Below are positions 1-64,000 of a DNA stretch of 64,000 nucleotides, piece after piece. The position numbers and the translations under genes were made by a program. The notes beneath the pieces are model-generated. The model was not told where the DNA came from. It saw only the letters and a list, made by a program, of their open reading frames with translations, and did no database searches. The stretch is from Reichenbachiella sp. 5M10. Lineage in GTDB: Bacteria; Bacteroidota; Bacteroidia; Cytophagales; Cyclobacteriaceae. Each line of letters begins with the position of its first letter. Positions within the stretch are counted from its first letter, which is position 1. The DNA lies in contig NZ_MDGR01000007.1 of assembly GCF_002742335.1 (NCBI RefSeq), positions 248,001 through 312,000 on the forward strand, in the 5' to 3' direction.

Positions 1-3000
1 CGGGTTTTGTCCAGTATAGCAAGGAAGAGATTTCAGCTTTCGCTTCGGGAGATACGCTGTATCACTTTGTGGGAGGGGAGCCATGGATGGTCAAACAGGA
101 CGAGAAGTGGTATCCGTTGGAGACACAGCGCACCTCCCTAGCAATGGCAGACTCATTGGTCGGGTACTTGAGAGGAGACACGGTTTACGAAGCTTTTGAT
201 AGTGATTTTGTACTGGCTTTTATAGATAGTGATCAGCTGAGACTAGCCAAGCATTTCAATATCTCCTATGAGCTAGGGCAGGCGTATGCTAGCATCAAGG
301 ACAACCAAATGATATTCGCGAATGATGCGGACACCAAAGGGACGATTATAGATGATGTCGTATACAATGCAGCGGGTGATGCGATGCATATGATCGTGGG
401 CAACAACGTGTACTACGTCTATAGAGACGAACTCAACAATAAGCTCGTCCGAGGAAAGCGCTTTGCGCGCAGGTTGCCAAATGATACAGACCCAGAAGTG
501 AGTTATGACGTTTTTTTGCTTGACAAAACCATAACAGAGGAAATCCAAAAAGGACAGAGCCTAGGGGTCGTCAATACAGACAGAACGAAAGTCTTTGATA
601 CTACTGGATCGGGACTGACGCAGTACCTCATCGATCCATCAGGGATTCTTCGCACTGCCGAGTACCAGGACACCGTATTGTATGTGCCACAGGGAGCTGC
701 TAGTCATGCTGTGACTGCTTTGACTTTGACGAACTTATCCACAGGCGAAGAAGAGTTTTTGTTCAACTCAGCGAAGGATACGCTGTATCAAATCTCCCTA
801 AAGGATGGATACCTAGATGTGGAGGATTTTGTCCGGGACGCAACTACCGACGAGTATGTGTACTATTTGGGACAAACGCTAGACGGAGAGAGACAAGTTT
901 TCAAGGCGATGGGAGAGCAGTTTTCATACATCGTCAACGATACCGTCAATACTTATCAAAAGGAGGCCTACCAAGCAGCCTTGAGTATCCAAGCAGGAAG
1001 TATGGGGAGCGAAGAGATTGTTTTGAGCCCGGAGCTTTACTTGGGAGAGTACAACAACCTGCTGATGACCTATGATGGTGCTGACTTGATCTTATATATC
1101 AATGGCAAAGGGGTGGATACAGTGGCTGTTTCTCATCTCGAAGATTTGTTTGAGGCGGAGGATCAGGAGATACATTTCGGAGGATTTGCGGGGATGATAG
1201 ATGAGGTGTTGCTTTGGTCGGGAGCCAAGAGCCAGCAGAGTATTGATCAAGATTACAACCGCTACTTGTCAGGAGGACAGGAAGGTTTGGTTGGGTATTG
1301 GAGAATCGATGAAAAGGTCTCTACTCATGCGTTTGATGCCTCGTATGCCTTAGACGGTACAGGCAAGAAGGCTTTCAATGGTCACCATGCGACGATAGGA
1401 CTTGCACAGTGGACGAATGTCGTGCCGGAGCAAGAGGATTTGTCCTTTACAGCCTTCACGGATGCAGACGGTAATTATTCTATTCAGTCTATCATCTATT
1501 CGGGTAGTGGCAACAACTTCAAACTGGTACCAGTTTTTGGGGCACACAGTTTTGAGCCATCCAACAAGATTCTGTATATAGGTCCATCGCAGCAGATACA
1601 AAACGAAAAGAATTTTAAGGACAACTCGTCCTTTGCTGTCACAGGTACGGTCAAGTACGATCCGAGGATTTTAGGTTATGAGTCTGCGGATGATCCAGAT
1701 GCGCCCAATTGCTATGTAGAGGGAGTCAATATATATATTGATGATCAGCCAGTGTTGGTAGATGGGCAGGTGTTGACTACTGATGCCAATGGTCGGTTTG
1801 AAATGGATGTACCGATTGGTAAGCATAGAATCAAAGTTGCCAAAAACAATCATACATTCGCAGAGGCGGTTTGGCCTCCGTCGGGTAAGTACAATTTTCA
1901 AGACAATGTCTTTGACCTGGTATTCTATGACAACACCACGCGTACCTTGATAGGCAAGGTCGTGGGAGGCGCGACAGAAGGGGAGAAAATATCTGGATCT
2001 GGCCAATCAATCAACAACATCGGTACAGCCGAAATCAAACTCAAATCAATTGGGAAGACATGCTTTGAGACGGTGGTGACCACTGATGTCGCTACGGGGG
2101 AGTATCTCGTTGATCTTCCTCCATTTCGATACAATATCGTTGACCTTCGAGTCCCCTCACAAACCACTGAATTTAATCGAGAGCTTAAACGGTTGGCAGA
2201 GTCTTCGATTGATTTGTCAAGAGATGATCTAGAGACGGATACAGTAGCGTGTACAGGGACTACATGTGATTCGGATTTGGTACTCTATGACTTGAAGAGA
2301 GATTTTGTTTTTAGAACACGAGAACGATTTACTGTGAAACAGTACCGGGTAGGGGATGATTTGGTGGAAATACCTGGGGTGTTAGGCTCTGAATTCTATG
2401 AGGTTCTTCCGGGTGTTTCACTTGATATTAAGGCCTCTCCACTTCCGTATGAAGTATTCGCGACAGGTGAATACACATGGGGTATCACACTGAGTGAAGA
2501 ATATGAAAACAGAGACAATAATGTGTTAGACTCCCATAATCCGATTGTTTATTACCAGGATACCATAAGGTCAGGTACAATACAGATTGATAATGAAATT
2601 GCGGGACACTCCGGCGTGATGAGTTTGGAAAATGGGGAGGTTATATACACGTTCTCTGTTGGCGAACCGTCACTGTTAATAGATCGTCAATATCCAGAAA
2701 AGAGCTTTACCAAGACGGTTCAGATCATAGGGCCTACTACGTCGTGGAAAGAAAAGGATGATTTGTTTCGTGGAATTGTGCTTGGAACTTCATTGGATAA
2801 ATCACAGCAAAGTTTCTACACGGTCTCTCAGGAAGAATACCAAGTTGTAGATATTGTTTTAAGAGATCCTCCAGGAAGTCAGAGTTACACTGAGTTTTTG
2901 AATAAGGCCAAATTTACAAAAGTCAGATCGTCCACGTATAAGCGAGGGTTTAAGCAACAAGGGTCAATAAAAATGGGGGTTTATTATGAACAAGATATAG

Positions 3001-6000
3001 GCACACTGATTAGTTCCAATGTGGCAGTCAAAATGAAGACTACTTTGGGGTTTGTGGAGAATTCGAGTGGGGATAGGCAAGCCAAAGAGACCTCTATTAT
3101 ATCATTTACCGAGGGGGTCAAACTCAATACTTCTAAAGAAAACAAAAACACTGGGGCCGGGAGTGATTTATTTGTGGGTAATGCTTTAAATATATTCTAT
3201 TCTCCCAGTTATAATCTTGATATTATCCCTCTAGACTCTTGTGGAGGGGTCAATGAGTGTTATGCGAATAGTTTTGTTGTTAACAGTGAAGAGTATGCTT
3301 TTGCTAGGTCAAAATCTATTTCTTTTAACCTTCAAGAATCGACGCTTTTTTATTACACACAGAGACAAATCGAACAGCTCATTGCTGACCTTGAAAAGGA
3401 TCTGGTAGCCGTATCTGACCCTGATGATCAAAATAGATTGAAAAATCAGATTAGGATTTGGAAGTCCGCAATTGCCCAGAATGAATATGATAAACTGGTA
3501 GCGAAGTATTTTGCCTCTCGAAATGATAGCGATTATAGGAAGGAAAATATATCGTTTGGGTACGGTTCTAACATTGAAAAATCCTATGAACTCGGAGTGA
3601 CCAATGATTTTGGGTACAGTCAGCAGTATAGTTGGTACACAGCATTTGATTTTCATTCGGACTTTTCTTTTTTCGGAGCTTATACAGATATCAATTTTCA
3701 AATAGGCAATGCCGTATATGTAGAAACAGGAAATAGCTCTGAGCAGAGTAGTACCCAAGCCACCACCATCCATCTTCAGGATGATGATCCAGGCGATCAA
3801 TATTCAGTTGATGTGATTTTGAGTGGTGCTAATTATGATACAGATAGTGCAGTGATCAGTATGAATGATCTATATTCTAGATTTGATCAAGGTGTGGCGG
3901 CTGTGCCTGCTAGTGCGGGTAGTATCAATGACGTTGACGGAGAGTTTCATTATGTGAAACCTGATACTACAGACTATATCAATCCCGTGTTTATCACCAA
4001 AGGGGGGCGAACCTCTTGTCCATATGAGCCTGAGGAGAAGGCTAGGTATTTGGAGTTTTTAAGACCAGAATTATTGGATGATCTACAATCAAAAGGAATA
4101 ATTGGAGGGTACTTAGAACATCCTGTCGACGATAACCGATTCGTAATAGAAAATAGCTCGTCGGAGGATTATGTTTTAAACTACGGTACTTTCCAGCGAG
4201 ATCAGCCTGGCTTTAGGATTGAGCCACGTGTGCAGAGAGGGATTCCTTGGAGTCTAAACGACCGGGCTACTTTTGATATCATTCTTGAAAACAAGAATGC
4301 AGAAGACACGGTCCGTACCTATAATCTCGTGGTGGATCAGCGAACTACAGGTGCTGGGCCAACGATGAGATTGGATGGAGAGCGATTCATCAAAGGGACG
4401 CCCATCGCCCTATATGGAGGAGAGCAACTGACCAAGTCGATTACTCTCAGGCCCGTCGAAGATGTCTATGACTATGAAGACATCGTCGTTTATCTAGTCG
4501 CGGGGTGTCAGTTTGACTTTGGTCAGGATTTGGATTTTCAGGAGGACATCTATGCCCGAGACACGCTATCGGTTTATTTTGACCCCTCGTGTCCAATAGC
4601 TACTGTGATCTCACCTACCCCTGGATGGATAGTCAACAATCAAGTAGACTCGAAGGTCCAAGTCGAGATTCAGGAGCAGAGCTTCTATTTTGCCAATCAT
4701 GAGAAAATTAAACTTCAGTTCAAAGCAACGTATCAGACCGATGAGGATTGGGTAGATGCCGCTGTATGGAGTAGAGATGTTGATGAGGTAGCCGAGCAGA
4801 GAGCAATAGGGGAAAATTATTTCGATTTCCCGATAGACAACAATTACATCGTGTATGATTGGGATACAGAGGAGTACAATCTGCCAGATGGTGGGTATCA
4901 GCTTCGGTGGCAATACATGTGTACCAACGGGTTGGAGTCCTACTCCAATCTCATCAATGGGACTCTGGACCGTACGAGTCCTCATGCCTTTGGGCGACCC
5001 TCCCCCGCGGATGGTGTATTGTCGCCCAATGACGAAATCATACTGACACTGAATGAACCGATAGAGGCGGGGTTGGTCGATAGGGATTTTATCCAAGTCA
5101 CGGGTAAGATCAACGGTACAACACTAAGACACCCTACGAGTATTCGTTTTTCAGACAGTGATACGGATCAGGTAGTCATAGACCATGTTCAGCTTCAGAA
5201 TACGGCGATCACTGCAGAGATGTGGGTGAGACGTGACGAAGAGTTTGCTCATAGAGAGCAGGAACTTTTGCATCATGGTGACGCGACGACTACTGACCTG
5301 AGTTTAAAACTGCTTGCCGATGGTCGTCTTCAGTTAACTTTGGGGACGTTTGATGTGACCTCTGATGCACCCGTTTCGTTGGATGTTTGGTCACATGTGG
5401 CTTTCAGTATCGACCCGATTGAGAACAAAGCTGCGCTCTATTACAATGCCGAGCTGGTCGGTTTCAACGAGACTTTCGTTGCGACACATTTTGCTGCGAC
5501 ACCTTTAGTGTTGGGCGGAGAGGGAGCTACTTCATTTACGGGAAATGTCCATGAATTGAGACTCTGGGGTCAGTATATGTTGTCTACAGACATAGCGTCT
5601 AATTTTTACAGAGACCTGTCTGGGCGTGAAATAGGGCTATTGGGGTATTGGCCGCTCAACGAAGGGCGTGGCGCATTGTCGGAAGACAGAGTGCTGGCCA
5701 GGCATGCTGCGATCCACGCAGATTGGTGGTCTGAACCTACTTCGCTTGCTTATGATTTTGATGGAACCAATCCGGTCACACTCGCATCTCAGGCTTTTGA
5801 TGATGACGAGGACTTCTCTTTGGAGTTTTGGTTCAAAACCGCCAACACCAGTACCGCCGATACCATGACGCTCGTGAGCAATGGCAATGTCACTGGTCTG
5901 GACTGGGAAATTGCCATTACTCCTCTGGGGCAGATTATATTGACTCATGACAATTCCTTTTTTGTACTTGTAGGACAGTCGGTACTGGATCAACAATGGC

Positions 6001-8483
6001 ATCATCTGGGATTGGTTGTCAATCGTGTCGGTAAGACCAGTGCTTTCTTTGATACGAATTTGATTTCGTCTTTTGGTGCAGATTCCTTTGGAGGGTATGG
6101 AGGACCTGCAGTGGTCTTGGGTAGCCGTTTGAGCTTCCATGAGTCAACGCAGCTACCTTTCGAGGATTCTTTTGTCGGTCAGATGGACGAGTTTAGGCTG
6201 TGGCGCATGGCCAAACGTAGCGAGCAGATAGAGCGCATGGCGTACTACAAGCTGGACGGTGATGAATTGGGTTTGGTGTGTTATGTGCCTTTCGAAAAGT
6301 ACAACGAGTTGTTGAGAATTTCCGAAGGTAGTCTTGATTGCTATGACGAGTATGACCTGGGAGAGGAGGGGATGAGTACTGGTGAGCAGTATTCGGTAGA
6401 AAATCCTGACATTGTCCTGAAGCCTAACGAGACACCGGTCTATTTTAATTATTCGGTCAACGGGGATAAAATCATCATCACGCTTGATGAAGATAGTCCC
6501 GAAACGATCGAAAACTGCATACTGGATATTTCGGTGAGAGGGCTAGTGGATCAGAATGGAAATGTGATGAAGTCTCCTGTGACCTGGTCGGCATATGTGG
6601 ATCGCAACCAAGTGTCGTGGGAGGATAGGACAGTATCGTTACAAAAATTGATTGATGAACCTTTGAGCTTCACCAGTACCCTGATCAATGAAGGAGGGGA
6701 AAACCAGTCTTTCGTCGTGGACAATCTCCCTACATGGCTTAGTGCCACCCCATCATCTGGGGTGATTGCTCCGGAGGGGGAAGAGGACATCGTATTTACA
6801 GTCAATGCCGGGCTCAATATCGGTGAATACCAAGAGGCGATTCATCTTAGAACAGATTTTGGTTTCAACGAGACTTTATTGCTGGATCTCAAAGTCAGCC
6901 GATCACTTCCAGATGATTGGGTATTCTCACCTGAGGATTTTCAATACACGATGAGTTTTATCGGACAAGTCAAAATAGGGGAGGTCTATTCGGTAGATGA
7001 TGAGGATGTCGTAGGGGTATTTGTCAATGATGAGTTGCGAGGTATGGCGACCCTTTCGTACCAAGAGGTGTACGATACCTATCAGGTGTTCTTGTCTGCC
7101 TATAGCAATGCACTGTCTGGTGAGGAGTTGGAGTTTAGGATTTGGGACGCAAGTGAGGGCAAAGTGCTCAATCATATTGCAACTCCACAAATTCCATCTG
7201 ATCCAGTTTGGTTTATCCAAAACGAGATATATGGTAGTCCTTCTACACCCATAGTTTTTTTATCTAACGAACATGTGGTGACTACAGTCAACATACCAAA
7301 AGGTTGGAAGTGGGTGTCCTTTAGTTTGGATTCTGATGATTTGACGCGTAGCAGTCGTTTGTTTGCTGGTCAGCCACTGACGTCAGGTGATCGGATCATC
7401 GGCATGGATGGTTTGGATATCTATGATCAGGAAAATGAGCTTTGGATAGGAAGCTTGGCTGGTGACAATTTGCCAGTGGGTCAAGGAGGTTTGGACGTGA
7501 CGAAATCGTACCGGGTGTTCTCAGCCAACACGCAGCGGATTAGTTTTTCTGGTCAGCCAGTCGATACGCAGGTGTCACAGATACCTCTATATTCACCGAC
7601 TAGTGAGTCCTTGGCGCGCGAGTGGAACTGGGTCAGTTTCTTGGGGCAGGAAAACATGGAGATCAATGAGGCCCTTGCTTCGCTACAGGCTAGTGATGGA
7701 GACATCATCAAAAGTCAGTATGCGTTTGCTATCTACGATCCAGTGCTCAAATGGATAGGGAATCTTAAATACCTATCTCCAAATGAGGGGTATGTGATGA
7801 AGGTTTCGGAAGATCAGCAGTTGGTGTTTCCTCAGTCGGGTTTGATCAATGCGTCTTCTAGGACCAATCAAGTGACTGCTATCTACGAACAATCAGGTTT
7901 GGATCCGCATCAGTACCGAGACAATATGTCCATGGTTGTGCAAGTGATAGGTCTGGATCTGGCAAGTGATGCACCTGTCTTAGAAGCGTATCATGAGGGG
8001 CAACTCCGAGGTGTCGCAGAAGCGCAGGAGGTCAATGGCCAATCTGTGTATTATTTGACAGTATATGGAGATGCATCAGAAGATGTGGTATTTAAGCTAC
8101 GGTTTGGCGAGAAGAGCTATCCACTGGATGAGTCACGAGTATTTGAGGCAGCTACCTTAGAGGGGACAACAGACTCACCAGTTCTATTCAACTTTCATCT
8201 AGAGGAGGATGCGTACTTGGGGTCCAATGTCTACCCAAATCCATTTGATACGGATGTCAAGTTTGTTTTTGCCCTAGATAGCGACGGTTTTGCACAACTA
8301 CGAGTCGTATCGATGGACGGCAAACTATTGATTGATCGTGAGTTTTTAGGAAACCCTGAAGAGCTCGTGGAGTTCGAGTGGAACGGTCTAGATGACCATG
8401 GAGGAGAGGTCCATCGAGGAGTGTATGTACTCAAACTACAATCGGCTAGTCAGGATCGATCGCAACTGTTGATTAAAGAATAA
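1..8483 (+). CDS. Giant LamG-domain surface protein, T9SS type A secreted (5' end outside window)
   Basis: The frame is open to the left edge, so more than 2,800 residues are visible and the signal peptide lies outside. Numbering from the GTG at 69, LamG/concanavalin-like domains sit near residues 310-415, 1690-1865 and 1895-2075, each ending in a G-Y-W motif. A BACON/Ig-like segment lies near 2180-2275. Two W-V-S-F modules follow (about 2410-2600). The last ~85 residues (from 2718) are a type A T9SS sorting domain with the YPNPF start and a GVYVLKL strand. Such proteins cross the outer membrane by T9SS and are anchored or released as adhesins or binding proteins. The stop is 3 bp before the next gene, so the three genes to 12175 probably form an operon. 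The ligand is unknown. Residues about 740-1380 are more AT-rich in codon use than the flanks. Confidence 0.85.
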   Translation, partial: GFVQYSKEEISAFASGDTLYHFVGGEPWMVKQDEKWYPLETQRTSLAMADSLVGYLRGDTVYEAFDSDFVLAFIDSDQLRLAKHFNISYELGQAYASIKDNQMIFANDADTKGTIIDDVVYNAAGDAMHMIVGNNVYYVYRDELNNKLVRGKRFARRLPNDTDPEVSYDVFLLDKTITEEIQKGQSLGVVNTDRTKVFDTTGSGLTQYLIDPSGILRTAEYQDTVLYVPQGAASHAVTALTLTNLSTGEEEFLFNSAKDTLYQISLKDGYLDVEDFVRDATTDEYVYYLGQTLDGERQVFKAMGEQFSYIVNDTVNTYQKEAYQAALSIQAGSMGSEEIVLSPELYLGEYNNLLMTYDGADLILYINGKGVDTVAVSHLEDLFEAEDQEIHFGGFAGMIDEVLLWSGAKSQQSIDQDYNRYLSGGQEGLVGYWRIDEKVSTHAFDASYALDGTGKKAFNGHHATIGLAQWTNVVPEQEDLSFTAFTDADGNYSIQSIIYSGSGNNFKLVPVFGAHSFEPSNKILYIGPSQQIQNEKNFKDNSSFAVTGTVKYDPRILGYESADDPDAPNCYVEGVNIYIDDQPVLVDGQVLTTDANGRFEMDVPIGKHRIKVAKNNHTFAEAVWPPSGKYNFQDNVFDLVFYDNTTRTLIGKVVGGATEGEKISGSGQSINNIGTAEIKLKSIGKTCFETVVTTDVATGEYLVDLPPFRYNIVDLRVPSQTTEFNRELKRLAESSIDLSRDDLETDTVACTGTTCDSDLVLYDLKRDFVFRTRERFTVKQYRVGDDLVEIPGVLGSEFYEVLPGVSLDIKASPLPYEVFATGEYTWGITLSEEYENRDNNVLDSHNPIVYYQDTIRSGTIQIDNEIAGHSGVMSLENGEVIYTFSVGEPSLLIDRQYPEKSFTKTVQIIGPTTSWKEKDDLFRGIVLGTSLDKSQQSFYTVSQEEYQVVDIVLRDPPGSQSYTEFLNKAKFTKVRSSTYKRGFKQQGSIKMGVYYEQDIGTLISSNVAVKMKTTLGFVENSSGDRQAKETSIISFTEGVKLNTSKENKNTGAGSDLFVGNALNIFYSPSYNLDIIPLDSCGGVNECYANSFVVNSEEYAFARSKSISFNLQESTLFYYTQRQIEQLIADLEKDLVAVSDPDDQNRLKNQIRIWKSAIAQNEYDKLVAKYFASRNDSDYRKENISFGYGSNIEKSYELGVTNDFGYSQQYSWYTAFDFHSDFSFFGAYTDINFQIGNAVYVETGNSSEQSSTQATTIHLQDDDPGDQYSVDVILSGANYDTDSAVISMNDLYSRFDQGVAAVPASAGSINDVDGEFHYVKPDTTDYINPVFITKGGRTSCPYEPEEKARYLEFLRPELLDDLQSKGIIGGYLEHPVDDNRFVIENSSSEDYVLNYGTFQRDQPGFRIEPRVQRGIPWSLNDRATFDIILENKNAEDTVRTYNLVVDQRTTGAGPTMRLDGERFIKGTPIALYGGEQLTKSITLRPVEDVYDYEDIVVYLVAGCQFDFGQDLDFQEDIYARDTLSVYFDPSCPIATVISPTPGWIVNNQVDSKVQVEIQEQSFYFANHEKIKLQFKATYQTDEDWVDAAVWSRDVDEVAEQRAIGENYFDFPIDNNYIVYDWDTEEYNLPDGGYQLRWQYMCTNGLESYSNLINGTLDRTSPHAFGRPSPADGVLSPNDEIILTLNEPIEAGLVDRDFIQVTGKINGTTLRHPTSIRFSDSDTDQVVIDHVQLQNTAITAEMWVRRDEEFAHREQELLHHGDATTTDLSLKLLADGRLQLTLGTFDVTSDAPVSLDVWSHVAFSIDPIENKAALYYNAELVGFNETFVATHFAATPLVLGGEGATSFTGNVHELRLWGQYMLSTDIASNFYRDLSGREIGLLGYWPLNEGRGALSEDRVLARHAAIHADWWSEPTSLAYDFDGTNPVTLASQAFDDDEDFSLEFWFKTANTSTADTMTLVSNGNVTGLDWEIAITPLGQIILTHDNSFFVLVGQSVLDQQWHHLGLVVNRVGKTSAFFDTNLISSFGADSFGGYGGPAVVLGSRLSFHESTQLPFEDSFVGQMDEFRLWRMAKRSEQIERMAYYKLDGDELGLVCYVPFEKYNELLRISEGSLDCYDEYDLGEEGMSTGEQYSVENPDIVLKPNETPVYFNYSVNGDKIIITLDEDSPETIENCILDISVRGLVDQNGNVMKSPVTWSAYVDRNQVSWEDRTVSLQKLIDEPLSFTSTLINEGGENQSFVVDNLPTWLSATPSSGVIAPEGEEDIVFTVNAGLNIGEYQEAIHLRTDFGFNETLLLDLKVSRSLPDDWVFSPEDFQYTMSFIGQVKIGEVYSVDDEDVVGVFVNDELRGMATLSYQEVYDTYQVFLSAYSNALSGEELEFRIWDASEGKVLNHIATPQIPSDPVWFIQNEIYGSPSTPIVFLSNEHVVTTVNIPKGWKWVSFSLDSDDLTRSSRLFAGQPLTSGDRIIGMDGLDIYDQENELWIGSLAGDNLPVGQGGLDVTKSYRVFSANTQRISFSGQPVDTQVSQIPLYSPTSESLAREWNWVSFLGQENMEINEALASLQASDGDIIKSQYAFAIYDPVLKWIGNLKYLSPNEGYVMKVSEDQQLVFPQSGLINASSRTNQVTAIYEQSGLDPHQYRDNMSMVVQVIGLDLASDAPVLEAYHEGQLRGVAEAQEVNGQSVYYLTVYGDASEDVVFKLRFGEKSYPLDESRVFEAATLEGTTDSPVLFNFHLEEDAYLGSNVYPNPFDTDVKFVFALDSDGFAQLRVVSMDGKLLIDREFLGNPEELVEFEWNGLDDHGGEVHRGVYVLKLQSASQDRSQLLIKE

Positions 8484-8486
8484 CCA

Positions 8487-11258
8487 GTGAATAAGATAAT
8501 TAGCGTATTGGGGTTTTGGGTGCTATCGATGCAGTGCTTGCATGCCCAAGATCCCGACTGGTCAGTAGACTACAGTCAGTTCCCTTTTCGAATGTCTGTC
8601 AGCGCAGTGATTGAGCGAGAGGGTGGGCTACTGGAACAAGGAGAAAACAAAGTGGCTGCATTCGTAGGGGGGGAGATACGTGGCATAGGGTATGCCGATT
8701 CGTTTCATGAGCCTTCGGGTAGATATTTGGCGATTTTTCAGATAGGCAGTCGGGTAGCACAGGGGGAGCAAGTCACATTCAAAATCTATGACGAAACGGA
8801 AGATGCTGTAGTAGAGGGAAGGTTTGAGTTGGCTTTCGTAGCGGATCAACTCGTGGGATCGGTCAGTGATCCGTATGTGATCTCAGACAATCGCTATCCC
8901 ACTGCTGTCACAGTTTCTACTACGAGATTTGAAGAAAATCTAGCCAGTGGGGAAGTGATCTGTACCCTAGAGGTGTCGGATGGAGATGATGACAGTCATG
9001 TTTTGGGGTTGAGTGATTTTGATCCTCCTGCAGCATCTTCGCTTATAGCGATCAGTGGGAGCTCTATAGTGGTGAGCCAAGTAGCGAATTATGAAATGCT
9101 GCGTGCATTTTCTGTCAGACTGACTGCTACGGATGTTTTGGGTGCTAGTGTGTCCGTGGATTTGGATTTTGATGTGACGAACCTCGAGGAGGCTCCAACT
9201 GATATAACCCTCTCTCAGTATGCGATCACCGAAAACAATTCTCCGCAAGCACTGGTTGCGTTGATCGCTACAGCGGATGAGGACAGGGATGAGATGCACA
9301 GTTATTTTTTTACTCCAGTGAGTCAAAATGAGGATACGGCATTTTTCGTGATCAACGGTAGTCAACTGAAGGTGAACACCGTCTTGGATCATGAGAGTCG
9401 TTCAGAATATCAACTATTGATATCGAGTGAAGACAAGTTTGGGTTGACATTTAGCAAAGCCTTGACACTATCCGTATTAGATGAGAACGAAGCGCCACAG
9501 ATCAGTGAAGCGACATTCGGTACAGTTGAAAATGTATCCGTTGGATCTTCACTGGGTACGCTGACATTTAGCGATCCAGATGTGGGGCAAACTTTGACTT
9601 TGGAGATGCTGACGACTGGCCTTCCGTTTTCGATGGATCCAGTGTCTGGGGTGCTGACCGTGACAGGAGCGATCAATTATGAAGCGGCTACTCAATATGC
9701 TTTTGATGTGAAAGTGACTGATGATGGCACGCCATCCCTTTCTTCTACGCAGAGCTTGGTGATGGCAGTGACGGACGAAAACGAACCGCCAAGTGATGTG
9801 ACTTTGTCAGAGATCTTTATTTCAGAGAATCTAGATGTCGGCTCCTTGGTAGGGGAACTAGAGGTAGACGATCAGGATGCGAGTGAGCGATTTTCATATG
9901 AAATTTTAGCAACTGAAAACCAGCAGGATCATACCTACTTTGAACTGATAGACAATCAGTTGATCACCAAAAAGCAGATTGATAAGGAATCTTTGGATAG
10001 CTACTCCTTGGATGTGCGTGTCAGGGATAAGGCAGGACATCAACTGGAAAAGACCCTTTTTGTTTTTGTGACAGATCAAAACGAACAGCCCCGAGCCTAC
10101 GATACGTTATGGACGGTGTCCGAGGAGCATGCTGTGGGGATGTTGGTTGGACAAATCGAAGCATATGATCCGGATGCAGGACAGCAGCTCAGTTATGAAC
10201 TGAGAAGTGCACTAAGCGATTTGCCTTTTGAGATGGACCCAGTGACAGGAGCTGTTTCATTGACAGAGGTGTTGGACTATGAATCTAGGTCGGACTACTA
10301 TCTATCAGTGAGCATCGTAGATGATGGTGTCCCGTCGTTGGAGGAGGTGATTTCGCTGCATGTTCGACTGACCGACATCAACGAGGCTCCTACACGTATT
10401 TTGATTTCAGGTCAGACACTTTTGGAAAACCGAAATTCGGGAGCGCTAGTGGGGACGTTGGAGACGCTGGATGCTGATCAAGTAGACTTTCATAGCTATG
10501 AGATCATACAGATTGATCAGTCTCCTACCAACAATGCGTTTGTTGTTTTGGACAACAAGCTGTTTGCCAATCAATTGTTCGACTATGAAACTCAGTCGAG
10601 CTATCAAGTAGAGATCAAGTCATGGGACAAAGGAGGACTGTCGGTCTCTGAAAAGGTAGAAATCCTGATTGAAGACACCAACGAGGCACCTGTGGTTTTA
10701 GATACTGTTTTCTCTGTGCGCGAAAACACGGCGTTTGGTCACGTCGTAGGGCAACTCCAAGCCATCGATCAGGATCACGGTCAGCAACTGACATATACTT
10801 TTTTAGAAGATGGAGCTGGGGTATTTGCCCTAGATGATGTGTCAGGAGAGATATCGGTCAATATGCCTGAGGTACTTGATTATGAGCAGACGATTTCTTT
10901 TTCCTTCGAAGTAGTCGTGGAAGATGACGGGGAGCCTATACTGCGAGACACGTGTACTGTCAGCGTGGAAGTTGAAGACTTGCCCGAGGCAGAGCTACCT
11001 ATTCGAAATTATATCTCCCCAAATGGAGATGGTTTCAATGATTTTTTGACCATTGAGAATCCCGAAGTTTACGAAGGATTTGTCTTGCATGTGATGAATG
11101 CGCGAGGTGTGCGTCTGTACTCCAAAGCGAATTATGACAACAGTTGGGATGGGTACTACCGTGGAGCGGTTTTGCCTGTGGGAGTTTACTATTATCTATT
11201 CGAAAATATCAATACGGGGGTGAGGTATCAAGGTCAGTTTTATATCAAAGATCGATAG
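8487..11258 (+). CDS. Cadherin-repeat surface protein, T9SS type B secreted
   Basis: The GTG start, 3 bp after the previous stop, gives a good signal peptide ending at about residue 20 (HAQ). Residues ~31-133 form a module also found twice near the C-terminus of the upstream giant protein. Seven cadherin-like repeats of ~100 residues follow (about 139-834), with conserved ENxxxG, DYE and DxNEAP linkers. Residues ~838-923 are a type B (CHU_C/gliding-motility) sorting domain with SPNGDGFND and GVYYYLF. In this family, type B cargo usually needs a cognate PorP/SprF protein, and one is encoded 2 bp downstream. Likely an adhesin or motility-linked filament; calcium binding is suggested by the repeat type but not shown. 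Confidence 0.88.
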   Translation: MNKIISVLGFWVLSMQCLHAQDPDWSVDYSQFPFRMSVSAVIEREGGLLEQGENKVAAFVGGEIRGIGYADSFHEPSGRYLAIFQIGSRVAQGEQVTFKIYDETEDAVVEGRFELAFVADQLVGSVSDPYVISDNRYPTAVTVSTTRFEENLASGEVICTLEVSDGDDDSHVLGLSDFDPPAASSLIAISGSSIVVSQVANYEMLRAFSVRLTATDVLGASVSVDLDFDVTNLEEAPTDITLSQYAITENNSPQALVALIATADEDRDEMHSYFFTPVSQNEDTAFFVINGSQLKVNTVLDHESRSEYQLLISSEDKFGLTFSKALTLSVLDENEAPQISEATFGTVENVSVGSSLGTLTFSDPDVGQTLTLEMLTTGLPFSMDPVSGVLTVTGAINYEAATQYAFDVKVTDDGTPSLSSTQSLVMAVTDENEPPSDVTLSEIFISENLDVGSLVGELEVDDQDASERFSYEILATENQQDHTYFELIDNQLITKKQIDKESLDSYSLDVRVRDKAGHQLEKTLFVFVTDQNEQPRAYDTLWTVSEEHAVGMLVGQIEAYDPDAGQQLSYELRSALSDLPFEMDPVTGAVSLTEVLDYESRSDYYLSVSIVDDGVPSLEEVISLHVRLTDINEAPTRILISGQTLLENRNSGALVGTLETLDADQVDFHSYEIIQIDQSPTNNAFVVLDNKLFANQLFDYETQSSYQVEIKSWDKGGLSVSEKVEILIEDTNEAPVVLDTVFSVRENTAFGHVVGQLQAIDQDHGQQLTYTFLEDGAGVFALDDVSGEISVNMPEVLDYEQTISFSFEVVVEDDGEPILRDTCTVSVEVEDLPEAELPIRNYISPNGDGFNDFLTIENPEVYEGFVLHVMNARGVRLYSKANYDNSWDGYYRGAVLPVGVYYYLFENINTGVRYQGQFYIKDR

Positions 11259-11260
11259 TC

Positions 11261-12175
11261 ATGAAGAAAATAATTTTACTACTAATCATCGGTCTTTGTG
11301 GTGGGGCAACGTTCTGTTTTGGACAGCAGTATCCTGAGACGGACTTTTACAGTGTGAACCCTTATTTAATCAATCCGGGATTTACCGGTGCGCTCACGGG
11401 ACTGTCTGGCTATGTGACAGGTAGACGTCCGATGACCCAGCAAGTCAATCAAATCAGCAACTACCGTATAGCTGTCAATCAGTCCTTGGAGAGGACTCAG
11501 CTCGGTATTGGAGGGAAAATGACTTACGATCGACGGGCATTTTTTGAATCGTTGTATTTGGATTTTAGTTTCGCTTATAAGCTGGTTTTAGATCACAAGC
11601 GCGTTCTTAGTTTGGGAGCGGATGTCGGGATAGTCAATCGGAGTTACTCCTTGGATGAGTTGTCGGCCTATGTAGATTTGTCTGATCCTACGTTATCTTC
11701 AGATTATTATTATGGCACCAATTTTCAGATGGGTTTGGGTCTAGCCTATTACTCTACAAGTATAGAAGCAGGTATAGCGATGCCTTATATCTTTGATGAT
11801 TCGCAGGCAATCAACCAGTATTTTAATGCGTATTTTGCTTACAAACATTATTTTTCTCAAGACAGATGGATACTAAAACCCAATGCTTACTGGGTATCTT
11901 ATCTTGACAAATCAGAGAAAGTGAATTTGAGTCTGTCTGTGGAGAACCGAGGACGTTTTTGGGGGCAACTGGGTGTGTCAAGTACTAAAGAAGTTTCTAT
12001 CGGTATGGGATTGAAGTTTGATATTTATCAGCTGTCCTACAACTACGCGTACAACTGGAACCAAAACAGTGTCGCTCCTAGTAGTACGGGTGAAATTATG
12101 CTGAGCATACACTACAGTAAATCGAATAAAGAATTTGCGCACATTACCACAAAAAGAAATCGCAGAGTCAAGTGA
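11261..12175 (+). CDS. PorP/SprF-family outer-membrane protein (type IX secretion partner)
   Basis: The ATG at 11261 lies 2 bp after the cadherin gene and opens a clear signal peptide (MKKIILLLIIGLCGG) with cleavage near FGQ; an earlier in-frame start would overlap the upstream gene by over 100 bp and destroy the signal. The 304-residue mature region starts with the family hallmark YSVNPYLINPGFTG and continues as an amphipathic beta-barrel. SprF-like proteins help deliver or attach T9SS cargo with type B signals. Being last in the module suggests it serves the 923-residue protein just upstream. It is convergent with the next gene, 4 bp apart. Confidence 0.9.
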   Translation: MKKIILLLIIGLCGGATFCFGQQYPETDFYSVNPYLINPGFTGALTGLSGYVTGRRPMTQQVNQISNYRIAVNQSLERTQLGIGGKMTYDRRAFFESLYLDFSFAYKLVLDHKRVLSLGADVGIVNRSYSLDELSAYVDLSDPTLSSDYYYGTNFQMGLGLAYYSTSIEAGIAMPYIFDDSQAINQYFNAYFAYKHYFSQDRWILKPNAYWVSYLDKSEKVNLSLSVENRGRFWGQLGVSSTKEVSIGMGLKFDIYQLSYNYAYNWNQNSVAPSSTGEIMLSIHYSKSNKEFAHITTKRNRRVK

Positions 12176-12179
12176 TAGT

Positions 12180-13130
12180 CTAAGTGATTTCGGTTGTCAT
12201 CAGGTTGAAATGAACGGTCTGTCCGATATTGAGCGCGGAGCTATGGTACAAAAGGATGGTCTTGTCTGCAATATCTGATGTCAACCAAACATGGTAGTGC
12301 ATTCCCATAAAGATACACTTGGTGACCTTCCCTTCATGTTCACCTTCTTTGTGTATTCTTATTTGCTCAGGTCTTACGCCGATTGGCTTTCCATCGACTT
12401 TTAGGTAATTAATTGGCCCGAGAAATTGCGCCGCGTAGGCTGATGTAGGGTTTTGGTAGATGTTTTGGGGTGTATCGATTTGAGAGATGTGCCCTTCTTC
12501 TAGGATCATGACACGGTCTGCTACAGCCATTGCATCGATGGGGTCATGGCTCACGAGTACAACGGTGACTTCTGCTTTGCGCAATATTTCTACGATTTCT
12601 TCCCGTATTTGAGTCTTCATGTTGACGTCCAGGTTGCTAAAGGGCTCGTCCATAAGTAGGAGGTAGGGGTTGTCAGCAAGTGCCATAGCGATGGCTACTC
12701 GCTGCTGTTGGCCGCCAGAGAGCTCACGGGGATAGGATTCTGCTTTGTCTTTGAGCTTACAGAGTTCAAGCAGCTCCTCGATGCGTTCGTTGCATTCTTT
12801 GTCTGGGTAGTAGGAGATGACAGAGTAGATGTTGTCGCGTACCGTTCTGAACTGTTCCAGTTTGAAATGTTGCGAGACGAAGTTGATGAAATCATAGCCT
12901 GGCACGAGATTTTTGGAAGGGCCCGTGATGTGCTCTTCGTCTACACGTACCTGTCCTTGGTCCGCATCTTCGAGTCCTCCCATGATTCGAAGTAGAGTGC
13001 TTTTGCCAGAGCCACTCGCACCCAAGATACAGACAACCTCCCCTTCGGATATATCGAAGGAGATGTTCTGAAGGACGACATTTTCTTTAAAGGATTTGTG
13101 AACTTGGTGGACTTGAACGAGTGTACTCAT
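12180..13130 (-). CDS. ABC transporter ATP-binding protein (PotA/FbpC-like)
   Basis: A 316-residue ATPase with complete motifs: Walker A at residues 37-45 (GASGSGKST), Q-loop near 87, signature LSGGQ at 137-141, Walker B LLLMDEP at 157-163, H-loop His195. From about 245 a TOBE-like tail (IGVRPEQIRI) points to the PotA/FbpC/MalK branch that drives import of polyamines, iron, sulfate or similar. No permease or binding protein is nearby, so the substrate cannot be named. It is a single-gene unit, convergent with the PorP gene and divergent from the gene at 13218. Confidence 0.85.
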   Translation of the reverse strand: MSTLVQVHQVHKSFKENVVLQNISFDISEGEVVCILGASGSGKSTLLRIMGGLEDADQGQVRVDEEHITGPSKNLVPGYDFINFVSQHFKLEQFRTVRDNIYSVISYYPDKECNERIEELLELCKLKDKAESYPRELSGGQQQRVAIAMALADNPYLLLMDEPFSNLDVNMKTQIREEIVEILRKAEVTVVLVSHDPIDAMAVADRVMILEEGHISQIDTPQNIYQNPTSAYAAQFLGPINYLKVDGKPIGVRPEQIRIHKEGEHEGKVTKCIFMGMHYHVWLTSDIADKTILLYHSSALNIGQTVHFNLMTTEIT

Positions 13131-13173
13131 AAACAGAGCGAAAATAGCCTTAATTTTCCGTCCAAAGGAAAGG

Positions 13174-13206
13174 ATTGTCTTTATTTGAGTTAAAGTTGTA
13201 TCTATG
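13174..13206 (+). promoter_or_regulatory. Possible Bacteroidota-type promoter
   Basis: ATTG at 13174-13177 and TATCTATG at 13199-13206, 21 bp apart, resemble the TTTG / TAnnTTTG elements of Bacteroidota sigma-ABfr promoters (one mismatch in each). They lie just upstream of the start at 13218. Pattern match only. Confidence 0.3.
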
Positions 13207-13217
13207 AATATGGAAAT

Positions 13218-13736
13218 ATGATGTTGTATCGCACCTTCTTCTTACTCCTGATTGGCTTGGCTTCTGTAGAGGCGTATGGCCAAAAGCACTTGGTTTTCGA
13301 AAATGATGCGCTCGGCAAAAAGGTAGAAGTCAAAGAAGGAGACTATCTAAAGTTGAGATACAAAGGCTATCTCAACCAGTCGGCAGAGGTGGAACGTTAT
13401 GTGCTGGAGATCACGGATACGGCCATTCGGTTTCAGTCTACAGGCAAAAAGGATCGGTACACGGACGACAAAACGATCCTGCTCTCGGATGTGACGGGGT
13501 TCAAGCGCATGGCCAAAGTGCGGCCTATCTTAGCGCCTTTGACAAGCATCGGTGTAGGCATCGGGATTTACTACGCGATTGGCACCAATGACCAGTTCAA
13601 CAACACCGAACAGTTGTTGTATTCTCTTGGGGCATCTGTGGGGACGAGTCTGCTGATCAATTGGGTGTTCAAGTCGGATATCAAATTCAAGATGGCAGAT
13701 GGGTGGTATATTCGAGTGGTAGGCAGGAGCTATTAG
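13218..13736 (+). CDS. Hypothetical envelope protein
   Basis: 172 residues with an N-terminal signal peptide (hydrophobic residues ~4-17, cleavage near YGQ). A charged beta-rich part (~25-95) has the phrase KEGDYLKLRYKGYLNQ. One or two hydrophobic Gly-rich segments (~103-150) may be membrane helices. Two adjacent ATGs (13218, 13221) are possible starts. No family is recognised with certainty; small Bacteroidota proteins of this form are usually annotated hypothetical. The next gene starts ~85 bp downstream on the same strand. Confidence 0.65.
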   Translation: MMLYRTFFLLLIGLASVEAYGQKHLVFENDALGKKVEVKEGDYLKLRYKGYLNQSAEVERYVLEITDTAIRFQSTGKKDRYTDDKTILLSDVTGFKRMAKVRPILAPLTSIGVGIGIYYAIGTNDQFNNTEQLLYSLGASVGTSLLINWVFKSDIKFKMADGWYIRVVGRSY

Positions 13737-13821
13737 CGAGCCTATATTGCCGTTCGGCGAAATCTTTGGGAACACAAGATGTATTCCCCTTACTTTCCGA
13801 AAACAAAAACAAACATCACAT

Positions 13822-14274
13822 ATGAAAAAGAACCCATGGGCGATCGTTTTGATCGCTGTTTGTATGGCTGCATGCTGTCGCACGAAAGAAGAAAAGAACC
13901 CCCTCATCGGGACTTGGGAATTGCAGTCTGGTACTCTGATCAAGGGTACGGATACCATCGTCACGGATTATACTCAAAACTTGCGCTTCATCAAGATCAT
14001 CAACAAAACACACTTTGCTTTTCTGAAGCACGATCTCAATCAAGGCAAAGACTCTACAGCGGCTTTTACAGCAGGAGGAGGGACTTATGAGTTGATAGGC
14101 GATCAATATACAGAGCATCTTGAATTTCTCAATTACCGGGAGTGGGAAGGGAATGATTTCGAGTTTGTCATGAAGGTGACAGGAGATACATTGATTCAGG
14201 AGGGAATCGAAAAAATTGAGTCTTTGGGTGTCGAACAATATAACATCGAACGTTACATTCGTACGACGAAGTAA
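13822..14274 (+). CDS. Lipocalin-like lipoprotein
   Basis: The ATG at 13822 is chosen because it opens a lipoprotein signal with lipobox MAAC (Cys18); the frame is open further upstream but that stretch is not protein-like. The 150-residue product continues with LIGTWEL, the start of many lipocalin-like/DUF4488-type Bacteroidota lipoproteins, then a beta-rich domain with regularly spaced aromatic residues. Likely a periplasmic or outer-membrane lipoprotein that binds a small hydrophobic ligand. That role is inferred from the family only. Confidence 0.7.
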   Translation: MKKNPWAIVLIAVCMAACCRTKEEKNPLIGTWELQSGTLIKGTDTIVTDYTQNLRFIKIINKTHFAFLKHDLNQGKDSTAAFTAGGGTYELIGDQYTEHLEFLNYREWEGNDFEFVMKVTGDTLIQEGIEKIESLGVEQYNIERYIRTTK

Positions 14275-14287
14275 CCCGTAGATATCC

Positions 14288-14701
14288 ATGGAAATCAAAC
14301 ATGTGCCGTTAGAATCGGTTTGGAAAATGCGCTTTGAGATCATGTATCCTGAGCATAGTATCGAGATGGTCAAGCTCCCTGCCGACGAGCAGGGTTTGCA
14401 CTATGGACTGTACGAGGGAGATATACTGATGTCTGTGATCTCACTTTTTGTCGAGGAGGGCAAGATGCAGTTTCGCAAGTTTTGTACGCGCGTTGATCAG
14501 CAAGGCAAGGGCTATGGTACGACATTGCTTCGGCATGTGTTTGATGTAGTACTGCCTGCACATCAGGTTGCGGCCATTTGGTGCAATGCCCGCACCAATG
14601 CCGCAGCGCTCTACGAGCGTTTTGGTATGGTCCGTACTGAGCGGACTTATCGCCAATACGGCTATGATTTTGTCATCATGGAAAAGCTATTGGCCGCTTA
14701 G
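14288..14701 (+). CDS. GNAT-family N-acetyltransferase
   Basis: A 137-residue protein with the acetyl-CoA-binding motif QGKGYG at residues 72-77 followed by a helix, and the late GNAT strand/helix N-A-A-A-L-Y-E-R-F-G-M (~104-114). Length is normal for a stand-alone GNAT domain. The substrate is unknown. The stop codon overlaps that of the convergent gene by 4 bp (14698-14701, TTAG read both ways), so no terminator separates them. Confidence 0.85.
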   Translation: MEIKHVPLESVWKMRFEIMYPEHSIEMVKLPADEQGLHYGLYEGDILMSVISLFVEEGKMQFRKFCTRVDQQGKGYGTTLLRHVFDVVLPAHQVAAIWCNARTNAAALYERFGMVRTERTYRQYGYDFVIMEKLLAA

Positions 14702-17388
14702 GCTTTGGCAGCTTTCGCTTTTTTTTTGAAAGGAGCCCCGAGGATGTCAAGGATACCTTTGCCAGAGAGTCCCGGACCCTGTTTTTCAGCTTTCATGTAT
14801 TTTTTCAAGAACTGCTCCAGAGGGAATACACAGAGAGCAATGCCTACATCTATACCGAAATCTACGACAGGAGAGCTTTGTATACTCAAATAACTGGCAG
14901 CTACGGATTGCAAAAACTCGATGACCATCACAATCGTGAGTATAGTCAATGCTTCGGTAAGTAGGATGTTTTTAGATTTGGCACGGCGGTTGAGCACGAT
15001 CGATCCGATGACGAGCATGGCCATCATGAAAATCTGGATACCGTAGAACCAGTGCGTTTTCCAGTAAGGTGGTTGGATGGTGAAACTTACCTCTTGGGAT
15101 TCTTGGATGTTGCCAAACGAGTCACGAGACTTGACTTTGAGCGTATAGTTGCCGGGCTGTAGGTAATTGAAATCGATGCGGTTGTTTTCTCTCCATTGCG
15201 ACCACTCGTTGTTGAGTCCCTTGAGTTTGTATTGGTATTCTGATTTGAGAAGTCCTCGGTAGTCTGGACAAGACATTTCAAAGTGGATGGTGTTTTCGTC
15301 GTGGCTAAAGCTCATGTTGCTGCCTAGTTTGACATCACCGTAGTTGGTCGTCACTTTACGGAAAAACATTTTGTTGAGTGCAATCAATGAATCTGAGATG
15401 GCAGGTTCGTACTGCAGTATCTCTTTGGATTCGTTGAGTAGCCAGAGTCTACCTCCGTACTTGGAGATGTAGTTCATGTTGGGAAATAGCCTGAACTTGT
15501 CGAATTCTTCGAATGTTTTGTCTCGATTGATTTTGTGCCAATTCTCACCATTGTGTACCCAAATGATGCCGTTGCGCTGCTGCAAGTGCCGGATCGGAGT
15601 GCCGAGTTGTTGGAGCAGCGTCGTGTCAGGGATTATCTTTTTGAGCGTGGTGTTGAGGTAGAAATATCCTTGGTTGTTGATCAAATAGAGCTGTTTGTCA
15701 ATATAGGCCAGTTTGGCTTTATCTACGAATGGGTTGTCAAACTCATAGGTGTTGAAATCTGGGTTTTCGGAGTTGAGTGAGTTGAACTCATACAGTGAGC
15801 CTGCTGTGATGAACCATGTACGACCGCTGACGTCATTGAGGGCATTGAGGATGATGTTGCCATGAAGATCGATCTCGTCGGAGATGACCCATATGTCGTC
15901 TTCGATTTCGTAGAGTTTGATTTCGTCAAAATATGTACAGATGATGAGTCGGTTGGTTTTGCGCTCTTGTTCGATGAGGCGTACTGGTTCGTGGATGACG
16001 AGTTCGCCAGCTCCATCTTTGATTTCGTATACGCCATTGGTCCCTGCGACAAGAAGTTTGCCTTTGTACACGATGAATTTTTCCGTTTTGGAGTGGATGC
16101 CTTCGACCGGTTTGAATACAAATTTGGAATGCAAAAACTCCTTGAGAATGCGCTTTTCATATTGTTTTTTATCCTCCTTTTTGATGTGTTGTGGGTTGGA
16201 GTAGTGCTCCTCCTTGTTGTTGCCTCCAAATAGCTTCCATTTTTTTTTCTCTTGTTGTTTGGGTTGAGTAGATGGCTTGTTTGTTTTGGGTACATAGTAG
16301 ACGTTGTTTTTGTAAACGTCCTCTTTGTCTAGATAGAATACACCTTCGCTGGTTGCGGCATAGAGTGTACGATTGTGAAAATAGACCTCTGATATATTGC
16401 CATGAAGTCCTTGGAAGTTGGAAAAACTCCGGAACGGGATGTTGATCTCCATACGGCTAAGTCCATAGGCGTGAGATATCCATAGCCCTTCCTCTTGGTC
16501 TGTACCGATGGCGTGGATTTGGTTGTCTGGGAGTCCCTTGCTCTGGTTGATGATTTCTTTGATTTCGGATTTTTTGTTGTCGTAGAGGATGCATCCGTCT
16601 TCCAGTGTACTTAGCGCAAAGTAGCGGTCGTTGACCCATTTGCCGTTGTTGACAAAGGATTCGTGCTCTTCTAGAAATTCCGAGATTTTGCACTCATAAA
16701 ATTTCGGGGCTCGGTAGATGAACGTACGGTTGTCAGAGGTGCCGGCGACATATTTGTCCTCTGTCGGATGCTTGTCAAAAAATAAGAAACGAGCATGAGA
16801 AGGTGGTGACCAGTCTGGGTAGGACAGCGCATCGTTTTGGTAGCGAAAGATCGTGTCGTTGGTTTGCAACAGAACCTCTCCGTCGACTTCAAACATGTTG
16901 GTGAAATAGTCCTCTGGATCATCGAGTAGTAGTAAATTGGTGCGTTGTTGCCCTGTATGGTAGCGCTGTAAGTTGCTTTCACTCAAAAAGTATACACTGG
17001 AGTCTTGGTACAAAGTCTTGTTGTACAGTCCATGATCATGTTTGTTTGGATTGAGAGAGATGAACTGGTATTTGTTGTCTTTATAGTCTATGATACCAAA
17101 GTCTCCCACACAACCAACATAAAGGTTGTCTTCATGGTCAAAGGTGATGGAGAGGGCACTGCTAGGTGTAGAGATGTAGTCCCACTTGTCTCCGTCATAA
17201 AATAGGAGGCCAGAGCGATTGGCGATACAAAGTTGACCATTGTGATTAGAGGCTATATCAAAATTGAGGTTGTCCAAGCCTTCTAGGTCCAACTGGTGAT
17301 GCGTTAGAAACAGATCTCCTTGTTGGGCAACCAACGTAGGATAGGTCCATAGCAAGAGAAAAGCGGTGGTAGCTAAGGCTTTGAGCAT
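14698..17388 (-). CDS. Beta-propeller/Y_Y_Y sensor-like membrane protein without output domain
   Basis: 896 residues with an N-terminal signal peptide (cleavage near VAQQ). Most of the chain resembles the two-component-regulator propeller repeats of Bacteroidota hybrid sensors. A Y_Y_Y-type Ig domain lies near 715-775 (YQYKLKGLNNEW, then LQPGNYTLKV, then PPYWKTHWFY). Usually the next helix leads into a histidine kinase or DNA-binding domain. Here it leads into three to four hydrophobic helices (~780-865) and a Lys/Ala-rich tail. It may pass a signal to another membrane protein or have lost its output domain. Single-gene unit. Confidence 0.75.
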   Translation of the reverse strand: MLKALATTAFLLLWTYPTLVAQQGDLFLTHHQLDLEGLDNLNFDIASNHNGQLCIANRSGLLFYDGDKWDYISTPSSALSITFDHEDNLYVGCVGDFGIIDYKDNKYQFISLNPNKHDHGLYNKTLYQDSSVYFLSESNLQRYHTGQQRTNLLLLDDPEDYFTNMFEVDGEVLLQTNDTIFRYQNDALSYPDWSPPSHARFLFFDKHPTEDKYVAGTSDNRTFIYRAPKFYECKISEFLEEHESFVNNGKWVNDRYFALSTLEDGCILYDNKKSEIKEIINQSKGLPDNQIHAIGTDQEEGLWISHAYGLSRMEINIPFRSFSNFQGLHGNISEVYFHNRTLYAATSEGVFYLDKEDVYKNNVYYVPKTNKPSTQPKQQEKKKWKLFGGNNKEEHYSNPQHIKKEDKKQYEKRILKEFLHSKFVFKPVEGIHSKTEKFIVYKGKLLVAGTNGVYEIKDGAGELVIHEPVRLIEQERKTNRLIICTYFDEIKLYEIEDDIWVISDEIDLHGNIILNALNDVSGRTWFITAGSLYEFNSLNSENPDFNTYEFDNPFVDKAKLAYIDKQLYLINNQGYFYLNTTLKKIIPDTTLLQQLGTPIRHLQQRNGIIWVHNGENWHKINRDKTFEEFDKFRLFPNMNYISKYGGRLWLLNESKEILQYEPAISDSLIALNKMFFRKVTTNYGDVKLGSNMSFSHDENTIHFEMSCPDYRGLLKSEYQYKLKGLNNEWSQWRENNRIDFNYLQPGNYTLKVKSRDSFGNIQESQEVSFTIQPPYWKTHWFYGIQIFMMAMLVIGSIVLNRRAKSKNILLTEALTILTIVMVIEFLQSVAASYLSIQSSPVVDFGIDVGIALCVFPLEQFLKKYMKAEKQGPGLSGKGILDILGAPFKKKAKAAKA

Positions 17389-17679
17389 ATGAGGTAAGGA
17401 CAGGTTTGGTTAAGGGTCTAGTTTCACTTTGAAAGATAGCAATAAGTTTGAAGCACTTCCATTTTCCTATGGTCAATTTGAGGAAATCAGAACGAATAGC
17501 AGTTCAGAAAGCGGGATTCAAAAATATAACAAGGGGTTGTTTTTTATATTATAGGAGATTGGACAATCTTTGGAGAATGATTGGTATAGTTCGGAGTGAG
17601 CTACTGGTTGTGACTGTTTTTGTCGATTGACTTACCATTATTTTGACCTTGCCAGATCTAAACTCGGCGCTAAGAATGA

Positions 17680-18543
17680 ATGATTATGATAAAGTATAAC
17701 CCTAAAAATTGGCTTGTTTTTAATTTTTACAGCCGTTTCGTCTTTCGTCGATTGTTGCCCATGCTTTTGGGTATGACTTTGTTTACCGTCGTACTGGAGT
17801 ATGTGGTGCTGGATTGGATGCAGTTGCACTATCCAGGGATACTTAGTTTTCACTCCATTCTAGGGATTTTCTTAGGGTTGTTTTTGGTGCTCAGGACCAA
17901 TACAGCCTATGACCGATGGTGGGAAGGCCGTAAGCTGTGGGGGCAGTTAGTCAACAATACCCGGAACTTGGCCATAAAAATCAATACTTATACAGAAGAC
18001 AAAGAAACGAAAGCATTTTTTAGAGAGATGATTCCTAATATCACTGTGGCTATCAAGGAGCACTTGAGAGATAGCCGAATCATTGGTGAAATGGAGATCA
18101 GTGATGAATCAACTCGTGAGGCAATCATCGCTAGTGATCATCGCCCCAATTACATTGCCAATTTGCTCTACAAGAAAGTTCGTGAGATGAAGAAAAATGG
18201 GGATATTTCTGAAATGGAATATCTTGGGTTGGACAAGGAACTGAAGAGCTTTTCGGATATCTATGGAGCTTGTGAGCGGATTCACTCCACACCCATTCCT
18301 TATTCCTATAGCATGTTCATCAAGAAGTTTATCTTCTTTTATATTTTCACACTACCCTTCGGCTTGGTCTGGCAGTTTGGCTACTGGACTACTTTGATTG
18401 TACTGCCTGTTTTCTACTTTTTGCTGAGTTTGGAACTGATCTCAGAGGAGATCGAGGACCCGTTTGGCAAGGATATCAATGATTTGCCATTGGACCAGTT
18501 GAGTACTAAAATCAAGGCCAACGTCAAGGAGATATTATCTTAA
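17680..18543 (+). CDS. Bestrophin-family anion channel protein
   Basis: 287 residues. The bestrophin/UPF0187 hallmark RTNTAYDRWWEGRKLWG follows the second membrane helix. The HSTPIPYSYS segment precedes the third helix, and the family C-terminal motif EEIEDPFGKDINDLPLD is present. Bacterial bestrophins form pentameric channels in the inner membrane. Two in-frame ATGs six bases apart (17680, 17686) are equally possible. Apparently monocistronic and convergent with the Spy/ECF group. The 291 bp upstream (17389-17679) hold no gene; a promoter is expected but none stands out. Confidence 0.9.
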   Translation: MIMIKYNPKNWLVFNFYSRFVFRRLLPMLLGMTLFTVVLEYVVLDWMQLHYPGILSFHSILGIFLGLFLVLRTNTAYDRWWEGRKLWGQLVNNTRNLAIKINTYTEDKETKAFFREMIPNITVAIKEHLRDSRIIGEMEISDESTREAIIASDHRPNYIANLLYKKVREMKKNGDISEMEYLGLDKELKSFSDIYGACERIHSTPIPYSYSMFIKKFIFFYIFTLPFGLVWQFGYWTTLIVLPVFYFLLSLELISEEIEDPFGKDINDLPLDQLSTKIKANVKEILS

Positions 18544-18549
18544 CGAACC

Positions 18550-19020
18550 CTACCTTTTGGGCGAGCGCTCTTTGGAATGCTGCGAGAGCATGATCCTCTG
18601 CGCAAACGCGTCAAAGCTTTCGTACTGATCTGGTCTGCACAAGGCTCGGAGTTTTGAAAAGTGTTCGAATGCCATGTGGTCCATGTCTTGTTGGATCATT
18701 CCGATTTCTTGGGTGTAAGTGTCTATGTCAAAATCTGGATCTCCAAGATGTGCAAATACTTCCTTGCGCAACTGAAACAATTTGTTTTGTTTCTTGCGCA
18801 GTTTTTTTACGTGTTCTTTTTTTAGTAGAGTGAATTGTTCCATTTGTGAGTCATCCAGTCCGAGCTTTTCCTTGAGGAGTTCTCTCCTTGATTCTTTCAA
18901 GTGTTCACTTTTCTTTATTCTTTCGTGACCTTTGAAGAGTACAAAAAGGCACCCTAGATTGAAAAGGACAAGGAAGACGATGAATGTATTTTTCAAAGTA
19001 TTGTAGTGAGAGGGTTTCAT
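18550..19020 (-). CDS. Membrane-anchored Spy/CpxP-like (LTxxQ) protein
   Basis: The ATG at 19020 gives 156 residues: one N-terminal membrane helix (~10-28), then a long charged, helical periplasmic part with RRELLKEKLGLDDSQMEQF, typical of Spy/CpxP/heavy-metal-resistance sensors. An earlier in-frame start would overlap the upstream gene. It is the last gene of the ECF operon, 11 bp after the anti-sigma candidate. Such proteins usually damp or sense envelope stress. Confidence 0.75.
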   Translation of the reverse strand: MKPSHYNTLKNTFIVFLVLFNLGCLFVLFKGHERIKKSEHLKESRRELLKEKLGLDDSQMEQFTLLKKEHVKKLRKKQNKLFQLRKEVFAHLGDPDFDIDTYTQEIGMIQQDMDHMAFEHFSKLRALCRPDQYESFDAFAQRIMLSQHSKERSPKR

Positions 19021-19031
19021 GAGGTTATTGT

Positions 19032-19325
19032 TTAGTAGTCGTAGTATTCGTTGCTGTCCCAAGAGTAGTCACTGGCGAGTTGTTCGATGACTTGGTCATT
19101 GTTTGTCGTCGTATCGGTGCTTGATTTTTGGGCGTAGTATATACCCAATGCATTGGCAAGAACCAGAGTTGCAGCGGCGGCATACTGCCATATATTGAAG
19201 CGTAGTTCGCGTTGTTTGTTCCTGATTTTTTGTTGCACTTTGGCATAGAGACCTTCTGGCACGTCTACAGCTTTGATAGGCTTGAGAGCTTTCCACAGCT
19301 CTTCATGTTTTTCGGTTTGTTTCAT
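19032..19325 (-). CDS. Small single-pass membrane protein, probable anti-sigma factor
   Basis: 97 residues from the ATG that overlaps the sigma factor stop by four bases (ATGA). A cytoplasmic N-terminus (~1-40, VPEGLYAKVQQKI) precedes one membrane helix (~50-67) and a short acidic periplasmic tail. Size, topology and translational coupling to the ECF gene are those of a small anti-sigma factor. No zinc-binding His/Cys pattern is visible, so the assignment rests on context. Confidence 0.7.
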   Translation of the reverse strand: MKQTEKHEELWKALKPIKAVDVPEGLYAKVQQKIRNKQRELRFNIWQYAAAATLVLANALGIYYAQKSSTDTTTNNDQVIEQLASDYSWDSNEYYDY

Positions 19326-19882
19326 GACTCTGTCCAATCTATGTGGGCTAATTTCTTCTTCAAATTGTTTTTGGCTCTGAACATCAGCGATTCGACTGAG
19401 GATAGGCTTGTTTCCATGATTTGGGCGATTTCTTGGTAAGATTGCCCGTCCATGTGGTATAGCGTAAATGCCATGCGTTGGCTGTCTGCCAGAGTTTCGA
19501 GTTGTTGTTGTATGAGAGCCGCTTTTTGTTCGTTTTCGGCCGCTAGGCCTGGGTGATCTACGCTCAAGTGTGCTGTCTCGGCACCATCCACTGAGACGAA
19601 AAACGCGAAGCGTTTTTTTCTTTTTGCTTTCCGCAAAAACTCTAAGCACTTGTTGCAGGTAATGCGGTATATCCAGGTACTGAGTGTGGATTTTTGTTTA
19701 AAGCGTTCGATTTTTTCGTGAACCTCCAAAAACACATCCTGAGTGACCTCTTCCGCATCTTCTTGGATTTGTAGGAAGTTGAGGGAGGTGTTGTACACTC
19801 TCTTTGCATGCGTGTCAAAGAGTACCTTGAAGGCCTCTTCGTCGTGTTGTTGCAGCAGCGATACCAGTTGTGATTCTTTCAA
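19322..19882 (-). CDS. ECF-type RNA polymerase sigma factor
   Basis: 186 residues with both ECF domains. Region 2 (~10-90) holds EVTQDVFLEV and STWIYRITCNKCLEFLRK. Region 4 (~125-180) is the helix-turn-helix YQEIAQIMETSLSSVESLMFRAKNNLKKKL. It starts the unit sigma / small membrane protein / Spy-like protein. A strong hairpin lies only 16 bp upstream of the start codon, so its transcript may come through that hairpin from the upstream Spy-like gene. Confidence 0.92.
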   Translation of the reverse strand: MKESQLVSLLQQHDEEAFKVLFDTHAKRVYNTSLNFLQIQEDAEEVTQDVFLEVHEKIERFKQKSTLSTWIYRITCNKCLEFLRKAKRKKRFAFFVSVDGAETAHLSVDHPGLAAENEQKAALIQQQLETLADSQRMAFTLYHMDGQSYQEIAQIMETSLSSVESLMFRAKNNLKKKLAHIDWTES

Positions 19883-19897
19883 GGTTTGGATTTCAGA

Positions 19898-19928
19898 TTT
19901 AGCAGAAGAGTTGTGCTCTTCTGCTAAA
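19898..19928 (-). terminator. Terminator-like hairpin between the Spy-like and ECF genes
   Basis: A perfect 13-bp stem (19898-19910 with 19916-19928) closes a 5-nt loop; the core is AGCAGAAGAG / CTCTTCTGCT. On the minus strand it follows the Spy-like stop and is followed by only a short T run, so termination may be partial. It ends 16 bp before the sigma factor start, leaving no room for a separate promoter. Confidence 0.7.
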
Positions 19929-19938
19929 ATTAAACAAC

Positions 19939-20391
19939 TTATCTATGTCTTGACTCTTTGGAGTCTTGGTGCGCTTGCATCCTGTCAAATTTCATCTGCT
20001 GCTCTTCGGTCAATATACTTCGGATGTTGACTTGTGTCATCGTACGACTGACGAATAGCTTCTCGCGGAGATCTCCGATTTGGTGTGCTGTTTTTTCGAT
20101 TTGCTTTCGGTCAGCGGTGTCCGCAGTAGTCAGTGTTGTCAGACGTGCATCGAGCTCATTGAGTTGATTGCGGAGGTTCTTGGCCTCTTTGGCTGACTGC
20201 ATGTGTATGGTTTTGATCTGCTCGACTTGTGATTCGTTGAGGGCCAGTCTTTCGGTCATCATTTCAATGCGGTCACCCTTCTTCTGATCACGGTGGCCAT
20301 TTCTGCCTTCTGATCGGTGCGCTGGAGATTGTGCCATCAGACCACCTAGTAGTCCGATCGATAGCACGGCTGTTAATATTGACTTTTTCAT
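19939..20391 (-). CDS. Periplasmic Spy/CpxP-like protein
   Basis: 150 residues with a signal peptide (MKKSILTAVLSIGLLGGLMAQ), a His/Arg-rich stretch, then helical LTxxQ-type repeats: LALNESQVEQIKTIH and VNIRSILTEEQQMKFDRM. These are the marks of Spy/CpxP-family periplasmic chaperones or stress sensors. It is the first gene of the minus-strand group with the ECF sigma factor, and is followed by a strong hairpin. Probably part of the same envelope-stress response, and possibly a target of the sigma factor. Confidence 0.8.
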   Translation of the reverse strand: MKKSILTAVLSIGLLGGLMAQSPAHRSEGRNGHRDQKKGDRIEMMTERLALNESQVEQIKTIHMQSAKEAKNLRNQLNELDARLTTLTTADTADRKQIEKTAHQIGDLREKLFVSRTMTQVNIRSILTEEQQMKFDRMQAHQDSKESRHR

Positions 20392-20464
20392 CTTGAATGT
20401 GTTTTGTTATTTACTCTTTAGATGACCAATGAAATCAATACTTGCGCTGCAAGTGTAAAAAAAA

Positions 20465-21658
20465 TCAACGAAGCAGGAAAGAAGTGTCGCCGTAGCTGAG
20501 AAAGCGGTAGTCCTGTGCCAATGCTTGACGGTAGATCTCTTGCCAATCTTTGCCTACAAAAGCTGCCACGAGCAGCACGAGCGTAGAGGCGGGCATGTGG
20601 AAATTGGTGAAGAGCCCATGTATGATTTTGAAATCATAGCCTGGGTAGATAAAGATTTCGGTCTCACCATGGAGTACATCGACCTGCATTTCGTCCATTT
20701 TTTGGAGGAGAGCTTCTATTGATTCGCGAACGGAGATGTTGGCATATTGGGCTTGGTAAGCGGTGTCTTTGTCTACTTTGAATGGAGCTTGAGGATTCTT
20801 AGTCAGTATGGCGCCGTACCAGTAGGTGCTTTCGAGGGTGCGCATGGCGGTGGTGCCTACTGCTAGGACGGGGCCTTTGGATAGTAGGATGTTGTGGAGG
20901 TTGTGACGGTAAATGATGATGCGCTCGTTGTGCATGTCATGGTCCTTGAAATCAGTCGTTTTGATGGGGCGGAAAGTTCCCGCACTCACATGCAAGGTGA
21001 CTTGATCTATTTTTGTTCCGTTTGCTTCGAGACGGTTCAAGATTTCTTTGGTGAAGTGAAGCCCGGCAGTGGGAGCGGCTACTGCACCTTCATTTACAGA
21101 GAAAACGGTCTGGTATCGGGTTTTGTCATCTTCGGTTTCTTTGCGGTTGAGGTAGGGAGGGAGAGGGACATGGCCAGCTGCTTCGATGATTTGTAGGAAG
21201 GCGTCCTCAGTGTCCCAACTGAACTCCACGATACCATGTGATCGGTCGATCAGTTTGGCGCGCAATTGTATAGAGCCCAACTGCAGGGTGATGGTGGTGC
21301 CATCTTTCCATTTTCTCAAGTTGCCGATGATACATTTCCAGCTGCACTGCTTTTTGACTTGCAATGCTTTTTCAAACTCTTGGTAAGGAGAGATGGGTTC
21401 GGTCAGGAATACCTCAATTTTCGCTCCAGTGCTTTTTTGAAAAAAAAGCCGCGCAGCGATGACTTTGGTGTTGTTGAGAAAAAGAGTCGAGTCAGTAGGG
21501 ATGTGATCTAGGAGGTTTTTGAAGTGGTCATGCGTGATTTCTCCCTGTTTGTAGACCAGCATTTTGGATGCATCGCGATTTTCTAGTGGGTGCTTGGCTA
21601 TCTTTTCGTCAGGTAGCTCGAATAAATACTCTTCTAGTTCCGTACTTGGTTTGGACAT
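20465..21658 (-). CDS. queA: tRNA preQ1(34) S-adenosylmethionine ribosyltransferase-isomerase QueA
   Basis: 397 residues; makes epoxyqueuosine in tRNA anticodons from preQ1-tRNA and S-adenosylmethionine. Family blocks are intact: LPDEKIAKHPLENRDASKML at the N-terminus, LFLNNTKVIAARL, VPLPPYLNR, GAVAAPTAGLHFT, TLHVSAGTF and the C-terminal NFHMPASTLVLLVAAF. It is longer than the ~350 residues common elsewhere, but long forms occur in Bacteroidota. Apparently monocistronic; a queuosine-precursor transporter lies ~1.3 kb away on the same strand. Confidence 0.93.
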   Translation of the reverse strand: MSKPSTELEEYLFELPDEKIAKHPLENRDASKMLVYKQGEITHDHFKNLLDHIPTDSTLFLNNTKVIAARLFFQKSTGAKIEVFLTEPISPYQEFEKALQVKKQCSWKCIIGNLRKWKDGTTITLQLGSIQLRAKLIDRSHGIVEFSWDTEDAFLQIIEAAGHVPLPPYLNRKETEDDKTRYQTVFSVNEGAVAAPTAGLHFTKEILNRLEANGTKIDQVTLHVSAGTFRPIKTTDFKDHDMHNERIIIYRHNLHNILLSKGPVLAVGTTAMRTLESTYWYGAILTKNPQAPFKVDKDTAYQAQYANISVRESIEALLQKMDEMQVDVLHGETEIFIYPGYDFKIIHGLFTNFHMPASTLVLLVAAFVGKDWQEIYRQALAQDYRFLSYGDTSFLLR

Positions 21659-21745
21659 ATGTCAAGTGTAGTTCAGTGCCAAAATTCTTGTTTTCTGTTC
21701 ATAATCTGATGCGAAAGTCTAAATTTCTTCTGTACTTCGTGGACT

Positions 21746-22840
21746 ATGTCTTTGAAACTAGAATATCAAAAACACATACTTCAGTTCAAATTTGCGGCGG
21801 GAACCTCCCGAGGAGTCCTTCGTACCAAAGAGGTTTGGATTCTGAAAGTGACGGATACCGAATCATCCGTGAGTGTGGGGTACGGTGAAGTGAGTGTTAT
21901 AGAACGGTTGAGTCTCGATTTTAAACTTGATTTTGATGTAGAGTTGGGTGAATTGAGTGAGGCCATCTCGGGTCAAATCATGCCACAGTCAGAGAGTGGA
22001 GTGTACCAGTTAGTAGCCTCTATGGTGGAAGAGGCCAAACCTGCGATTCGTTTTGGTTTGGAGACCGCTTTGTTGGATTTGCTCAACGGAGAGCAGTTCA
22101 AGGTTTTTGACAATGATTTTTATAACCATGGACGGCAGATTCCAATCAATGGACTGATTTGGATGGGGGATGAGGAATTTATGCTGACCCAGATAGAGAA
22201 GAAAATACAGCGAGGGTTCCGGTGTCTCAAGATGAAGATAGGAGCGATTGATTTTGAGACGGAAAAGAAGATCTTGGGATCTATACGCAAGCGATTTGGG
22301 GAGAGTGAGCTGACGCTGAGGGTAGATGCGAACGGTGCTTTTCAGACAAAAGATGTCCTCAAGAAACTGGATGAACTGGCGCAGTTTGGCTTGCATTCTA
22401 TCGAGCAGCCAATCATGCCTCGTCAATATCATGCCATGCAGTTGGTCTGCAAGCGATCTCCAGTTCCGGTGGCGTTGGATGAGGAGCTGATTGGTGTTTT
22501 TGGCCCAAAGGCGAAGCGAGAATTATTGGCAGGTATTGAGCCTCCGTTTATCATACTCAAGCCCTCGTTGTTGGGGGGATTTGCTGCCACGACTGAATGG
22601 ATCAAGATTGCGGAAGAACTTGGGGTTGACTGGTGGATTACGTCTGCACTGGAAAGCAATGTCGGGCTCAATGCTATCTGTCAGTATACGGCTGAGTTTT
22701 CGGATTTGTCCTATCAAGGGTTAGGGACGGGGCAACTCTACGAAAATAACTTTCACTCCCCTTTGACCATCGATGGGCAGTGTATCTCGTATCACCCCAA
22801 TCTCTCTTGGGACCTTTCGCCGCTTCGATTTGGTGAGTGA
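21746..22840 (+). CDS. menC: o-Succinylbenzoate synthase (enolase superfamily)
   Basis: 364 residues of the muconate-lactonizing/enolase superfamily. The catalytic KxK is K162-M-K164; metal ligands are D194 (VDANG), E220 (IEQP) and D245; the second-face lysine is K272 (LKPSLLGG). The end motifs SALESNVGLNAICQ and GLGTGQLYENN match Bacteroidota MenC, which dehydrates SHCHC to o-succinylbenzoate in menaquinone synthesis. No other men gene is here, and a dipeptide-epimerase-like activity cannot be fully excluded. Divergent from queA, with ~90 bp between starts. Confidence 0.82.
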   Translation: MSLKLEYQKHILQFKFAAGTSRGVLRTKEVWILKVTDTESSVSVGYGEVSVIERLSLDFKLDFDVELGELSEAISGQIMPQSESGVYQLVASMVEEAKPAIRFGLETALLDLLNGEQFKVFDNDFYNHGRQIPINGLIWMGDEEFMLTQIEKKIQRGFRCLKMKIGAIDFETEKKILGSIRKRFGESELTLRVDANGAFQTKDVLKKLDELAQFGLHSIEQPIMPRQYHAMQLVCKRSPVPVALDEELIGVFGPKAKRELLAGIEPPFIILKPSLLGGFAATTEWIKIAEELGVDWWITSALESNVGLNAICQYTAEFSDLSYQGLGTGQLYENNFHSPLTIDGQCISYHPNLSWDLSPLRFGE

Positions 22841-22913
22841 TCTATTATTTGGTCTTGTTGGTCGAAATATATTGATATTGGAGAGTGCAGAGGACAGTTT
22901 TACAGCATAGTCT

Positions 22914-22931
22914 AGAGCGAAGTTATCGCTC
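22914..22931. repeat. Short inverted repeat after the transporter gene
   Basis: GAGCGA / TCGCTC around a short AGTTA loop, in the convergent gap after menC and the transporter. It lacks a T run. Its reverse complement contains GCGATAACTTCGC, the same 13-mer found in all three tandem repeat units near 41 kb. Confidence 0.35.
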
Positions 22932-22953
22932 ATACTCTTTTCAAAATTGTCAA

Positions 22954-23751
22954 TTACAATAAGTTTTTGCTGGACTCGGCGGCTTCATCGGCCAAGAGTT
23001 CAGCATTTTTTTTGCCCAAGTATCGGTCGATGATGCTGTGTCCAAGATAGATCATCGGTGTGAGTAGAATTGCTACGCCAAATTTATAGATGTAGTTGAT
23101 GATGCCAATCGCTAGGACTTGCTGTAGGGGCCATTTGCCCCAGACATAAAAGGCGATAAAGAGTACGAGGAAGCTGTCTATGAATTGTGAGACGAGGGTA
23201 CTGCCTGTGGCCCTTAGCCAGATCTTGCCAGAGCCTGTGATACGCCGGAGTTTTTGGAAGATGAATACGTCAAGGAGTTGACCGAGTAGAAATGCGATCA
23301 ACGAACCGACCATGATGCCGAGCCCCTGTTGGAAGATCAGGCGGTAAGCGAAGTTGATGTTGAAGGAATTGCCGTTGGGGTCTTTGCTGTTGTAATCGAT
23401 CCAGAAATCTGCGGGAGGGAGTAAGGTGATGGTGTAGATGAGGACAAAGGCCAAAGCAATGAGCCCTACCGTCAAGAAACTGATCTTGCGTACGCCACGC
23501 TGCCCAAAAAACTCGTTGATGATGTCGGTGGTGATGAATACTACAGGCCAGAGCACTGCACCAGCTGTCAAATTAAAGTCTAGTGTCATCTGTCCGAAAA
23601 AGTTGATTTGTGCAGGAGGGACATCGAGGAGTTTTTCTAAGGAGAATATTTTGACGCCCAGGATTTCGGCCAGTAGGGCATTCATGATGAATATTCCCGC
23701 GAGAACGAGAAAGAGAGTGTTCTTTTTTTCGTGGTAGAGCGGGTCTTTCAT
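22954..23751 (-). CDS. Queuosine precursor transporter (YhhQ/VUT family)
   Basis: 265 residues with about six membrane helices. The family signature ITTDIINEFFGQRGVRK follows helix 2, and the second half has SQFIDSFLVLFIAFYVWGKWP. The family imports queuosine precursors (preQ0/preQ1 or the free base). It starts 2 bp after the rnz stop, so it is co-transcribed with rnz. QueA nearby uses the same pathway. Confidence 0.88.
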   Translation of the reverse strand: MKDPLYHEKKNTLFLVLAGIFIMNALLAEILGVKIFSLEKLLDVPPAQINFFGQMTLDFNLTAGAVLWPVVFITTDIINEFFGQRGVRKISFLTVGLIALAFVLIYTITLLPPADFWIDYNSKDPNGNSFNINFAYRLIFQQGLGIMVGSLIAFLLGQLLDVFIFQKLRRITGSGKIWLRATGSTLVSQFIDSFLVLFIAFYVWGKWPLQQVLAIGIINYIYKFGVAILLTPMIYLGHSIIDRYLGKKNAELLADEAAESSKNLL

Positions 23752-23753
23752 GG

Positions 23754-24665
23754 TTATTCGGCAGAAAAATCGTGTCCTTCGAGTGCTAGTTCGGTAGCGT
23801 CAAAGATTGTTTTGGCTTCTGCTAGCATGGGGAGGAGTTCTTTGTATCGGGTAGAGAAGTGCCCAATTAGGAGTTGTTTGACTTGGGCTTTTTTGGCAAT
23901 GGTAGCTGCTTCTGTCGTGGTGGCATGGTGAGTGATGGCTGCACGCTCTTTCATGTCTTCCATGAATGTTGCCTCGTGGTAGAGGATGTCGACTCCCTGG
24001 ATGTAGGGGATGATGTTTTCGTCATATTTGGTGTCGGAGCAGAATGCATAAGAGCACGAGGGTGCTGGAGGTAGGGTCAGTTCATCGTTGGCATACTTGA
24101 TTCCATCTTTGTCCTCTATATCTTCTCCATTTTTGAGCTGAATGATTTTGGACGGGGGCAGGTCAAAGATCAAACGACGCTTGTCGATGCGTCGTTTTTT
24201 GGGTTTTTCTCGAAAGAGAAATCCCGAGCAGGGGATTCGGTGGTTGAGTGGGAAACAGTGTACGGTGATGTTCTGATTTTCGAAGAGCAATTGGTGTTCG
24301 CCGTGTACCCATTCGGTGAGATTGATTTTGTAGTTGAGGTTGGTTTGGGAGTGTTTGAGGTTGACTGCCAGTATCTCTTTGAGTCCTGGAGGTCCGTAGA
24401 TGTTGAGGTCTTTTTTGCGACCGTAGAGGTGAAGCGAAGAGACCAAACCAATTAGTCCGTAGTAGTGGTCGCCGTGCAGATGACTGATGAATATGTGATC
24501 AATCTTCTGTGCTTTGATTTTGTTTTTTTTGAGTTGCAGCTGAGTACCTTCCCCACAATCTATGAGGAAGGGGACCTGCATCATGGTCAGTAGCTGTGAC
24601 GTTTGGTTCCTGTTGTGAGCAGGTACCGATGCATTGGATCCGAGTATTTTGACGCTAAATGGCAA
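23754..24665 (-). CDS. rnz: Ribonuclease Z (tRNA 3' processing endonuclease)
   Basis: 303 residues of the metallo-beta-lactamase fold. Zinc motif H62-L-H64-G-D66-H67 follows the family start LGSNASVPAHNRN and FLIDCGEGTQ. Later metal ligands are in SDTKYDE and the HEATF segment, and the end motif LLIGHFSTRY is present. It trims the 3' trailer of tRNA precursors. Last-but-one gene of the minus-strand operon purC / STAS / rnz / transporter, with gaps of 19, 25 and 2 bp. Confidence 0.93.
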   Translation of the reverse strand: MPFSVKILGSNASVPAHNRNQTSQLLTMMQVPFLIDCGEGTQLQLKKNKIKAQKIDHIFISHLHGDHYYGLIGLVSSLHLYGRKKDLNIYGPPGLKEILAVNLKHSQTNLNYKINLTEWVHGEHQLLFENQNITVHCFPLNHRIPCSGFLFREKPKKRRIDKRRLIFDLPPSKIIQLKNGEDIEDKDGIKYANDELTLPPAPSCSYAFCSDTKYDENIIPYIQGVDILYHEATFMEDMKERAAITHHATTTEAATIAKKAQVKQLLIGHFSTRYKELLPMLAEAKTIFDATELALEGHDFSAE

Positions 24666-24690
24666 ATGTGAAGAGCGCTAGAGGTAAGAA

Positions 24691-25068
24691 TTATTCTTCT
24701 CCTTCTTTGAGCCCTTTCTCGATTTCGTTCATGAAAACCAAATCGATCGATTCTTCTACCGTAGGTAGGATGTCTAGGACCTTGTCGAGCTGAGAGATTT
24801 TGATCAGCTTCATGGCGTGATCTGATACGCCTGATAAGACAAACGAACCACCGGCCTCTGTGAATACACGATTGCCCACCAAGAGTGCGCTGAGTCCAGA
24901 CGAATCGATGTATTTGACATCCGAGAGGTCTACGATCATATTGGCAACCCCTTGTCCTTGAAATGCCAAGAACTCAGTTTTCAACTCGGCAGAGATCGTA
25001 GAGTCTAGTTTCTCTTCGTTGAACTTGATCGTGTTGTATTTTTCCTGTCTGTCTAGTGTAAATTTCAT
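24691..25068 (-). CDS. STAS-domain protein (anti-sigma factor antagonist type)
   Basis: 125 residues from the ATG at 25068; the longer frame would overlap purC by about 100 bp. A single STAS domain has VDLSDVKYIDSSGLSALL, where Ser56 or Ser57 is the expected phosphorylation site in SpoIIAA-like proteins. The acidic C-terminus (EIEKGLKEGEE) is unusual but short. The kinase/anti-sigma partner is not in the window. It sits between purC and rnz, so it may be expressed constitutively. Confidence 0.85.
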   Translation of the reverse strand: MKFTLDRQEKYNTIKFNEEKLDSTISAELKTEFLAFQGQGVANMIVDLSDVKYIDSSGLSALLVGNRVFTEAGGSFVLSGVSDHAMKLIKISQLDKVLDILPTVEESIDLVFMNEIEKGLKEGEE

Positions 25069-25087
25069 ATGCTTGATTTCTCCTCTT

Positions 25088-26032
25088 CTATTGTAAATTA
25101 ATCGAATTTTCGATGTTTCCTTTGATTCTGTTGTAAATATCTGATGTGTCGACACGGTCAAAGGTGTCGCCGGTGATCTTTTCGTATAGCTCAATGTAGC
25201 GATCCGAAATGGATTTGATTTTATCCGACGACATTTTAGGGATTTGCTGTCCGTCTTTGCCTTGGAAACCCTCAGAGATTAACCATTGACGTACAAACTC
25301 CTTGGAAAGTTGTCTTTGGGGTTCACCTTTGGCTTGTAAATCAGCGTAAGTGTCCGCGTAAAAGTATCTCGATGAATCAGGGGTGTGGATCTCATCGATG
25401 AGAATGATCTCGTCCTGATACAATCCAAACTCGTATTTGGTGTCGACCAAGATCAACCCACGTTCTGCCGCCATTTCGGTACCTCGCTGAAAGAGCGCTT
25501 GGGTATATTGTTCGAGTTGTATGTAGAGCGATTCTTTGACAATGCCTTGCTTGAGGATTTCTTCTCTAGAGATATCTTCGTCGTGTCCCTCGGCGGCTTT
25601 GGTCGTCGGAGTGATGATAGGTGTAGGTAGCTTGTCGTTTTCTTTGAGCCCTTCGGGCAAAGCCACTCCACAAAGTATGCGTTTCCCTGCTTTGTATTCG
25701 CGGGCTGCATGTCCTGCGAGATAGCCACGAATGACCATTTCTACTTTGAAGGGTTCGCATTTCTTGCCGATGGTGACATTAGGATCGGGCACGGATTCTA
25801 CCCAGTTGGGGACGATATCAGCTGTTGCTTTGAGGAAGCGCGCAGCGATTTGGTTGAGGACTTGCCCCTTGTAGGGGATAGGCTCTGGGAGTACCACATC
25901 GAATGCCGATATCCTGTCACTGGCTACCATCGCTAGTGCATGTTCGAATTCGTAGACGTCACGTACTTTGCCAGTGTACTTCTTGGTCTGTCCAGCAAAG
26001 TGATAATCAGTAGATTTTAAACCTGTATTCAT
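25088..26032 (-). CDS. purC: Phosphoribosylaminoimidazole-succinocarboxamide synthase
   Basis: 314 residues, the long type of SAICAR synthetase. Motifs include [13 protein letters not shown] (ATP site), [54 protein letters not shown], and [10 protein letters not shown] with [13 protein letters not shown]. It joins CAIR and aspartate in purine synthesis. First gene of the four-gene minus-strand operon. Confidence 0.95.
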
Positions 26033-26099
26033 AGCAGCAAATCTAAGGCATCATGGCTAATTAGTAGATATAAAAATGGGACAGGATTATGAATTCCAG

Positions 26100-27416
26100 T
26101 TAGGGTTGAGGGATCAATCGTCCAAATTTGTATTTTTCTTGCCTTAGAATATTTCCTTTCTTGTCATAGTAGGTCCACTCGCCGTTTTTCTCATTGCGGG
26201 TGTAGGAGCCTTCGATTTCGATATCTCCTGACTTGAAGTACCGCATGTAGCTCCCGTCCAATCTGTCAAATTTGTAGTTCTTTTCTTCTAGCGTTTTTCC
26301 GTTGGGGTAGTAGGCGGTTGTTTCGCCGTGTTTCTTTCCTTTGACGTAAGATTCTTGACTCAACTCATGACCTTTGTCGTCGTAGACTGTTCTTTTGCCC
26401 TCTAAGTGACCTTGGTCATAGTGCTCTATGATGTGTGGTTTGCCTTTTTGGTTGTAATATTTCCATGTCCCAGTTTTGAAATCCGATTTGTATTTTCGGG
26501 TTGCGATCAGTGTTCCCTTGTCGTTGTATTCTTCTATTTTGCTGTCTTTTTCGTAGTTGGAGTAGTCTCCCTTTAGTTTGATTTCTCCGTTGGGGTGGTA
26601 GGTGAGGTTGATGCCCGATCGTTTGCCATTGGCTAGGTTGAGTTCTTGTTTGATCGTTCCGTCGGGGTAGTATGAGGTGATGTGCCCATTGAGTTGACCA
26701 TGAGTGTAGATGCCGGAGGTTTCTAGCTGTCCGTTTTCGTAGTATTTTTTATAGCTGCCTTCATTGGATCCATTGCGCTGGTACGCGATGGTATTTTGGG
26801 AGCCATTAGGATAATAGCTCAGTGACTCTCCATCGATGAGGCCATAGCGGTAGTTGATCTGGGATTTGAGTACGCCGTTTTCGTAATAGGTGTTGTTGAT
26901 GCCGTGTTGTTTGCCATTGACATAGTTGATTTCTTCTTTGATTTTACCGTTGGGCCAATATTCTTTGACGAGGCCTTCGGGTTTTCCTTTGACGAAAGTC
27001 GTCTCATTTCGGATCTTCCCATCGGTATAATAGGTAGTGAGAGTGCCGACGAGTGTGTCGTGTTTGAAAGTGCCGGATTGGATCAGGTGACCGCTTTCAT
27101 CAAAAACAGTCGTCTCACCTTCTCTGAGGCCGTCGGCGTATTTTGTTTCTCGTTGGAGCTGTCCGCTTTCGTAGTAGTTGATGAATTCCCCTTCGCGGCG
27201 TCCCCTGTGGTAGTACCCTGTGAGAATGACTTGACCATTGTAGCTGTACATGGTGTAGTGTCCATGCAGGATTTTCATGGTGTCTTTTTCTATGGTGGTG
27301 TACTTTTCTTTGATCGGATAGCTTCCCTCGTATTCGTGATCATAATGCGTAATGACTTGGGTTTGCCCAAAGAGCGAGGTAGAGGTAAGGAAGAGTACGA
27401 AGAATAGAATTCTCAT
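26100..27416 (-). CDS. MORN-variant (YwqK-like) repeat protein, exported
   Basis: 438 residues: a signal peptide (cleavage near LFGQ), a short N-terminal region, then sixteen back-to-back 24-residue repeats filling residues 52-435 without any insertion or deletion. The consensus is G-x-x-x-x-Y-Y-x-N-G-x-I-x-x-E-x-x-Y-x-x-G-x-x-x. These are MORN_2/YwqK-type repeats, often labelled antitoxin-like, though their role in secreted Bacteroidota proteins is unknown. They likely form a long beta-sheet in the periplasm or at the surface. Downstream of a terminator; single-gene unit. Confidence 0.85.
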   Translation of the reverse strand: MRILFFVLFLTSTSLFGQTQVITHYDHEYEGSYPIKEKYTTIEKDTMKILHGHYTMYSYNGQVILTGYYHRGRREGEFINYYESGQLQRETKYADGLREGETTVFDESGHLIQSGTFKHDTLVGTLTTYYTDGKIRNETTFVKGKPEGLVKEYWPNGKIKEEINYVNGKQHGINNTYYENGVLKSQINYRYGLIDGESLSYYPNGSQNTIAYQRNGSNEGSYKKYYENGQLETSGIYTHGQLNGHITSYYPDGTIKQELNLANGKRSGINLTYHPNGEIKLKGDYSNYEKDSKIEEYNDKGTLIATRKYKSDFKTGTWKYYNQKGKPHIIEHYDQGHLEGKRTVYDDKGHELSQESYVKGKKHGETTAYYPNGKTLEEKNYKFDRLDGSYMRYFKSGDIEIEGSYTRNEKNGEWTYYDKKGNILRQEKYKFGRLIPQP

Positions 27417-27436
27417 AAATGATAAAATAAAAAAGA

Positions 27437-27468
27437 CTTTACATCTGCGATGAACAGCAAATGTAAAG
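27437..27468 (-). terminator. Intrinsic terminator after the thiolase gene
   Basis: An 8-bp arm (CTTTACAT / ATGTAAAG) plus an inner TGC/GCA closure. On the minus strand it follows the thiolase stop and is trailed by a T-rich run (TCTTTTTTATTTT). Confidence 0.7.
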
Positions 27469-27494
27469 CCAGAAGAAGTGTCTAAGATGATAAA

Positions 27495-28673
27495 TTAGCA
27501 TTTCTCAATCACGATGGCTGAAGCCCCACCTCCACCGTTGCAAATGCCCGCTACGCCAATTTTCCCATTTTTCTGATCCAGTACGGAGGTGAGGGTCGTG
27601 AGGATGCGTGCTCCTGATGCCCCCAGCGGATGGCCGAGTGCTACTGCACCTCCTAGTACGTTGACTGTGTCAGAGTTGAGTTTCAGTGTTTGGATGTTGG
27701 CTAGTGCCACCACTGAGAATGCTTCGTTGATTTCGTAGTAGTCTACATCGGTAGGGGTCAATCCAGCCTGTTTGATCGCTTTTGGGATGGCCAAGGATGG
27801 AGCCGTGGTGAACCATATTGGTTCTTGTGCGGCATCCGCGAACCCTAGGATTTTGGCAATGGGTTGTAGCCCGAGTTCTTCCATTTTCCGCTTGCTCATC
27901 ACGACAAGTGCGGATGCCCCATCGTTGATAGTCGAAGCATTCGCTGCAGTGACAGTGCCGTCTGGGTTGAATACCGGACGCAACGAAGGTATTTTGTCAA
28001 ATTTGACTTTGCGAAATTCTTCATCTTCTGACACGATGATTGGCTCTCCTTTTCGCTGCGGGACTTCTACAGATACGATTTCGTTTTGGAATGCACCAGA
28101 CTCAGTCGATGCTGCAGATTTTTGATAGGAGGCGATGGCATACTCGTCCTGTGCTTCGCGGCTGATGTTCATTTCTTTGGCGGTGTTGTCTGCGCAACTA
28201 CCCATCGGAAACTTGTGATAAGGCTCCCAGAGCCCGTCATGTAGCAATCCGTCAAGCATCTGTCCGTGTCCATAACCGAGACCGTATCGCGCTTTGGGTA
28301 CATAGTAGGGGATGTTGGACATGCTTTCCATCCCGCCAGCGACTACCACGTCGTTTTGCCCGAGCATGATAGATTGAGCAGCGAGCATCACGGATTTCAT
28401 GCCAGAGGCACAGACTTTGTTGACGGTCGTGCAGGGGACGTTGTAGCCTATGCCTGCTCCGATGGCTGCTTGGCGTGCTGGAGCTTGCCCAATACCTGCT
28501 GAGACGACATTGCCCATGAATACTTCGTCTACCTTATCGGCTTGTATTCCTGCTTTGTTGAGCGCGCCTTGGATAGCAATAGCGCCGAGTTGGGTCGCTG
28601 AGAGAGAGGATAAACTACCGCCAAAACTCCCAATTGGAGTGCGGACGGCAGATACAATGTATACTTCTTCCAT
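27495..28673 (-). CDS. Acetyl-CoA C-acyltransferase (thiolase)
   Basis: 392 residues with all thiolase catalytic residues: Cys88 in NKVCASGMKSV, His348 in GHPLGASGAR, Cys378 in CNGGGGAS. Length and motifs fit a biosynthetic-type acetoacetyl-CoA thiolase (AtoB/PhaA). A 3-ketoacyl-CoA thiolase of beta-oxidation is possible, but no other fatty-acid genes are beside it. Single gene with its own terminator. Confidence 0.9.
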   Translation of the reverse strand: MEEVYIVSAVRTPIGSFGGSLSSLSATQLGAIAIQGALNKAGIQADKVDEVFMGNVVSAGIGQAPARQAAIGAGIGYNVPCTTVNKVCASGMKSVMLAAQSIMLGQNDVVVAGGMESMSNIPYYVPKARYGLGYGHGQMLDGLLHDGLWEPYHKFPMGSCADNTAKEMNISREAQDEYAIASYQKSAASTESGAFQNEIVSVEVPQRKGEPIIVSEDEEFRKVKFDKIPSLRPVFNPDGTVTAANASTINDGASALVVMSKRKMEELGLQPIAKILGFADAAQEPIWFTTAPSLAIPKAIKQAGLTPTDVDYYEINEAFSVVALANIQTLKLNSDTVNVLGGAVALGHPLGASGARILTTLTSVLDQKNGKIGVAGICNGGGGASAIVIEKC

Positions 28674-28719
28674 AATCTTGTGTTTTTTGGGTTGTTAGTT
28701 ATCAAATGTAACCAATGAC

Positions 28720-30267
28720 TTAGGCGTTCGTCAAGCGAACGGCAGCTTTTTCTTGAATGATGTTTTGTACAGGACGGTTCTCGATTTTGGACTCGAGCCA
28801 TGAGATGATGTCAAAATACAAGAAGGCCCGTTTTTCGTAAGGGTCTGTAGAGAGTACGAGGAGGTTGTCACGCAGGGTTTCGAAGCGTTTTTTCAGTTCT
28901 TGTTCCGTAATGTTGGTCTTCAAGCGTGCTAGGAAGTTGAGGATGTATTTTTGAAACTGGTGTAGGTCTTCTTTTTTGAGGAGAAAGCGGTAGGTGGATC
29001 GGACGTAGTACTCAATCAATTCCATGTTGCCTAGTTCATAGTGACTGATTAGGTTGACGATCCTTGCAAACCCGTGAATGTCCTCGCGCAAATCTACTTC
29101 GTGCGAATTGATGATTTTATTGAGCCAGTTGATGGCTGTTTTGTGGTCATCATTGCCGAAGTATAGACAAGCAGTTTTGAAATACATAATCACTCGTGAG
29201 TGTGGGTCGAGTTGCAGTGCAAATTGGTCGATTCCAGGCATGATGCGGTCCATGAGGTTGACGCCACGTCGAAAGTCACCTTTCATAAACAAGCGGTTGA
29301 ACTCATGGACGAAAGTGTACTTTTGGAGCTTTAGCTTGATGTTTTCGTTGAGGTAGGCCGAAGGGAGTGTGTAGAGTGCTCGTAGTTCGCGTGTCGTGTT
29401 TTGAAATTCACGGTATTTGAGTAGTTTATTTTGAGCGATCAAGAGGTAATTGAGACTCGAGATATAGGTTTCTAGCCTAGATTGTATCAGCGCTTTTTGT
29501 CCCGAAAATAAATGGACTAGTCGCTTGGCATATTGGTAGCCTTTCTCGAAATCTTGGATAAAAAAATAGTACCCGATATATAGATTGTAGAGACCGATTT
29601 TTTCACTCACCGAAAAAGTAGCTTCTTCAAAAAGCGGTAGATTGGTGTTGAATACAGTGTTGATTTCTTTATAGTCGCTTTCGTTGCGAATGAAACCAAT
29701 CTTTTTGTACATCGCTTGGAGCTTGTATTGCAGGTTCGAAAACGAGTTGATGTGATTGATACGGGTTGTGGTTTCTTCTATCTCACGAATGACCTTGTTT
29801 GTGCGTTCGAGGCTGTCTCGTACAGTGACTCGAGTGACCATCTGCTTTTCCCATTTTAGGATTTCGAGTTGCATTTCTAGGTTGTCGCTTTTGACAGCCA
29901 TTTTTTTTGCCTTTTTGATGACTTCTGCACATTGACTATAGAGACTTTTGTTGAACAGAATCTCTGCGTGATCGACCATGTCTCGAATTCGAATGTTGGG
30001 GAGTGTGCTTGAATTGTAGTCTCGCAAAGACTCGAGTACTTTGGTGTAGAGATGGGCTTTGAGGTTGGACAATTGCTGCGGTTTGATACTGGGTTCCTTT
30101 AGGAGTACCTCTTTGTCATCAAACTGCTGTTGTTTATCAATGATCGCAAATAGTCGAGCGTATTTGGCATCTTCTGTTCCCGAATTTGAGAGATTGAAAT
30201 ATCGCTTTTCACTCTTTTTGAGCGACTTGATCAAAAGAAAAAGGGAGTCGGATCTTTCTTTAGACAT
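28720..30267 (-). CDS. Hypothetical helical-repeat (TPR-like) protein
   Basis: 515 residues, no signal peptide or membrane helix, almost wholly alpha-helical and charged, with TPR-like helix pairs (for example YNLYIGYYFFIQDFEKGYQY and ARIVNLISHYELGNMELIEYY). A conserved N-terminus reads LFLLIKSLKKSEKRYF. I recognise the form as a protein common in Bacteroidota with no known function. Upstream of thiolase by ~46 bp and divergent from leuA. Confidence 0.7.
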   Translation of the reverse strand: MSKERSDSLFLLIKSLKKSEKRYFNLSNSGTEDAKYARLFAIIDKQQQFDDKEVLLKEPSIKPQQLSNLKAHLYTKVLESLRDYNSSTLPNIRIRDMVDHAEILFNKSLYSQCAEVIKKAKKMAVKSDNLEMQLEILKWEKQMVTRVTVRDSLERTNKVIREIEETTTRINHINSFSNLQYKLQAMYKKIGFIRNESDYKEINTVFNTNLPLFEEATFSVSEKIGLYNLYIGYYFFIQDFEKGYQYAKRLVHLFSGQKALIQSRLETYISSLNYLLIAQNKLLKYREFQNTTRELRALYTLPSAYLNENIKLKLQKYTFVHEFNRLFMKGDFRRGVNLMDRIMPGIDQFALQLDPHSRVIMYFKTACLYFGNDDHKTAINWLNKIINSHEVDLREDIHGFARIVNLISHYELGNMELIEYYVRSTYRFLLKKEDLHQFQKYILNFLARLKTNITEQELKKRFETLRDNLLVLSTDPYEKRAFLYFDIISWLESKIENRPVQNIIQEKAAVRLTNA

Positions 30268-30357
30268 TGTATTTAAAATTTACTGTAAATACGTTTAAAG
30301 GTGTTTATTGTTCTTTTATCTCTAGGTTAGAGATCGTAATTAAATAAAACAATGGTA

Positions 30358-30388
30358 TTTTTTAGCGATAATTCGCTAATTACTTTTG
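30358..30388 (+). promoter_or_regulatory. leuA promoter with an inverted-repeat operator in the spacer
   Basis: TACTTTTG at 30381-30388 matches the Bacteroidota -7 element TAnnTTTG exactly. A perfect 7-bp dyad TTAGCGA-taat-TCGCTAA (30362-30379) fills the spacer between it and a weak -33 (TTTT near 30358). That is the expected place for a repressor site. leuA starts at 30412. Confidence 0.55.
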
Positions 30389-30411
30389 GGAAGTAAGAAA
30401 TAGATACAGAT

Positions 30412-31569
30412 ATGGAAAATCGCATACACATATTCGATACGACCCTTAGAGATGGAGAGCAAGTGCCTGGATGCAGGTTGAATACCAAAGATAAGTTGTT
30501 GATCGCTGAAGAACTAGAGCTTTTGGGGGTTGATATTATCGAAGCAGGTTTTCCCGTTTCCAGCCCAGGGGACTTTGAATCTGTGTCTGAGATAGCCAAA
30601 TTGGTCAAGAATGCTACAGTATGTGGATTGACCCGTGCGGTACAAAAAGATATAGAGGTAGCTGCCGAAGCATTGAAGCATGCCAAATACCCGAGAATAC
30701 ATACAGGGATTGGGACATCGGATCAGCACGTGTTTACTAAAATCAAAACCACTAGAGAGGATATTCTAGTGAGAAGTAAGCAGGCGGTCAAATGGGCAAA
30801 AAAGTATGTGGAGGATGTGGAGTTCTATGCAGAGGATGCGGGACGTACCGAGAATGCCTTTTTGGCGCAAGTCGTAGAAGCGGTCATCGCAGAAGGAGCT
30901 ACAGTGATCAATATCCCAGATACGACTGGGTATTGTCTGCCAGAAGAGTATGGGGCTAAAATCAAATACCTCAAAGAAAACGTCAAAGGAATCGAGAAAG
31001 CGATTTTGTCGACACACTGTCACAACGATCTAGGTTTGGCGACTGCCAACTCTATCGCAGGTGTGCAAAATGGAGCGAGACAAATCGAATGTACCATCAA
31101 TGGAATCGGTGAGAGAGCAGGAAATACATCACTCGAAGAGGTAGTGATGATCATGCGCAAGCACAGCTGGTTGAAGAGTGATACACGTATAGATGCAAGA
31201 CGTCTCAACGCCATGAGTAGATTGGTCTCTGAGAAAATGAGAATGCCTGTGCAGCCTAACAAGGCGATCGTCGGATCCAATGCCTTTGCACACTCTTCGG
31301 GGATACACCAAGATGGGGTGATTAAGAACAGAGACAACTACGAGATCATCGATCCAGCAGAAGTAGGAGTGAACGAATCGTCCATCATCCTGACTGCTCG
31401 TAGCGGTAGAGCCGCATTGAGCTACCGATTGGAAAAAATCGGATTCAAACTGGCCAAAGAAGAGCTAGATGTGGCGTACAAACAGTTTTTGGAAGTGGCC
31501 GACAAACACAATGTGGTAGAGGAACAGCAGTTGAAAGAACTCATGAGTACGTTGGCAATCAATGCCTAA
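30412..31569 (+). CDS. leuA: 2-Isopropylmalate synthase, short form
   Basis: 385 residues. The catalytic domain is complete: [13 protein letters not shown] at the N-terminus, [29 protein letters not shown] (metal His pair) and [14 protein letters not shown], then a linker domain with SGIHQDGV. It joins acetyl-CoA and 2-oxoisovalerate in leucine synthesis. Full-length enzymes have about 510 residues with a C-terminal leucine-binding allosteric domain, which is absent here. A related HMGL-type synthase (citramalate or homocitrate) is possible, but the ilv neighbours favour LeuA. Confidence 0.85.
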
Positions 31570-31943
31570 TTTCAAGCAAAGCATCATGAATCGAAACAAA
31601 GCGAAAAAGACAGAGTCAGTATTGGGGACGAACAAAAGAAGTAGCAAAGTAAGCAACGAGGAGCTGAACAGTCGGATGTTTTTGGCGTCTAGCCAGTGTC
31701 TGGGTACGCGCAAAGGCTACTTGTATGCCTTTGGAGGAGATAGTCTTTAAGTAAGAGATATGGAGTGAAACCTCAGCAGGTGGTTTCATGGGTGGATATG
31801 TAAGAGATTGCCATTCTTCCTGAATCAAGTATTGTGAAGTAGTACGCTGCAGCGTGTGGAGTCAATAATTTTTTCAAAAACCAGACTTTTTGTTTGGAAG
31901 TGAAAATTAAAATGAGCTCTTTTGGCATTAATTAGAAGAAGAA
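31570..31943 (+). other. leuA-ilv spacer: weak small ORF, palindrome and hairpin
   Basis: This spacer holds no convincing gene. A 54-codon frame (ATG 31586 to stop 31750) gives a basic peptide (NRNKAKKTES...) with no recognisable family. A GAAACC/GGTTTC hairpin (31767-31787) has no T run. ACGCTGCAGCGT (31844-31855) is a perfect 12-bp palindrome and a possible operator. The ilv leader promoter candidate follows. Confidence 0.4.
31893..31924 (+). promoter_or_regulatory. Candidate promoter of the ilv leader
   Basis: TTTG at 31893-31896, a 20-bp spacer, then CTCTTTTG at 31917-31924, which matches the TTTG half of TAnnTTTG but not the TA. The first leader peptide starts 20 bp further on. The position is right; the match is partial. 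Confidence 0.4.
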
Positions 31944-32012
31944 ATGATAGCAATTATTGTCATAGCATTAACGATTGTAGCAGTGGTCACCGTGATCACA
32001 GGTCGGGAATGA
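31944..32012 (+). CDS. ilv leader peptide 1 (22 residues, Ile/Val/Leu-rich)
   Basis: ATG at 31944 to TGA at 32010-32012. Of 22 residues, 6 are Ile, 5 Val, 1 Leu and 3 Thr, the composition of amino-acid-responsive leader peptides such as E. coli IlvL. Ile and Val codons occur throughout (for example ATT ATT GTC ATA). The last codons and the stop form GGGAATGA, which can pair with the left arm of the terminator just downstream. The peptide itself probably has no function beyond being translated; ribosome stalling on it senses charged tRNA-Ile/Val/Leu. Confidence 0.8.
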   Translation: MIAIIVIALTIVAVVTVITGRE

Positions 32013-32053
32013 TATATCAATAATTCTAAAAAAATATTTGAAGCGTCATTCCC
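32005..32053 (+). promoter_or_regulatory. Antiterminator 1 of the ilv leader
   Basis: GGGAATGA (32005-32012, including the leader stop) is perfectly complementary to TCATTCCC (32046-32053), which is part of the terminator's left arm and loop. A ribosome at the stop codon would cover the first strand and let the terminator form. A ribosome stalled upstream would leave it free. Confidence 0.7.
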
Positions 32054-32073
32054 CCAAAGAATGACGCTTTTTT
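32041..32073 (+). terminator. ilv attenuator terminator 1
   Basis: A perfect 11-bp stem (AAGCGTCATTC at 32041-32051 with GAATGACGCTT at 32059-32069), a 7-nt loop and six T. A strong intrinsic terminator located 28 bp after leader peptide 1. Confidence 0.9.
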
Positions 32074-32095
32074 ATTGCCCAAACAACAGATAAAA

Positions 32096-32155
32096 GTGAT
32101 AACGATTATTGACATAGTAGCTATAGTCATAGTGGCCGTCGTGTATGGTTGCTGA
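32096..32155 (+). CDS. ilv leader peptide 2 (19 residues, Ile/Val-rich)
   Basis: GTG at 32096 to TGA at 32153-32155. 11 of 19 residues are Ile (6) or Val (5). Its DNA aligns with that of leader 1 (GTGATAACGATTATTGACAT against ATGATAGCAATTATTGTCAT), so the two look like a tandem duplication. It lies between terminators 1 and 2. The GTG start is inferred; no ATG is available in frame. Confidence 0.75.
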   Translation: MITIIDIVAIVIVAVVYGC

Positions 32156-32198
32156 GAGGGTGCGTATATCTAAAAATATCCGAAAGCCTTTCTCTGCA
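32150..32198 (+). promoter_or_regulatory. Antiterminator 2 of the ilv leader
   Basis: TGCTGAGAGGG (32150-32160, spanning the leader 2 stop) can pair with CCTTTCTCTGCA (32188-32198 region): 10 pairs, two of them G-U, with one T-T mismatch. The second strand includes the left arm of terminator 2. This is the same layout as antiterminator 1. Confidence 0.55.
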
Positions 32199-32216
32199 TA
32201 GTGAAGGGCTTTTTTT
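32183..32216 (+). terminator. ilv attenuator terminator 2
   Basis: A 10-bp stem (AAAGCCTTTC at 32183-32192 with GAAGGGCTTT at 32203-32212, one G-U pair), a 10-nt loop and a run of seven T. It ends 37 bp before the ilvE start. Confidence 0.85.
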
Positions 32217-32253
32217 ATGTCAATGGGATTTTAACTTTAAAAGAGATTAGACG

Positions 32254-33144
32254 ATGTATTACAACGAAAATTCGATTCTTTACCTAGACGGCCAGTGGCT
32301 CAAGGCTTCTGAGGCGAAAGTCAATTTGTATAGCCAGACCATGCATCATGGCAATGGAGTGTTCGAAGGAATACGGTCATACGGGAGTGCTGCAGGACCA
32401 AACATCTTCAAGGCGAAGGAGCACTTTGAACGATTGAAGTTTTCGGCAGAGCGAATGGCAATTAAGTTTCCCTACTCGGTGGACGAACTCGTCAAGATCT
32501 CTTATGAGCTGATAGAAAAGAATAACTTAGAGAATGCCTATATCCGACCGTTGATTTATCTGGGAGCGAACATGAAGCTCATCACCTGTGGTGAGACACA
32601 TATCATGATGGCGGCTTGGGAGTGGCCTCCATACCTTGGAGACGAGTCACTCAAAGTGATGATTTCATCCTACCAGCGTCCAAACCCAAAGTCAATTCCG
32701 ATCGAAGCGAAGGTGACAGGCAACTATACCAACTCCATCCTGGCTACCAATGAAGCCAAGCGAGAGGGATACGACGAAGCGTTGTTGTTGGATTCGGACG
32801 GCTATGTATCTGAGGGATCTGGACAGAATTTTTTCTTCGTCAAAGACGGTGTGATCTATACGCCACCATTGGGAAACATCCTGCCGGGTATCACGAGAGC
32901 AACGATCATTGAGTATGCCATGGAGCTTGGCTATCCTGTCGTGGAGAAGCTGTTCGTGCCAGAGGATATGAGAGGAGGAGAGGTAGCGTTTTTTACAGGT
33001 ACGGCGACAGAAATTGCCAGTATCTCCTCAATAGATGATATCGAATTCAAAAAAGATTGGAAAGAGACAGTGGCCTATGAGCTGTTTCAAATGTATAGAT
33101 CCAGAGTCACCAACGAAGAGTTGAGTGAATCGGCAGTAGGATAA
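32254..33144 (+). CDS. ilvE: Branched-chain amino acid aminotransferase
   Basis: 296 residues, fold-type IV aminotransferase. PLP lysine K153 lies in IEAKVTGNYTNS; also GVFEGIRSYGS near residue 40, EALLLDSDGYVSEGSGQNFF and PGITRATII. It carries out the last step to Ile, Val and Leu and the first step of their breakdown. First structural gene behind the two attenuators and linked to ilvD by a 31-bp gap, so the whole operon is expected to respond to branched-chain amino acid supply. Confidence 0.93.
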   Translation: MYYNENSILYLDGQWLKASEAKVNLYSQTMHHGNGVFEGIRSYGSAAGPNIFKAKEHFERLKFSAERMAIKFPYSVDELVKISYELIEKNNLENAYIRPLIYLGANMKLITCGETHIMMAAWEWPPYLGDESLKVMISSYQRPNPKSIPIEAKVTGNYTNSILATNEAKREGYDEALLLDSDGYVSEGSGQNFFFVKDGVIYTPPLGNILPGITRATIIEYAMELGYPVVEKLFVPEDMRGGEVAFFTGTATEIASISSIDDIEFKKDWKETVAYELFQMYRSRVTNEELSESAVG

Positions 33145-33175
33145 GAGTAGAAGATTAGAAATTATTAGAATATAA

Positions 33176-34846
33176 ATGGAACTTAACAAACACAGTAAGA
33201 CGATCACGCAAGATCCTTCGCAACCTGGTTCACAGGCACAATTGTACGCGACTGGATTGACAGAAGCCGACATGAGCAAAGCACAAGTGGGTATAGTCAG
33301 TACCGGTTTTGAAGGAAACCCATGTAACATGCACCTCAATATTTTGGCTCACCAAGTCAAAAAAGGGGTCAAAGAAGCTGATCTAGTCGGTTTGATTTTC
33401 CATACTATAGGAGTCTCCGACGGGATATCCAATGGTACAGTAGGGATGAAATATTCATTGGTGTCTCGTGACATTATCGCAGATTCCATCGAGACAGTGG
33501 TCAATGCACAGTTTTACGATGCAGTAGTTCCAGTCGTAGGGTGTGACAAGAACATGCCTGGTGCTATCATGGCTTTGGGACGATTGAACAGACCGGGACT
33601 CATGGTCTACGGCGGCTCGGTCAAGCCTGGGAAATGGAAAGGTGAAGACCTCAACATTGTATCGGCTTTCGAGGCGTATGGCCAAAAACTAGGAAATAAT
33701 ATTTCTGACGAGGATTTCAAAGGAATTATCAAAAATGCAATCCCAGGTCCAGGGGCATGTGGAGGGATGTACACCGCGAATACACTGGCGTCTGCTATTG
33801 AGGCGATGGGTATGAGTTTGCCTTCTTCTTCTTCCAATCCTGCCGAAAGCGAGGACAAGAAGCAAGAGACCTATAGAGTAGGGCAGGCGGTGAGACATTT
33901 GCTGACCGAGGATATTCGTCCGAGCGACATCATGACCAAAGAGGCGTTCGAAAATGCGATTCGGTTGGTGATGATTACAGGAGGCTCTACCAATGCAGTG
34001 CTTCACTTGATCGCCATGGCCAAATCTGTCGATGTGCCGATCGGATTGGATGACTTCCAAAGATTGTCAGATAGTACGCCGTTCTTGGCAGATCTGAAGC
34101 CAAGTGGAAAGTACCTCATGGAGGATCTTCACAACGTGGGAGGTATCCCAGGTGTGATGAAAGTCTTGTTGAAAGAAGGATATCTACACGGTGATTGTAT
34201 GACTGTGACGGGTAAGACTTTGGCACAAAACATAGAAGAAGGACCTTCTTTGAAAGCGAAGCAGGATGTGATTCACTCCTTTGGAGATCCGATCAAAAAG
34301 TCGGGACACTTGCAGATTCTGTATGGAAACCTCGCACCGACTGGTGCGGTAGCGAAGATTACAGGCAAAGAAGGCGAGTACTTCGAAGGGCCAGCGAGAT
34401 GCTACGACGATGAGTTTGCGGCGATCAAAGGAATCGGCGAAGAGGTGCAAAAAGGAGAAGTGATTGTGATCCGATACTCTGGACCAAAAGGTGGGCCAGG
34501 GATGCCAGAAATGCTCAAGCCTACAGGTGCTGTGATGGGCGCAGGGTTAGGTAAAGACGTGGCATTGATTACAGACGGTCGATTCTCTGGTGGTTCGCAT
34601 GGTTTCGTGGTGGGACACATCACTCCAGAAGCGCAAGAAGGTGGGCCGCTAGGGTTGGTGAAAGATGGAGACATCATCGCCATCGATGCGGTCAACAACA
34701 AACTCGAACTGAAGATCAGTGACGAGGAGATGGAGAAAAGAAAGAAAGAATGGGTACAGCCTCCATACAAAGCAACCAAAGGCATACTCAAGAAATATAT
34801 CAATCAAGTAAAGTCTGCATCCGAAGGGTGTGTGACCGACGAATAA
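33176..34846 (+). CDS. ilvD: Dihydroxy-acid dehydratase
   Basis: 556 residues of the IlvD/Edd family, iron-sulfur dependent. Cluster cysteines appear in [20 protein letters not shown] and [15 protein letters not shown]. The C-terminal half has [19 protein letters not shown] and TDGRFSGG. It makes 2-oxoisovalerate and 2-oxo-3-methylvalerate. Second gene of the operon; the next gene begins 12 bp downstream. Confidence 0.95.
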
Positions 34847-34858
34847 ATATTAGGAGAA

Positions 34859-36592
34859 ATGGAGACTTCTACATTAGAACAAGAAAAGAAAGCTATGGCC
34901 AAAACCGAAAGAATGACTGGCTCTGAGGCACTCCTCAGATGTCTACTCGAGGAGGATGTCGATACCATATTTGGCTATCCAGGTGGAGCCATCATGCCGA
35001 TCTATGACTTGCTATACAAGTACATGGACAGACTCAATCACATACTCGTACGTCACGAGCAGGGTGCCGCGCATGCCGCACAGGGTTATGCTCGTGTCAA
35101 TGGCAAAACAGGTGTCTGCTTTGCGACTTCTGGGCCAGGTGCAACCAACTTGATCACAGGGATCGCGGATGCACAGATCGACTCTACGCCGATGGTATGT
35201 ATCACCGGGCAGGTCGCTTCGCACTTGCTGGGGACGGATGCTTTTCAGGAGACAGATGTCGTGGGCATCTCTATGCCTGTCACCAAGTGGAATATACAGG
35301 TGACCAAAGCATCGGAGATTCCTGAGGCGGTGGCCAAGGCCTTTTATATCGCCAATACGGGCCGTCCAGGTCCGGTATTGATCGATATCACCAAGGATGC
35401 ACAGTTTGAGGAGTTTGATTTTTCTTATCAGAAATGTGAAAGAATCCGTAGCTATCACCCGTATCCAATTTTGGATGAGTCCAAAGTAGATGCTGCGGCC
35501 AAACTGATCGATGAGGCGAAGAAACCGATGATCCTCGTAGGACATGGTGTCATCATCTCACAGGCACAGCGTGAGCTTTTGGCATTCGCCGAAAAAACGG
35601 GCATACCGATGGCATCTACGCTGCTGGGACTGTCAGCCGTACCTACTGCTCACCCATTGTACATGGGCTACCTCGGGATGCACGGCAACTACGGCCCCAA
35701 CGTCAAGACCAACGAATGTGATCTTTTGATTGCAATCGGGATGCGATTCGATGACAGGGTGACAGGAGATTTGAATACCTATGCCAAGCAGGCCAAGGTG
35801 ATACATATCGAGATCGATCCAGCGGAAGTAGACAAGAACGTGAAGACAGAAGTCGCGATCGTATCGGATGCCAAAGCGGCATTGTTGAACTTGGTGCCGA
35901 AAGTAAAAGAGAACAAGCACGAGTCATGGATTGAAGAGTTCAAGGTTTGTGACAAGATGGAGTATGACAAGGTCATCGAGGGTGATTTTTTCCCGAAGGG
36001 AGAAGAACTCAAAATGTCTGAAGTGATCAAAGCGATCTCTGACAAGACAGAAGGAAAAGCTATCCTCGTCACAGACGTAGGGCAGCACCAGATGATTGCG
36101 ACGAGATACTACGAGTTTAGCGATACGAGATTGAACGTGACCTCTGGCGGTTTAGGAACCATGGGCTTTGCTCTGCCAGCGGCGATGGGAGCCAAGATGG
36201 GACGACCTGAGAAGGAGGTCATCGCGGTGATTGGGGACGGTGGATTCCAGATGACAATTCAGGAGCTGGGTACGATCTTCCAGAGCAAGATCGGGGTGAA
36301 GATTTTGATCTTGAATAACAACTTCCTCGGCATGGTGCGTCAGTGGCAGCAGTTGTTTTTTGACAGTCGATACTCGTTTACTGAGATGGTCAATCCGGAT
36401 TTTCAGAAGATCTCCGAAGGCTATGGTATCCCGTGCAACCGTGTCGACAAACGAGAAAATCTCGACGATGCGCTCAAGACGTTCTTGGATCACGAAGGTC
36501 CTTATTTGCTCGAAGTGATGGTAGAGAAAGAAGGAAATGTATTCCCAATGGTTCCAACTGGAGCTTCGGTTTCGGAAATGAGGTTGGACTAA
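34859..36592 (+). CDS. ilvB: Acetolactate synthase, large (catalytic) subunit
   Basis: 577 residues, ThDP-dependent. The N-terminal domain has [12 protein letters not shown] and the catalytic Glu in [15 protein letters not shown]; the middle FAD domain has ITGQV and TDAFQETD; the C-terminal ThDP motif runs from [12 protein letters not shown] to [12 protein letters not shown]. It forms acetolactate and acetohydroxybutyrate. The gene for the small subunit follows 14 bp downstream. A second methionine at codon 13 ([11 protein letters not shown]) is a possible start. Confidence 0.95.
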
Positions 36593-36606
36593 AAAATTAG
36601 ATTAAA

Positions 36607-37161
36607 GTGGATAAGCAACATACATTATCGGTACTGACCGAAGATAAAGCAGGTTTGTTGAATCAAATCACGATCATCTTTACGAGAAGGAAGATCAATA
36701 TAGACAGTTTGAACGTGTCTTCTACGGAGGTGGCAGGTATCAGCCGATTCACCATCGTGGTAACGTGTACGCAGGACGAAGCAGAAAAAACCGTCAAGCA
36801 AATTCGCAAGATTGTGGATGTATTGGGGGCCTTTTTGTACAACGAGGATCAGATCTATTACCAAGAGATCGCTCTATATAAGGTGCCTACCTCGGTGTTT
36901 TTGAACGGTCAAAGTATCGAGAAGCTCGTCCGTGAAAACGGTGCACGGATTTTGGTGATCGAAGAGGATCATATCATCTTAGAGAAGACAGGACTCAAGG
37001 ACGAAACACACGATCTATACGAAAAACTCGTGCCATTAGGGCTTTTGGAGTTTGTGCGTTCGGGGCGTGTGGCACTTTCTAAGTCCAAGCGTAAGACGGA
37101 GGAGTACATCAAGGAACTAGAGAACTCCAAAGAGAATCTGTTGGACATCCGAAATTTTTAA
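36607..37161 (+). CDS. ilvN: Acetolactate synthase, small (regulatory) subunit
   Basis: 184 residues from a GTG. The N-terminal ACT domain (LSVLTEDKAGLLNQITIIFTRRKINIDSLN) is the valine-binding part of IlvH/IlvN. The C-terminal domain (~80-160) is the typical second half, followed by a short charged tail. It makes the synthase sensitive to feedback. Confidence 0.93.
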   Translation: MDKQHTLSVLTEDKAGLLNQITIIFTRRKINIDSLNVSSTEVAGISRFTIVVTCTQDEAEKTVKQIRKIVDVLGAFLYNEDQIYYQEIALYKVPTSVFLNGQSIEKLVRENGARILVIEEDHIILEKTGLKDETHDLYEKLVPLGLLEFVRSGRVALSKSKRKTEEYIKELENSKENLLDIRNF

Positions 37162-37177
37162 GAACAGACACTAGATA

Positions 37178-37223
37178 TTAGCACCTAGGCTCTTGGCGTC
37201 AAAGTCTTGAATCTAGGTGCTAA
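37178..37223. repeat. Inverted repeat in the ilvN-aminotransferase gap
   Basis: A perfect 11-bp inverted repeat, TTAGCACCTAG (37178-37188) and CTAGGTGCTAA (37213-37223), with a 24-nt loop. There is no T run, so it is not a simple terminator. It resembles palindromic intergenic repeats and may modulate mRNA stability inside the operon. Confidence 0.6.
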
Positions 37224-37242
37224 GAATCTAACATCTAATACA

Positions 37243-38577
37243 ATGAGACAAGTACTACTTCATGAGGGTTCGAGACAGCTTGACTATGAGATCAGAGATA
37301 TCGTCAAGAAAGCAGAGGCTTTGCAAGCACTCGGACAAAAAATCTATTGGGAAAACATCGGAGACCCTATCCTCAAGCATGCGGTAGTACCCGCTTGGAT
37401 CAAAGAAATCTTGACCACTCTGGTCAATGAAAACTCGACCTACGGTTACTGCCACTCCAAAGGAGAACTCGAAACACGCAAATACGTCGCGGGTAAAAAC
37501 AACGAAAAAGGCGGTGCACAAATCACTGCAGACGATGTCTTGTTTTTCAACGGGCTGGGAGATGCGATAGGCAAGCTCTACCAGTTTTTGAATCCCTACT
37601 CGCGTGTGATAGGCCCCTCGCCAGCTTACTCGACACACTCTGCATTGGAGGCGGCACACTCCAACAAGGAACCACTGACCTACAACCTTGATCCCGAGAA
37701 CAACTGGTATCCAGATTTGGCAGATCTCCGATTGAAGGTCAAATACAACCCCAACATCGTAGGGATATTGATCATCAATCCAGACAACCCAACCGGGATG
37801 GTCTATCCCGTGGAGATTTTAGAGGAGATCGTGGAGATTGCTCGGGAGTTCAACTTGTTTTTGGTGAGTGACGAAATCTATACCAACATCATCTACAATG
37901 GTGTAGAGACCAAATCTCTCGCCGAAGTACTCGGTGATGTACCTGGGATTGCCATGAAGGGGATATCCAAAGATACTCCATGGCCAGGGTCTCGGTGTGG
38001 TTGGATGGAATTCTACAACCGCAAGGTGGATGAGCAGTTCGATCAGTACTGTTCGACGCTGGAAAATGCCAAGATGGTAGAGGTATGTTCGACGACTTTG
38101 CCGCAAAAGGCATTGCCTATCATCCAAGAACATCCGAAGTTCAAGGAGTATCTGCGTGAGCGTAGAAAAGAAATTGAGGAGCGAAGTGAGATCATTTCAC
38201 AGTATCTCCATGAGATTCCTTACATCACTTTCAACAAGACCAATGGGGCGTTTTACAACACCATTGTATTCAAAGACGGATCTATCAATGACAAGCAGTT
38301 TTTGAAGATCGAGGACGAGCAAATCCAAGCCCTAGCGGAAGACTGGGTGGAGAAAATTGGAGAGCCAGACAAGCGCTTCGTCTATTACTTGCTAGCTGCC
38401 AAAGGCGTGTGTGTAGTGCCTTTGTCTTCGTTTCAGTCCGAATTGAGAGGGTTTAGAATCACGCTACTCGAAGAGAACCAAGAGGTGTTGAAGCAGACTT
38501 TTAGCAAAATCGCTGAAGCAATCTATGAGTTCTGTACCTCAGATGTCGACGAATCAGTAGAGGCAACACTGTCCTAA
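37243..38577 (+). CDS. PLP-dependent aminotransferase (aspartate/aromatic type)
   Basis: 444 residues from the ATG at 37243; an upstream TTG would place 12 non-conserved residues inside the inverted repeat. Fold-type I class I/II features include NPDNPTGMVYP, LVSDEIYTNIIYNG and the PLP lysine region GISKDTPWPGSRCGWMEFYN. Proteins of this length in Bacteroidota are annotated as aspartate or general aminotransferases. The position between ilvN and ilvA suggests a role in amino-donor supply or in aspartate/branched-chain transamination; the substrate is not proven. Confidence 0.85.
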   Translation: MRQVLLHEGSRQLDYEIRDIVKKAEALQALGQKIYWENIGDPILKHAVVPAWIKEILTTLVNENSTYGYCHSKGELETRKYVAGKNNEKGGAQITADDVLFFNGLGDAIGKLYQFLNPYSRVIGPSPAYSTHSALEAAHSNKEPLTYNLDPENNWYPDLADLRLKVKYNPNIVGILIINPDNPTGMVYPVEILEEIVEIAREFNLFLVSDEIYTNIIYNGVETKSLAEVLGDVPGIAMKGISKDTPWPGSRCGWMEFYNRKVDEQFDQYCSTLENAKMVEVCSTTLPQKALPIIQEHPKFKEYLRERRKEIEERSEIISQYLHEIPYITFNKTNGAFYNTIVFKDGSINDKQFLKIEDEQIQALAEDWVEKIGEPDKRFVYYLLAAKGVCVVPLSSFQSELRGFRITLLEENQEVLKQTFSKIAEAIYEFCTSDVDESVEATLS

Positions 38578-38580
38578 GCT

Positions 38581-39846
38581 ATGGAGTCGGCTGTCAAATC
38601 CAATAAACCTACACTGGTAGGTGTGATGAAAGCGAGCAAGGGGCTGGAAGGCGTGGCGGTGCATACTCCGCTCATGCCCAATCTTAACTACTCCGAGCGC
38701 TACGATGCGGAGGTGGAGTTCAAGCGTGAAGACCTACAGGTCGTACGTTCGTACAAGCTCCGTGGAGCTTACAACAAAATCGCAAGCCTCAGCAAGGCCC
38801 AACAAGACAATGGAATCGTCTGTGCCAGTGCCGGCAACCATGCTCAGGGCGTAGCATATTCTTGTCAGAAGCTAGGTATACGCGGCACGATATTCATGCC
38901 GAATGTCACGCCCAAGCAGAAGATCCGGCAGGTTAAGATGTTTGGCAAGGACAAGGTAGAAGTCGTACTGACAGGCGACACCTTCGATGACGCCTATAAG
39001 CAGGCGCAGCGCTATTGCGAAGAAAACCAATCGACGTTTGTACATCCGTTTGACGATCAGAAAATCATCGAAGGACAAGGAACAGTAGGACTAGAGATCG
39101 CCAATGATACTGGTGCGCCCATCGACTATTTGTTTGTACCGATCGGGGGTGGAGGTCTGGCCTCTGGCATCATCACGGTGTTCAAAGAACTGTCGCCAGC
39201 GACCAAAATCATCGGGGTAGAACCTGCTGGAGCACCGGCCATGCGTGACTCCATCGCTGCAGGGGAGAATGTGACCCTCGACGAGATCGACACTTTCGTA
39301 GATGGTGCGGCAGTGCGAGCCGTGGGGACTCAGACTTTGGAGATTTGCCAAGACGGGCTGGAGGAGATTATTCTCGTGCCAGAGGGCAAGATCTGTACGA
39401 CGATTCTACAGCTGTACAACGAGGAAGCCATCGTGGTAGAACCTGCAGGCGCCTTGACGCTGACCGCTCTGGACTTCTACAAGGAGCAGATCAAAGGCAA
39501 GCATGTCGTCTGCGTGATCAGCGGCAGCAACAACGATATCACCCGTACCGAAGAAATCAAGGAACGTTCGTTGCTCTACGAGGGGTTCAAGCATTATTTC
39601 ATCTTGCGATTTCCACAACGAGCGGGGGCACTCAAGGAGTTCGTCTCGGAGATACTATCACCAGGAGATGATATCGTGCACTTCGAATATTCGAAAAAGC
39701 ACAGCCGCGAAAAAGGACCCGCTTTGATCGGAATCGAGTTGCAAAACAAAGACAACTTACAAGGGCTGCTGGACCGCATGACTGCCAAGAATTTTGTCTA
39801 CGAGTATCTCAACGACAAGCCGGACTTGTTGCAGTATTTGGTGTAG
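38581..39846 (+). CDS. ilvA: Threonine dehydratase (biosynthetic)
   Basis: 421 residues. PLP lysine K59 in RSYKLRGAYNK, a phosphate-binding GGGGLASGI loop, and CVISGSNNDITR. The C-terminal ~80 residues (from FKHYFILRFPQRAGALKEF) are a single ACT-like regulatory domain, whereas E. coli IlvA has two. It makes 2-oxobutanoate for isoleucine from threonine. It starts 3 bp after the aminotransferase and overlaps the next gene by one base. Confidence 0.92.
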   Translation: MESAVKSNKPTLVGVMKASKGLEGVAVHTPLMPNLNYSERYDAEVEFKREDLQVVRSYKLRGAYNKIASLSKAQQDNGIVCASAGNHAQGVAYSCQKLGIRGTIFMPNVTPKQKIRQVKMFGKDKVEVVLTGDTFDDAYKQAQRYCEENQSTFVHPFDDQKIIEGQGTVGLEIANDTGAPIDYLFVPIGGGGLASGIITVFKELSPATKIIGVEPAGAPAMRDSIAAGENVTLDEIDTFVDGAAVRAVGTQTLEICQDGLEEIILVPEGKICTTILQLYNEEAIVVEPAGALTLTALDFYKEQIKGKHVVCVISGSNNDITRTEEIKERSLLYEGFKHYFILRFPQRAGALKEFVSEILSPGDDIVHFEYSKKHSREKGPALIGIELQNKDNLQGLLDRMTAKNFVYEYLNDKPDLLQYLV

Positions 39847-40445
39847 TGAAGAAAGCTCAGAACATAGCGCTGTGGGTACTGGCTGTAGTGGTCGGTGAGA
39901 TGGTTTTGTTCTGGGGAGTAGGGCAGTTTTTCGCGGACAAAGCGATCCAATATCAACTCACAGCAAGGTACTCAGCGAGAGTGTCACTGGGGTTGTTCTC
40001 AGGACTCTATCTATGGGTCGGACTGGAGGGTTGGAAGACAATATACGCTTCTAATCAGAAGCAAACAGTCGCATGGACGGTGTGGCTTGTATTGGCTGTT
40101 AATCATGCCGTACATTTTTACTTCTTGGCGATGACGCACCACCTGTTGGGGTGGGAGTTGTGGACTGGAAAAAGTCTAGGAGGAGCCATCGGGTACGTGA
40201 TTATTCTGATCATGCCATTGATCCTATGGGATAAAAAGGAGCTCACTCGTGGCGTATATGCCATGTTGCTGTTCGCTTTTGTGTACCTAGAGATGATCTT
40301 TTTTGTGAGTTATTTGGGCAGGTGGAACAGAGACTTGACACTGGCTTCACCACCAGTAGTGTATCAGGCGTGTGCGCTGTGGGTCGTGCTTTTGTTTTTG
40401 CTGAACCTGCGAAGGGTATGGCTGGATAGAGGCAAAAGTTGGTAG
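39846..40445 (+). CDS. Hypothetical multi-pass membrane protein
   Basis: 199 residues from a GTG sharing one base with the ilvA stop. About six hydrophobic helices, short loops, and a His-rich patch in the third (NHAVHFYFLAMTHHLLGW). No family recognised. Its tight coupling to the ilv operon suggests co-expression, possibly as an amino-acid-linked membrane function, but nothing in the sequence shows transport. Confidence 0.7.
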   Translation: MKKAQNIALWVLAVVVGEMVLFWGVGQFFADKAIQYQLTARYSARVSLGLFSGLYLWVGLEGWKTIYASNQKQTVAWTVWLVLAVNHAVHFYFLAMTHHLLGWELWTGKSLGGAIGYVIILIMPLILWDKKELTRGVYAMLLFAFVYLEMIFFVSYLGRWNRDLTLASPPVVYQACALWVVLLFLLNLRRVWLDRGKSW

Positions 40446-40484
40446 ACGATCAATAGATTGAATGAAATATATACGAACTTCGGA

Positions 40485-40551
40485 ATTCAACATTCCTTAT
40501 TTGATATTTTGAACATCGAATAAAGAACAAGGAATGTCGAATATTGAAGTG
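40485..40551. repeat. Palindromic repeat upstream of the S23 gene
   Basis: A ~67-bp hairpin element. Outer arms ACATTCCTT and AAGGAATGT flank an inner pair around TTTTGAACATCGAA. It is nearly identical (about three differences) to 41138-41204 on the far side of the S23 gene. Confidence 0.8.
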
Positions 40552-40572
40552 AGTGACTAGAACCAACCAAGT

Positions 40573-40941
40573 ATGAAGTACAATTATGATTTAGAAGAAA
40601 GACTAATTGAATTTTCGGTCTCGATCATTGATGTTGTGGACAAAATGCCTAGTTCAAAAGCAGGAAATCATTTGGCTGGGCAATTGGTTCGGTCTGGGAC
40701 TTCAGTAGCATTGAATTATGGAGAGGCTCAGGCAGGGGAATCCAGACGGGATTTTATTCATAAACTGAAAGTAGTATTGAAAGAATTGAGAGAGTCTTAT
40801 ATCAATCTTCAAATTATTAAGCGAGCCAAATTGTTTGACCACATGGAATTGATCGAAAAGATTTTGGATGAGAATAATCAGTTGATTTCAATCTTTGTAA
40901 AAAGTGTAGTCACTGCAGAAGGAAATCAGAAGATAGTGTAA
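40573..40941 (+). CDS. S23 / four-helix-bundle protein
   Basis: 122 residues, all helical. Family marks are LAGQLVRSGTSVALNYGEAQAGESRRDFIHKLKVVLKELRES and a C-terminal Leu/Ile-rich helix, as in the S23 (23S rRNA intervening-sequence) four-helix-bundle family, related in fold to the Avd proteins of diversity-generating retroelements. The function is unknown. The gene is framed by palindromic repeats, and its last ~12 codons are copied twice more downstream, which looks like a small repeat-borne element sitting between the ilv and thr operons. Confidence 0.88.
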   Translation: MKYNYDLEERLIEFSVSIIDVVDKMPSSKAGNHLAGQLVRSGTSVALNYGEAQAGESRRDFIHKLKVVLKELRESYINLQIIKRAKLFDHMELIEKILDENNQLISIFVKSVVTAEGNQKIV

Positions 40942-41333
40942 GCGATAACTTCGCCATTCACTACTCAACATTCCTTGTTCGATCTTGTTAATAACGAATG
41001 TCGAATATTGAATACAGAATATTGAATTGATCTATCGAAAGGTAGGTTGTGAAGTGATTCCACCTTCATAGCGTTGAAGTGTAGTCACTGCAGAAGGAAA
41101 TCAGAAGAAGGTGTAAGCGATAACTTCGCTATTCACTATTCAACATTCCTTGTTCGATATTTTGAACATCGAATAAAGAACAAGGAATGACGAATATTGA
41201 AGTGATTCTACTCTTCATAGCGTTGAAGTGTAGTCACAGCAGAAGGAAATCAGAAGAAGGGATAAGCGATAACTTCGCCATTCACTACTCAACATTCCTT
41301 GTTCGATATTGTTAATAATGAATATTGAAGTGT
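40903..41333. repeat. Three tandem repeat units derived from the S23 gene end
   Basis: Units start at 40903, 41078 and 41227 (175 and 149 bp, then a shortened ~107-bp copy). Each begins with AGTGTAGTCAC and the last codons of the S23 gene (VVTAEGNQK), then GCGATAACTTCGC, then the palindrome ACATTCCTTGTTCGAT or a deleted form. Only unit 1's start lies in the intact gene. This accounts for most of the gene-free stretch before thrA. Confidence 0.85.
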
Positions 41334-41355
41334 TTGTTACATACAAGAATATAAA

Positions 41356-41392
41356 TTGACGAGAGTCAACGTGCCTGTCGATGGCAGGCATT
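41356..41392. repeat. Two small hairpins ahead of thrA
   Basis: TTGAC-gaga-GTCAA (41356-41369) and TGCCTG...CAGGCA (41373-41391). Neither has a T run and there is no Thr/Ile-rich leader peptide, so no attenuator can be called here. Confidence 0.4.
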
Positions 41393-41413
41393 AAACTTTG
41401 AACGTAAAAATAA

Positions 41414-43858
41414 ATGAAAGTATTAAAATTTGGAGGTACATCCGTAGGTACCCCAGACAACTTGAGAAAAGTAAAGGATATCCTAGCAGCAGGTCAGCCT
41501 GAGAAAACCGTTTGTGTGGTTTCGGCTCTAGGCGGAGTGACCAATCTGCTACACGCATGCAGCGATCTCGCAGCAGTGGGTGACGAGTCCTACGAAGCGT
41601 CGTTGGCACAGATCGAAGCGAGACACCTCGATACGATCAAGGAATTGATTCCGGTCAAGAGCCAATCGGTGACCTTTAGCAAGATCAGAATCCTGCTCAA
41701 TGATCTCGAAGACATCATGAAGGGGATTTACCTGATTCGTGAGCTTTCGCCAAAGACCTTGGACAAGGTGCTTAGCTTTGGGGAGATACTTTCATCCAAT
41801 ATCATCGTGGACTTCCTCAACGCAGAAGGGTTGAAAACCGACCTTGGTGACTCACGCGTATTGATCAAAACCGACAATATCCACAACAATGCCAACGTGG
41901 ATTTTGCCTCGACCAACAAGAACATCACAGACTATATTCCTACAGCGGCCAATTTGGTGGTTTGTCCAGGATTTGTATCGTCCAATGCAGAGGGCGTGAC
42001 AACTACCTTGGGTAGAGGAGGGTCTGACTATACAGCGGCTATTTTCGCGGCGGCCTTGGATGCAGATTCGTTTGAAATCTGGACTGACGTGAGCGGCATG
42101 ATGACTTCTGATCCGCGTCAGGTTGCAGCGGCTCATCCGATCGAGAAACTGTCGTTTCAGGAGGCACTAGAGCTCTCGCACTTTGGGGCGAAGGTGATCT
42201 ATCCACCGACGATCCAGCCCGTGTTGGACAAGAAGATTCCAATCAAAATCAAAAATACATTTGCACCGGAGGACGCGGGGACTACCATCTGCGAAGATGC
42301 CAATGGCGACAAGCAGTTCGTCAAGGGACTATCCAGCGTCAGCGATATCGCGCTGCTCAACCTGACAGGCAGTGGCATGGTCGGTGTGCCGAAGTTCTCC
42401 TTCAGATTGTTCAAAGCACTGTCAGAAGCCAAAGTTAATGTCATCATCATCACGCAGGCTTCTTCGGAGCACTCGATCTGTGTGGGCATAGACAAGAAAG
42501 ACATCGAGATATCCCAAGCAGCCATTGCGGAGGAGTTTCAGCTCGAACTGAGCCTGCGCAAAATCGACCCGCTAGAGGTCGAGACAGGCATGGCCATCGT
42601 GGCACTCGTCGGTGACAAGATGCGTGAGCACGTTGGGATCGGTGGGCAGATGTTTTCTGCACTGGGCGAAAACGGGATCAGTATCAAAGCCATCGCGCAG
42701 GGATCATCCGAAAGAAACATCACCGTGGTGCTCGAAGAGAAGCACCTCAGCAAGGCACTCAACGTCTTGCATGAGAGCTTTTTCCTATCCCAGCGCAAGC
42801 GCATGAACTTGTTCATGATCGGGATCGGCAATGTCGGCGGTACCTTCATCGAGCAAATCAAGAAGCAGTACAACTATTTGGATGAGTTCGAAAATGTCGA
42901 CCTACGTATCGTGGGGATTGCCAACAGCCGTCAGATGCTCTTCGATATAGACGGGATCGATCTCGCCGATTGGAAAGGGCAACTGGAGTCCAAAGGAGAG
43001 AAAATGGCTCCCCAGGTATTCGTAGACAAGATGGTCGAGTCGAACCTGCGCAACAGTATCTTCGTGGACAATACCGCCAATGCAGAGATTGCAGGACTCT
43101 ACGAAGGCATCTTGCGCAAGAGTATCTCGGTCGTCACGCCCAACAAGATCGCCTGTGCATCCGACTATGATACCTACGTCAACCTCAAAAGCACCGCCAG
43201 AGAATACCAGGCCAAATTCTACTACGAGACCAACGTCGGTGCAGGGCTACCTGTCTTGACGACCCTAGGGGATTTGATCAAGAGCGGGGACAAAATCCAA
43301 AAGATACAAGCCGTCCTTTCGGGTAGTTTGAACTTCATCTTCAACTCCTTCAAACCAGGGGTGAAATTCGTGGATGTGGTCAAGCAAGCGGGTGTAGAAG
43401 GCTACACCGAGCCCGATCCGAAAATCGACCTCAGCGGGGTAGACGTGATGCGCAAGATTTTGATTTTGATCCGCGAGAGTGGGTTGAAATTCGAACTGGA
43501 CGATATCGTCAGCGAATCCTTCATCCCAGCGGCCTGTATGGATACGAAAACCAACGAAGAGTTCTATGCCAGCCTAGAACAACACGACGAGGTGTTTCAG
43601 AAACTGGTGAGCGATGCAGAAGCCAAAAACTGCCGTCTCAAGGTCGTAGCGACCTTTGACAAGGGCAAAGCATCTGTGGGCTTGCAGGAGATTCCGAAAG
43701 ACCACCCGTTCTATATCTTGGAAGGAAAAGACAACATCGTACTCTTCTATACCAACCGATACCAGGATCAGCCTTTGGTGATAAAAGGCGCCGGAGCGGG
43801 TGCAGAAGTGACAGCTTCGGGTATATTTGCGGACGTAATGCGCATCGCAAATAGCTAA
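41414..43858 (+). CDS. thrA: Bifunctional aspartate kinase / homoserine dehydrogenase
   Basis: 814 residues, full ThrA layout. Kinase domain 1-~290 (KFGGTSVGT at the start, GRGGSDYTAA mid-domain). Regulatory ACT pair ~300-465 (VSDIALLNLTGSGM; VGIGGQMFSALGENGISIKAIAQGSSE). Dehydrogenase from ~470 (NAD(P) motif GIGNVGG; NKIACASDYD; YETNVGAGLPV). It catalyses the first and third steps from aspartate to homoserine, with threonine inhibition expected through the ACT domains. First gene of thrABC. Confidence 0.96.
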   Translation: MKVLKFGGTSVGTPDNLRKVKDILAAGQPEKTVCVVSALGGVTNLLHACSDLAAVGDESYEASLAQIEARHLDTIKELIPVKSQSVTFSKIRILLNDLEDIMKGIYLIRELSPKTLDKVLSFGEILSSNIIVDFLNAEGLKTDLGDSRVLIKTDNIHNNANVDFASTNKNITDYIPTAANLVVCPGFVSSNAEGVTTTLGRGGSDYTAAIFAAALDADSFEIWTDVSGMMTSDPRQVAAAHPIEKLSFQEALELSHFGAKVIYPPTIQPVLDKKIPIKIKNTFAPEDAGTTICEDANGDKQFVKGLSSVSDIALLNLTGSGMVGVPKFSFRLFKALSEAKVNVIIITQASSEHSICVGIDKKDIEISQAAIAEEFQLELSLRKIDPLEVETGMAIVALVGDKMREHVGIGGQMFSALGENGISIKAIAQGSSERNITVVLEEKHLSKALNVLHESFFLSQRKRMNLFMIGIGNVGGTFIEQIKKQYNYLDEFENVDLRIVGIANSRQMLFDIDGIDLADWKGQLESKGEKMAPQVFVDKMVESNLRNSIFVDNTANAEIAGLYEGILRKSISVVTPNKIACASDYDTYVNLKSTAREYQAKFYYETNVGAGLPVLTTLGDLIKSGDKIQKIQAVLSGSLNFIFNSFKPGVKFVDVVKQAGVEGYTEPDPKIDLSGVDVMRKILILIRESGLKFELDDIVSESFIPAACMDTKTNEEFYASLEQHDEVFQKLVSDAEAKNCRLKVVATFDKGKASVGLQEIPKDHPFYILEGKDNIVLFYTNRYQDQPLVIKGAGAGAEVTASGIFADVMRIANS

Positions 43859-43876
43859 CAAAAACCGAGTCAAGCC

Positions 43877-44800
43877 ATGTCTAATTCAATCAAAGTTTTT
43901 TCACCCTCTACAGTCGCCAATGTAGGCTGTGGATATGACGTTTTGGGGTTCGCTCTCGATGGCATAGGCGAAGAAATGGTCGTGACCGAATTGTCTGATG
44001 ACAAGATGGTCATCCTCGAAAATGACAAGTTTGATCTGCCGCTCAAGCCTGACAAAAACGTCGCATCGGTGGCCGCTCAGGCGCTACTCGATGCAGCAGG
44101 TATCAAGAAGGGCTACAGCTTCGCGTTTGACAAGCAGATCCATCCCGGTAGTGGGATGGGGACGAGTGCTTCGAGCTCGGCAGGCGCTGTGTTTGCGGTC
44201 AACGAACTGATCGGCCGACCTTTCAATACGCATCAGCTCGTGGAGTTCGCGATGGAAGGAGAAAGAATGCTCTCAGGCAAGGCACATGCAGACAACGTCG
44301 CGCCCAACCTGCTCGGCGGTTTTACGCTCGTGCGTGCCTATGGGCCACTCGACGTGCTGCAGTTGCCCACACCGGACAACATGTACGTGGCGATCGTCCA
44401 CCCACAGGTGGTGGTCAAGACCACAGATGCCAAGCGTATGCTCAAGCAGACGGTCAAGCTCGACCAAGCAGTCGCCCAATGGGGCAATGTCGGTGGGCTC
44501 GTGTCGGGACTGTACGAATCGGACTTTGGGCTGATTGGTCGCTCGATGGAGGACCATATCGTCGAGCCGGTACGCAAGTTGCTGATTCCGCTCTATGACG
44601 AAGTGAAGGCCAAAGCGCTCGAAGAGGGTGCCATCGGATGCAGCATCGCTGGGTCAGGCCCTTCGATATTCGCATTTGCCGAGGGCAAAGCAACCGCAGA
44701 AAAAATCAAGGCCAGCATGCAAGCCATCTACGACGAAGTAGGCATACTGGCTTATACTTACTTATCCAAAATCGGCACAGAAGGCGTGAGAGTTCTTTAA
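43877..44800 (+). CDS. thrB: Homoserine kinase
   Basis: 307 residues of the GHMP kinase family. SPSTVANVGCGYDVLGFALD at the start, phosphate loop HPGSGMGTSASSSAGAVFA, and GCSIAGSGPSIFAFA near the C-terminus. It phosphorylates homoserine with ATP. 18 bp after thrA and 33 bp before thrC. Confidence 0.95.
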   Translation: MSNSIKVFSPSTVANVGCGYDVLGFALDGIGEEMVVTELSDDKMVILENDKFDLPLKPDKNVASVAAQALLDAAGIKKGYSFAFDKQIHPGSGMGTSASSSAGAVFAVNELIGRPFNTHQLVEFAMEGERMLSGKAHADNVAPNLLGGFTLVRAYGPLDVLQLPTPDNMYVAIVHPQVVVKTTDAKRMLKQTVKLDQAVAQWGNVGGLVSGLYESDFGLIGRSMEDHIVEPVRKLLIPLYDEVKAKALEEGAIGCSIAGSGPSIFAFAEGKATAEKIKASMQAIYDEVGILAYTYLSKIGTEGVRVL

Positions 44801-44833
44801 GTCACAATACTCCATACACAAGAGAAGAATACC

Positions 44834-46129
44834 ATGAGATATTACAGCACGAACAGACAAGTCCCAGAGGTGAGTTATGAGGACGCGATTTTCAACGGGT
44901 TGCCGGATGACAATGGCCTGTACATGCCCGACCATATCCCGACGCTATCGGCAGAGTTTTTCGAGAATATCGGGGACATGAAACTGCACGATATCGCCTA
45001 CGAGGTGGCGAGTCAGTTCATCGGGGAGGAGATCCCCGAGGCAGACCTGAGACGGATCGTCGAGGAGACTTTGAGCTTTGAGTTGCCTGTGGTAGAGGTG
45101 GAGGACAAGGTCTATTCGCTGGAGCTGTACCACGGTCCTACCTGTGCGTTCAAGGACGTGGGGGCGAGGTTTTTGGCGAGATGCCTGAGCTACTTCTCTG
45201 CCAAGAGCGACAAGAAATCTACCATCCTCGTGGCGACCTCTGGCGATACAGGGGCAGCCGTAGGGAGTGGGTTCTTTGGGGTGGAAAACATCGATGTGAT
45301 CATCCTTTACCCGAAAGGGAAGATCTCCAAAATACAGGAGCAACAGCTCACGACTTTTGGTCAAAACATCCAAGCACTCGAAGTGCGTGGGACTTTTGAC
45401 GACTGTCAAAAAATGGTCAAAGACGCTTTCCTCAACAAAGAACTGAAGGAGAAATACAACCTGACCTCTGCCAACTCGATCAATATGGCGCGCTTGATTC
45501 CTCAGTCGTTTTACTACTTCTGGACCTATGCCTTGCTCAAGGATCAGGGTGATCTGGTGGTGTCTGTGCCGAGCGGCAACTTTGGCAACCTGACAGCTGG
45601 CCTGCTGGCACAAAAGATGGGACTGCCTGTCAAGCAATTCGTCGCATCGACCAATGTCAACGATATCGTGCCATCGTATTTGACGACTGGTGAGTTCACA
45701 CCGCGCCCGTCTACCTCGACCATCTCCAACGCCATGGATGTCGGCAACCCGAGCAACTTCTACCGTATGAAAGAGGTCTTCGGTTCGTCATGGGAGGCGA
45801 TGAAAGAAGGCGTGAAAGGTTATGCCTACGACGACAAACAAACCGCTGAGACTGTGAAGCAGGTCTATCAAGCGACCGATTATCTACTCGACCCACATGG
45901 CGCAGTAGGCTACCTCGGTCTCAAAGAATACATGAAGGATCACAAGGGGAGCGTAGGGGTCTTCTTGGAGACGGCGCATCCCGCCAAGTTTGGTGATGTG
46001 GTCGAACCTATCATCCAGCAGCCTGTAGAGATGCCTGAGCGCCTAGCGGAGTTTGCCAAGCGCACCAAAGTCGCCACCGAGATCGATGCGACACAGGACG
46101 AGTTGATCCAAATCTTAGAAAAGGCCTAA
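44834..46129 (+). CDS. thrC: Threonine synthase
   Basis: 431 residues, PLP-dependent. Starts RYYSTNRQVPEVSYEDAIFNGLP; the PLP lysine lies in HGPTCAFKDVGARFL; also VATSGDTGAAVGSGFF and SVPSGNFGNLTAGLLA. It converts O-phosphohomoserine to threonine. End of the thr operon, with a strong terminator immediately downstream. Confidence 0.96.
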   Translation: MRYYSTNRQVPEVSYEDAIFNGLPDDNGLYMPDHIPTLSAEFFENIGDMKLHDIAYEVASQFIGEEIPEADLRRIVEETLSFELPVVEVEDKVYSLELYHGPTCAFKDVGARFLARCLSYFSAKSDKKSTILVATSGDTGAAVGSGFFGVENIDVIILYPKGKISKIQEQQLTTFGQNIQALEVRGTFDDCQKMVKDAFLNKELKEKYNLTSANSINMARLIPQSFYYFWTYALLKDQGDLVVSVPSGNFGNLTAGLLAQKMGLPVKQFVASTNVNDIVPSYLTTGEFTPRPSTSTISNAMDVGNPSNFYRMKEVFGSSWEAMKEGVKGYAYDDKQTAETVKQVYQATDYLLDPHGAVGYLGLKEYMKDHKGSVGVFLETAHPAKFGDVVEPIIQQPVEMPERLAEFAKRTKVATEIDATQDELIQILEKA

Positions 46130-46130
46130 C

Positions 46131-46163
46131 AAAACCCCTCCATGCCTGCCATGGAGGGGTTTT
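46131..46163. terminator. Terminator after thrC
   Basis: A perfect 14-bp stem (46131-46144 with 46150-46163, AAAACCCCTCCATG / CATGGAGGGGTTTT), loop CCTGC. Begins 2 bp after the thrC stop. Confidence 0.93.
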
Positions 46164-46205
46164 GATTGCCATGAGGCTATCTGACCATTCAAGCTGATAC
46201 TTTTT

Positions 46206-46243
46206 AGACCTGACAGGTTCTCAAAACCTATCAGGTCTTTTTT
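46206..46243 (+). terminator. Second terminator downstream of thrC
   Basis: AGACCTGA / TCAGGTCT with one mismatch and five inner pairs, loop CTCAA, then six T. A backup terminator; it marks the left border of the AT-rich island. Confidence 0.8.
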
Positions 46244-46351
46244 ATGAATGGAACGGCTCACCGCTCCCTCTGCTGATTTCTGATTTGATACCCTGATGAA
46301 CGCATGGTTATGGCTGGGTATTGAGCCAATGAAGATCGCCAATTAGGACTA

Positions 46352-46731
46352 AGCAAGTCTGGAGACTTGTTCTGTATATATGCTTTTAAGTCTCTCTTTG
46401 CACTAAGGCTTAAAAGAGCGGGGGCATTTGACCGTCAGCCATCTACTCGATTGGCATCTGTTTTTATTCACATGTTAAGTTCTAATTATTTAAGGTGTTA
46501 ATTTTGGATTCGTATTCATGTTAATTGTGTGTATTGTGAATAGTTTGTAAAACGTTGGTTTATAGTGCTTTATATGTTGTTTTGTTAATTGTCAGTTTTG
46601 AGTTATGAATAATCATTACGATTTAAAGTTGGTGGAGCAAGTTTGGAGACTTGCCCTGTATATATGCTTTTAAGTCTCTCTTTGCGCTAAGACTTAAAAG
46701 AGCGGGGGCATTTGACCGTCAGCCGTCTACT
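46352..46731. repeat. Pair of 96-bp direct repeats around an AT-rich spacer
   Basis: Copies at 46352-46447 and 46636-46731 differ at six positions. Each holds a CAAGT...ACTTG hairpin and an 11-bp stem CTTTTAAGTCT / AGACTTAAAAG, followed by GAGCGGGGGCATTTGACC. In copy 1 one pair of the stem is a G-U wobble. The 188 bp between them are AT-rich with no gene. No other gene or terminator is seen between 46244 and 46733. Confidence 0.85.
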
Positions 46732-46733
46732 GA

Positions 46734-46979
46734 TTAGAAGCATTTGGATACTTTAGCTAGAGTAGACTGATGGAGTTTGACAAATTCCTTCGAATCAAAT
46801 GCGTTTGCTTCTTCATCTCGACTCAACCAATGTTTAGAGGAGATTTTATTCATTTCAAGAATCGATGTTAATCTCGGGTGACTTGAATATCCTTTGCCGT
46901 ATTTATCGATTATCAATCTAGCTAGGTCAAATTTATTTTCATCTTTAATATCAATCGGCTTGGTTCCTAGAATGATCAC
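46734..46979 (-). pseudogene. Short orphan ORF, possibly a gene remnant
   Basis: 81 codons from a GTG, with protein-like composition (FDLARLIIDKYGKGY, SSKHWLSRDEEANAFDSKEF), ending 3 bp from the second 96-bp repeat. An in-frame stop lies just 5' of the GTG. It could be a small third gene after the 47132-48843 pair or the tail of a broken gene. No family recognised. Confidence 0.35.
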
Positions 46980-47131
46980 AGATCAGTTTCAATTAGGCAG
47001 TTTGAGGCATGCGTTTATATCGTTTGTTAGATTTTTAGTTGTCCCGCCAATTGCAGAATCTCGCAGACACACTCTTTGACAGGTTTGGATTTGTGGGTAG
47101 GTCTACGCGATCTGACAATGTGTGTGGCTGC

Positions 47132-47947
47132 TCAGAATATCGAAATCTGAGTAGTTGGCTTGGGGTGAAAAGTTCCAATTATCACAAAAGGATTGGGGGC
47201 AGTATTGTGGTGAAGTTTAGTTGTTCCCAAAAAAAGATGCAAGTCCTTAGTCCTTGCGAAATCGTCTATATACTTCTTTCTAACATCTTCGCAAGCTAGC
47301 TTTTCATCTCCAGCATGCCTTCTTAGTGAGTTCCAAAAAAGTTGACCAATCTCCCAATCTTCAATCATCATAGTACTTTCTGTACCTTCATTGTCTGACA
47401 GTTTGTAAGAAAATTTGTATGGTAGCTTCTTCACTACCTCAAACTCTCCTTTATTCTCAGATTCAAAAAGGTTGAGTTGGCTCATCTGTTCAAGTTTCTT
47501 TTTGCTCCATTCTCTATCGACCTCCTTAATCTCAAGCTTATGAATTTTAGAGGGCTTGAAAACAGCAAGAGAGGTTCCGATTTTCTTGTCTTTGGCCTCT
47601 GCGAAAAGTGTTTTAAGATTAGTATAAACTTTATTTAAAACGATTTTCCTTCTTTCCCTCCAATCGTCTCCATCAGGTTTGATTTCTCCAATAATTTTGA
47701 TCTCGGTCTCATGACTATAAGGACGATAACTTTCCTTTCTGAAGTCACTTGTATTTTTTACAAGATCAATCTCAATCCATTGGTACTTAGAATACTGTTG
47801 ATTGTAAGTTTTCTTTCTAAATTGAACAGGGTAAATCCTTACCCATGAACCATCTTCCCTAAATCCAGCAGTACAAACAAGTTCATCATATTTCTCGGAG
47901 ATAGAAGGGTAGGTTTTTACAGTTATTAAGACTTTCTCCTTAGGCAT
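47132..47947 (-). CDS. Uncharacterised protein with clamp-binding-like motifs, paired with DUF488 fusion
   Basis: 271 residues, no signal or membrane helix. I recognise it as a widespread uncharacterised family (start EKVLITVKTYPS, middle CTAGFREDGSWVRIYPVQFR, end PFVIIGTFHPKP) but no function is known. Two pentapeptides, QLNLF at 157-161 and the extreme C-terminal QISIF at 267-271, resemble the sliding-clamp-binding consensus QL[SD]LF. Its start overlaps the upstream stop by one base (TAATG), so the two proteins are translationally coupled. Visibly AT-rich compared with the neighbouring metabolic genes. Confidence 0.75.
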   Translation of the reverse strand: MPKEKVLITVKTYPSISEKYDELVCTAGFREDGSWVRIYPVQFRKKTYNQQYSKYQWIEIDLVKNTSDFRKESYRPYSHETEIKIIGEIKPDGDDWRERRKIVLNKVYTNLKTLFAEAKDKKIGTSLAVFKPSKIHKLEIKEVDREWSKKKLEQMSQLNLFESENKGEFEVVKKLPYKFSYKLSDNEGTESTMMIEDWEIGQLFWNSLRRHAGDEKLACEDVRKKYIDDFARTKDLHLFLGTTKLHHNTAPNPFVIIGTFHPKPTTQISIF

Positions 47948-48843
47948 TACAAATTCTTCTGTTCAATATCCCATGCAGGAAGCTTTTTAAGTGAGTTAGC
48001 AACTCTACTTCTATGGCACATGCATGGTTCTTTTTCGAAACAAGTTATTGCAATTCTTTGAAATGAATTAGTTAGGTCTAATATTTTTTCGAGTTGGTCG
48101 TTATTTTCAACAAGTGTTGTTTTTTCATACTCATCAAAAAGTCTATTGTAGTCATTAATTGATTTCAAATCAGCTCTTTTATTTGATTCGATTCCCAATT
48201 CGGGGATGTGCATGTAATTGATTCCTATGCTTTCACAAGCATGTTTTAGTTGGTTTTTTGAAAACCCATACTTCATACTCAAAGGGTTTTTACGGACATC
48301 ACAAAGCAAGCGCACACCATTAATAATCAGTTTGTTCAAGTATTTCTCAAGGCTAATCCCTTCATAGCCAATTGTGAAAAAAGCCTGCTCTTTGAATTCT
48401 CTTTTTTGGAGTGCCACTTTCTCAAGTTCTTCGTTGGTTAGTAATTCAGAAGCTATTTGACTGTTAATGGCAAAATATGGGTATTTACGATATGTGTATC
48501 TCACCATTTCTTTTTGAGTTAACCCATCTACTTCCTTTATCGTCTGTTTGATTGCTGCTTGGTCTTCTTTTTTCAATGCATGGAAGTAGTTGTCGCTGCT
48601 TTCGAAAACCCAATTAGAAGTCTTGTTGGATATTTGATTACTCAAAAAGCCCCTTTTAGTTAGTGTTAATAAGTCTTGATTGGCCTGAAATGAGAAACTA
48701 CCGAATTTATACGGTACAAAATCAAATGATTTTTCGGCCTGCTTACGAGTTACAAGAAAAAGTATCTTTTGAAGCTTTGTATGGGACAAAGTTCCTTCAA
48801 ATGCTTCAAGTATCGCAAACAATATTTTCCTCCTGTAGTACAT
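47947..48843 (-). CDS. Winged-helix (SocA/Panacea-like) + DUF488 fusion protein
   Basis: 298 residues. The N-terminal half (~1-150) begins LEAFEGTLSHTKLQKILFLVTR and VPYKFGSFSFQANQDLL, like SocA/Panacea antitoxin-type helical domains. The C-terminal half is DUF488: TIGYEG at 157-162, LLCDVRKNPLSMKYGF at ~179-194, and the end motif CFEKEPCMCHRSRVA with C268, C274, C276 and H277. DUF488 activity is unproven. The coupling to the next gene and the gene-poor AT-rich setting suggest an accessory, defence- or TA-like unit; that is inference. Confidence 0.8.
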   Translation of the reverse strand: MYYRRKILFAILEAFEGTLSHTKLQKILFLVTRKQAEKSFDFVPYKFGSFSFQANQDLLTLTKRGFLSNQISNKTSNWVFESSDNYFHALKKEDQAAIKQTIKEVDGLTQKEMVRYTYRKYPYFAINSQIASELLTNEELEKVALQKREFKEQAFFTIGYEGISLEKYLNKLIINGVRLLCDVRKNPLSMKYGFSKNQLKHACESIGINYMHIPELGIESNKRADLKSINDYNRLFDEYEKTTLVENNDQLEKILDLTNSFQRIAITCFEKEPCMCHRSRVANSLKKLPAWDIEQKNL

Positions 48844-48847
48844 TTTG

Positions 48848-48855
48848 CAAAGTTA
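48848..48855 (-). promoter_or_regulatory. -7 promoter element of the DUF488 pair
   Basis: TAACTTTG on the minus strand matches TAnnTTTG exactly and lies only 4 bp before the ATG at 48843, implying a leaderless or nearly leaderless mRNA. The -33 element is weak. Confidence 0.55.
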
Positions 48856-49242
48856 CGAAATCTAAGATCAGGATTCCATTTTTGATCGTTTTAAGCACAT
48901 TTGCAAGTTTTGGTTTTGGGAGGGTTGCGCGACTTGCATATGTGCTTATTGCAGAATATTTCTTTGGCGGGCACTTAAATCTAACATTCGTGTGCACTAT
49001 AATGCGCACTGAATCAAATGTATATAAACCCGTTTGCACGTGTTTATATACGTTAAAAAAATGTTTTCTCTTCTCGAATGATGCTGCGGGAAGCCGACTG
49101 CTGATCGGCTTGGTAAAGCCAAACTAGTATTTCCTGTCGATATATACCAAGGCTACAGGCAAATCCCTTGGTATATCACAATACGCTATGAGATGGGTGC
49201 TATATTTTGGGTTGGGAGGGGGATGAGACCTGACCTGTCCAA
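48856..49242. other. Gene-free AT-rich stretch with inverted repeat
   Basis: No credible gene on either strand. The notable element is a perfect 11-bp inverted repeat, ATATACCAAGG (49142-49152) and CCTTGGTATAT (49166-49176), around a 13-nt loop. A small GCCGA/TCGGC hairpin lies near 49093. Confidence 0.5.
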
Positions 49243-49363
49243 CCTAAGCTTAGTTCGGCCCCCATGTTGCCTTACCTCAGGGCCGAGGTAAGCTTAGTTC
49301 CACCCTGTGGTAAGCTTAGGTTGGGGCTCTGGTAAGCTTAGCTTCAGGCTCTGGTAAGCTTAG
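49243..49363. repeat. Iteron-like array with 22-bp period
   Basis: GGTAAGCTTAG starts at 49287, 49309, 49331 and 49353, exactly 22 bp apart. A variant (CCTAAGCTTAG) lies at 49243, two periods earlier, and the intervening position is degenerate. The 11 bp between copies vary. CTTACCTC (49271-49278) and GAGGTAAG (49285-49292) form an 8-bp inverted repeat at the left end. Same-face spacing suggests cooperative protein binding. Confidence 0.8.
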
Positions 49364-49774
49364 TTTTTGCTCAAAGCGCATAAATCTTGCTCAAAAGCCT
49401 TTTTTGACGGGTTTTGCGTGATGAAGAGGCTGTGGTTTTTTAGCGATTTTTGGCAAAATCAGCCTTCCTTTTGGAATAAGACTTGTCTTTAATAGGACAA
49501 ATGCCACCCCGCTGTTTCAAGTGTTCCTTTCGGTTTAAAAGTACTTGAAACTTACTGATAAAACGCAAGTCTTTGGACTTGTTGACCTATGGTTAGCATT
49601 GAGCTATTTTTAGAGATTGTAAGCTTGGAGGGGTTTCTTGATGAGGGCGATGGAACGAACAGCAAGAGTTGTGTGGTCGAAGAGTAGGCTACAAGAGATA
49701 CGAGACACAGCAGCTGCAGACAACCCATCAGTTCTTATTCCGTTGGAGTAGCCGAACCAAAAACAACATTTGTT
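49364..49774. other. Gene-free stretch with inverted repeats
   Basis: No supported gene. GTTTCAAGT (49514-49522) and ACTTGAAAC (49543-49551) are a perfect 9-bp inverted repeat. CAAGTC-tttg-GACTTG (about 49566-49581) resembles the small hairpin at the start of the 96-bp repeats near 46.4 kb. A further GTAAGCTT occurs at 49619. Confidence 0.45.
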
Positions 49775-50260
49775 ATGATCAAATCTGTCTTGTCTGTCCT
49801 GCTCATTGGGTTGTCACTCCAGACCGACCTGCCCGAACTCAATCAAAAAGTCGTCGAGTATGTGGATAGTGTCATGGGGACAAAGGTCGACCGTGGCGAA
49901 TGCTGGGATCTAGCCGCTGGGGCGCTGAAGTACTCCGGGGCGTACTTTGACCGCAGCTCGATGAAAACGATCAGTATCTATGGTCGGAAGCTCAACCCTA
50001 AGAAGGAAGAGGTACTACCGGGAGACTTGATCCAGTTCGAAAATGTCGAGATGAAGTGGCAGGAGGGCAATACGACCTATTCGGCAACCATGGCGCAGCA
50101 TACGGCCATCGTATACCAAGTCAATGCCCCAATGAACTACGAGATTGCCCACCAAAATACAGGGGAGTGGGGCAAGAAAGTCGGTGTGAGCAACTTTCGC
50201 CTCGACCAAGTCACCAAAGGCAAAGTGATGATCTATCGCCCTATCAAGGAGAAGGGGTAA
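49775..50260 (+). CDS. Exported papain-like (NlpC/P60- or CHAP-like) small protein
   Basis: 161 residues. A short hydrophobic N-terminus (~1-15) may be a signal peptide. Cys43 in GECWDLA, the phrase LPGDLIQFEN (~81-90), and His109 in QHTAIVY follow the order Cys, PGDL, His of NlpC/P60 and CHAP cell-wall peptidases. This is motif-level similarity; overall family membership is uncertain. It begins the GC-richer region right of the island. The next gene is 80 bp downstream. Confidence 0.6.
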   Translation: MIKSVLSVLLIGLSLQTDLPELNQKVVEYVDSVMGTKVDRGECWDLAAGALKYSGAYFDRSSMKTISIYGRKLNPKKEEVLPGDLIQFENVEMKWQEGNTTYSATMAQHTAIVYQVNAPMNYEIAHQNTGEWGKKVGVSNFRLDQVTKGKVMIYRPIKEKG

Positions 50261-50340
50261 AGTTATTTTGAGCGGAGGCGAGAAATTTGAATCATTTTTA
50301 TTTTATTTCTCGTTGCATTTAATCGAAAACAAATTGAACT

Positions 50341-50715
50341 ATGAAAAGTAAAATACTTTTGGTACTGACAGTACTGTTTGGGTTGATGATGGTCAACTCA
50401 GGTTTGAGCAAATTTTTCAACTACATGCCTATGCCAGAGATGAGCGAGGAGCAGATGGCATTGTTTGGTGCTTTTGCTACGATCGGCTGGTTGTTTCCGT
50501 TGGTGGGAGCTGTAGAAGTGGTCGGAGGGATCTTGATTGCGATACCGAAGCTGCGAGCTTTGGGTGCGATAGTGATCTTGCCTGTGATGGTAGGGATTGT
50601 GATTCACCACATTGTGCATGATCCGTCGACCTTGGTGGTGGCCTTGGTGATGCTAGCGATCAACCTCTGGGCGATCCTAGACAACAAGGACAAGTACATG
50701 CCGATGATTAGCTAA
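50341..50715 (+). CDS. DoxX-family membrane protein
   Basis: 124 residues, four membrane helices: MVNSGLSKFF after helix 1, GWLFPLVGAVEVVGGILIAIPKLRALGA in the middle, and HHIVHD before the last helix. This is the pattern of the small DoxX/DoxD-like proteins, whose function is mostly unknown (redox-related in some). Followed by a strong bidirectional terminator. Confidence 0.82.
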   Translation: MKSKILLVLTVLFGLMMVNSGLSKFFNYMPMPEMSEEQMALFGAFATIGWLFPLVGAVEVVGGILIAIPKLRALGAIVILPVMVGIVIHHIVHDPSTLVVALVMLAINLWAILDNKDKYMPMIS

Positions 50716-50768
50716 AATGAACGGGTGGACACCCTCGCTCCAAGCAGGGATGTCAATGTACTGGTCAC

Positions 50769-50809
50769 AAAAAAGGCGAGGTACACAGTATGTGTACCTC
50801 GCCTTTTTT
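50769..50809. terminator. Bidirectional terminator between DoxX and peroxiredoxin genes
   Basis: A perfect 19-bp stem (50769-50787 with 50791-50809) with a 3-nt loop. GC core GGCGAGGTACACA, A run on the left and T run on the right, so it can stop both convergent genes. Confidence 0.95.
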
Positions 50810-50838
50810 ACTTAACCAACTCTTTGGAGTCGATGGAT

Positions 50839-51600
50839 TTACTTCTTGAGTGCCTGTAGTGCAGCGATGATTTCGCTAGGCTCTGCACGGTTGCGGTACT
50901 CTGCATCCAAGAATGCATAGGTGATCTTGCCGTCGGTATCGATCACATAAGTGGCGGCTAGAGGTAGCTCGTCGCTCTCGTCACCGTTGTAGCCATGTAG
51001 GTCAAAGCTCTTTTGGTAGCTGGCGGCCACATCATCCGTGAGTTTGTACACGATACCGTACTGCTTGCCGATTTGGTTTTGTACATCACTGAGTACTTCA
51101 AACGCCAGTTCGTGTTTTTCTTTGGTAGACATGGACTTGTCAGGTAGCTCTGGAGTCAGTGCGAGGAGGTTGGCTCCTTCGGCTTGGAAGTTGGGCAGCT
51201 CTGATTGGAGGCTGTTGAGCGTCAAGTTGCAGTAGGGACACCATCCCCCACGATACCAGGTCAGTACGACGGGCCCTTTTTTGAGGTAGTCACTGAGTGA
51301 GACTTGTTCGCCGAGGGCATTGGTCAGGGTGAAGTCTGGTGCTTGGTCTCCTACGTTTTTGGCATTGGAGAGTACGCCACTTTCTGCGACCGCTGCGATG
51401 CCTTCTGCATAGATTTTCTTTTTCTCGTCAGAGGCTTTTTCTTCGAAAGCCGCCTTTTTTGCATCGAGGGTTGCTTGGAGCGAATTTCCCGTTACTGGAG
51501 TTTCTGTTGTGTTTTCCATGGGTGTTTCTTTCTTTTTGGGTGTGCAGCTGACCCATACCGTGCACAGGACCAATAGACTGAATAATGCAATGTTTTTCAT
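50839..51600 (-). CDS. Peroxiredoxin-like (AhpC/TSA) lipoprotein
   Basis: 253 residues. Lipoprotein signal with lipid Cys19 (VSC). A Thr/Lys linker and a helical region precede a thioredoxin-fold domain from ~83 (GDQAPDFTLTNALGEQVSLSDYL). The redox motif is W120-C-P-Y-C124. The peroxiredoxin-like subfamily (AhpC-TSA, WCPYC) reduces peroxides or acts in thiol exchange. Located in the periplasm by the lipoprotein anchor. Confidence 0.87.
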   Translation of the reverse strand: MKNIALFSLLVLCTVWVSCTPKKKETPMENTTETPVTGNSLQATLDAKKAAFEEKASDEKKKIYAEGIAAVAESGVLSNAKNVGDQAPDFTLTNALGEQVSLSDYLKKGPVVLTWYRGGWCPYCNLTLNSLQSELPNFQAEGANLLALTPELPDKSMSTKEKHELAFEVLSDVQNQIGKQYGIVYKLTDDVAASYQKSFDLHGYNGDESDELPLAATYVIDTDGKITYAFLDAEYRNRAEPSEIIAALQALKK

Positions 51601-51743
51601 TTTGTAAAATTGATTGTTGTGTTTCGGTAAAGGTAACCGTATCCTTGGTCAAAAGGTTCCTTATAGAGATGATTCGGTTGATTTTGTGTCAATGCTGATT
51701 GAGACGACAACTAAATTGCCCGTTTGTGTGTCTTAGGGAAAAG

Positions 51744-52136
51744 ATGAAAACCATGAAGAGTCTATTTGTAATACTGGTAACAACAGCAATACTCGCGGGT
51801 TGCTCTAACGAGGATGCCGAAAATCCTAACGTACTGAATATTCGTTTGTCAAACGAGAGTCAATATGACTACCATACGGTTGTAGTCAATACCACCACTG
51901 GGGATGTCGATTTTGGCGACCTGCTGGCTGGGCAAAAATCAGCCTATAAAGTGTTTGATAGAGCATACAGGTATGCCTTTGTAGAACTACAGATAGAAGG
52001 AGAGACGTATACCTTACAGCCTATAGATTACGTCGGAGAGACTCCTCTCGAAACGGGCAGTTACACGTATCAAATCGATGTGAATGATACCGGAGATCGA
52101 TATGCTGGGTTAAGGTTGACTTTGGTCGAAGAATAA
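51744..52136 (+). CDS. Hypothetical lipoprotein
   Basis: 130 residues from the ATG at 51744 (or the ATG three codons later). Lipobox LAGC with Cys20, then a small beta-rich domain (LNIRLSNESQYDYHTVVVNTT). No family recognised. Single gene between divergent peroxiredoxin and the toxin-like gene. The 173 bp after it hold only the next gene's promoter. Confidence 0.65.
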   Translation: MKTMKSLFVILVTTAILAGCSNEDAENPNVLNIRLSNESQYDYHTVVVNTTTGDVDFGDLLAGQKSAYKVFDRAYRYAFVELQIEGETYTLQPIDYVGETPLETGSYTYQIDVNDTGDRYAGLRLTLVEE

Positions 52137-52246
52137 GGTGATGTGACGATCGAGTCTCTTAGATGAATGTAGTGATGTCAGCTGTGGCTTGACGTATAAC
52201 TTGCGCAGGCTCTTGGTTGAATCCGTTTGGGTTTCAAGAGGGGTAC

Positions 52247-52278
52247 ATTGGGTTGATTGGGAATAATTTTTACCTTTA
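52247..52278 (+). promoter_or_regulatory. Promoter of the toxin-like gene
   Basis: ATTG (52247-52250), 20-bp spacer, TACCTTTA (52271-52278): one mismatch to each of the Bacteroidota elements TTTG and TAnnTTTG, with proper spacing. The gene starts at 52310. Confidence 0.45.
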
Positions 52279-52309
52279 CGACCGTTAACCAACCAACCAG
52301 GATCAACCT

Positions 52310-54424
52310 ATGTATTATGCTGACAAAGAGCAAAGCTCGAACGCAAGCCTAAGATCTGAGTCGGGTCTTAGCGATCGAGAAAGAGAAGTACTCAAAAAAG
52401 TAGCTGAAGAGAATGCGCGAAGAAGAGCTTCGGAAGCTCCCGTAGAAACTCAGATTGAACAATTCCTTGCAGAGGATGTACACACCCTAGAAAATCTCGT
52501 AGGGTCTGGCGCAGGAGCAACGACAGTAGAGCCAGAAAGCCAAAAAGCGCCGAGACGCACAGAAGCGGATCTTCAAAAAGAAGCTTCCAAACAAGCCGTC
52601 GAAAGAGCAGGGGCTGACAAGCACTATTCTAAACTAAAAAGAGATACACTATTCAAACATGGAAAGGCGCACCCAAACCTCAAACAAGCCTTTAGAGATT
52701 TTGAAGCTGAGATGTGGAGTGCCGGGTATGAAGTCGGCACGAGAGGTTTCGTGGATGCATTGGAAGCCGAATTCATAGGCCTCAAGTGGGGTGTCATCGT
52801 CAGAGGAGAAGTGTTCGGAGAGTACACCGGGTCGGAGGCCTCTCTCAAAAGTGATGCAGAATCCAAGCAAGTCAAGAACAAAAACACACAAATCACTGCA
52901 GGTGTAGGTGCTGGTTCGGCTAAGAACCTCAAGGCTGACGTACTCATTATCCAAAAAGCCTTGCTCAATCTAGGAATACTGTCTGAGACCGCATTTGTAG
53001 AGGAAAGTACCTCGGTCAACAATACTCCTACTCCCTCGGTAGAAAAGGAGAAAATCAAAAAGACAATCGCTGCGATCACACGGTTTCAAGAGGAGGTGCT
53101 TCATTGGAAAAGCTCAGATGGAAACATCTCTGGTCCCAATAGTGCTACTTTGAAAGAGATGGTGGCAGAGCGCATGGATTGTGATCTTGTACAAAAGAAG
53201 CTCGCCGCGTACCCCGCTCTCAAAGCCAAAAGGGAAGCCGATCAGAAAAAAGAGGAGGAGAAAAAGGTAGCCGCTGCAGAAGCCAAGCACAAAGCGGAGC
53301 AAGAGGCCGAAAGGATCAAATGCATAGAACAAGAAGCTGCTACAGTTGACAATGTCAGACGGTTTATCGAAAAATACCCTGATACTATCCAACTAGCCAA
53401 GGCGCTGAAAGAGTACGTGCTGATCAATCCTAAATTCGTCATGGCACTCCTCCAGGAGTCAGGCAGAATGGACAGAGACAACGTGGTGTATGCCCTGATG
53501 AAACGGATGACAGATGCAGAACTGGCCAGTGTCGAGGATGATCTTTTGGTGCAGATGCAGTCAGCTCTAGAGGCTTGGCTCGTATCGATGAGTGACTATA
53601 GCAAGGAGATAGGGAGGTTGAAGAAATTTACGAGTAGTGAAAGAGAAGAAGGGAAAAATGATTTGGATCGACTAATGTCTCAAGAAAGGCTTGAGCCTGA
53701 ACAAATAGCTGAAGTAAGAAAACTAGTAGCCAAATTACCCAAAAAAGGTCAAGCTAAATATTACATTGAGTTGCAATCTAAAGTCAACTATAAGAATCAA
53801 CGAAATAATGAGTCTGATGCAACGGAAAGTGATGAGAAGAAACATGATTGGATAAACTCTAATAGTACTGCAGGGGACATCATGTGTAATTTAACTAGTG
53901 TAGCTATGGCATTAGAATATTTGGGGGTCAGTAATCCAGAACCCGAAATTCAATTTGAGGATTATTTAGAAGGTAAACGCATAGAGGATTTTCCAGGTTT
54001 GCCAAGAACAAAGGACCTTACTTGGTCAAAGCTAGCATCTAGTCTTGGTGTTACATCTCAGACAATTAATGTGGGTTCGAATAAAGAGGATGTTTTAAGG
54101 TCTAAATTGGAGGGGGAATTGAAAGAAGGGGCAGGGATAGTTTTATCTGCTTTTTCATACAAATCGAGTAAGGGGCACATTGTAAGGTTACAGGGGATAG
54201 AGTTTGAGGGGTTGAGAGTTGATGATCCATATGGTAAGGTGAGTGATCACTTAGGCGATAGAGAATCAGGTTTAAGCGGGTATTATAAAAAGGGTGAGGG
54301 AGCATATGATAATAGAAATTCTAAATCTACAGAATCAGGTGTGGGAGAAGATAATTTGTGGAAATGGGAGGATTTGCTAAAAACAGAAATCAAGTATGCA
54401 GTAGTTTTTAAAAAACAATATTAA
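52310..54424 (+). CDS. Probable polymorphic toxin with C-terminal C39-like peptidase
   Basis: 704 residues without a signal peptide. Residues 1-~200: charged Glu/Lys/Ala-rich region. ~210-285: peptidoglycan-binding-like segment (LKADVLIIQKALLNLGIL ... ATLKEMV). ~300-345: KEEEKK coiled coil. ~350-440: helical. ~515-704: papain-like peptidase of the C39-like type, with Cys526 (GDIMCNLTSVAMAL), His623 (KGHIVRL) and Asp638/639 (VDDPYG) as the likely catalytic set. From about codon 437 the DNA becomes AT-rich, like its small downstream neighbour, which is typical of swapped toxin tips. It may be cargo of a contractile injection or type VI-like system; none is in the window. Confidence 0.72.
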   Translation: MYYADKEQSSNASLRSESGLSDREREVLKKVAEENARRRASEAPVETQIEQFLAEDVHTLENLVGSGAGATTVEPESQKAPRRTEADLQKEASKQAVERAGADKHYSKLKRDTLFKHGKAHPNLKQAFRDFEAEMWSAGYEVGTRGFVDALEAEFIGLKWGVIVRGEVFGEYTGSEASLKSDAESKQVKNKNTQITAGVGAGSAKNLKADVLIIQKALLNLGILSETAFVEESTSVNNTPTPSVEKEKIKKTIAAITRFQEEVLHWKSSDGNISGPNSATLKEMVAERMDCDLVQKKLAAYPALKAKREADQKKEEEKKVAAAEAKHKAEQEAERIKCIEQEAATVDNVRRFIEKYPDTIQLAKALKEYVLINPKFVMALLQESGRMDRDNVVYALMKRMTDAELASVEDDLLVQMQSALEAWLVSMSDYSKEIGRLKKFTSSEREEGKNDLDRLMSQERLEPEQIAEVRKLVAKLPKKGQAKYYIELQSKVNYKNQRNNESDATESDEKKHDWINSNSTAGDIMCNLTSVAMALEYLGVSNPEPEIQFEDYLEGKRIEDFPGLPRTKDLTWSKLASSLGVTSQTINVGSNKEDVLRSKLEGELKEGAGIVLSAFSYKSSKGHIVRLQGIEFEGLRVDDPYGKVSDHLGDRESGLSGYYKKGEGAYDNRNSKSTESGVGEDNLWKWEDLLKTEIKYAVVFKKQY

Positions 54425-54425
54425 T

Positions 54426-54920
54426 ATGAAACATAAATCAATTGTATTTTTTCTTTTGTTAATCTGCTTTGGGTGCGAACCTGTGAAAAAGGAGAATATC
54501 ATTCCAGTAGGTACCTTCTTTGATGTTCAAAATAAAGAGGGCTTTCAATCAGTTGAGATTAGCACATCATCTTATAAAGTAACTGACAGTAATTCTAAAT
54601 TGTCATTTTGGTATTTTGATACATATGACCTTTTAGGTAAAATAAGCTTTGATGATGATACGTCTATTTTAGTCTTATCCATTAGTAATACAATATTTGC
54701 AGTACTCGTAGATTCTGATGAAAATATACTTGATGAACTAGTACTGTCCGAGATTGGTGACCCGTATGTATATACGAAAACGACATATGAACTTGGGGAG
54801 CAATTCAAGGTGGTGGTTGATTATGAATGTGGAACAGATTATTTGACCTACATAGTTATTGATGGTAAATTCAAGAAATCTGAAGACAAGCATGTTGAAA
54901 AGGAATGTGAAGCACCTTAA
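54426..54920 (+). CDS. Lipoprotein, candidate immunity protein
   Basis: 164 residues, starting 1 bp after the toxin-like gene. Lipobox CFGC with Cys17, then an acidic beta-rich domain with Cys pairs near the C-terminus (DYECGTDY, VEKECEAP). Position, small size, periplasmic location and shared AT-rich composition suggest it protects the cell from the adjacent peptidase. No immunity family recognised; function inferred from context only. Confidence 0.6.
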   Translation: MKHKSIVFFLLLICFGCEPVKKENIIPVGTFFDVQNKEGFQSVEISTSSYKVTDSNSKLSFWYFDTYDLLGKISFDDDTSILVLSISNTIFAVLVDSDENILDELVLSEIGDPYVYTKTTYELGEQFKVVVDYECGTDYLTYIVIDGKFKKSEDKHVEKECEAP

Positions 54921-54990
54921 AAGTTGGGGGATTTGTGAAAACGACCATGGTATATTCAATATGCTAGTTGAAACGGAGTTTATTTCCTAA

Positions 54991-55767
54991 ATGCCCCAGT
55001 ACAAAGATCAATTAGATAGACTCGTGATTGTCCCTGAGTTGCCTCAGCGGATTGTTAGCTTAGTGCCATCGTTGACTGAGCTGCTGTACGACCTAGGGAT
55101 GGGAGACCGAGTAGTAGGCCTCACCAAGTTTTGTGTACACCCCGATGCGTGGTGGAGATCCAAGACGCGCGTAGGTGGCACGAAGCAGCTGAAGCATGCT
55201 GTGATTGCCTCACTAGCGCCCGATCTCATCCTCGCCAACAAGGAAGAAAATATACGAGAGGATGTAGAGGCACTGATGCCACACTACCCTGTCTGGGTGA
55301 GTGATGTCCATGACCTGTCAGAGGCACTCGAGATGATCCGGTCTGTGGGCGAACTCACAGAGAGTCAGTCTCGGGCGAGGGCACTGGCAGATGAGATCGA
55401 GGCATCTTTCGAGGCTCTGACTCAGACTAAGCCGCAGCGTGTGCTTTACCTGATTTGGCAGGAGCCATGGATGAGTGCTGGGCGAGGCACTTTCATCGAT
55501 GACATGTTGCAGCGCTCCGGCTATGTCAACGCCGTGACCGCTACACGCTACCCTGTCATGACGGACGAGGAGATCGTTGCACTTCGGCCCGAGATCGTGA
55601 TGCTCTCTTCAGAACCTTTCCCTTTTCAGGAAAAGCATCTGGAGCGCATGCAAGCTTTGCTGCCCAATAGTCGCGTGCTGCTCGTCGATGGGGAGATGTA
55701 CAGTTGGTACGGGAGTCGGTTGCGTTTGAGTGCAGCCTATTTCGAATCGATAGTTTCTGGACACTAG
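54991..55767 (+). CDS. BtuF-like helical-backbone metal/cobalamin-binding protein
   Basis: 258 residues. Periplasmic-binding fold type III signature: RIVSLVPSLTELLYDLGMGDRVVGLTKFC, GGTKQLKHAVIASLAPDLILA, RPEIVMLSSEPFPFQEKH. It resembles BtuF/helical backbone metal receptors. No signal peptide or lipobox is visible from this or any nearby in-frame start, and no permease or ATPase is next to it, so it may act in the cytoplasm. It overlaps no neighbour. Confidence 0.8.
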   Translation: MPQYKDQLDRLVIVPELPQRIVSLVPSLTELLYDLGMGDRVVGLTKFCVHPDAWWRSKTRVGGTKQLKHAVIASLAPDLILANKEENIREDVEALMPHYPVWVSDVHDLSEALEMIRSVGELTESQSRARALADEIEASFEALTQTKPQRVLYLIWQEPWMSAGRGTFIDDMLQRSGYVNAVTATRYPVMTDEEIVALRPEIVMLSSEPFPFQEKHLERMQALLPNSRVLLVDGEMYSWYGSRLRLSAAYFESIVSGH

Positions 55768-55881
55768 CGAGCAGGGGTGAAACGAGACTTTTTTGCACGA
55801 AGGCTTTCTCTTGGTTTTGTTTCTTGGAGGAGAAATCTTAAGTTGTATATCAAACAAAATAAGGCCCCCTATCGACCTGAC

Positions 55882-57072
55882 ATGAAATCCCTTTTTGCTT
55901 GTATAGTACTTGTGTTTGCGATCCAAAATGTATGGGCGCAGCAAGAAGAACCAGTGGTCAGTGATAGTATACAGGCGCAGGTAGATATTTTGGACGTGGT
56001 ATTCAAGAAGCGCCGTGATAGTGTCAACCAAGCCAAGTTGCAGGAAGAGAAGAAGGTGTATTTTTCGCTGATGCCTCTGTCGTCCGGATCAGGAGGTCCC
56101 AACATCGCTATTTCTGTGGTCAATGCCTCCTTTCATTTGGGCAATGCCGAGGATACCAAGTTTTCGAATGTCACGCTATATCCTTCGACAAATCTACGTA
56201 CGTATTTTCACCTCAAGGCCATCCCCAACCTCTGGCTTGCTAGCAACAACTGGAACATACCAGGCAAGTTGGAGTTTACACAGGATGCACAGGATAACTA
56301 TGGTTTGGGAGCAAATACCTCTGAAGACAGTTTGTTTGTGATCAAGTACAAATTGAGCCGAGCCCATGTCTCCTTCAACAAGCGTCTGGTGAATCACGTG
56401 TATCTGGGTGGAGGCTATGCCTTGGATTATTATTATGACATTCGGGAGGAGTCTGAGGCAGATCGTCAGACCGATTTTGATTTGTACCCTTACGGGACGG
56501 AGGGCACGAGTATATCGTCAGGGTTGACTGTTGATATGCTGATCGACAGCCGGGTCAACCCGATCAATCCACTCGAAGGCGTATATGTCAACCTGACGCT
56601 AAGGGTCAACCCTACTTGGATGGGTAGTGACGATTTGTGGTACTCGATGTATTTGGATACACGCAAGTACATCAATTTTAGTCAAGAGAAACATCGTGTG
56701 TTGGCATTTTGGGGATTGTACTGGGCGACCTATGGAGAGGTGCCCTATCTCGAAATGCCTGCAAGTGGCATGGATTTTTTTGGATGGACGGGACGTGGGT
56801 ACCATAGGGCACGATTCAGGGGGAGGCAGATGGTATATACGGAGGCGGAGTTTCGCTTTGACTTCACTCCAAATGGCCTGTTTGGAGGTGTGGTGTTTGC
56901 CAACATGCAGAGTGAATTGGAGGAAGCAAGCCAGGCATTTGAATACATCAAACCTGCCGTAGGCACGGGGATAAGGTTGAAGTTCAACAAGTTTTCTGAC
57001 TCGAATCTGACCTTTGATATGGGGTATGGAGACGGATTCAATTGGTACCTCGGGCTTAACGAGGTGTTTTAG
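55882..57072 (+). CDS. BamA/TamA-type outer-membrane barrel protein without POTRA
   Basis: 396 residues from the ATG at 55882, which opens a signal peptide (cleavage WAQQ); the longer frame adds 35 non-signal residues. After ~40 periplasmic residues the chain is a 16-strand-type barrel: SLMPLSSGSGGPNIAISVVNASF, NRNIP-type strands, YRGRF-like HRARFRGRQMVYTEAEFRFDF (the conserved Omp85 RGRF region), and an aromatic C-terminus. POTRA domains are missing, as in small surface-antigen proteins of Bacteroidota. Exact role unknown. Confidence 0.78.
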   Translation: MKSLFACIVLVFAIQNVWAQQEEPVVSDSIQAQVDILDVVFKKRRDSVNQAKLQEEKKVYFSLMPLSSGSGGPNIAISVVNASFHLGNAEDTKFSNVTLYPSTNLRTYFHLKAIPNLWLASNNWNIPGKLEFTQDAQDNYGLGANTSEDSLFVIKYKLSRAHVSFNKRLVNHVYLGGGYALDYYYDIREESEADRQTDFDLYPYGTEGTSISSGLTVDMLIDSRVNPINPLEGVYVNLTLRVNPTWMGSDDLWYSMYLDTRKYINFSQEKHRVLAFWGLYWATYGEVPYLEMPASGMDFFGWTGRGYHRARFRGRQMVYTEAEFRFDFTPNGLFGGVVFANMQSELEEASQAFEYIKPAVGTGIRLKFNKFSDSNLTFDMGYGDGFNWYLGLNEVF

Positions 57073-57090
57073 CGTCAATTTTGGCTCATG

Positions 57091-57125
57091 AAAAAGCCAG
57101 CTCGTAGAAGACGAGCTGGCTTTTT
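57091..57125. terminator. Bidirectional terminator
   Basis: A perfect 15-bp stem (57091-57105 with 57111-57125), core GCCAGCTCGT, loop AGAAG, flanked by A and T runs. It separates the convergent barrel and WG-repeat genes. Confidence 0.95.
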
Positions 57126-57142
57126 GTCTCTTGGGAGGCGGA

Positions 57143-58186
57143 TTAGTTTACTTTTTCAAAGTCTTTGACACCAGCATACTGCGGCTCGATGACCCATTTT
57201 CCAGTTTTGTCGATGTAGCCCCAGAGTCCATCTTTCTTGGCAGCCGCAAAACCGTTTTTGAAGTGTCTTGCCCCTTCGAATTGCGGCTCAATGACCCATT
57301 GACCTGATTCATCGAAGAACCCGAATTGGTCATCTTTCCTTCCGAGCGCTAGCCCGTCATTGAAATCTTCCCACTTGCTGGTATCTTCTATACGGATGAC
57401 ATCACCAGATCTGTTGGTGTATCCCCATTGGTCATCTATTTTGATGCGTGCTATGTCGTTGGTTGGGTCAAAGCTTTTAGCTGTTTGGAATTTGGGTTCT
57501 ATGACCCACTTCCCGGATTGATCTATGAACCCGAGGAGCTCATTGTCTCCACGTGCCCAAGCTAGATCTGTGGTGAAGTAGCCTACAGCCATGTACATGG
57601 CAGGGATGGCGACTTGTCCTGAAGAGTCGATAAAGCCCCATTTTTTGTCGGCGGTGCGAAAAGGAGCCAGACCGTTGACAAAATCATTGACTTCTATGAT
57701 GTCGGGGATGTCGATCAGCGACGATGATCCGTCTGTGCTGAGGAGGTAGAACTTCTCCCCTTTTTGTCCCACAGATTTTCCATTATTGAATGCAATGACT
57801 TTGTCGTACTCTAAATCGATGGCGACTTTTCCTTCGGTATTGAGAAAGCCCCACTTGTCGTCCCGATGCACAGCGAGCATGCCGTCCTGGAAGCCTTTCA
57901 TGCCAAACCCAAATAATTCTAGGATTTTGTATCCGTTGATGTCACTGGGGATGACTTCTCCTTCGAGGTTGATGATTTTGAAATAGGGACGGACGTAGTA
58001 GAGCGCCAGACCTTCTTCAGAAAACGCGGTGCACTTGCGGTAGTTGTCCTCTAGGATCATTTCGCCAGAGCTGGCAACATACCCCCAGTTTTTGGAGCCT
58101 GTTGGTTTGACTTGTGCGACATAGGTTTGGGCGAAGGATTGTATGGATAGCAACAAGACCGTGCCCAGAGTGAGTACTCTTTTCAT
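57143..58186 (-). CDS. WG-repeat protein, exported
   Basis: 347 residues from the ATG at 58186, which gives a signal peptide (MKRVLTLGTVLLLSIQSFAQ). Seven WG-type repeats of ~45 residues follow, each with W-G-[YF]-[IVL]-[DN]-x-x-G-x-x-x-I-x-x-x-[YF], for example LWGYIDKTGKWVIEPQY. WG repeats form beta-rich arrays of unknown function; they are common in Bacteroidota. Likely periplasmic. Confidence 0.85.
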   Translation of the reverse strand: MKRVLTLGTVLLLSIQSFAQTYVAQVKPTGSKNWGYVASSGEMILEDNYRKCTAFSEEGLALYYVRPYFKIINLEGEVIPSDINGYKILELFGFGMKGFQDGMLAVHRDDKWGFLNTEGKVAIDLEYDKVIAFNNGKSVGQKGEKFYLLSTDGSSSLIDIPDIIEVNDFVNGLAPFRTADKKWGFIDSSGQVAIPAMYMAVGYFTTDLAWARGDNELLGFIDQSGKWVIEPKFQTAKSFDPTNDIARIKIDDQWGYTNRSGDVIRIEDTSKWEDFNDGLALGRKDDQFGFFDESGQWVIEPQFEGARHFKNGFAAAKKDGLWGYIDKTGKWVIEPQYAGVKDFEKVN

Positions 58187-58296
58187 AATAGGTGGATTTA
58201 AGTTGATTGTTAGAATTGTACAATTTAATAGTTGTATCATCCTTAATACGCTGGCAAGGATAAGAAATTATTGCTAAGACACAAAATTGTCTTGTG

Positions 58297-58959
58297 TCAG
58301 CTTTCTTTTCTGAGTTCTTCCATGTCGGCCATGATTTCGTCGAGTTTTCGGAGTAGTCGACCGTAGACGATATTGAGATCTAGGGTATAGATTTTGCCAC
58401 CTAGGGCAAACATCGCTGCGCAGATGAGTACCAACCCAGCCAAGAAGAGCGTAGGGACGCCATAGGTCAAGTGTAGATCGGGAAAGGAAACCAATAGCTT
58501 TTGGGTCAGTTTCGTACCCATGGGTACGCCATGGAAGTCCAAGAACCACATGCCTGCAAGCATCGATGAGAAGATCATAGGATAGAGGATACGGGAGAGG
58601 CGGGCATTGATGCGGATCTGCTTTTGGAGCCATTCGTGAAATGAACGGAGGTATTCGTAGCTGTTGGTACTCTTGTCTAGGTCTCCGAGTGATTGACTCA
58701 GCCGATAGTTGACGAAAACAGTAAGGTTGATAATGATGAAAAAAGGGACTCCCATATAAGGCATGCCTAGGGCAAAGCTCATCGGTAGCATGATCATCGC
58801 GAGGATCATTAGGCCCCATAGGTTGAGCTTGAACATATGTTTGAACTTCTCCACGATGTCTTGTGACTTTTGGTTGTAGAGATTGTTGAGTTTGGGAGCG
58901 ATGAGTGCATGGCTATCCACAAAACCATTTTTCCAGATTGTTTCAATTGACTTTTCCAT
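58297..58959 (-). CDS. Hypothetical four-helix membrane protein downstream of sigma factor
   Basis: 220 residues. A cytoplasmic N-terminus (~1-42), four membrane helices in two pairs (~48-90 and ~125-195), and a charged cytoplasmic tail (LLRKLDEIMADMEELRKES). It overlaps the end of the ECF sigma gene by 17 bp, as anti-sigma partners often do, but its fold is unlike the usual single-pass type. No family recognised. Confidence 0.65.
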   Translation of the reverse strand: MEKSIETIWKNGFVDSHALIAPKLNNLYNQKSQDIVEKFKHMFKLNLWGLMILAMIMLPMSFALGMPYMGVPFFIIINLTVFVNYRLSQSLGDLDKSTNSYEYLRSFHEWLQKQIRINARLSRILYPMIFSSMLAGMWFLDFHGVPMGTKLTQKLLVSFPDLHLTYGVPTLFLAGLVLICAAMFALGGKIYTLDLNIVYGRLLRKLDEIMADMEELRKES

Positions 58960-59434
58960 CCAATAGTGTTTTTAAACGTTCTTTGATTCGACTGATTCTT
59001 ACGCCTATGTTGTTGGCATTGGTGCCGATGATGTCGGCGATTTCTTGGTAGGATTTCTCCTCTAAGTAGAGCAGTATGACGGCTCGGTCTACTTCCGAAA
59101 GTCGACGTATAGCATCATAGAGGGCGTTGAGAGACTCGTCAGCAAAAGCTCGACTGTCCTCTGTGACGATGTCTGGCAGGTAGTCCGAGGCAAAGTACTG
59201 CCCATTTTTCTTTTTCTTCTTGAGTAGAGTCAGACAGACATTGAGTGAGATGCGGTATACCCAGGTCGACCATTCGGATTGTTCGCGAAAATTGTCTCTG
59301 CTCCGCCAGATTTGCAACGAGACCTCTTGGTAGTAATCCTCAAAATCTTCCTGTGTATTGGTATAGGCTCGGCAGATTTTGATGATGATTGCCGCATAAG
59401 GCAATATGTACGAAGTGTAAAAATCACTACTCAT
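58943..59434 (-). CDS. ECF-type RNA polymerase sigma factor
   Basis: 163 residues with region 2 (YYQEVSLQIWRSRDNF; STWVYRISLNVCL) and region 4 HTH (YQEIADIIGTNANNIGVRISRIKERL). The overlap with the membrane protein gene suggests a sigma/anti-sigma pair. It is transcribed away from the histidine kinase gene, with ~160 bp between starts. Confidence 0.92.
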   Translation of the reverse strand: MSSDFYTSYILPYAAIIIKICRAYTNTQEDFEDYYQEVSLQIWRSRDNFREQSEWSTWVYRISLNVCLTLLKKKKKNGQYFASDYLPDIVTEDSRAFADESLNALYDAIRRLSEVDRAVILLYLEEKSYQEIADIIGTNANNIGVRISRIKERLKTLLDGKVN

Positions 59435-59593
59435 TCAAGTTTTTCTTGTTTAGTGGCCAAAACCATGAATCATTACAGGGGCTTGAAAATTAATTTGATT
59501 TTTTGTACAGTTGCGATCGGATGAGTTTGCATATTGTGTCTTTAAAACCCAATGAGGGTAGTTGTAAGATAATGGCTTGTCGGTGGAATAGAA

Positions 59594-61543
59594 ATGGTAC
59601 GAGCAGGGATTAAAATTTGGATGTGGGTGCTTTTGGCTGGGTGGTCTACCCTAGGGAGAGCAGTAGATACAGCGGATTGGATGGAGCGAGGAGACTCTTG
59701 TGCTGTAGCTTTGGATTATGCTTGTGCGATTCAGCTATACGAAGAAGGTGCAAAGCAACTGGGTTTTGGTGATTCGAGTGGGCTGTATGCGACGTTTCAA
59801 AACCGCCTAGGGAAAGTGCACTACGATCAGGGGCATTTTCAGCAAGCCTATGCATACTATCAGTTGGCATTGGCTCAAGCGGATTCCTTTGGGGTGTCTC
59901 ATGAGAAAGCGGAAGCCCTGCAAGGGATGTCTCATATCCTTTGGCGCTATGGCGACAATGTCAAATCCATCCAATTGATTGTGGAGAGTATGGCCCTTTT
60001 CAGGGACTTGAGAGACACAGCCTCTGTAATTACCGCTTCGCATATCTTGGCAGGGATCTATGTGAGTACAGGAGAGGTCGATGAGGCCAAAGAGATTTAT
60101 CAGCGTGCATTGTCCATGGCTGAGGCTAGCCGGGACTCACTGGGTATGGCCAGTAGCTACGAGTATTTGGGAGTGGTGTATTTTTTTAAAGAAGAGTATG
60201 CCGCGGCAATTGCTGCGTATGAGCAATCCTTGCAGATGAATTTGCGCCTGGGGCAGGAGATAGATGCAGGAGTGACCTATGCCAATATCGGGGAGGCATA
60301 TAATTATCTGCAGCAATACGATCAAGCCCTTGTGTATTTCAAAAAATCTGAGGCTGTGCTGGGAGCGCATGGCTTCAACTCGGGACTTATCTTTGTTTGT
60401 TACAGTAGAGGATTGACACATATGGAGCGCGACGAATATGCTTTGGCACTGAAGTACTATCAGCGGAGTTTGGCTCTCATAGCCGAGACAGGGGAGGCTC
60501 GAGAAAAACCACGTGTCCTCCAACTGATGGCTGATTGCTATGCCAGACAGGGGAGATACCAAGACGCCTATCACTATCACGAGCGATATGCTGAGGTACA
60601 TGATTCTTTGCTCAGTGTCAACCGAAGTATCGAACTCTTGGACATCATGGGCAAGTACGAGTTGGAGGAAAAGGAGAAGGAAAATGAACTGCTGACCAAA
60701 GAGAATGAATGGAAGCAGCAGGAACTGGCACACCAAGAGGCGGTGATCAAGCAGCATTACTTCTTTGGGGCAGTGTTGTTCATACTCTTACTGATTGCTC
60801 TGGTGTTGGCTGTCAAACTGTATCAAATCAAAATACTCCTCACTCATGCAGATCGAACCAAAAACAAACTTTTTGGTTTTGTAGCGCATGATTTGAAAGC
60901 GCCAGTGGCCAATATTCAGATGTTGATAGACATGATCAAGCCCGAGCTATCACAAGAATCAGAAGAAGTACAGGAACTTTTCGAGGAACTCAACAATGCC
61001 TCGCATTCGGTGAGTCTTTTGTTGAACGATCTTTTGTCTTGGTCGATCTCTCAGCAAGAAGGCTTTCGGTTTACTCCGAGTGCTTTGGTGCTCAAGGATG
61101 CCGCGGCGTATTGTATAGAATTGTTTCAAGATCAGCTTGAGTACAAACGGCTCAAGATTGATGATCAATTGTCTGCCGAAACACGTGTGTGGATGGATGA
61201 TAGAGCCTTGTTGGCAATTCTTCGCAATCTGCTTTCCAATGCCATCAAGTTTTCCCATGCAGAGGGGGTGATTGTCTTTTCGGCCAGCTCATCCGGTGGG
61301 CGTGTGACCTTTGCCATGGAGGATCATGGTGTTGGGATGTCACAGGAGCAAGTGGACAAAATCCTCTATACCCAAGAGTTCGTCTCTCGTCGAGGTACGG
61401 CCAACGAAAAAGGGAGCGGTTTGGGACTTAATTTGGTCAAGGAATTCGTAGAAAAGTCCAAGGGGAAGTTTTGGATAGATAGCAAATTAGGAGAGGGGAC
61501 CAAGATTTCTATTCGGCTAGATGCTGCGAGTATTCAACGCTAG
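59594..61543 (+). CDS. TPR-containing sensor histidine kinase
   Basis: 649 residues. Signal peptide, then about seven TPR repeats (~40-345; for example AASYEYLGVVYFFKEEYAAAIAAYEQSL). A coiled-coil linker (~350-385) leads to one membrane helix (~392-412). The kinase core has an H-box with His432 in FVAHDLKAPVAN, N-box RNLLSNAIKFSHA, G-boxes EDHGVGM and GSGLGLNLVKEF. No response regulator gene is adjacent, so it is an orphan kinase; the periplasmic TPR is the presumed sensor. Confidence 0.9.
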   Translation: MVRAGIKIWMWVLLAGWSTLGRAVDTADWMERGDSCAVALDYACAIQLYEEGAKQLGFGDSSGLYATFQNRLGKVHYDQGHFQQAYAYYQLALAQADSFGVSHEKAEALQGMSHILWRYGDNVKSIQLIVESMALFRDLRDTASVITASHILAGIYVSTGEVDEAKEIYQRALSMAEASRDSLGMASSYEYLGVVYFFKEEYAAAIAAYEQSLQMNLRLGQEIDAGVTYANIGEAYNYLQQYDQALVYFKKSEAVLGAHGFNSGLIFVCYSRGLTHMERDEYALALKYYQRSLALIAETGEAREKPRVLQLMADCYARQGRYQDAYHYHERYAEVHDSLLSVNRSIELLDIMGKYELEEKEKENELLTKENEWKQQELAHQEAVIKQHYFFGAVLFILLLIALVLAVKLYQIKILLTHADRTKNKLFGFVAHDLKAPVANIQMLIDMIKPELSQESEEVQELFEELNNASHSVSLLLNDLLSWSISQQEGFRFTPSALVLKDAAAYCIELFQDQLEYKRLKIDDQLSAETRVWMDDRALLAILRNLLSNAIKFSHAEGVIVFSASSSGGRVTFAMEDHGVGMSQEQVDKILYTQEFVSRRGTANEKGSGLGLNLVKEFVEKSKGKFWIDSKLGEGTKISIRLDAASIQR

Positions 61544-61615
61544 TGCTCCACATTTCCAAATCACTCAGTTTTTAGTTTGGGGCCAGTCAAAAACAAAGAG
61601 GTTGAGCGAAGCAGT

Positions 61616-62689
61616 CTACCTGCCCAAATCTCGTAGCATACCGAAGTGTCCAGCTACTGCCGATCTAAAACTCGGAAAGCTGTAGTAGGGCAATTGGTAT
61701 TCACTGGCAGTTTGCTCTACGATTTTGGCGATAGCCGGATAGTGTACATGACATACATCAGGGAAGAGATGATGCTCAATCTGGAAATTGAGTCCACCGA
61801 CGAACCAAGTCAATATTTTGTTTTTCATTCCATAGTTGGAGGTCGTCAGGACCTGATGTGATGCCCAGCACGTATCCAAATCATTGGATTCGGCTTTGAT
61901 GAAACTGGCATTGGGGACCACATGAGCGGTCTGGAATATCAAAGCCAGCATGATGCCAGTCACCGCATGGGATACCAATATCATGAGGATAGTCTGGCCA
62001 ACGGGGATGTTGATCAAATAGATCGGAAGGATCAAGAACACCGCGTAGTACATGAGCTTTCGTCCGAGGATTCCAGCAAATTCTTTTCTAAACTCTGCCC
62101 CCTTTTTGATCAATCCCATCTGTCGGTACTCGAATGCTTTGACAAAATCCTTGGTAGTGATCCACTCGAGCAAGGGGACGCAGTAGAATATCGGCGCATA
62201 GAGATGCTGAAAGCGGTGAAACCATCGCTTGGGCTGATGTTCTGAAAACCGGAAAAAGAATCTTGGAAGGATGTCCTCATCGGTATCTTCGATGTTGGTA
62301 TAGGTGTGGTGGATGACGTTGTGTTGGATTTTCCAGATGAGGCGATCTACTCCGACGAGAGCTGCCGAAAACGACATGATGGCATTGTAACTCTTATTTT
62401 TAGAATAAGCTCCATGGATCGAGTCATGCATGACTGCTGTCCCAATGAAAGCCTTGCCCAATCCCATGATGACCCAAAGAGCCATGAGCAAATAGAGGTT
62501 GGTAAAGCCTGCAAAAAGTAAAACAAAATAAGGGGTCAAGTAGATGGCAAAGAGTACGATGGATTTGATGACCATGTGTTGATTGGCATTTTTTTCGATT
62601 TGATTGTCGTTGAAATACCCATTGACACGTGATCGAAGTGTGTTCCAAAAATCGTCCTTTTGCTTACTTTTAAATTTGTATTTGATCAT
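61616..62689 (-). CDS. Membrane fatty acid desaturase (front-end/linoleoyl-CoA type)
   Basis: 357 residues from the ATG at 62689; upstream frame is not conserved in character. Histidine boxes are HDSIH at 88-92, HNVIHH at 123-128, and QIEHH at 303-307, where the Gln in the third box is typical of front-end desaturases. No cytochrome b5 domain is present. Four or so membrane helices. It likely introduces a double bond into acyl chains, perhaps for cold adaptation. Single gene. Confidence 0.88.
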   Translation of the reverse strand: MIKYKFKSKQKDDFWNTLRSRVNGYFNDNQIEKNANQHMVIKSIVLFAIYLTPYFVLLFAGFTNLYLLMALWVIMGLGKAFIGTAVMHDSIHGAYSKNKSYNAIMSFSAALVGVDRLIWKIQHNVIHHTYTNIEDTDEDILPRFFFRFSEHQPKRWFHRFQHLYAPIFYCVPLLEWITTKDFVKAFEYRQMGLIKKGAEFRKEFAGILGRKLMYYAVFLILPIYLINIPVGQTILMILVSHAVTGIMLALIFQTAHVVPNASFIKAESNDLDTCWASHQVLTTSNYGMKNKILTWFVGGLNFQIEHHLFPDVCHVHYPAIAKIVEQTASEYQLPYYSFPSFRSAVAGHFGMLRDLGR

Positions 62690-62892
62690 ACTGATTTCCC
62701 TGCTACACTCCCGCGCCCAGAATTTTTTAAAGATTTGACAATACGAATTAGTCAGTGAAATGGATTGAGATAGAGTCTTTCTCTCAAAGATTGGTACTAC
62801 AAGAATAATCAAATATCCTCGAAGCATCAAACAATTGTCTGCCCATTGCAAAGATTAAATCTCTGAACGTCTGTTCATAAAGCGTGCCGAAA

Positions 62893-63645
62893 TCATAGGA
62901 TCATGAAAATTGCGGCGACAGCTGTCATGATGATAATGAACCAACGAAAATTTCGGTCTGATATTTTTTGGATGACTTTGATTCCGAGATATGCCCCAAG
63001 AGCAATGAAGGGAATCAATATCAGATCGAGCAAGAAAGAGTCCCATGTAATGGTGTGCCAGACCCAGATGTGGAAGGGAACCTTGAAGAGGTTGACGCAG
63101 AGAAAGAACCAAGCAGCTGTGCCGATGAATTGGTTCTTGGGGAGACGCATGGAGAGGAGATAGAGCGCCATTGCACTGCCGGCGAGATTGCCAACCATGG
63201 TGGTGAACCCTGCCACAATACCCATCATCGCCGCAAACCAGAGGTAGTCAGGGATGCTTTCTTTGTCGGCTCGCTCCATCCATAGCATCACCACCAAACT
63301 CAAGAAGATGATGATCCCCATGATTAGACGAAACATGTCGTCATCGATGGTTTGACCAAAGTAGGTGCCGAGCAATACACCTAAGATAGTCCAGGGCAAG
63401 AGCTTCCAGAGGTACTTGGATTCGGCATGTCGATGGTAGTATTTCACTCCGACAAAATCTGCCATGATCAGTACTGGGAGCATGATGCCGCTGGAGCTTT
63501 TGCCTCCGAAAATCACCGCGAGGAGTGGTACTGCGAGCATGTTGGCGCCATGTACGCCTGTTTTGGACATACCTACGAGTACACCTACCAACAAAAAAGC
63601 GAGCAGGGATTCGTGTGAGAGAGAGTAACCGAAGAGTTCTACCAT
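62893..63645 (-). CDS. TSUP-family (TauE/SafE) membrane transporter
   Basis: 250 residues, seven to eight membrane helices. The paired TSUP motifs are present: LLVGVLVGMSKTGVHGANMLAVPLLAVIFG and MGIVAGFTTMVGNLAGSAMALYLLSM. The family exports or imports small sulfur compounds or organic anions. The substrate is unknown. Confidence 0.88.
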   Translation of the reverse strand: MVELFGYSLSHESLLAFLLVGVLVGMSKTGVHGANMLAVPLLAVIFGGKSSSGIMLPVLIMADFVGVKYYHRHAESKYLWKLLPWTILGVLLGTYFGQTIDDDMFRLIMGIIIFLSLVVMLWMERADKESIPDYLWFAAMMGIVAGFTTMVGNLAGSAMALYLLSMRLPKNQFIGTAAWFFLCVNLFKVPFHIWVWHTITWDSFLLDLILIPFIALGAYLGIKVIQKISDRNFRWFIIIMTAVAAIFMIL

Positions 63646-63697
63646 ATGGCTGCAAATCTCTATAATTCGTGTGAATTGAATGGGGGATTGGCATGAA

Positions 63698-63732
63698 AAA
63701 GCCCTCAGCGACGAGGTGTCACTGAGGGCTTT
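63698..63732 (-). terminator. Terminator of pruA
   Basis: AAAGCCCTCAG (63698-63708) pairs with CTGAGGGCTTT (63722-63732), with GAC/GTC closing the inside. On the minus strand it follows the pruA stop and ends in five T. Confidence 0.9.
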
Positions 63733-63769
63733 AGGATGAAGTCAACCCAACTTGTTGTTTGATTGATGC

Positions 63770-64000
63770 TTATTCTTCTGACAAGAACGGGTACCTGTAG
63801 TCTTGCGGAGAGTTGAAGGTCTCTTTGATGGTACGTGGCGATACCCAACGAAGTAGGTTGAGAACAGAGCCTGCTTTGTCGTTGGTTCCTGACCCTCTTG
63901 CTCCACCAAAAGGCTGCTGTCCTACTACTGCACCTGTTGGCTTGTCGTTGATGTAGAAGTTGCCTGCTGCATTGACAAGTTTTTTGGTCGCCAAATCGAT
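63770..64000 (-). CDS. pruA: L-glutamate gamma-semialdehyde dehydrogenase (C-terminal fragment)
   Basis: The frame runs off the right edge. The visible ~76 residues end the protein and contain NFYINDKPTGAVVGQQPFGG, ARGSGTNDKAGS and WVSPRTIKE, diagnostic of the 1-pyrroline-5-carboxylate dehydrogenase family. It oxidises glutamate semialdehyde in proline breakdown. A proper terminator follows. Confidence 0.93.
   Translation of the reverse strand: MDLATKKLVNAAGNFYINDKPTGAVVGQQPFGGARGSGTNDKAGSVLNLLRWVSPRTIKETFNSPQDYRYPFLSEE

Follow-up and report, generated by a model that had tools for sequence, protein, structure and literature searches.

Predicted tandem leader-peptide attenuators upstream of ilvE in Reichenbachiella and other Bacteroidota

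INTRODUCTION

Attenuation is a textbook example of translation-transcription coupling and is usually drawn with one leader peptide and one terminator. In the genome of the marine bacterium Reichenbachiella sp. 5M10, we noticed two Ile/Val-rich leader open reading frames (ORFs), each followed by a terminator, upstream of ilvE and further ilv genes. Such an arrangement raises the question of whether one operon is governed by two attenuators in series that respond to the same signal, whether the second unit is a working one, and whether the pair is a peculiarity of this genome. A first-pass annotation of the sequence had read the locus as a duplicated attenuator that is unusual, particularly in Bacteroidota. 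Here we compare the region within the genus and across the phylum.

RESULTS

The locus and its surroundings

The window, which is the whole stretch of DNA analyzed, covers 64,000 nucleotides (nt) of contig NZ_MDGR01000007.1, and its features are listed in Table 1. The genes from ilvE to ilvA (32254-39846, in the order ilvE-ilvD-ilvB-ilvN-aminotransferase-ilvA) form a putative operon, with co-transcription proposed from spacing only. A leuA homologue sits 5' of the leaders and is present in all four named genomes searched. The window genome and seven others make up one genus group of eight Reichenbachiella genomes. Judged by ilvE, the nearest named relatives are Reichenbachiella agariperforans, at 98% identity and with both units upstream of its ilvE (L032/L003), and R. 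faecimaris, at 82%.

Table 1. Predicted features of the ilvE leader region and the genes downstream, with positions in the window
Feature	Position	Strand	Basis
Promoter-like elements, TTTG (31893-31896) and TCTTTTG (31918-31924)	31893..31924	+	resembles Bacteroidota -7 box TAnnTTTG
Leader peptide 1 (predicted), MIAIIVIALTIVAVVTVITGRE, 22 codons, 12 Ile/Leu/Val	31944..32012 (ATG 31944, TGA 32012)	+	sequence reading
Protector (1:2) hairpin, unit 1: leader folded onto its own end and the post-stop segment	31948..32028	+	fold z -3.3, covariation
Antiterminator, unit 1: 32005-32013 with 32045-32053	32005..32053	+	conserved 9-bp core
Intrinsic terminator 1 (T1, predicted), 12-bp stem 32040-32070 and T tract	32040..32073	+	terminator scan and folding
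Leader peptide 2 (predicted), (V)ITIIDIVAIVIVAVVYGC, 19 codons from GTG	32096..32155 (TGA end)	+	sequence reading
Antiterminator, unit 2: 32150-32161 with 32186-32198, core GAGA/TCTC	32150..32198	+	fold and conserved core
Intrinsic terminator 2 (T2, predicted), stem 32182-32213 and T tract	32182..32216	+	folding
ilvE, branched-chain aminotransferase, presumed first gene controlled	32254..33144	+	NF005146 and TIGR01122 above cut-off
ilvD	33176-34846	+	ORF and family match
ilvB	34859-36592	+	ORF and family match
ilvN	36607-37161	+	ORF and family match
PLP aminotransferase	37207-38577	+	ORF and family match
ilvA	38581-39846	+	ORF and family match

Folding of the region 31925-32254 gave -81 kcal/mol (z -2.7). 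When both strands of the window were scanned, the ilvE pair was the single adjacent pair of Ile/Leu/Val (ILV)-rich leaders with terminators; the other hits formed no adjacent pairs, two of them lying opposite ilvB and thrA and others near 3865, 22773, and 50587. A search of positions 30000-33500 against Rfam returned seven matches, all far under their gathering scores, and the weak matches to Thr_leader, PyrR, and GibS were set aside as chance. Elsewhere in the window, a 130-nt repeat occurs in three direct copies at 40902-41355 (the second and third 85% and 78% identical to the first), 5' of a thrA homologue at 41414, and a related 68-nt family has a further copy at 40485.

Unit 1 is conserved in all eight genomes of the genus

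Unit 1, consisting of leader 1 and T1, is kept in all eight Reichenbachiella genomes, and in each of them leader 1 is open, of equal length, and has 9 to 12 branched-chain amino acid (BCAA) codons. The protector hairpin is paired in 93.3% of the alignment cells, with changes on both sides in 11 of 30 pairs; none of 500 shuffles scored as high, and controls slid along the alignment were paired at 30 to 51%. The antiterminator, GGGAATGA/TCATTCCC, has a 9-bp core that is paired at 100% in 8/8 rows, with seven pairs invariant and one compensatory, and in the window its predicted duplex reaches -16.9 kcal/mol, compared with -7.2 kcal/mol for leader 1 with terminator 2. The T1 stem folds at -16.2 kcal/mol (z -8.0) and is paired in 100% of the cells over eight rows, where the variation is all one-sided.

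Unit 2 is kept in most of the genus, with a less conserved pairing

Leader 2 and T2 are kept in seven of the eight genomes. In the window, T2 has a stem of 11 bp plus 2 bp past a mismatch and folds at -14.9 kcal/mol (z -3.9); it was seen by folding, while a simple terminator scan listed T1 and not T2. In the seven rows, 96.6% of the T2 cells are paired, with one compensatory pair. Leader 2 carries 11 Ile, Leu, or Val residues, the start codon left out. Both frames thus agree with the first-pass annotation in coordinates, in length (22 and 19 codons), and in branched-chain residues (12 and 11). The strong terminators that it had described were also found, with its stem lengths of 11 and 10 bp being slightly low.

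Unit 1 could be the only working unit, with unit 2 either a copy in decay or simply a back-up terminator whose ORF is incidental. Several features of unit 2 fit this reading. Leader 2 folds no better than its shuffles (z 0.09), so that no counterpart of the unit 1 protector was seen. Its start codon is GTG in the window, with ATG in three relatives. The antiterminator, TGCTGAGAGGG/CCTTTCTCTGCA, contains a T-T mismatch, and its helix appears in the fold of 32140-32200 with a z of only -0.95. Its GAGA/TCTC core is paired in 7/7 rows, but the outer three pairs are formed in three, four, and one of the seven rows, and the whole helix, 77% paired, does no better than its own shuffles. Finally, unit 2 is absent from one genome (G006, loci L009 and L168), in which ilvE begins about 37 nt after T1. 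As L009 falls inside the genus on the ilvE tree (SH-aLRT 94, not starred), loss of unit 2 is likely there.

Other features of unit 2 speak against decay. Besides the retention of T2, leader 2 is open with 9 to 12 BCAA codons in 7/7 tandem Reichenbachiella genomes, and second codon positions change least in three comparisons with L005. The predicted antiterminator duplex in the window reaches -15.7 kcal/mol, compared with -8.4 kcal/mol for leader 2 with terminator 1. The first-pass annotation had proposed complementarity between leader end and terminator arm in both units and had suggested checking covariation and leader conservation in relatives. The complementarity stands for unit 1, where the core is paired in 8/8 genomes, and for the GAGA/TCTC core of unit 2, and not for the outer pairs of unit 2. 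Likewise, the comparison with relatives bore out the protector of unit 1 and the BCAA codons of both leaders, whereas a protector of unit 2 and its outer antiterminator pairs found no such backing.

Neutral simulations, run pair by pair, predict about 6 to 10 BCAA codons, compared with the 9 to 12 counted in each of the two leaders. Under neutral substitution, 21 of 66 directional tests fell below 0.05 (1/33 forward and 20/33 reverse), which lends weak support, pair by pair, to BCAA codon retention. We also considered a specialization of the leaders for different amino acids and rejected it, since the Ile fractions (0.24 and 0.26) and Val fractions (0.15 and 0.14) of leaders 1 and 2 do not differ in 27 loci. 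Judging from their codons, both leaders would sense Ile/Val.

Spacing varies in the genus: insertions lie between T1 and leader 2 in L007 and L008 and after T2 in L006. With such insertions in some Reichenbachiella species, exact spacing seems not to be critical. We also observed that a 12-nt segment past the leader 1 stop (32013-32024) is 92% complementary to the start of leader 2 (32105-32116), a pairing that beats mononucleotide shuffles in six of seven Reichenbachiella genomes (P below 0.05). The pairing may simply follow from the resemblance of the two leaders, or it may connect one unit with the other.

Recurrence upstream of ilvE in Bacteroidota

We collected 167 ilvE loci chosen by similarity to the ilvE of the window and removed L001, three short or partial loci (L025, L027, and L046), and six duplicates. 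Of the remaining 157, the 123 whose ilvE match scored 200 bits or more were analyzed. As the sample was drawn by ilvE similarity, it is uninformative on genomes without such an ilvE, and among 247 class-level genomes, 224 lacked an ilvE match at an E value of 1e-60.

A strict detector applied to 480 nt upstream called two units in 24 of the 123 ilvE regions, one in 74, and none in 25. The corresponding numbers were 0, 1, and 368 for 369 dinucleotide shuffles and 0, 6, and 271 upstream of 277 other ORFs of at least 200 codons (loci L032 to L078), which places the tandem calls above chance. A loose detector gave 36, 74, and 13 for ilvE, 0, 25, and 344 for the shuffles, and 1, 20, and 256 for the other ORFs. 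In the Escherichia coli ilvL region, the detector found one unit. Predicted leader-peptide attenuators are thus common before this type of ilvE in Bacteroidota (98/123 regions by the strict detector), yet those in the window match no Rfam model.

Extending the strict search to 800 nt gave 32 double calls. Seven (L014, L055, L072, L077, L096, L135, and L137) were dropped because their upstream "unit" is distant and in our judgment resembles coding sequence or the terminator of a different gene; the 25 kept and three added by the loose cut only (L010, L048, and L134) make 28 curated tandem loci among the 123. The view that two in series is unusual, particularly in Bacteroidota, was therefore not upheld in this sample, given 24 strict and 28 curated cases. 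The 28 include seven from Reichenbachiella, eight from other genera with the same family code, and others under the titles Chryseobacterium, Ulvibacter, Fluviicola, Bacteroidales, and Flavobacteriales. On an ilvE tree of 122 rows (L075 was too short and left out), the tandem label requires 15 changes, below every one of 500 shuffles (mean 24.6), and at least 9 changes are forced by starred branches.

In L015, L110, and L040, at least two terminators precede ilvE with just one clear ILV-rich leader; these are perhaps tandem cases whose second leader is degenerate or senses something different. No tandem was found upstream of ilvD in 20 loci, some of them in ilvE-first operons. A plausible single ILV-rich leader with a terminator lies close 5' of ilvD in L174, L176, and L188; a second loose call lies far upstream in L176 and L188, and calls in L171, L172, and L186 were not counted.

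Most leaders are predicted to pair preferentially with their own terminator

The detector ignores antiterminator pairing, so pairing serves as an independent test of the units. Over the 28 tandem loci, the mean energy of a leader end with its own terminator arm is -15.0 kcal/mol for unit 1 and -15.7 kcal/mol for unit 2, compared with -10.1 and -10.2 kcal/mol for the cross pairings and -8.5 kcal/mol for shuffled region 2. The summed own pairing is stronger than the summed cross pairing in 28/28 loci (Wilcoxon p 7e-9, uncorrected for relatedness). The own arm is preferred by leader 1 in 25 of the 28 loci and by leader 2 in 27 of them (52/56 in all), with the neighbor's arm preferred in the other 4/56, namely by leader 1 of L010, L048, and L087 and leader 2 of L012. 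Ranked against their own shuffles, the antiterminators of 45 of 56 tandem units fall in the top 5%, with 11 outside, as do those of 61 of 76 single units.

A second unit of the same type recurs in other lineages with a strong pairing of its own, and with the conserved leader 2 codons and T2 this makes it improbable that unit 2 is a nonworking remnant in Reichenbachiella.

Promoter-like elements upstream of the pair

The -7 box of Bacteroidota is TAnnTTTG (PMC7366714 and PMC9723704). Upstream of leader 1, the window has TCTTTTG only and no TAn(n)TTTG; at the corresponding site, relatives have TATTTTG (L003), TACTTTG (L004), and TACCTTTG (L006 to L008). Of the 28 tandem loci, 18 have TAn(n)TTTG within 75 nt 5' of leader 1 and 10 do not, and just one of the 28 has it within that distance 5' of leader 2. 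Single leaders have it in 25/69 cases and control windows in 57/615. With the element found before leader 1 and hardly before leader 2, one transcript likely runs through both units, so that a single promoter 5' of leader 1 would feed both attenuators.

Origin of the pair

Parts of the sequence fit the duplication that the first-pass annotation had proposed. In four Reichenbachiella genomes tried, the two leaders resemble each other in their 5' halves more than expected from codon shuffles (P 0.001, 0, 0.03, and 0.009), and in the window the starts of both leaders share a 24-nt direct repeat, 83% identical. The picture differs for the terminator arms and stop-codon regions. Among 15 representatives, these match their counterparts at the equivalent position of other lineages more closely than those at the opposite position in 79 of 105 pairs, with 22/105 in the reverse direction and 4 ties (permutation p 0.001). 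Hence there are two arm types with an order shared across lineages, and simple local duplication explains the pair only in part. Two arm types would also limit cross-pairing between the units.

The pair could have arisen by duplication inside Reichenbachiella, with the other tandem cases being independent duplications. The leader-half similarity and the repeat favor such an origin, as do the immediate sister lineages, of which L079, L080, and L088 have one unit and L081 none called, and the number of changes forced on the tree. It is opposed by the positional match of arms and stop-codon regions and by the 14 other representatives, in which leaders of one locus are never more similar than leaders of different loci, though L045, L067, and L075 come near (2/30 as high). 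Taking these together, we consider duplication inside the genus rather unlikely, although functional convergence on an arm that overlaps the stop codon could produce the position effect.

Two histories fit: either the ordered pair is old and half of a leader was copied later, or a unit was duplicated locally and its second arm converged. We lean toward the first. In its fullest form, which we put forward tentatively and at somewhat less than even chances, two orthogonal leader-peptide attenuators in a fixed order would have preceded Bacteroidota ilvE since ancient times, with a ..CATTCC/..CTTCCC arm upstream and a CTTTCTC(AC) arm over the UGA stop downstream. Lineages would since have retained this pair, reduced it to one or the other type, or gained it anew on many occasions, and it would work as a pseudo-cooperative Ile/Val switch in which one signal acts on two multiplied gates.

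DISCUSSION

A model with two gates for one signal

The pattern of leaders, terminators, and alternative pairings, together with its conservation in the genus and its recurrence outside it, makes it highly probable that two ribosome-mediated transcription attenuators lie here in series, likely on one transcript and both presumably sensing Ile/Val. In each unit, a ribosome stalled at Ile/Val codons would leave the leader end unoccupied, so that it could form the antiterminator with the left terminator arm, and a ribosome at the stop codon would cover the leader end and allow the terminator to form. RNA polymerase would have to pass T1 before leader 2 exists, so overall read-through would be the product of two probabilities that depend on one signal; basal expression would be lower and the induction ratio larger. 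In a toy calculation in which read-through rises from 0.1 to 0.7 per unit, one unit would yield a 7-fold response and two units 49-fold, with a ceiling of 0.49. The steeper or two-step control suggested by the first-pass annotation would follow from such an arrangement. G006, a close relative with one unit, would offer a natural test when compared with the seven Reichenbachiella genomes that have two.

The leaders might act chiefly on translation, by letting ribosomes reinitiate or by masking the ilvE start, with weak terminators. In the minimum free energy fold, leader 2 does pair over a long range with a segment past T2, and this pairing beats mononucleotide shuffles in 4/7 genomes (P of about 0.05 or less), but it is no better than shuffles in 3/7. 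Two terminators with stem, T tract, and alternative arms in each of 28 tandem loci, and the 45/56 antiterminators that rank in the best 5% of shuffles, are more in keeping with attenuation of transcription, and we give a mainly translational action very little credence. Least probable of all is control by a metabolite-binding riboswitch or a protein regulator in place of ribosome stalling: nothing was found in its favor, no Rfam match in this region attains the gathering score of its family, and leaders that have coding potential and are rich in Ile/Val are seen again in other lineages.

Comparison with known systems

Attenuation in series has precedents in tandem T-box leaders, such as that of Bacillus subtilis thrZ, and in the three PyrR attenuators of pyr. 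The attenuator of the E. coli ilvXGMEDA operon (ilvL) resembles the Reichenbachiella units in having an Ile/Val-rich leader and an intrinsic terminator before ilv genes; it is a single unit, however, whereas Reichenbachiella has two in series, with another gene order and in another phylum. Among the matches listed from an open-access literature collection, there was no same-signal pair of leader-peptide transcription attenuators, although an earlier description may exist elsewhere.

Closer by phylum is Flavobacterium psychrophilum, for which one sentence reports clues of leader-peptide attenuation at amino-acid operons, but the main text of that article, in which "ilv" occurs 0 times, describes neither an ilv operon nor a tandem arrangement (PMC9723704). 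In the Salmonella mgtCBR leader, as in Reichenbachiella, two short ORFs control transcription within one leader, an arrangement of tandem attenuators that the authors call "a singular example" (PMC3641672). By their account, the mgtCBR ORFs respond to two different signals, ATP and proline, and the stems are unlike intrinsic terminators, whereas the Reichenbachiella leaders share the same amino acids and are followed by two predicted intrinsic terminators. Two leader peptides serving one gene and one inducer, erythromycin, are found in ermB, which by the title of the report is a case of translational attenuation (PMC8274638), in contrast to the transcription terminators and amino-acid codons found here.

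A parallel in logic is provided by tandem pseudo-cooperative riboswitches, in which two full switches for the same signal stand in series before one gene and a sharper response is expected. There the sensor is an RNA aptamer, while in Reichenbachiella it is proposed to be a ribosome translating a leader peptide. For tandem riboswitches with the same ligand, a review states that the steeper control expected has been confirmed for one c-di-GMP triplet (PMC9481103). If the recurrent same-signal pair before ilvE is what it appears to be, bacteria would adjust how steeply attenuation responds by placing units in series, as has been described for riboswitches (PMC9481103).
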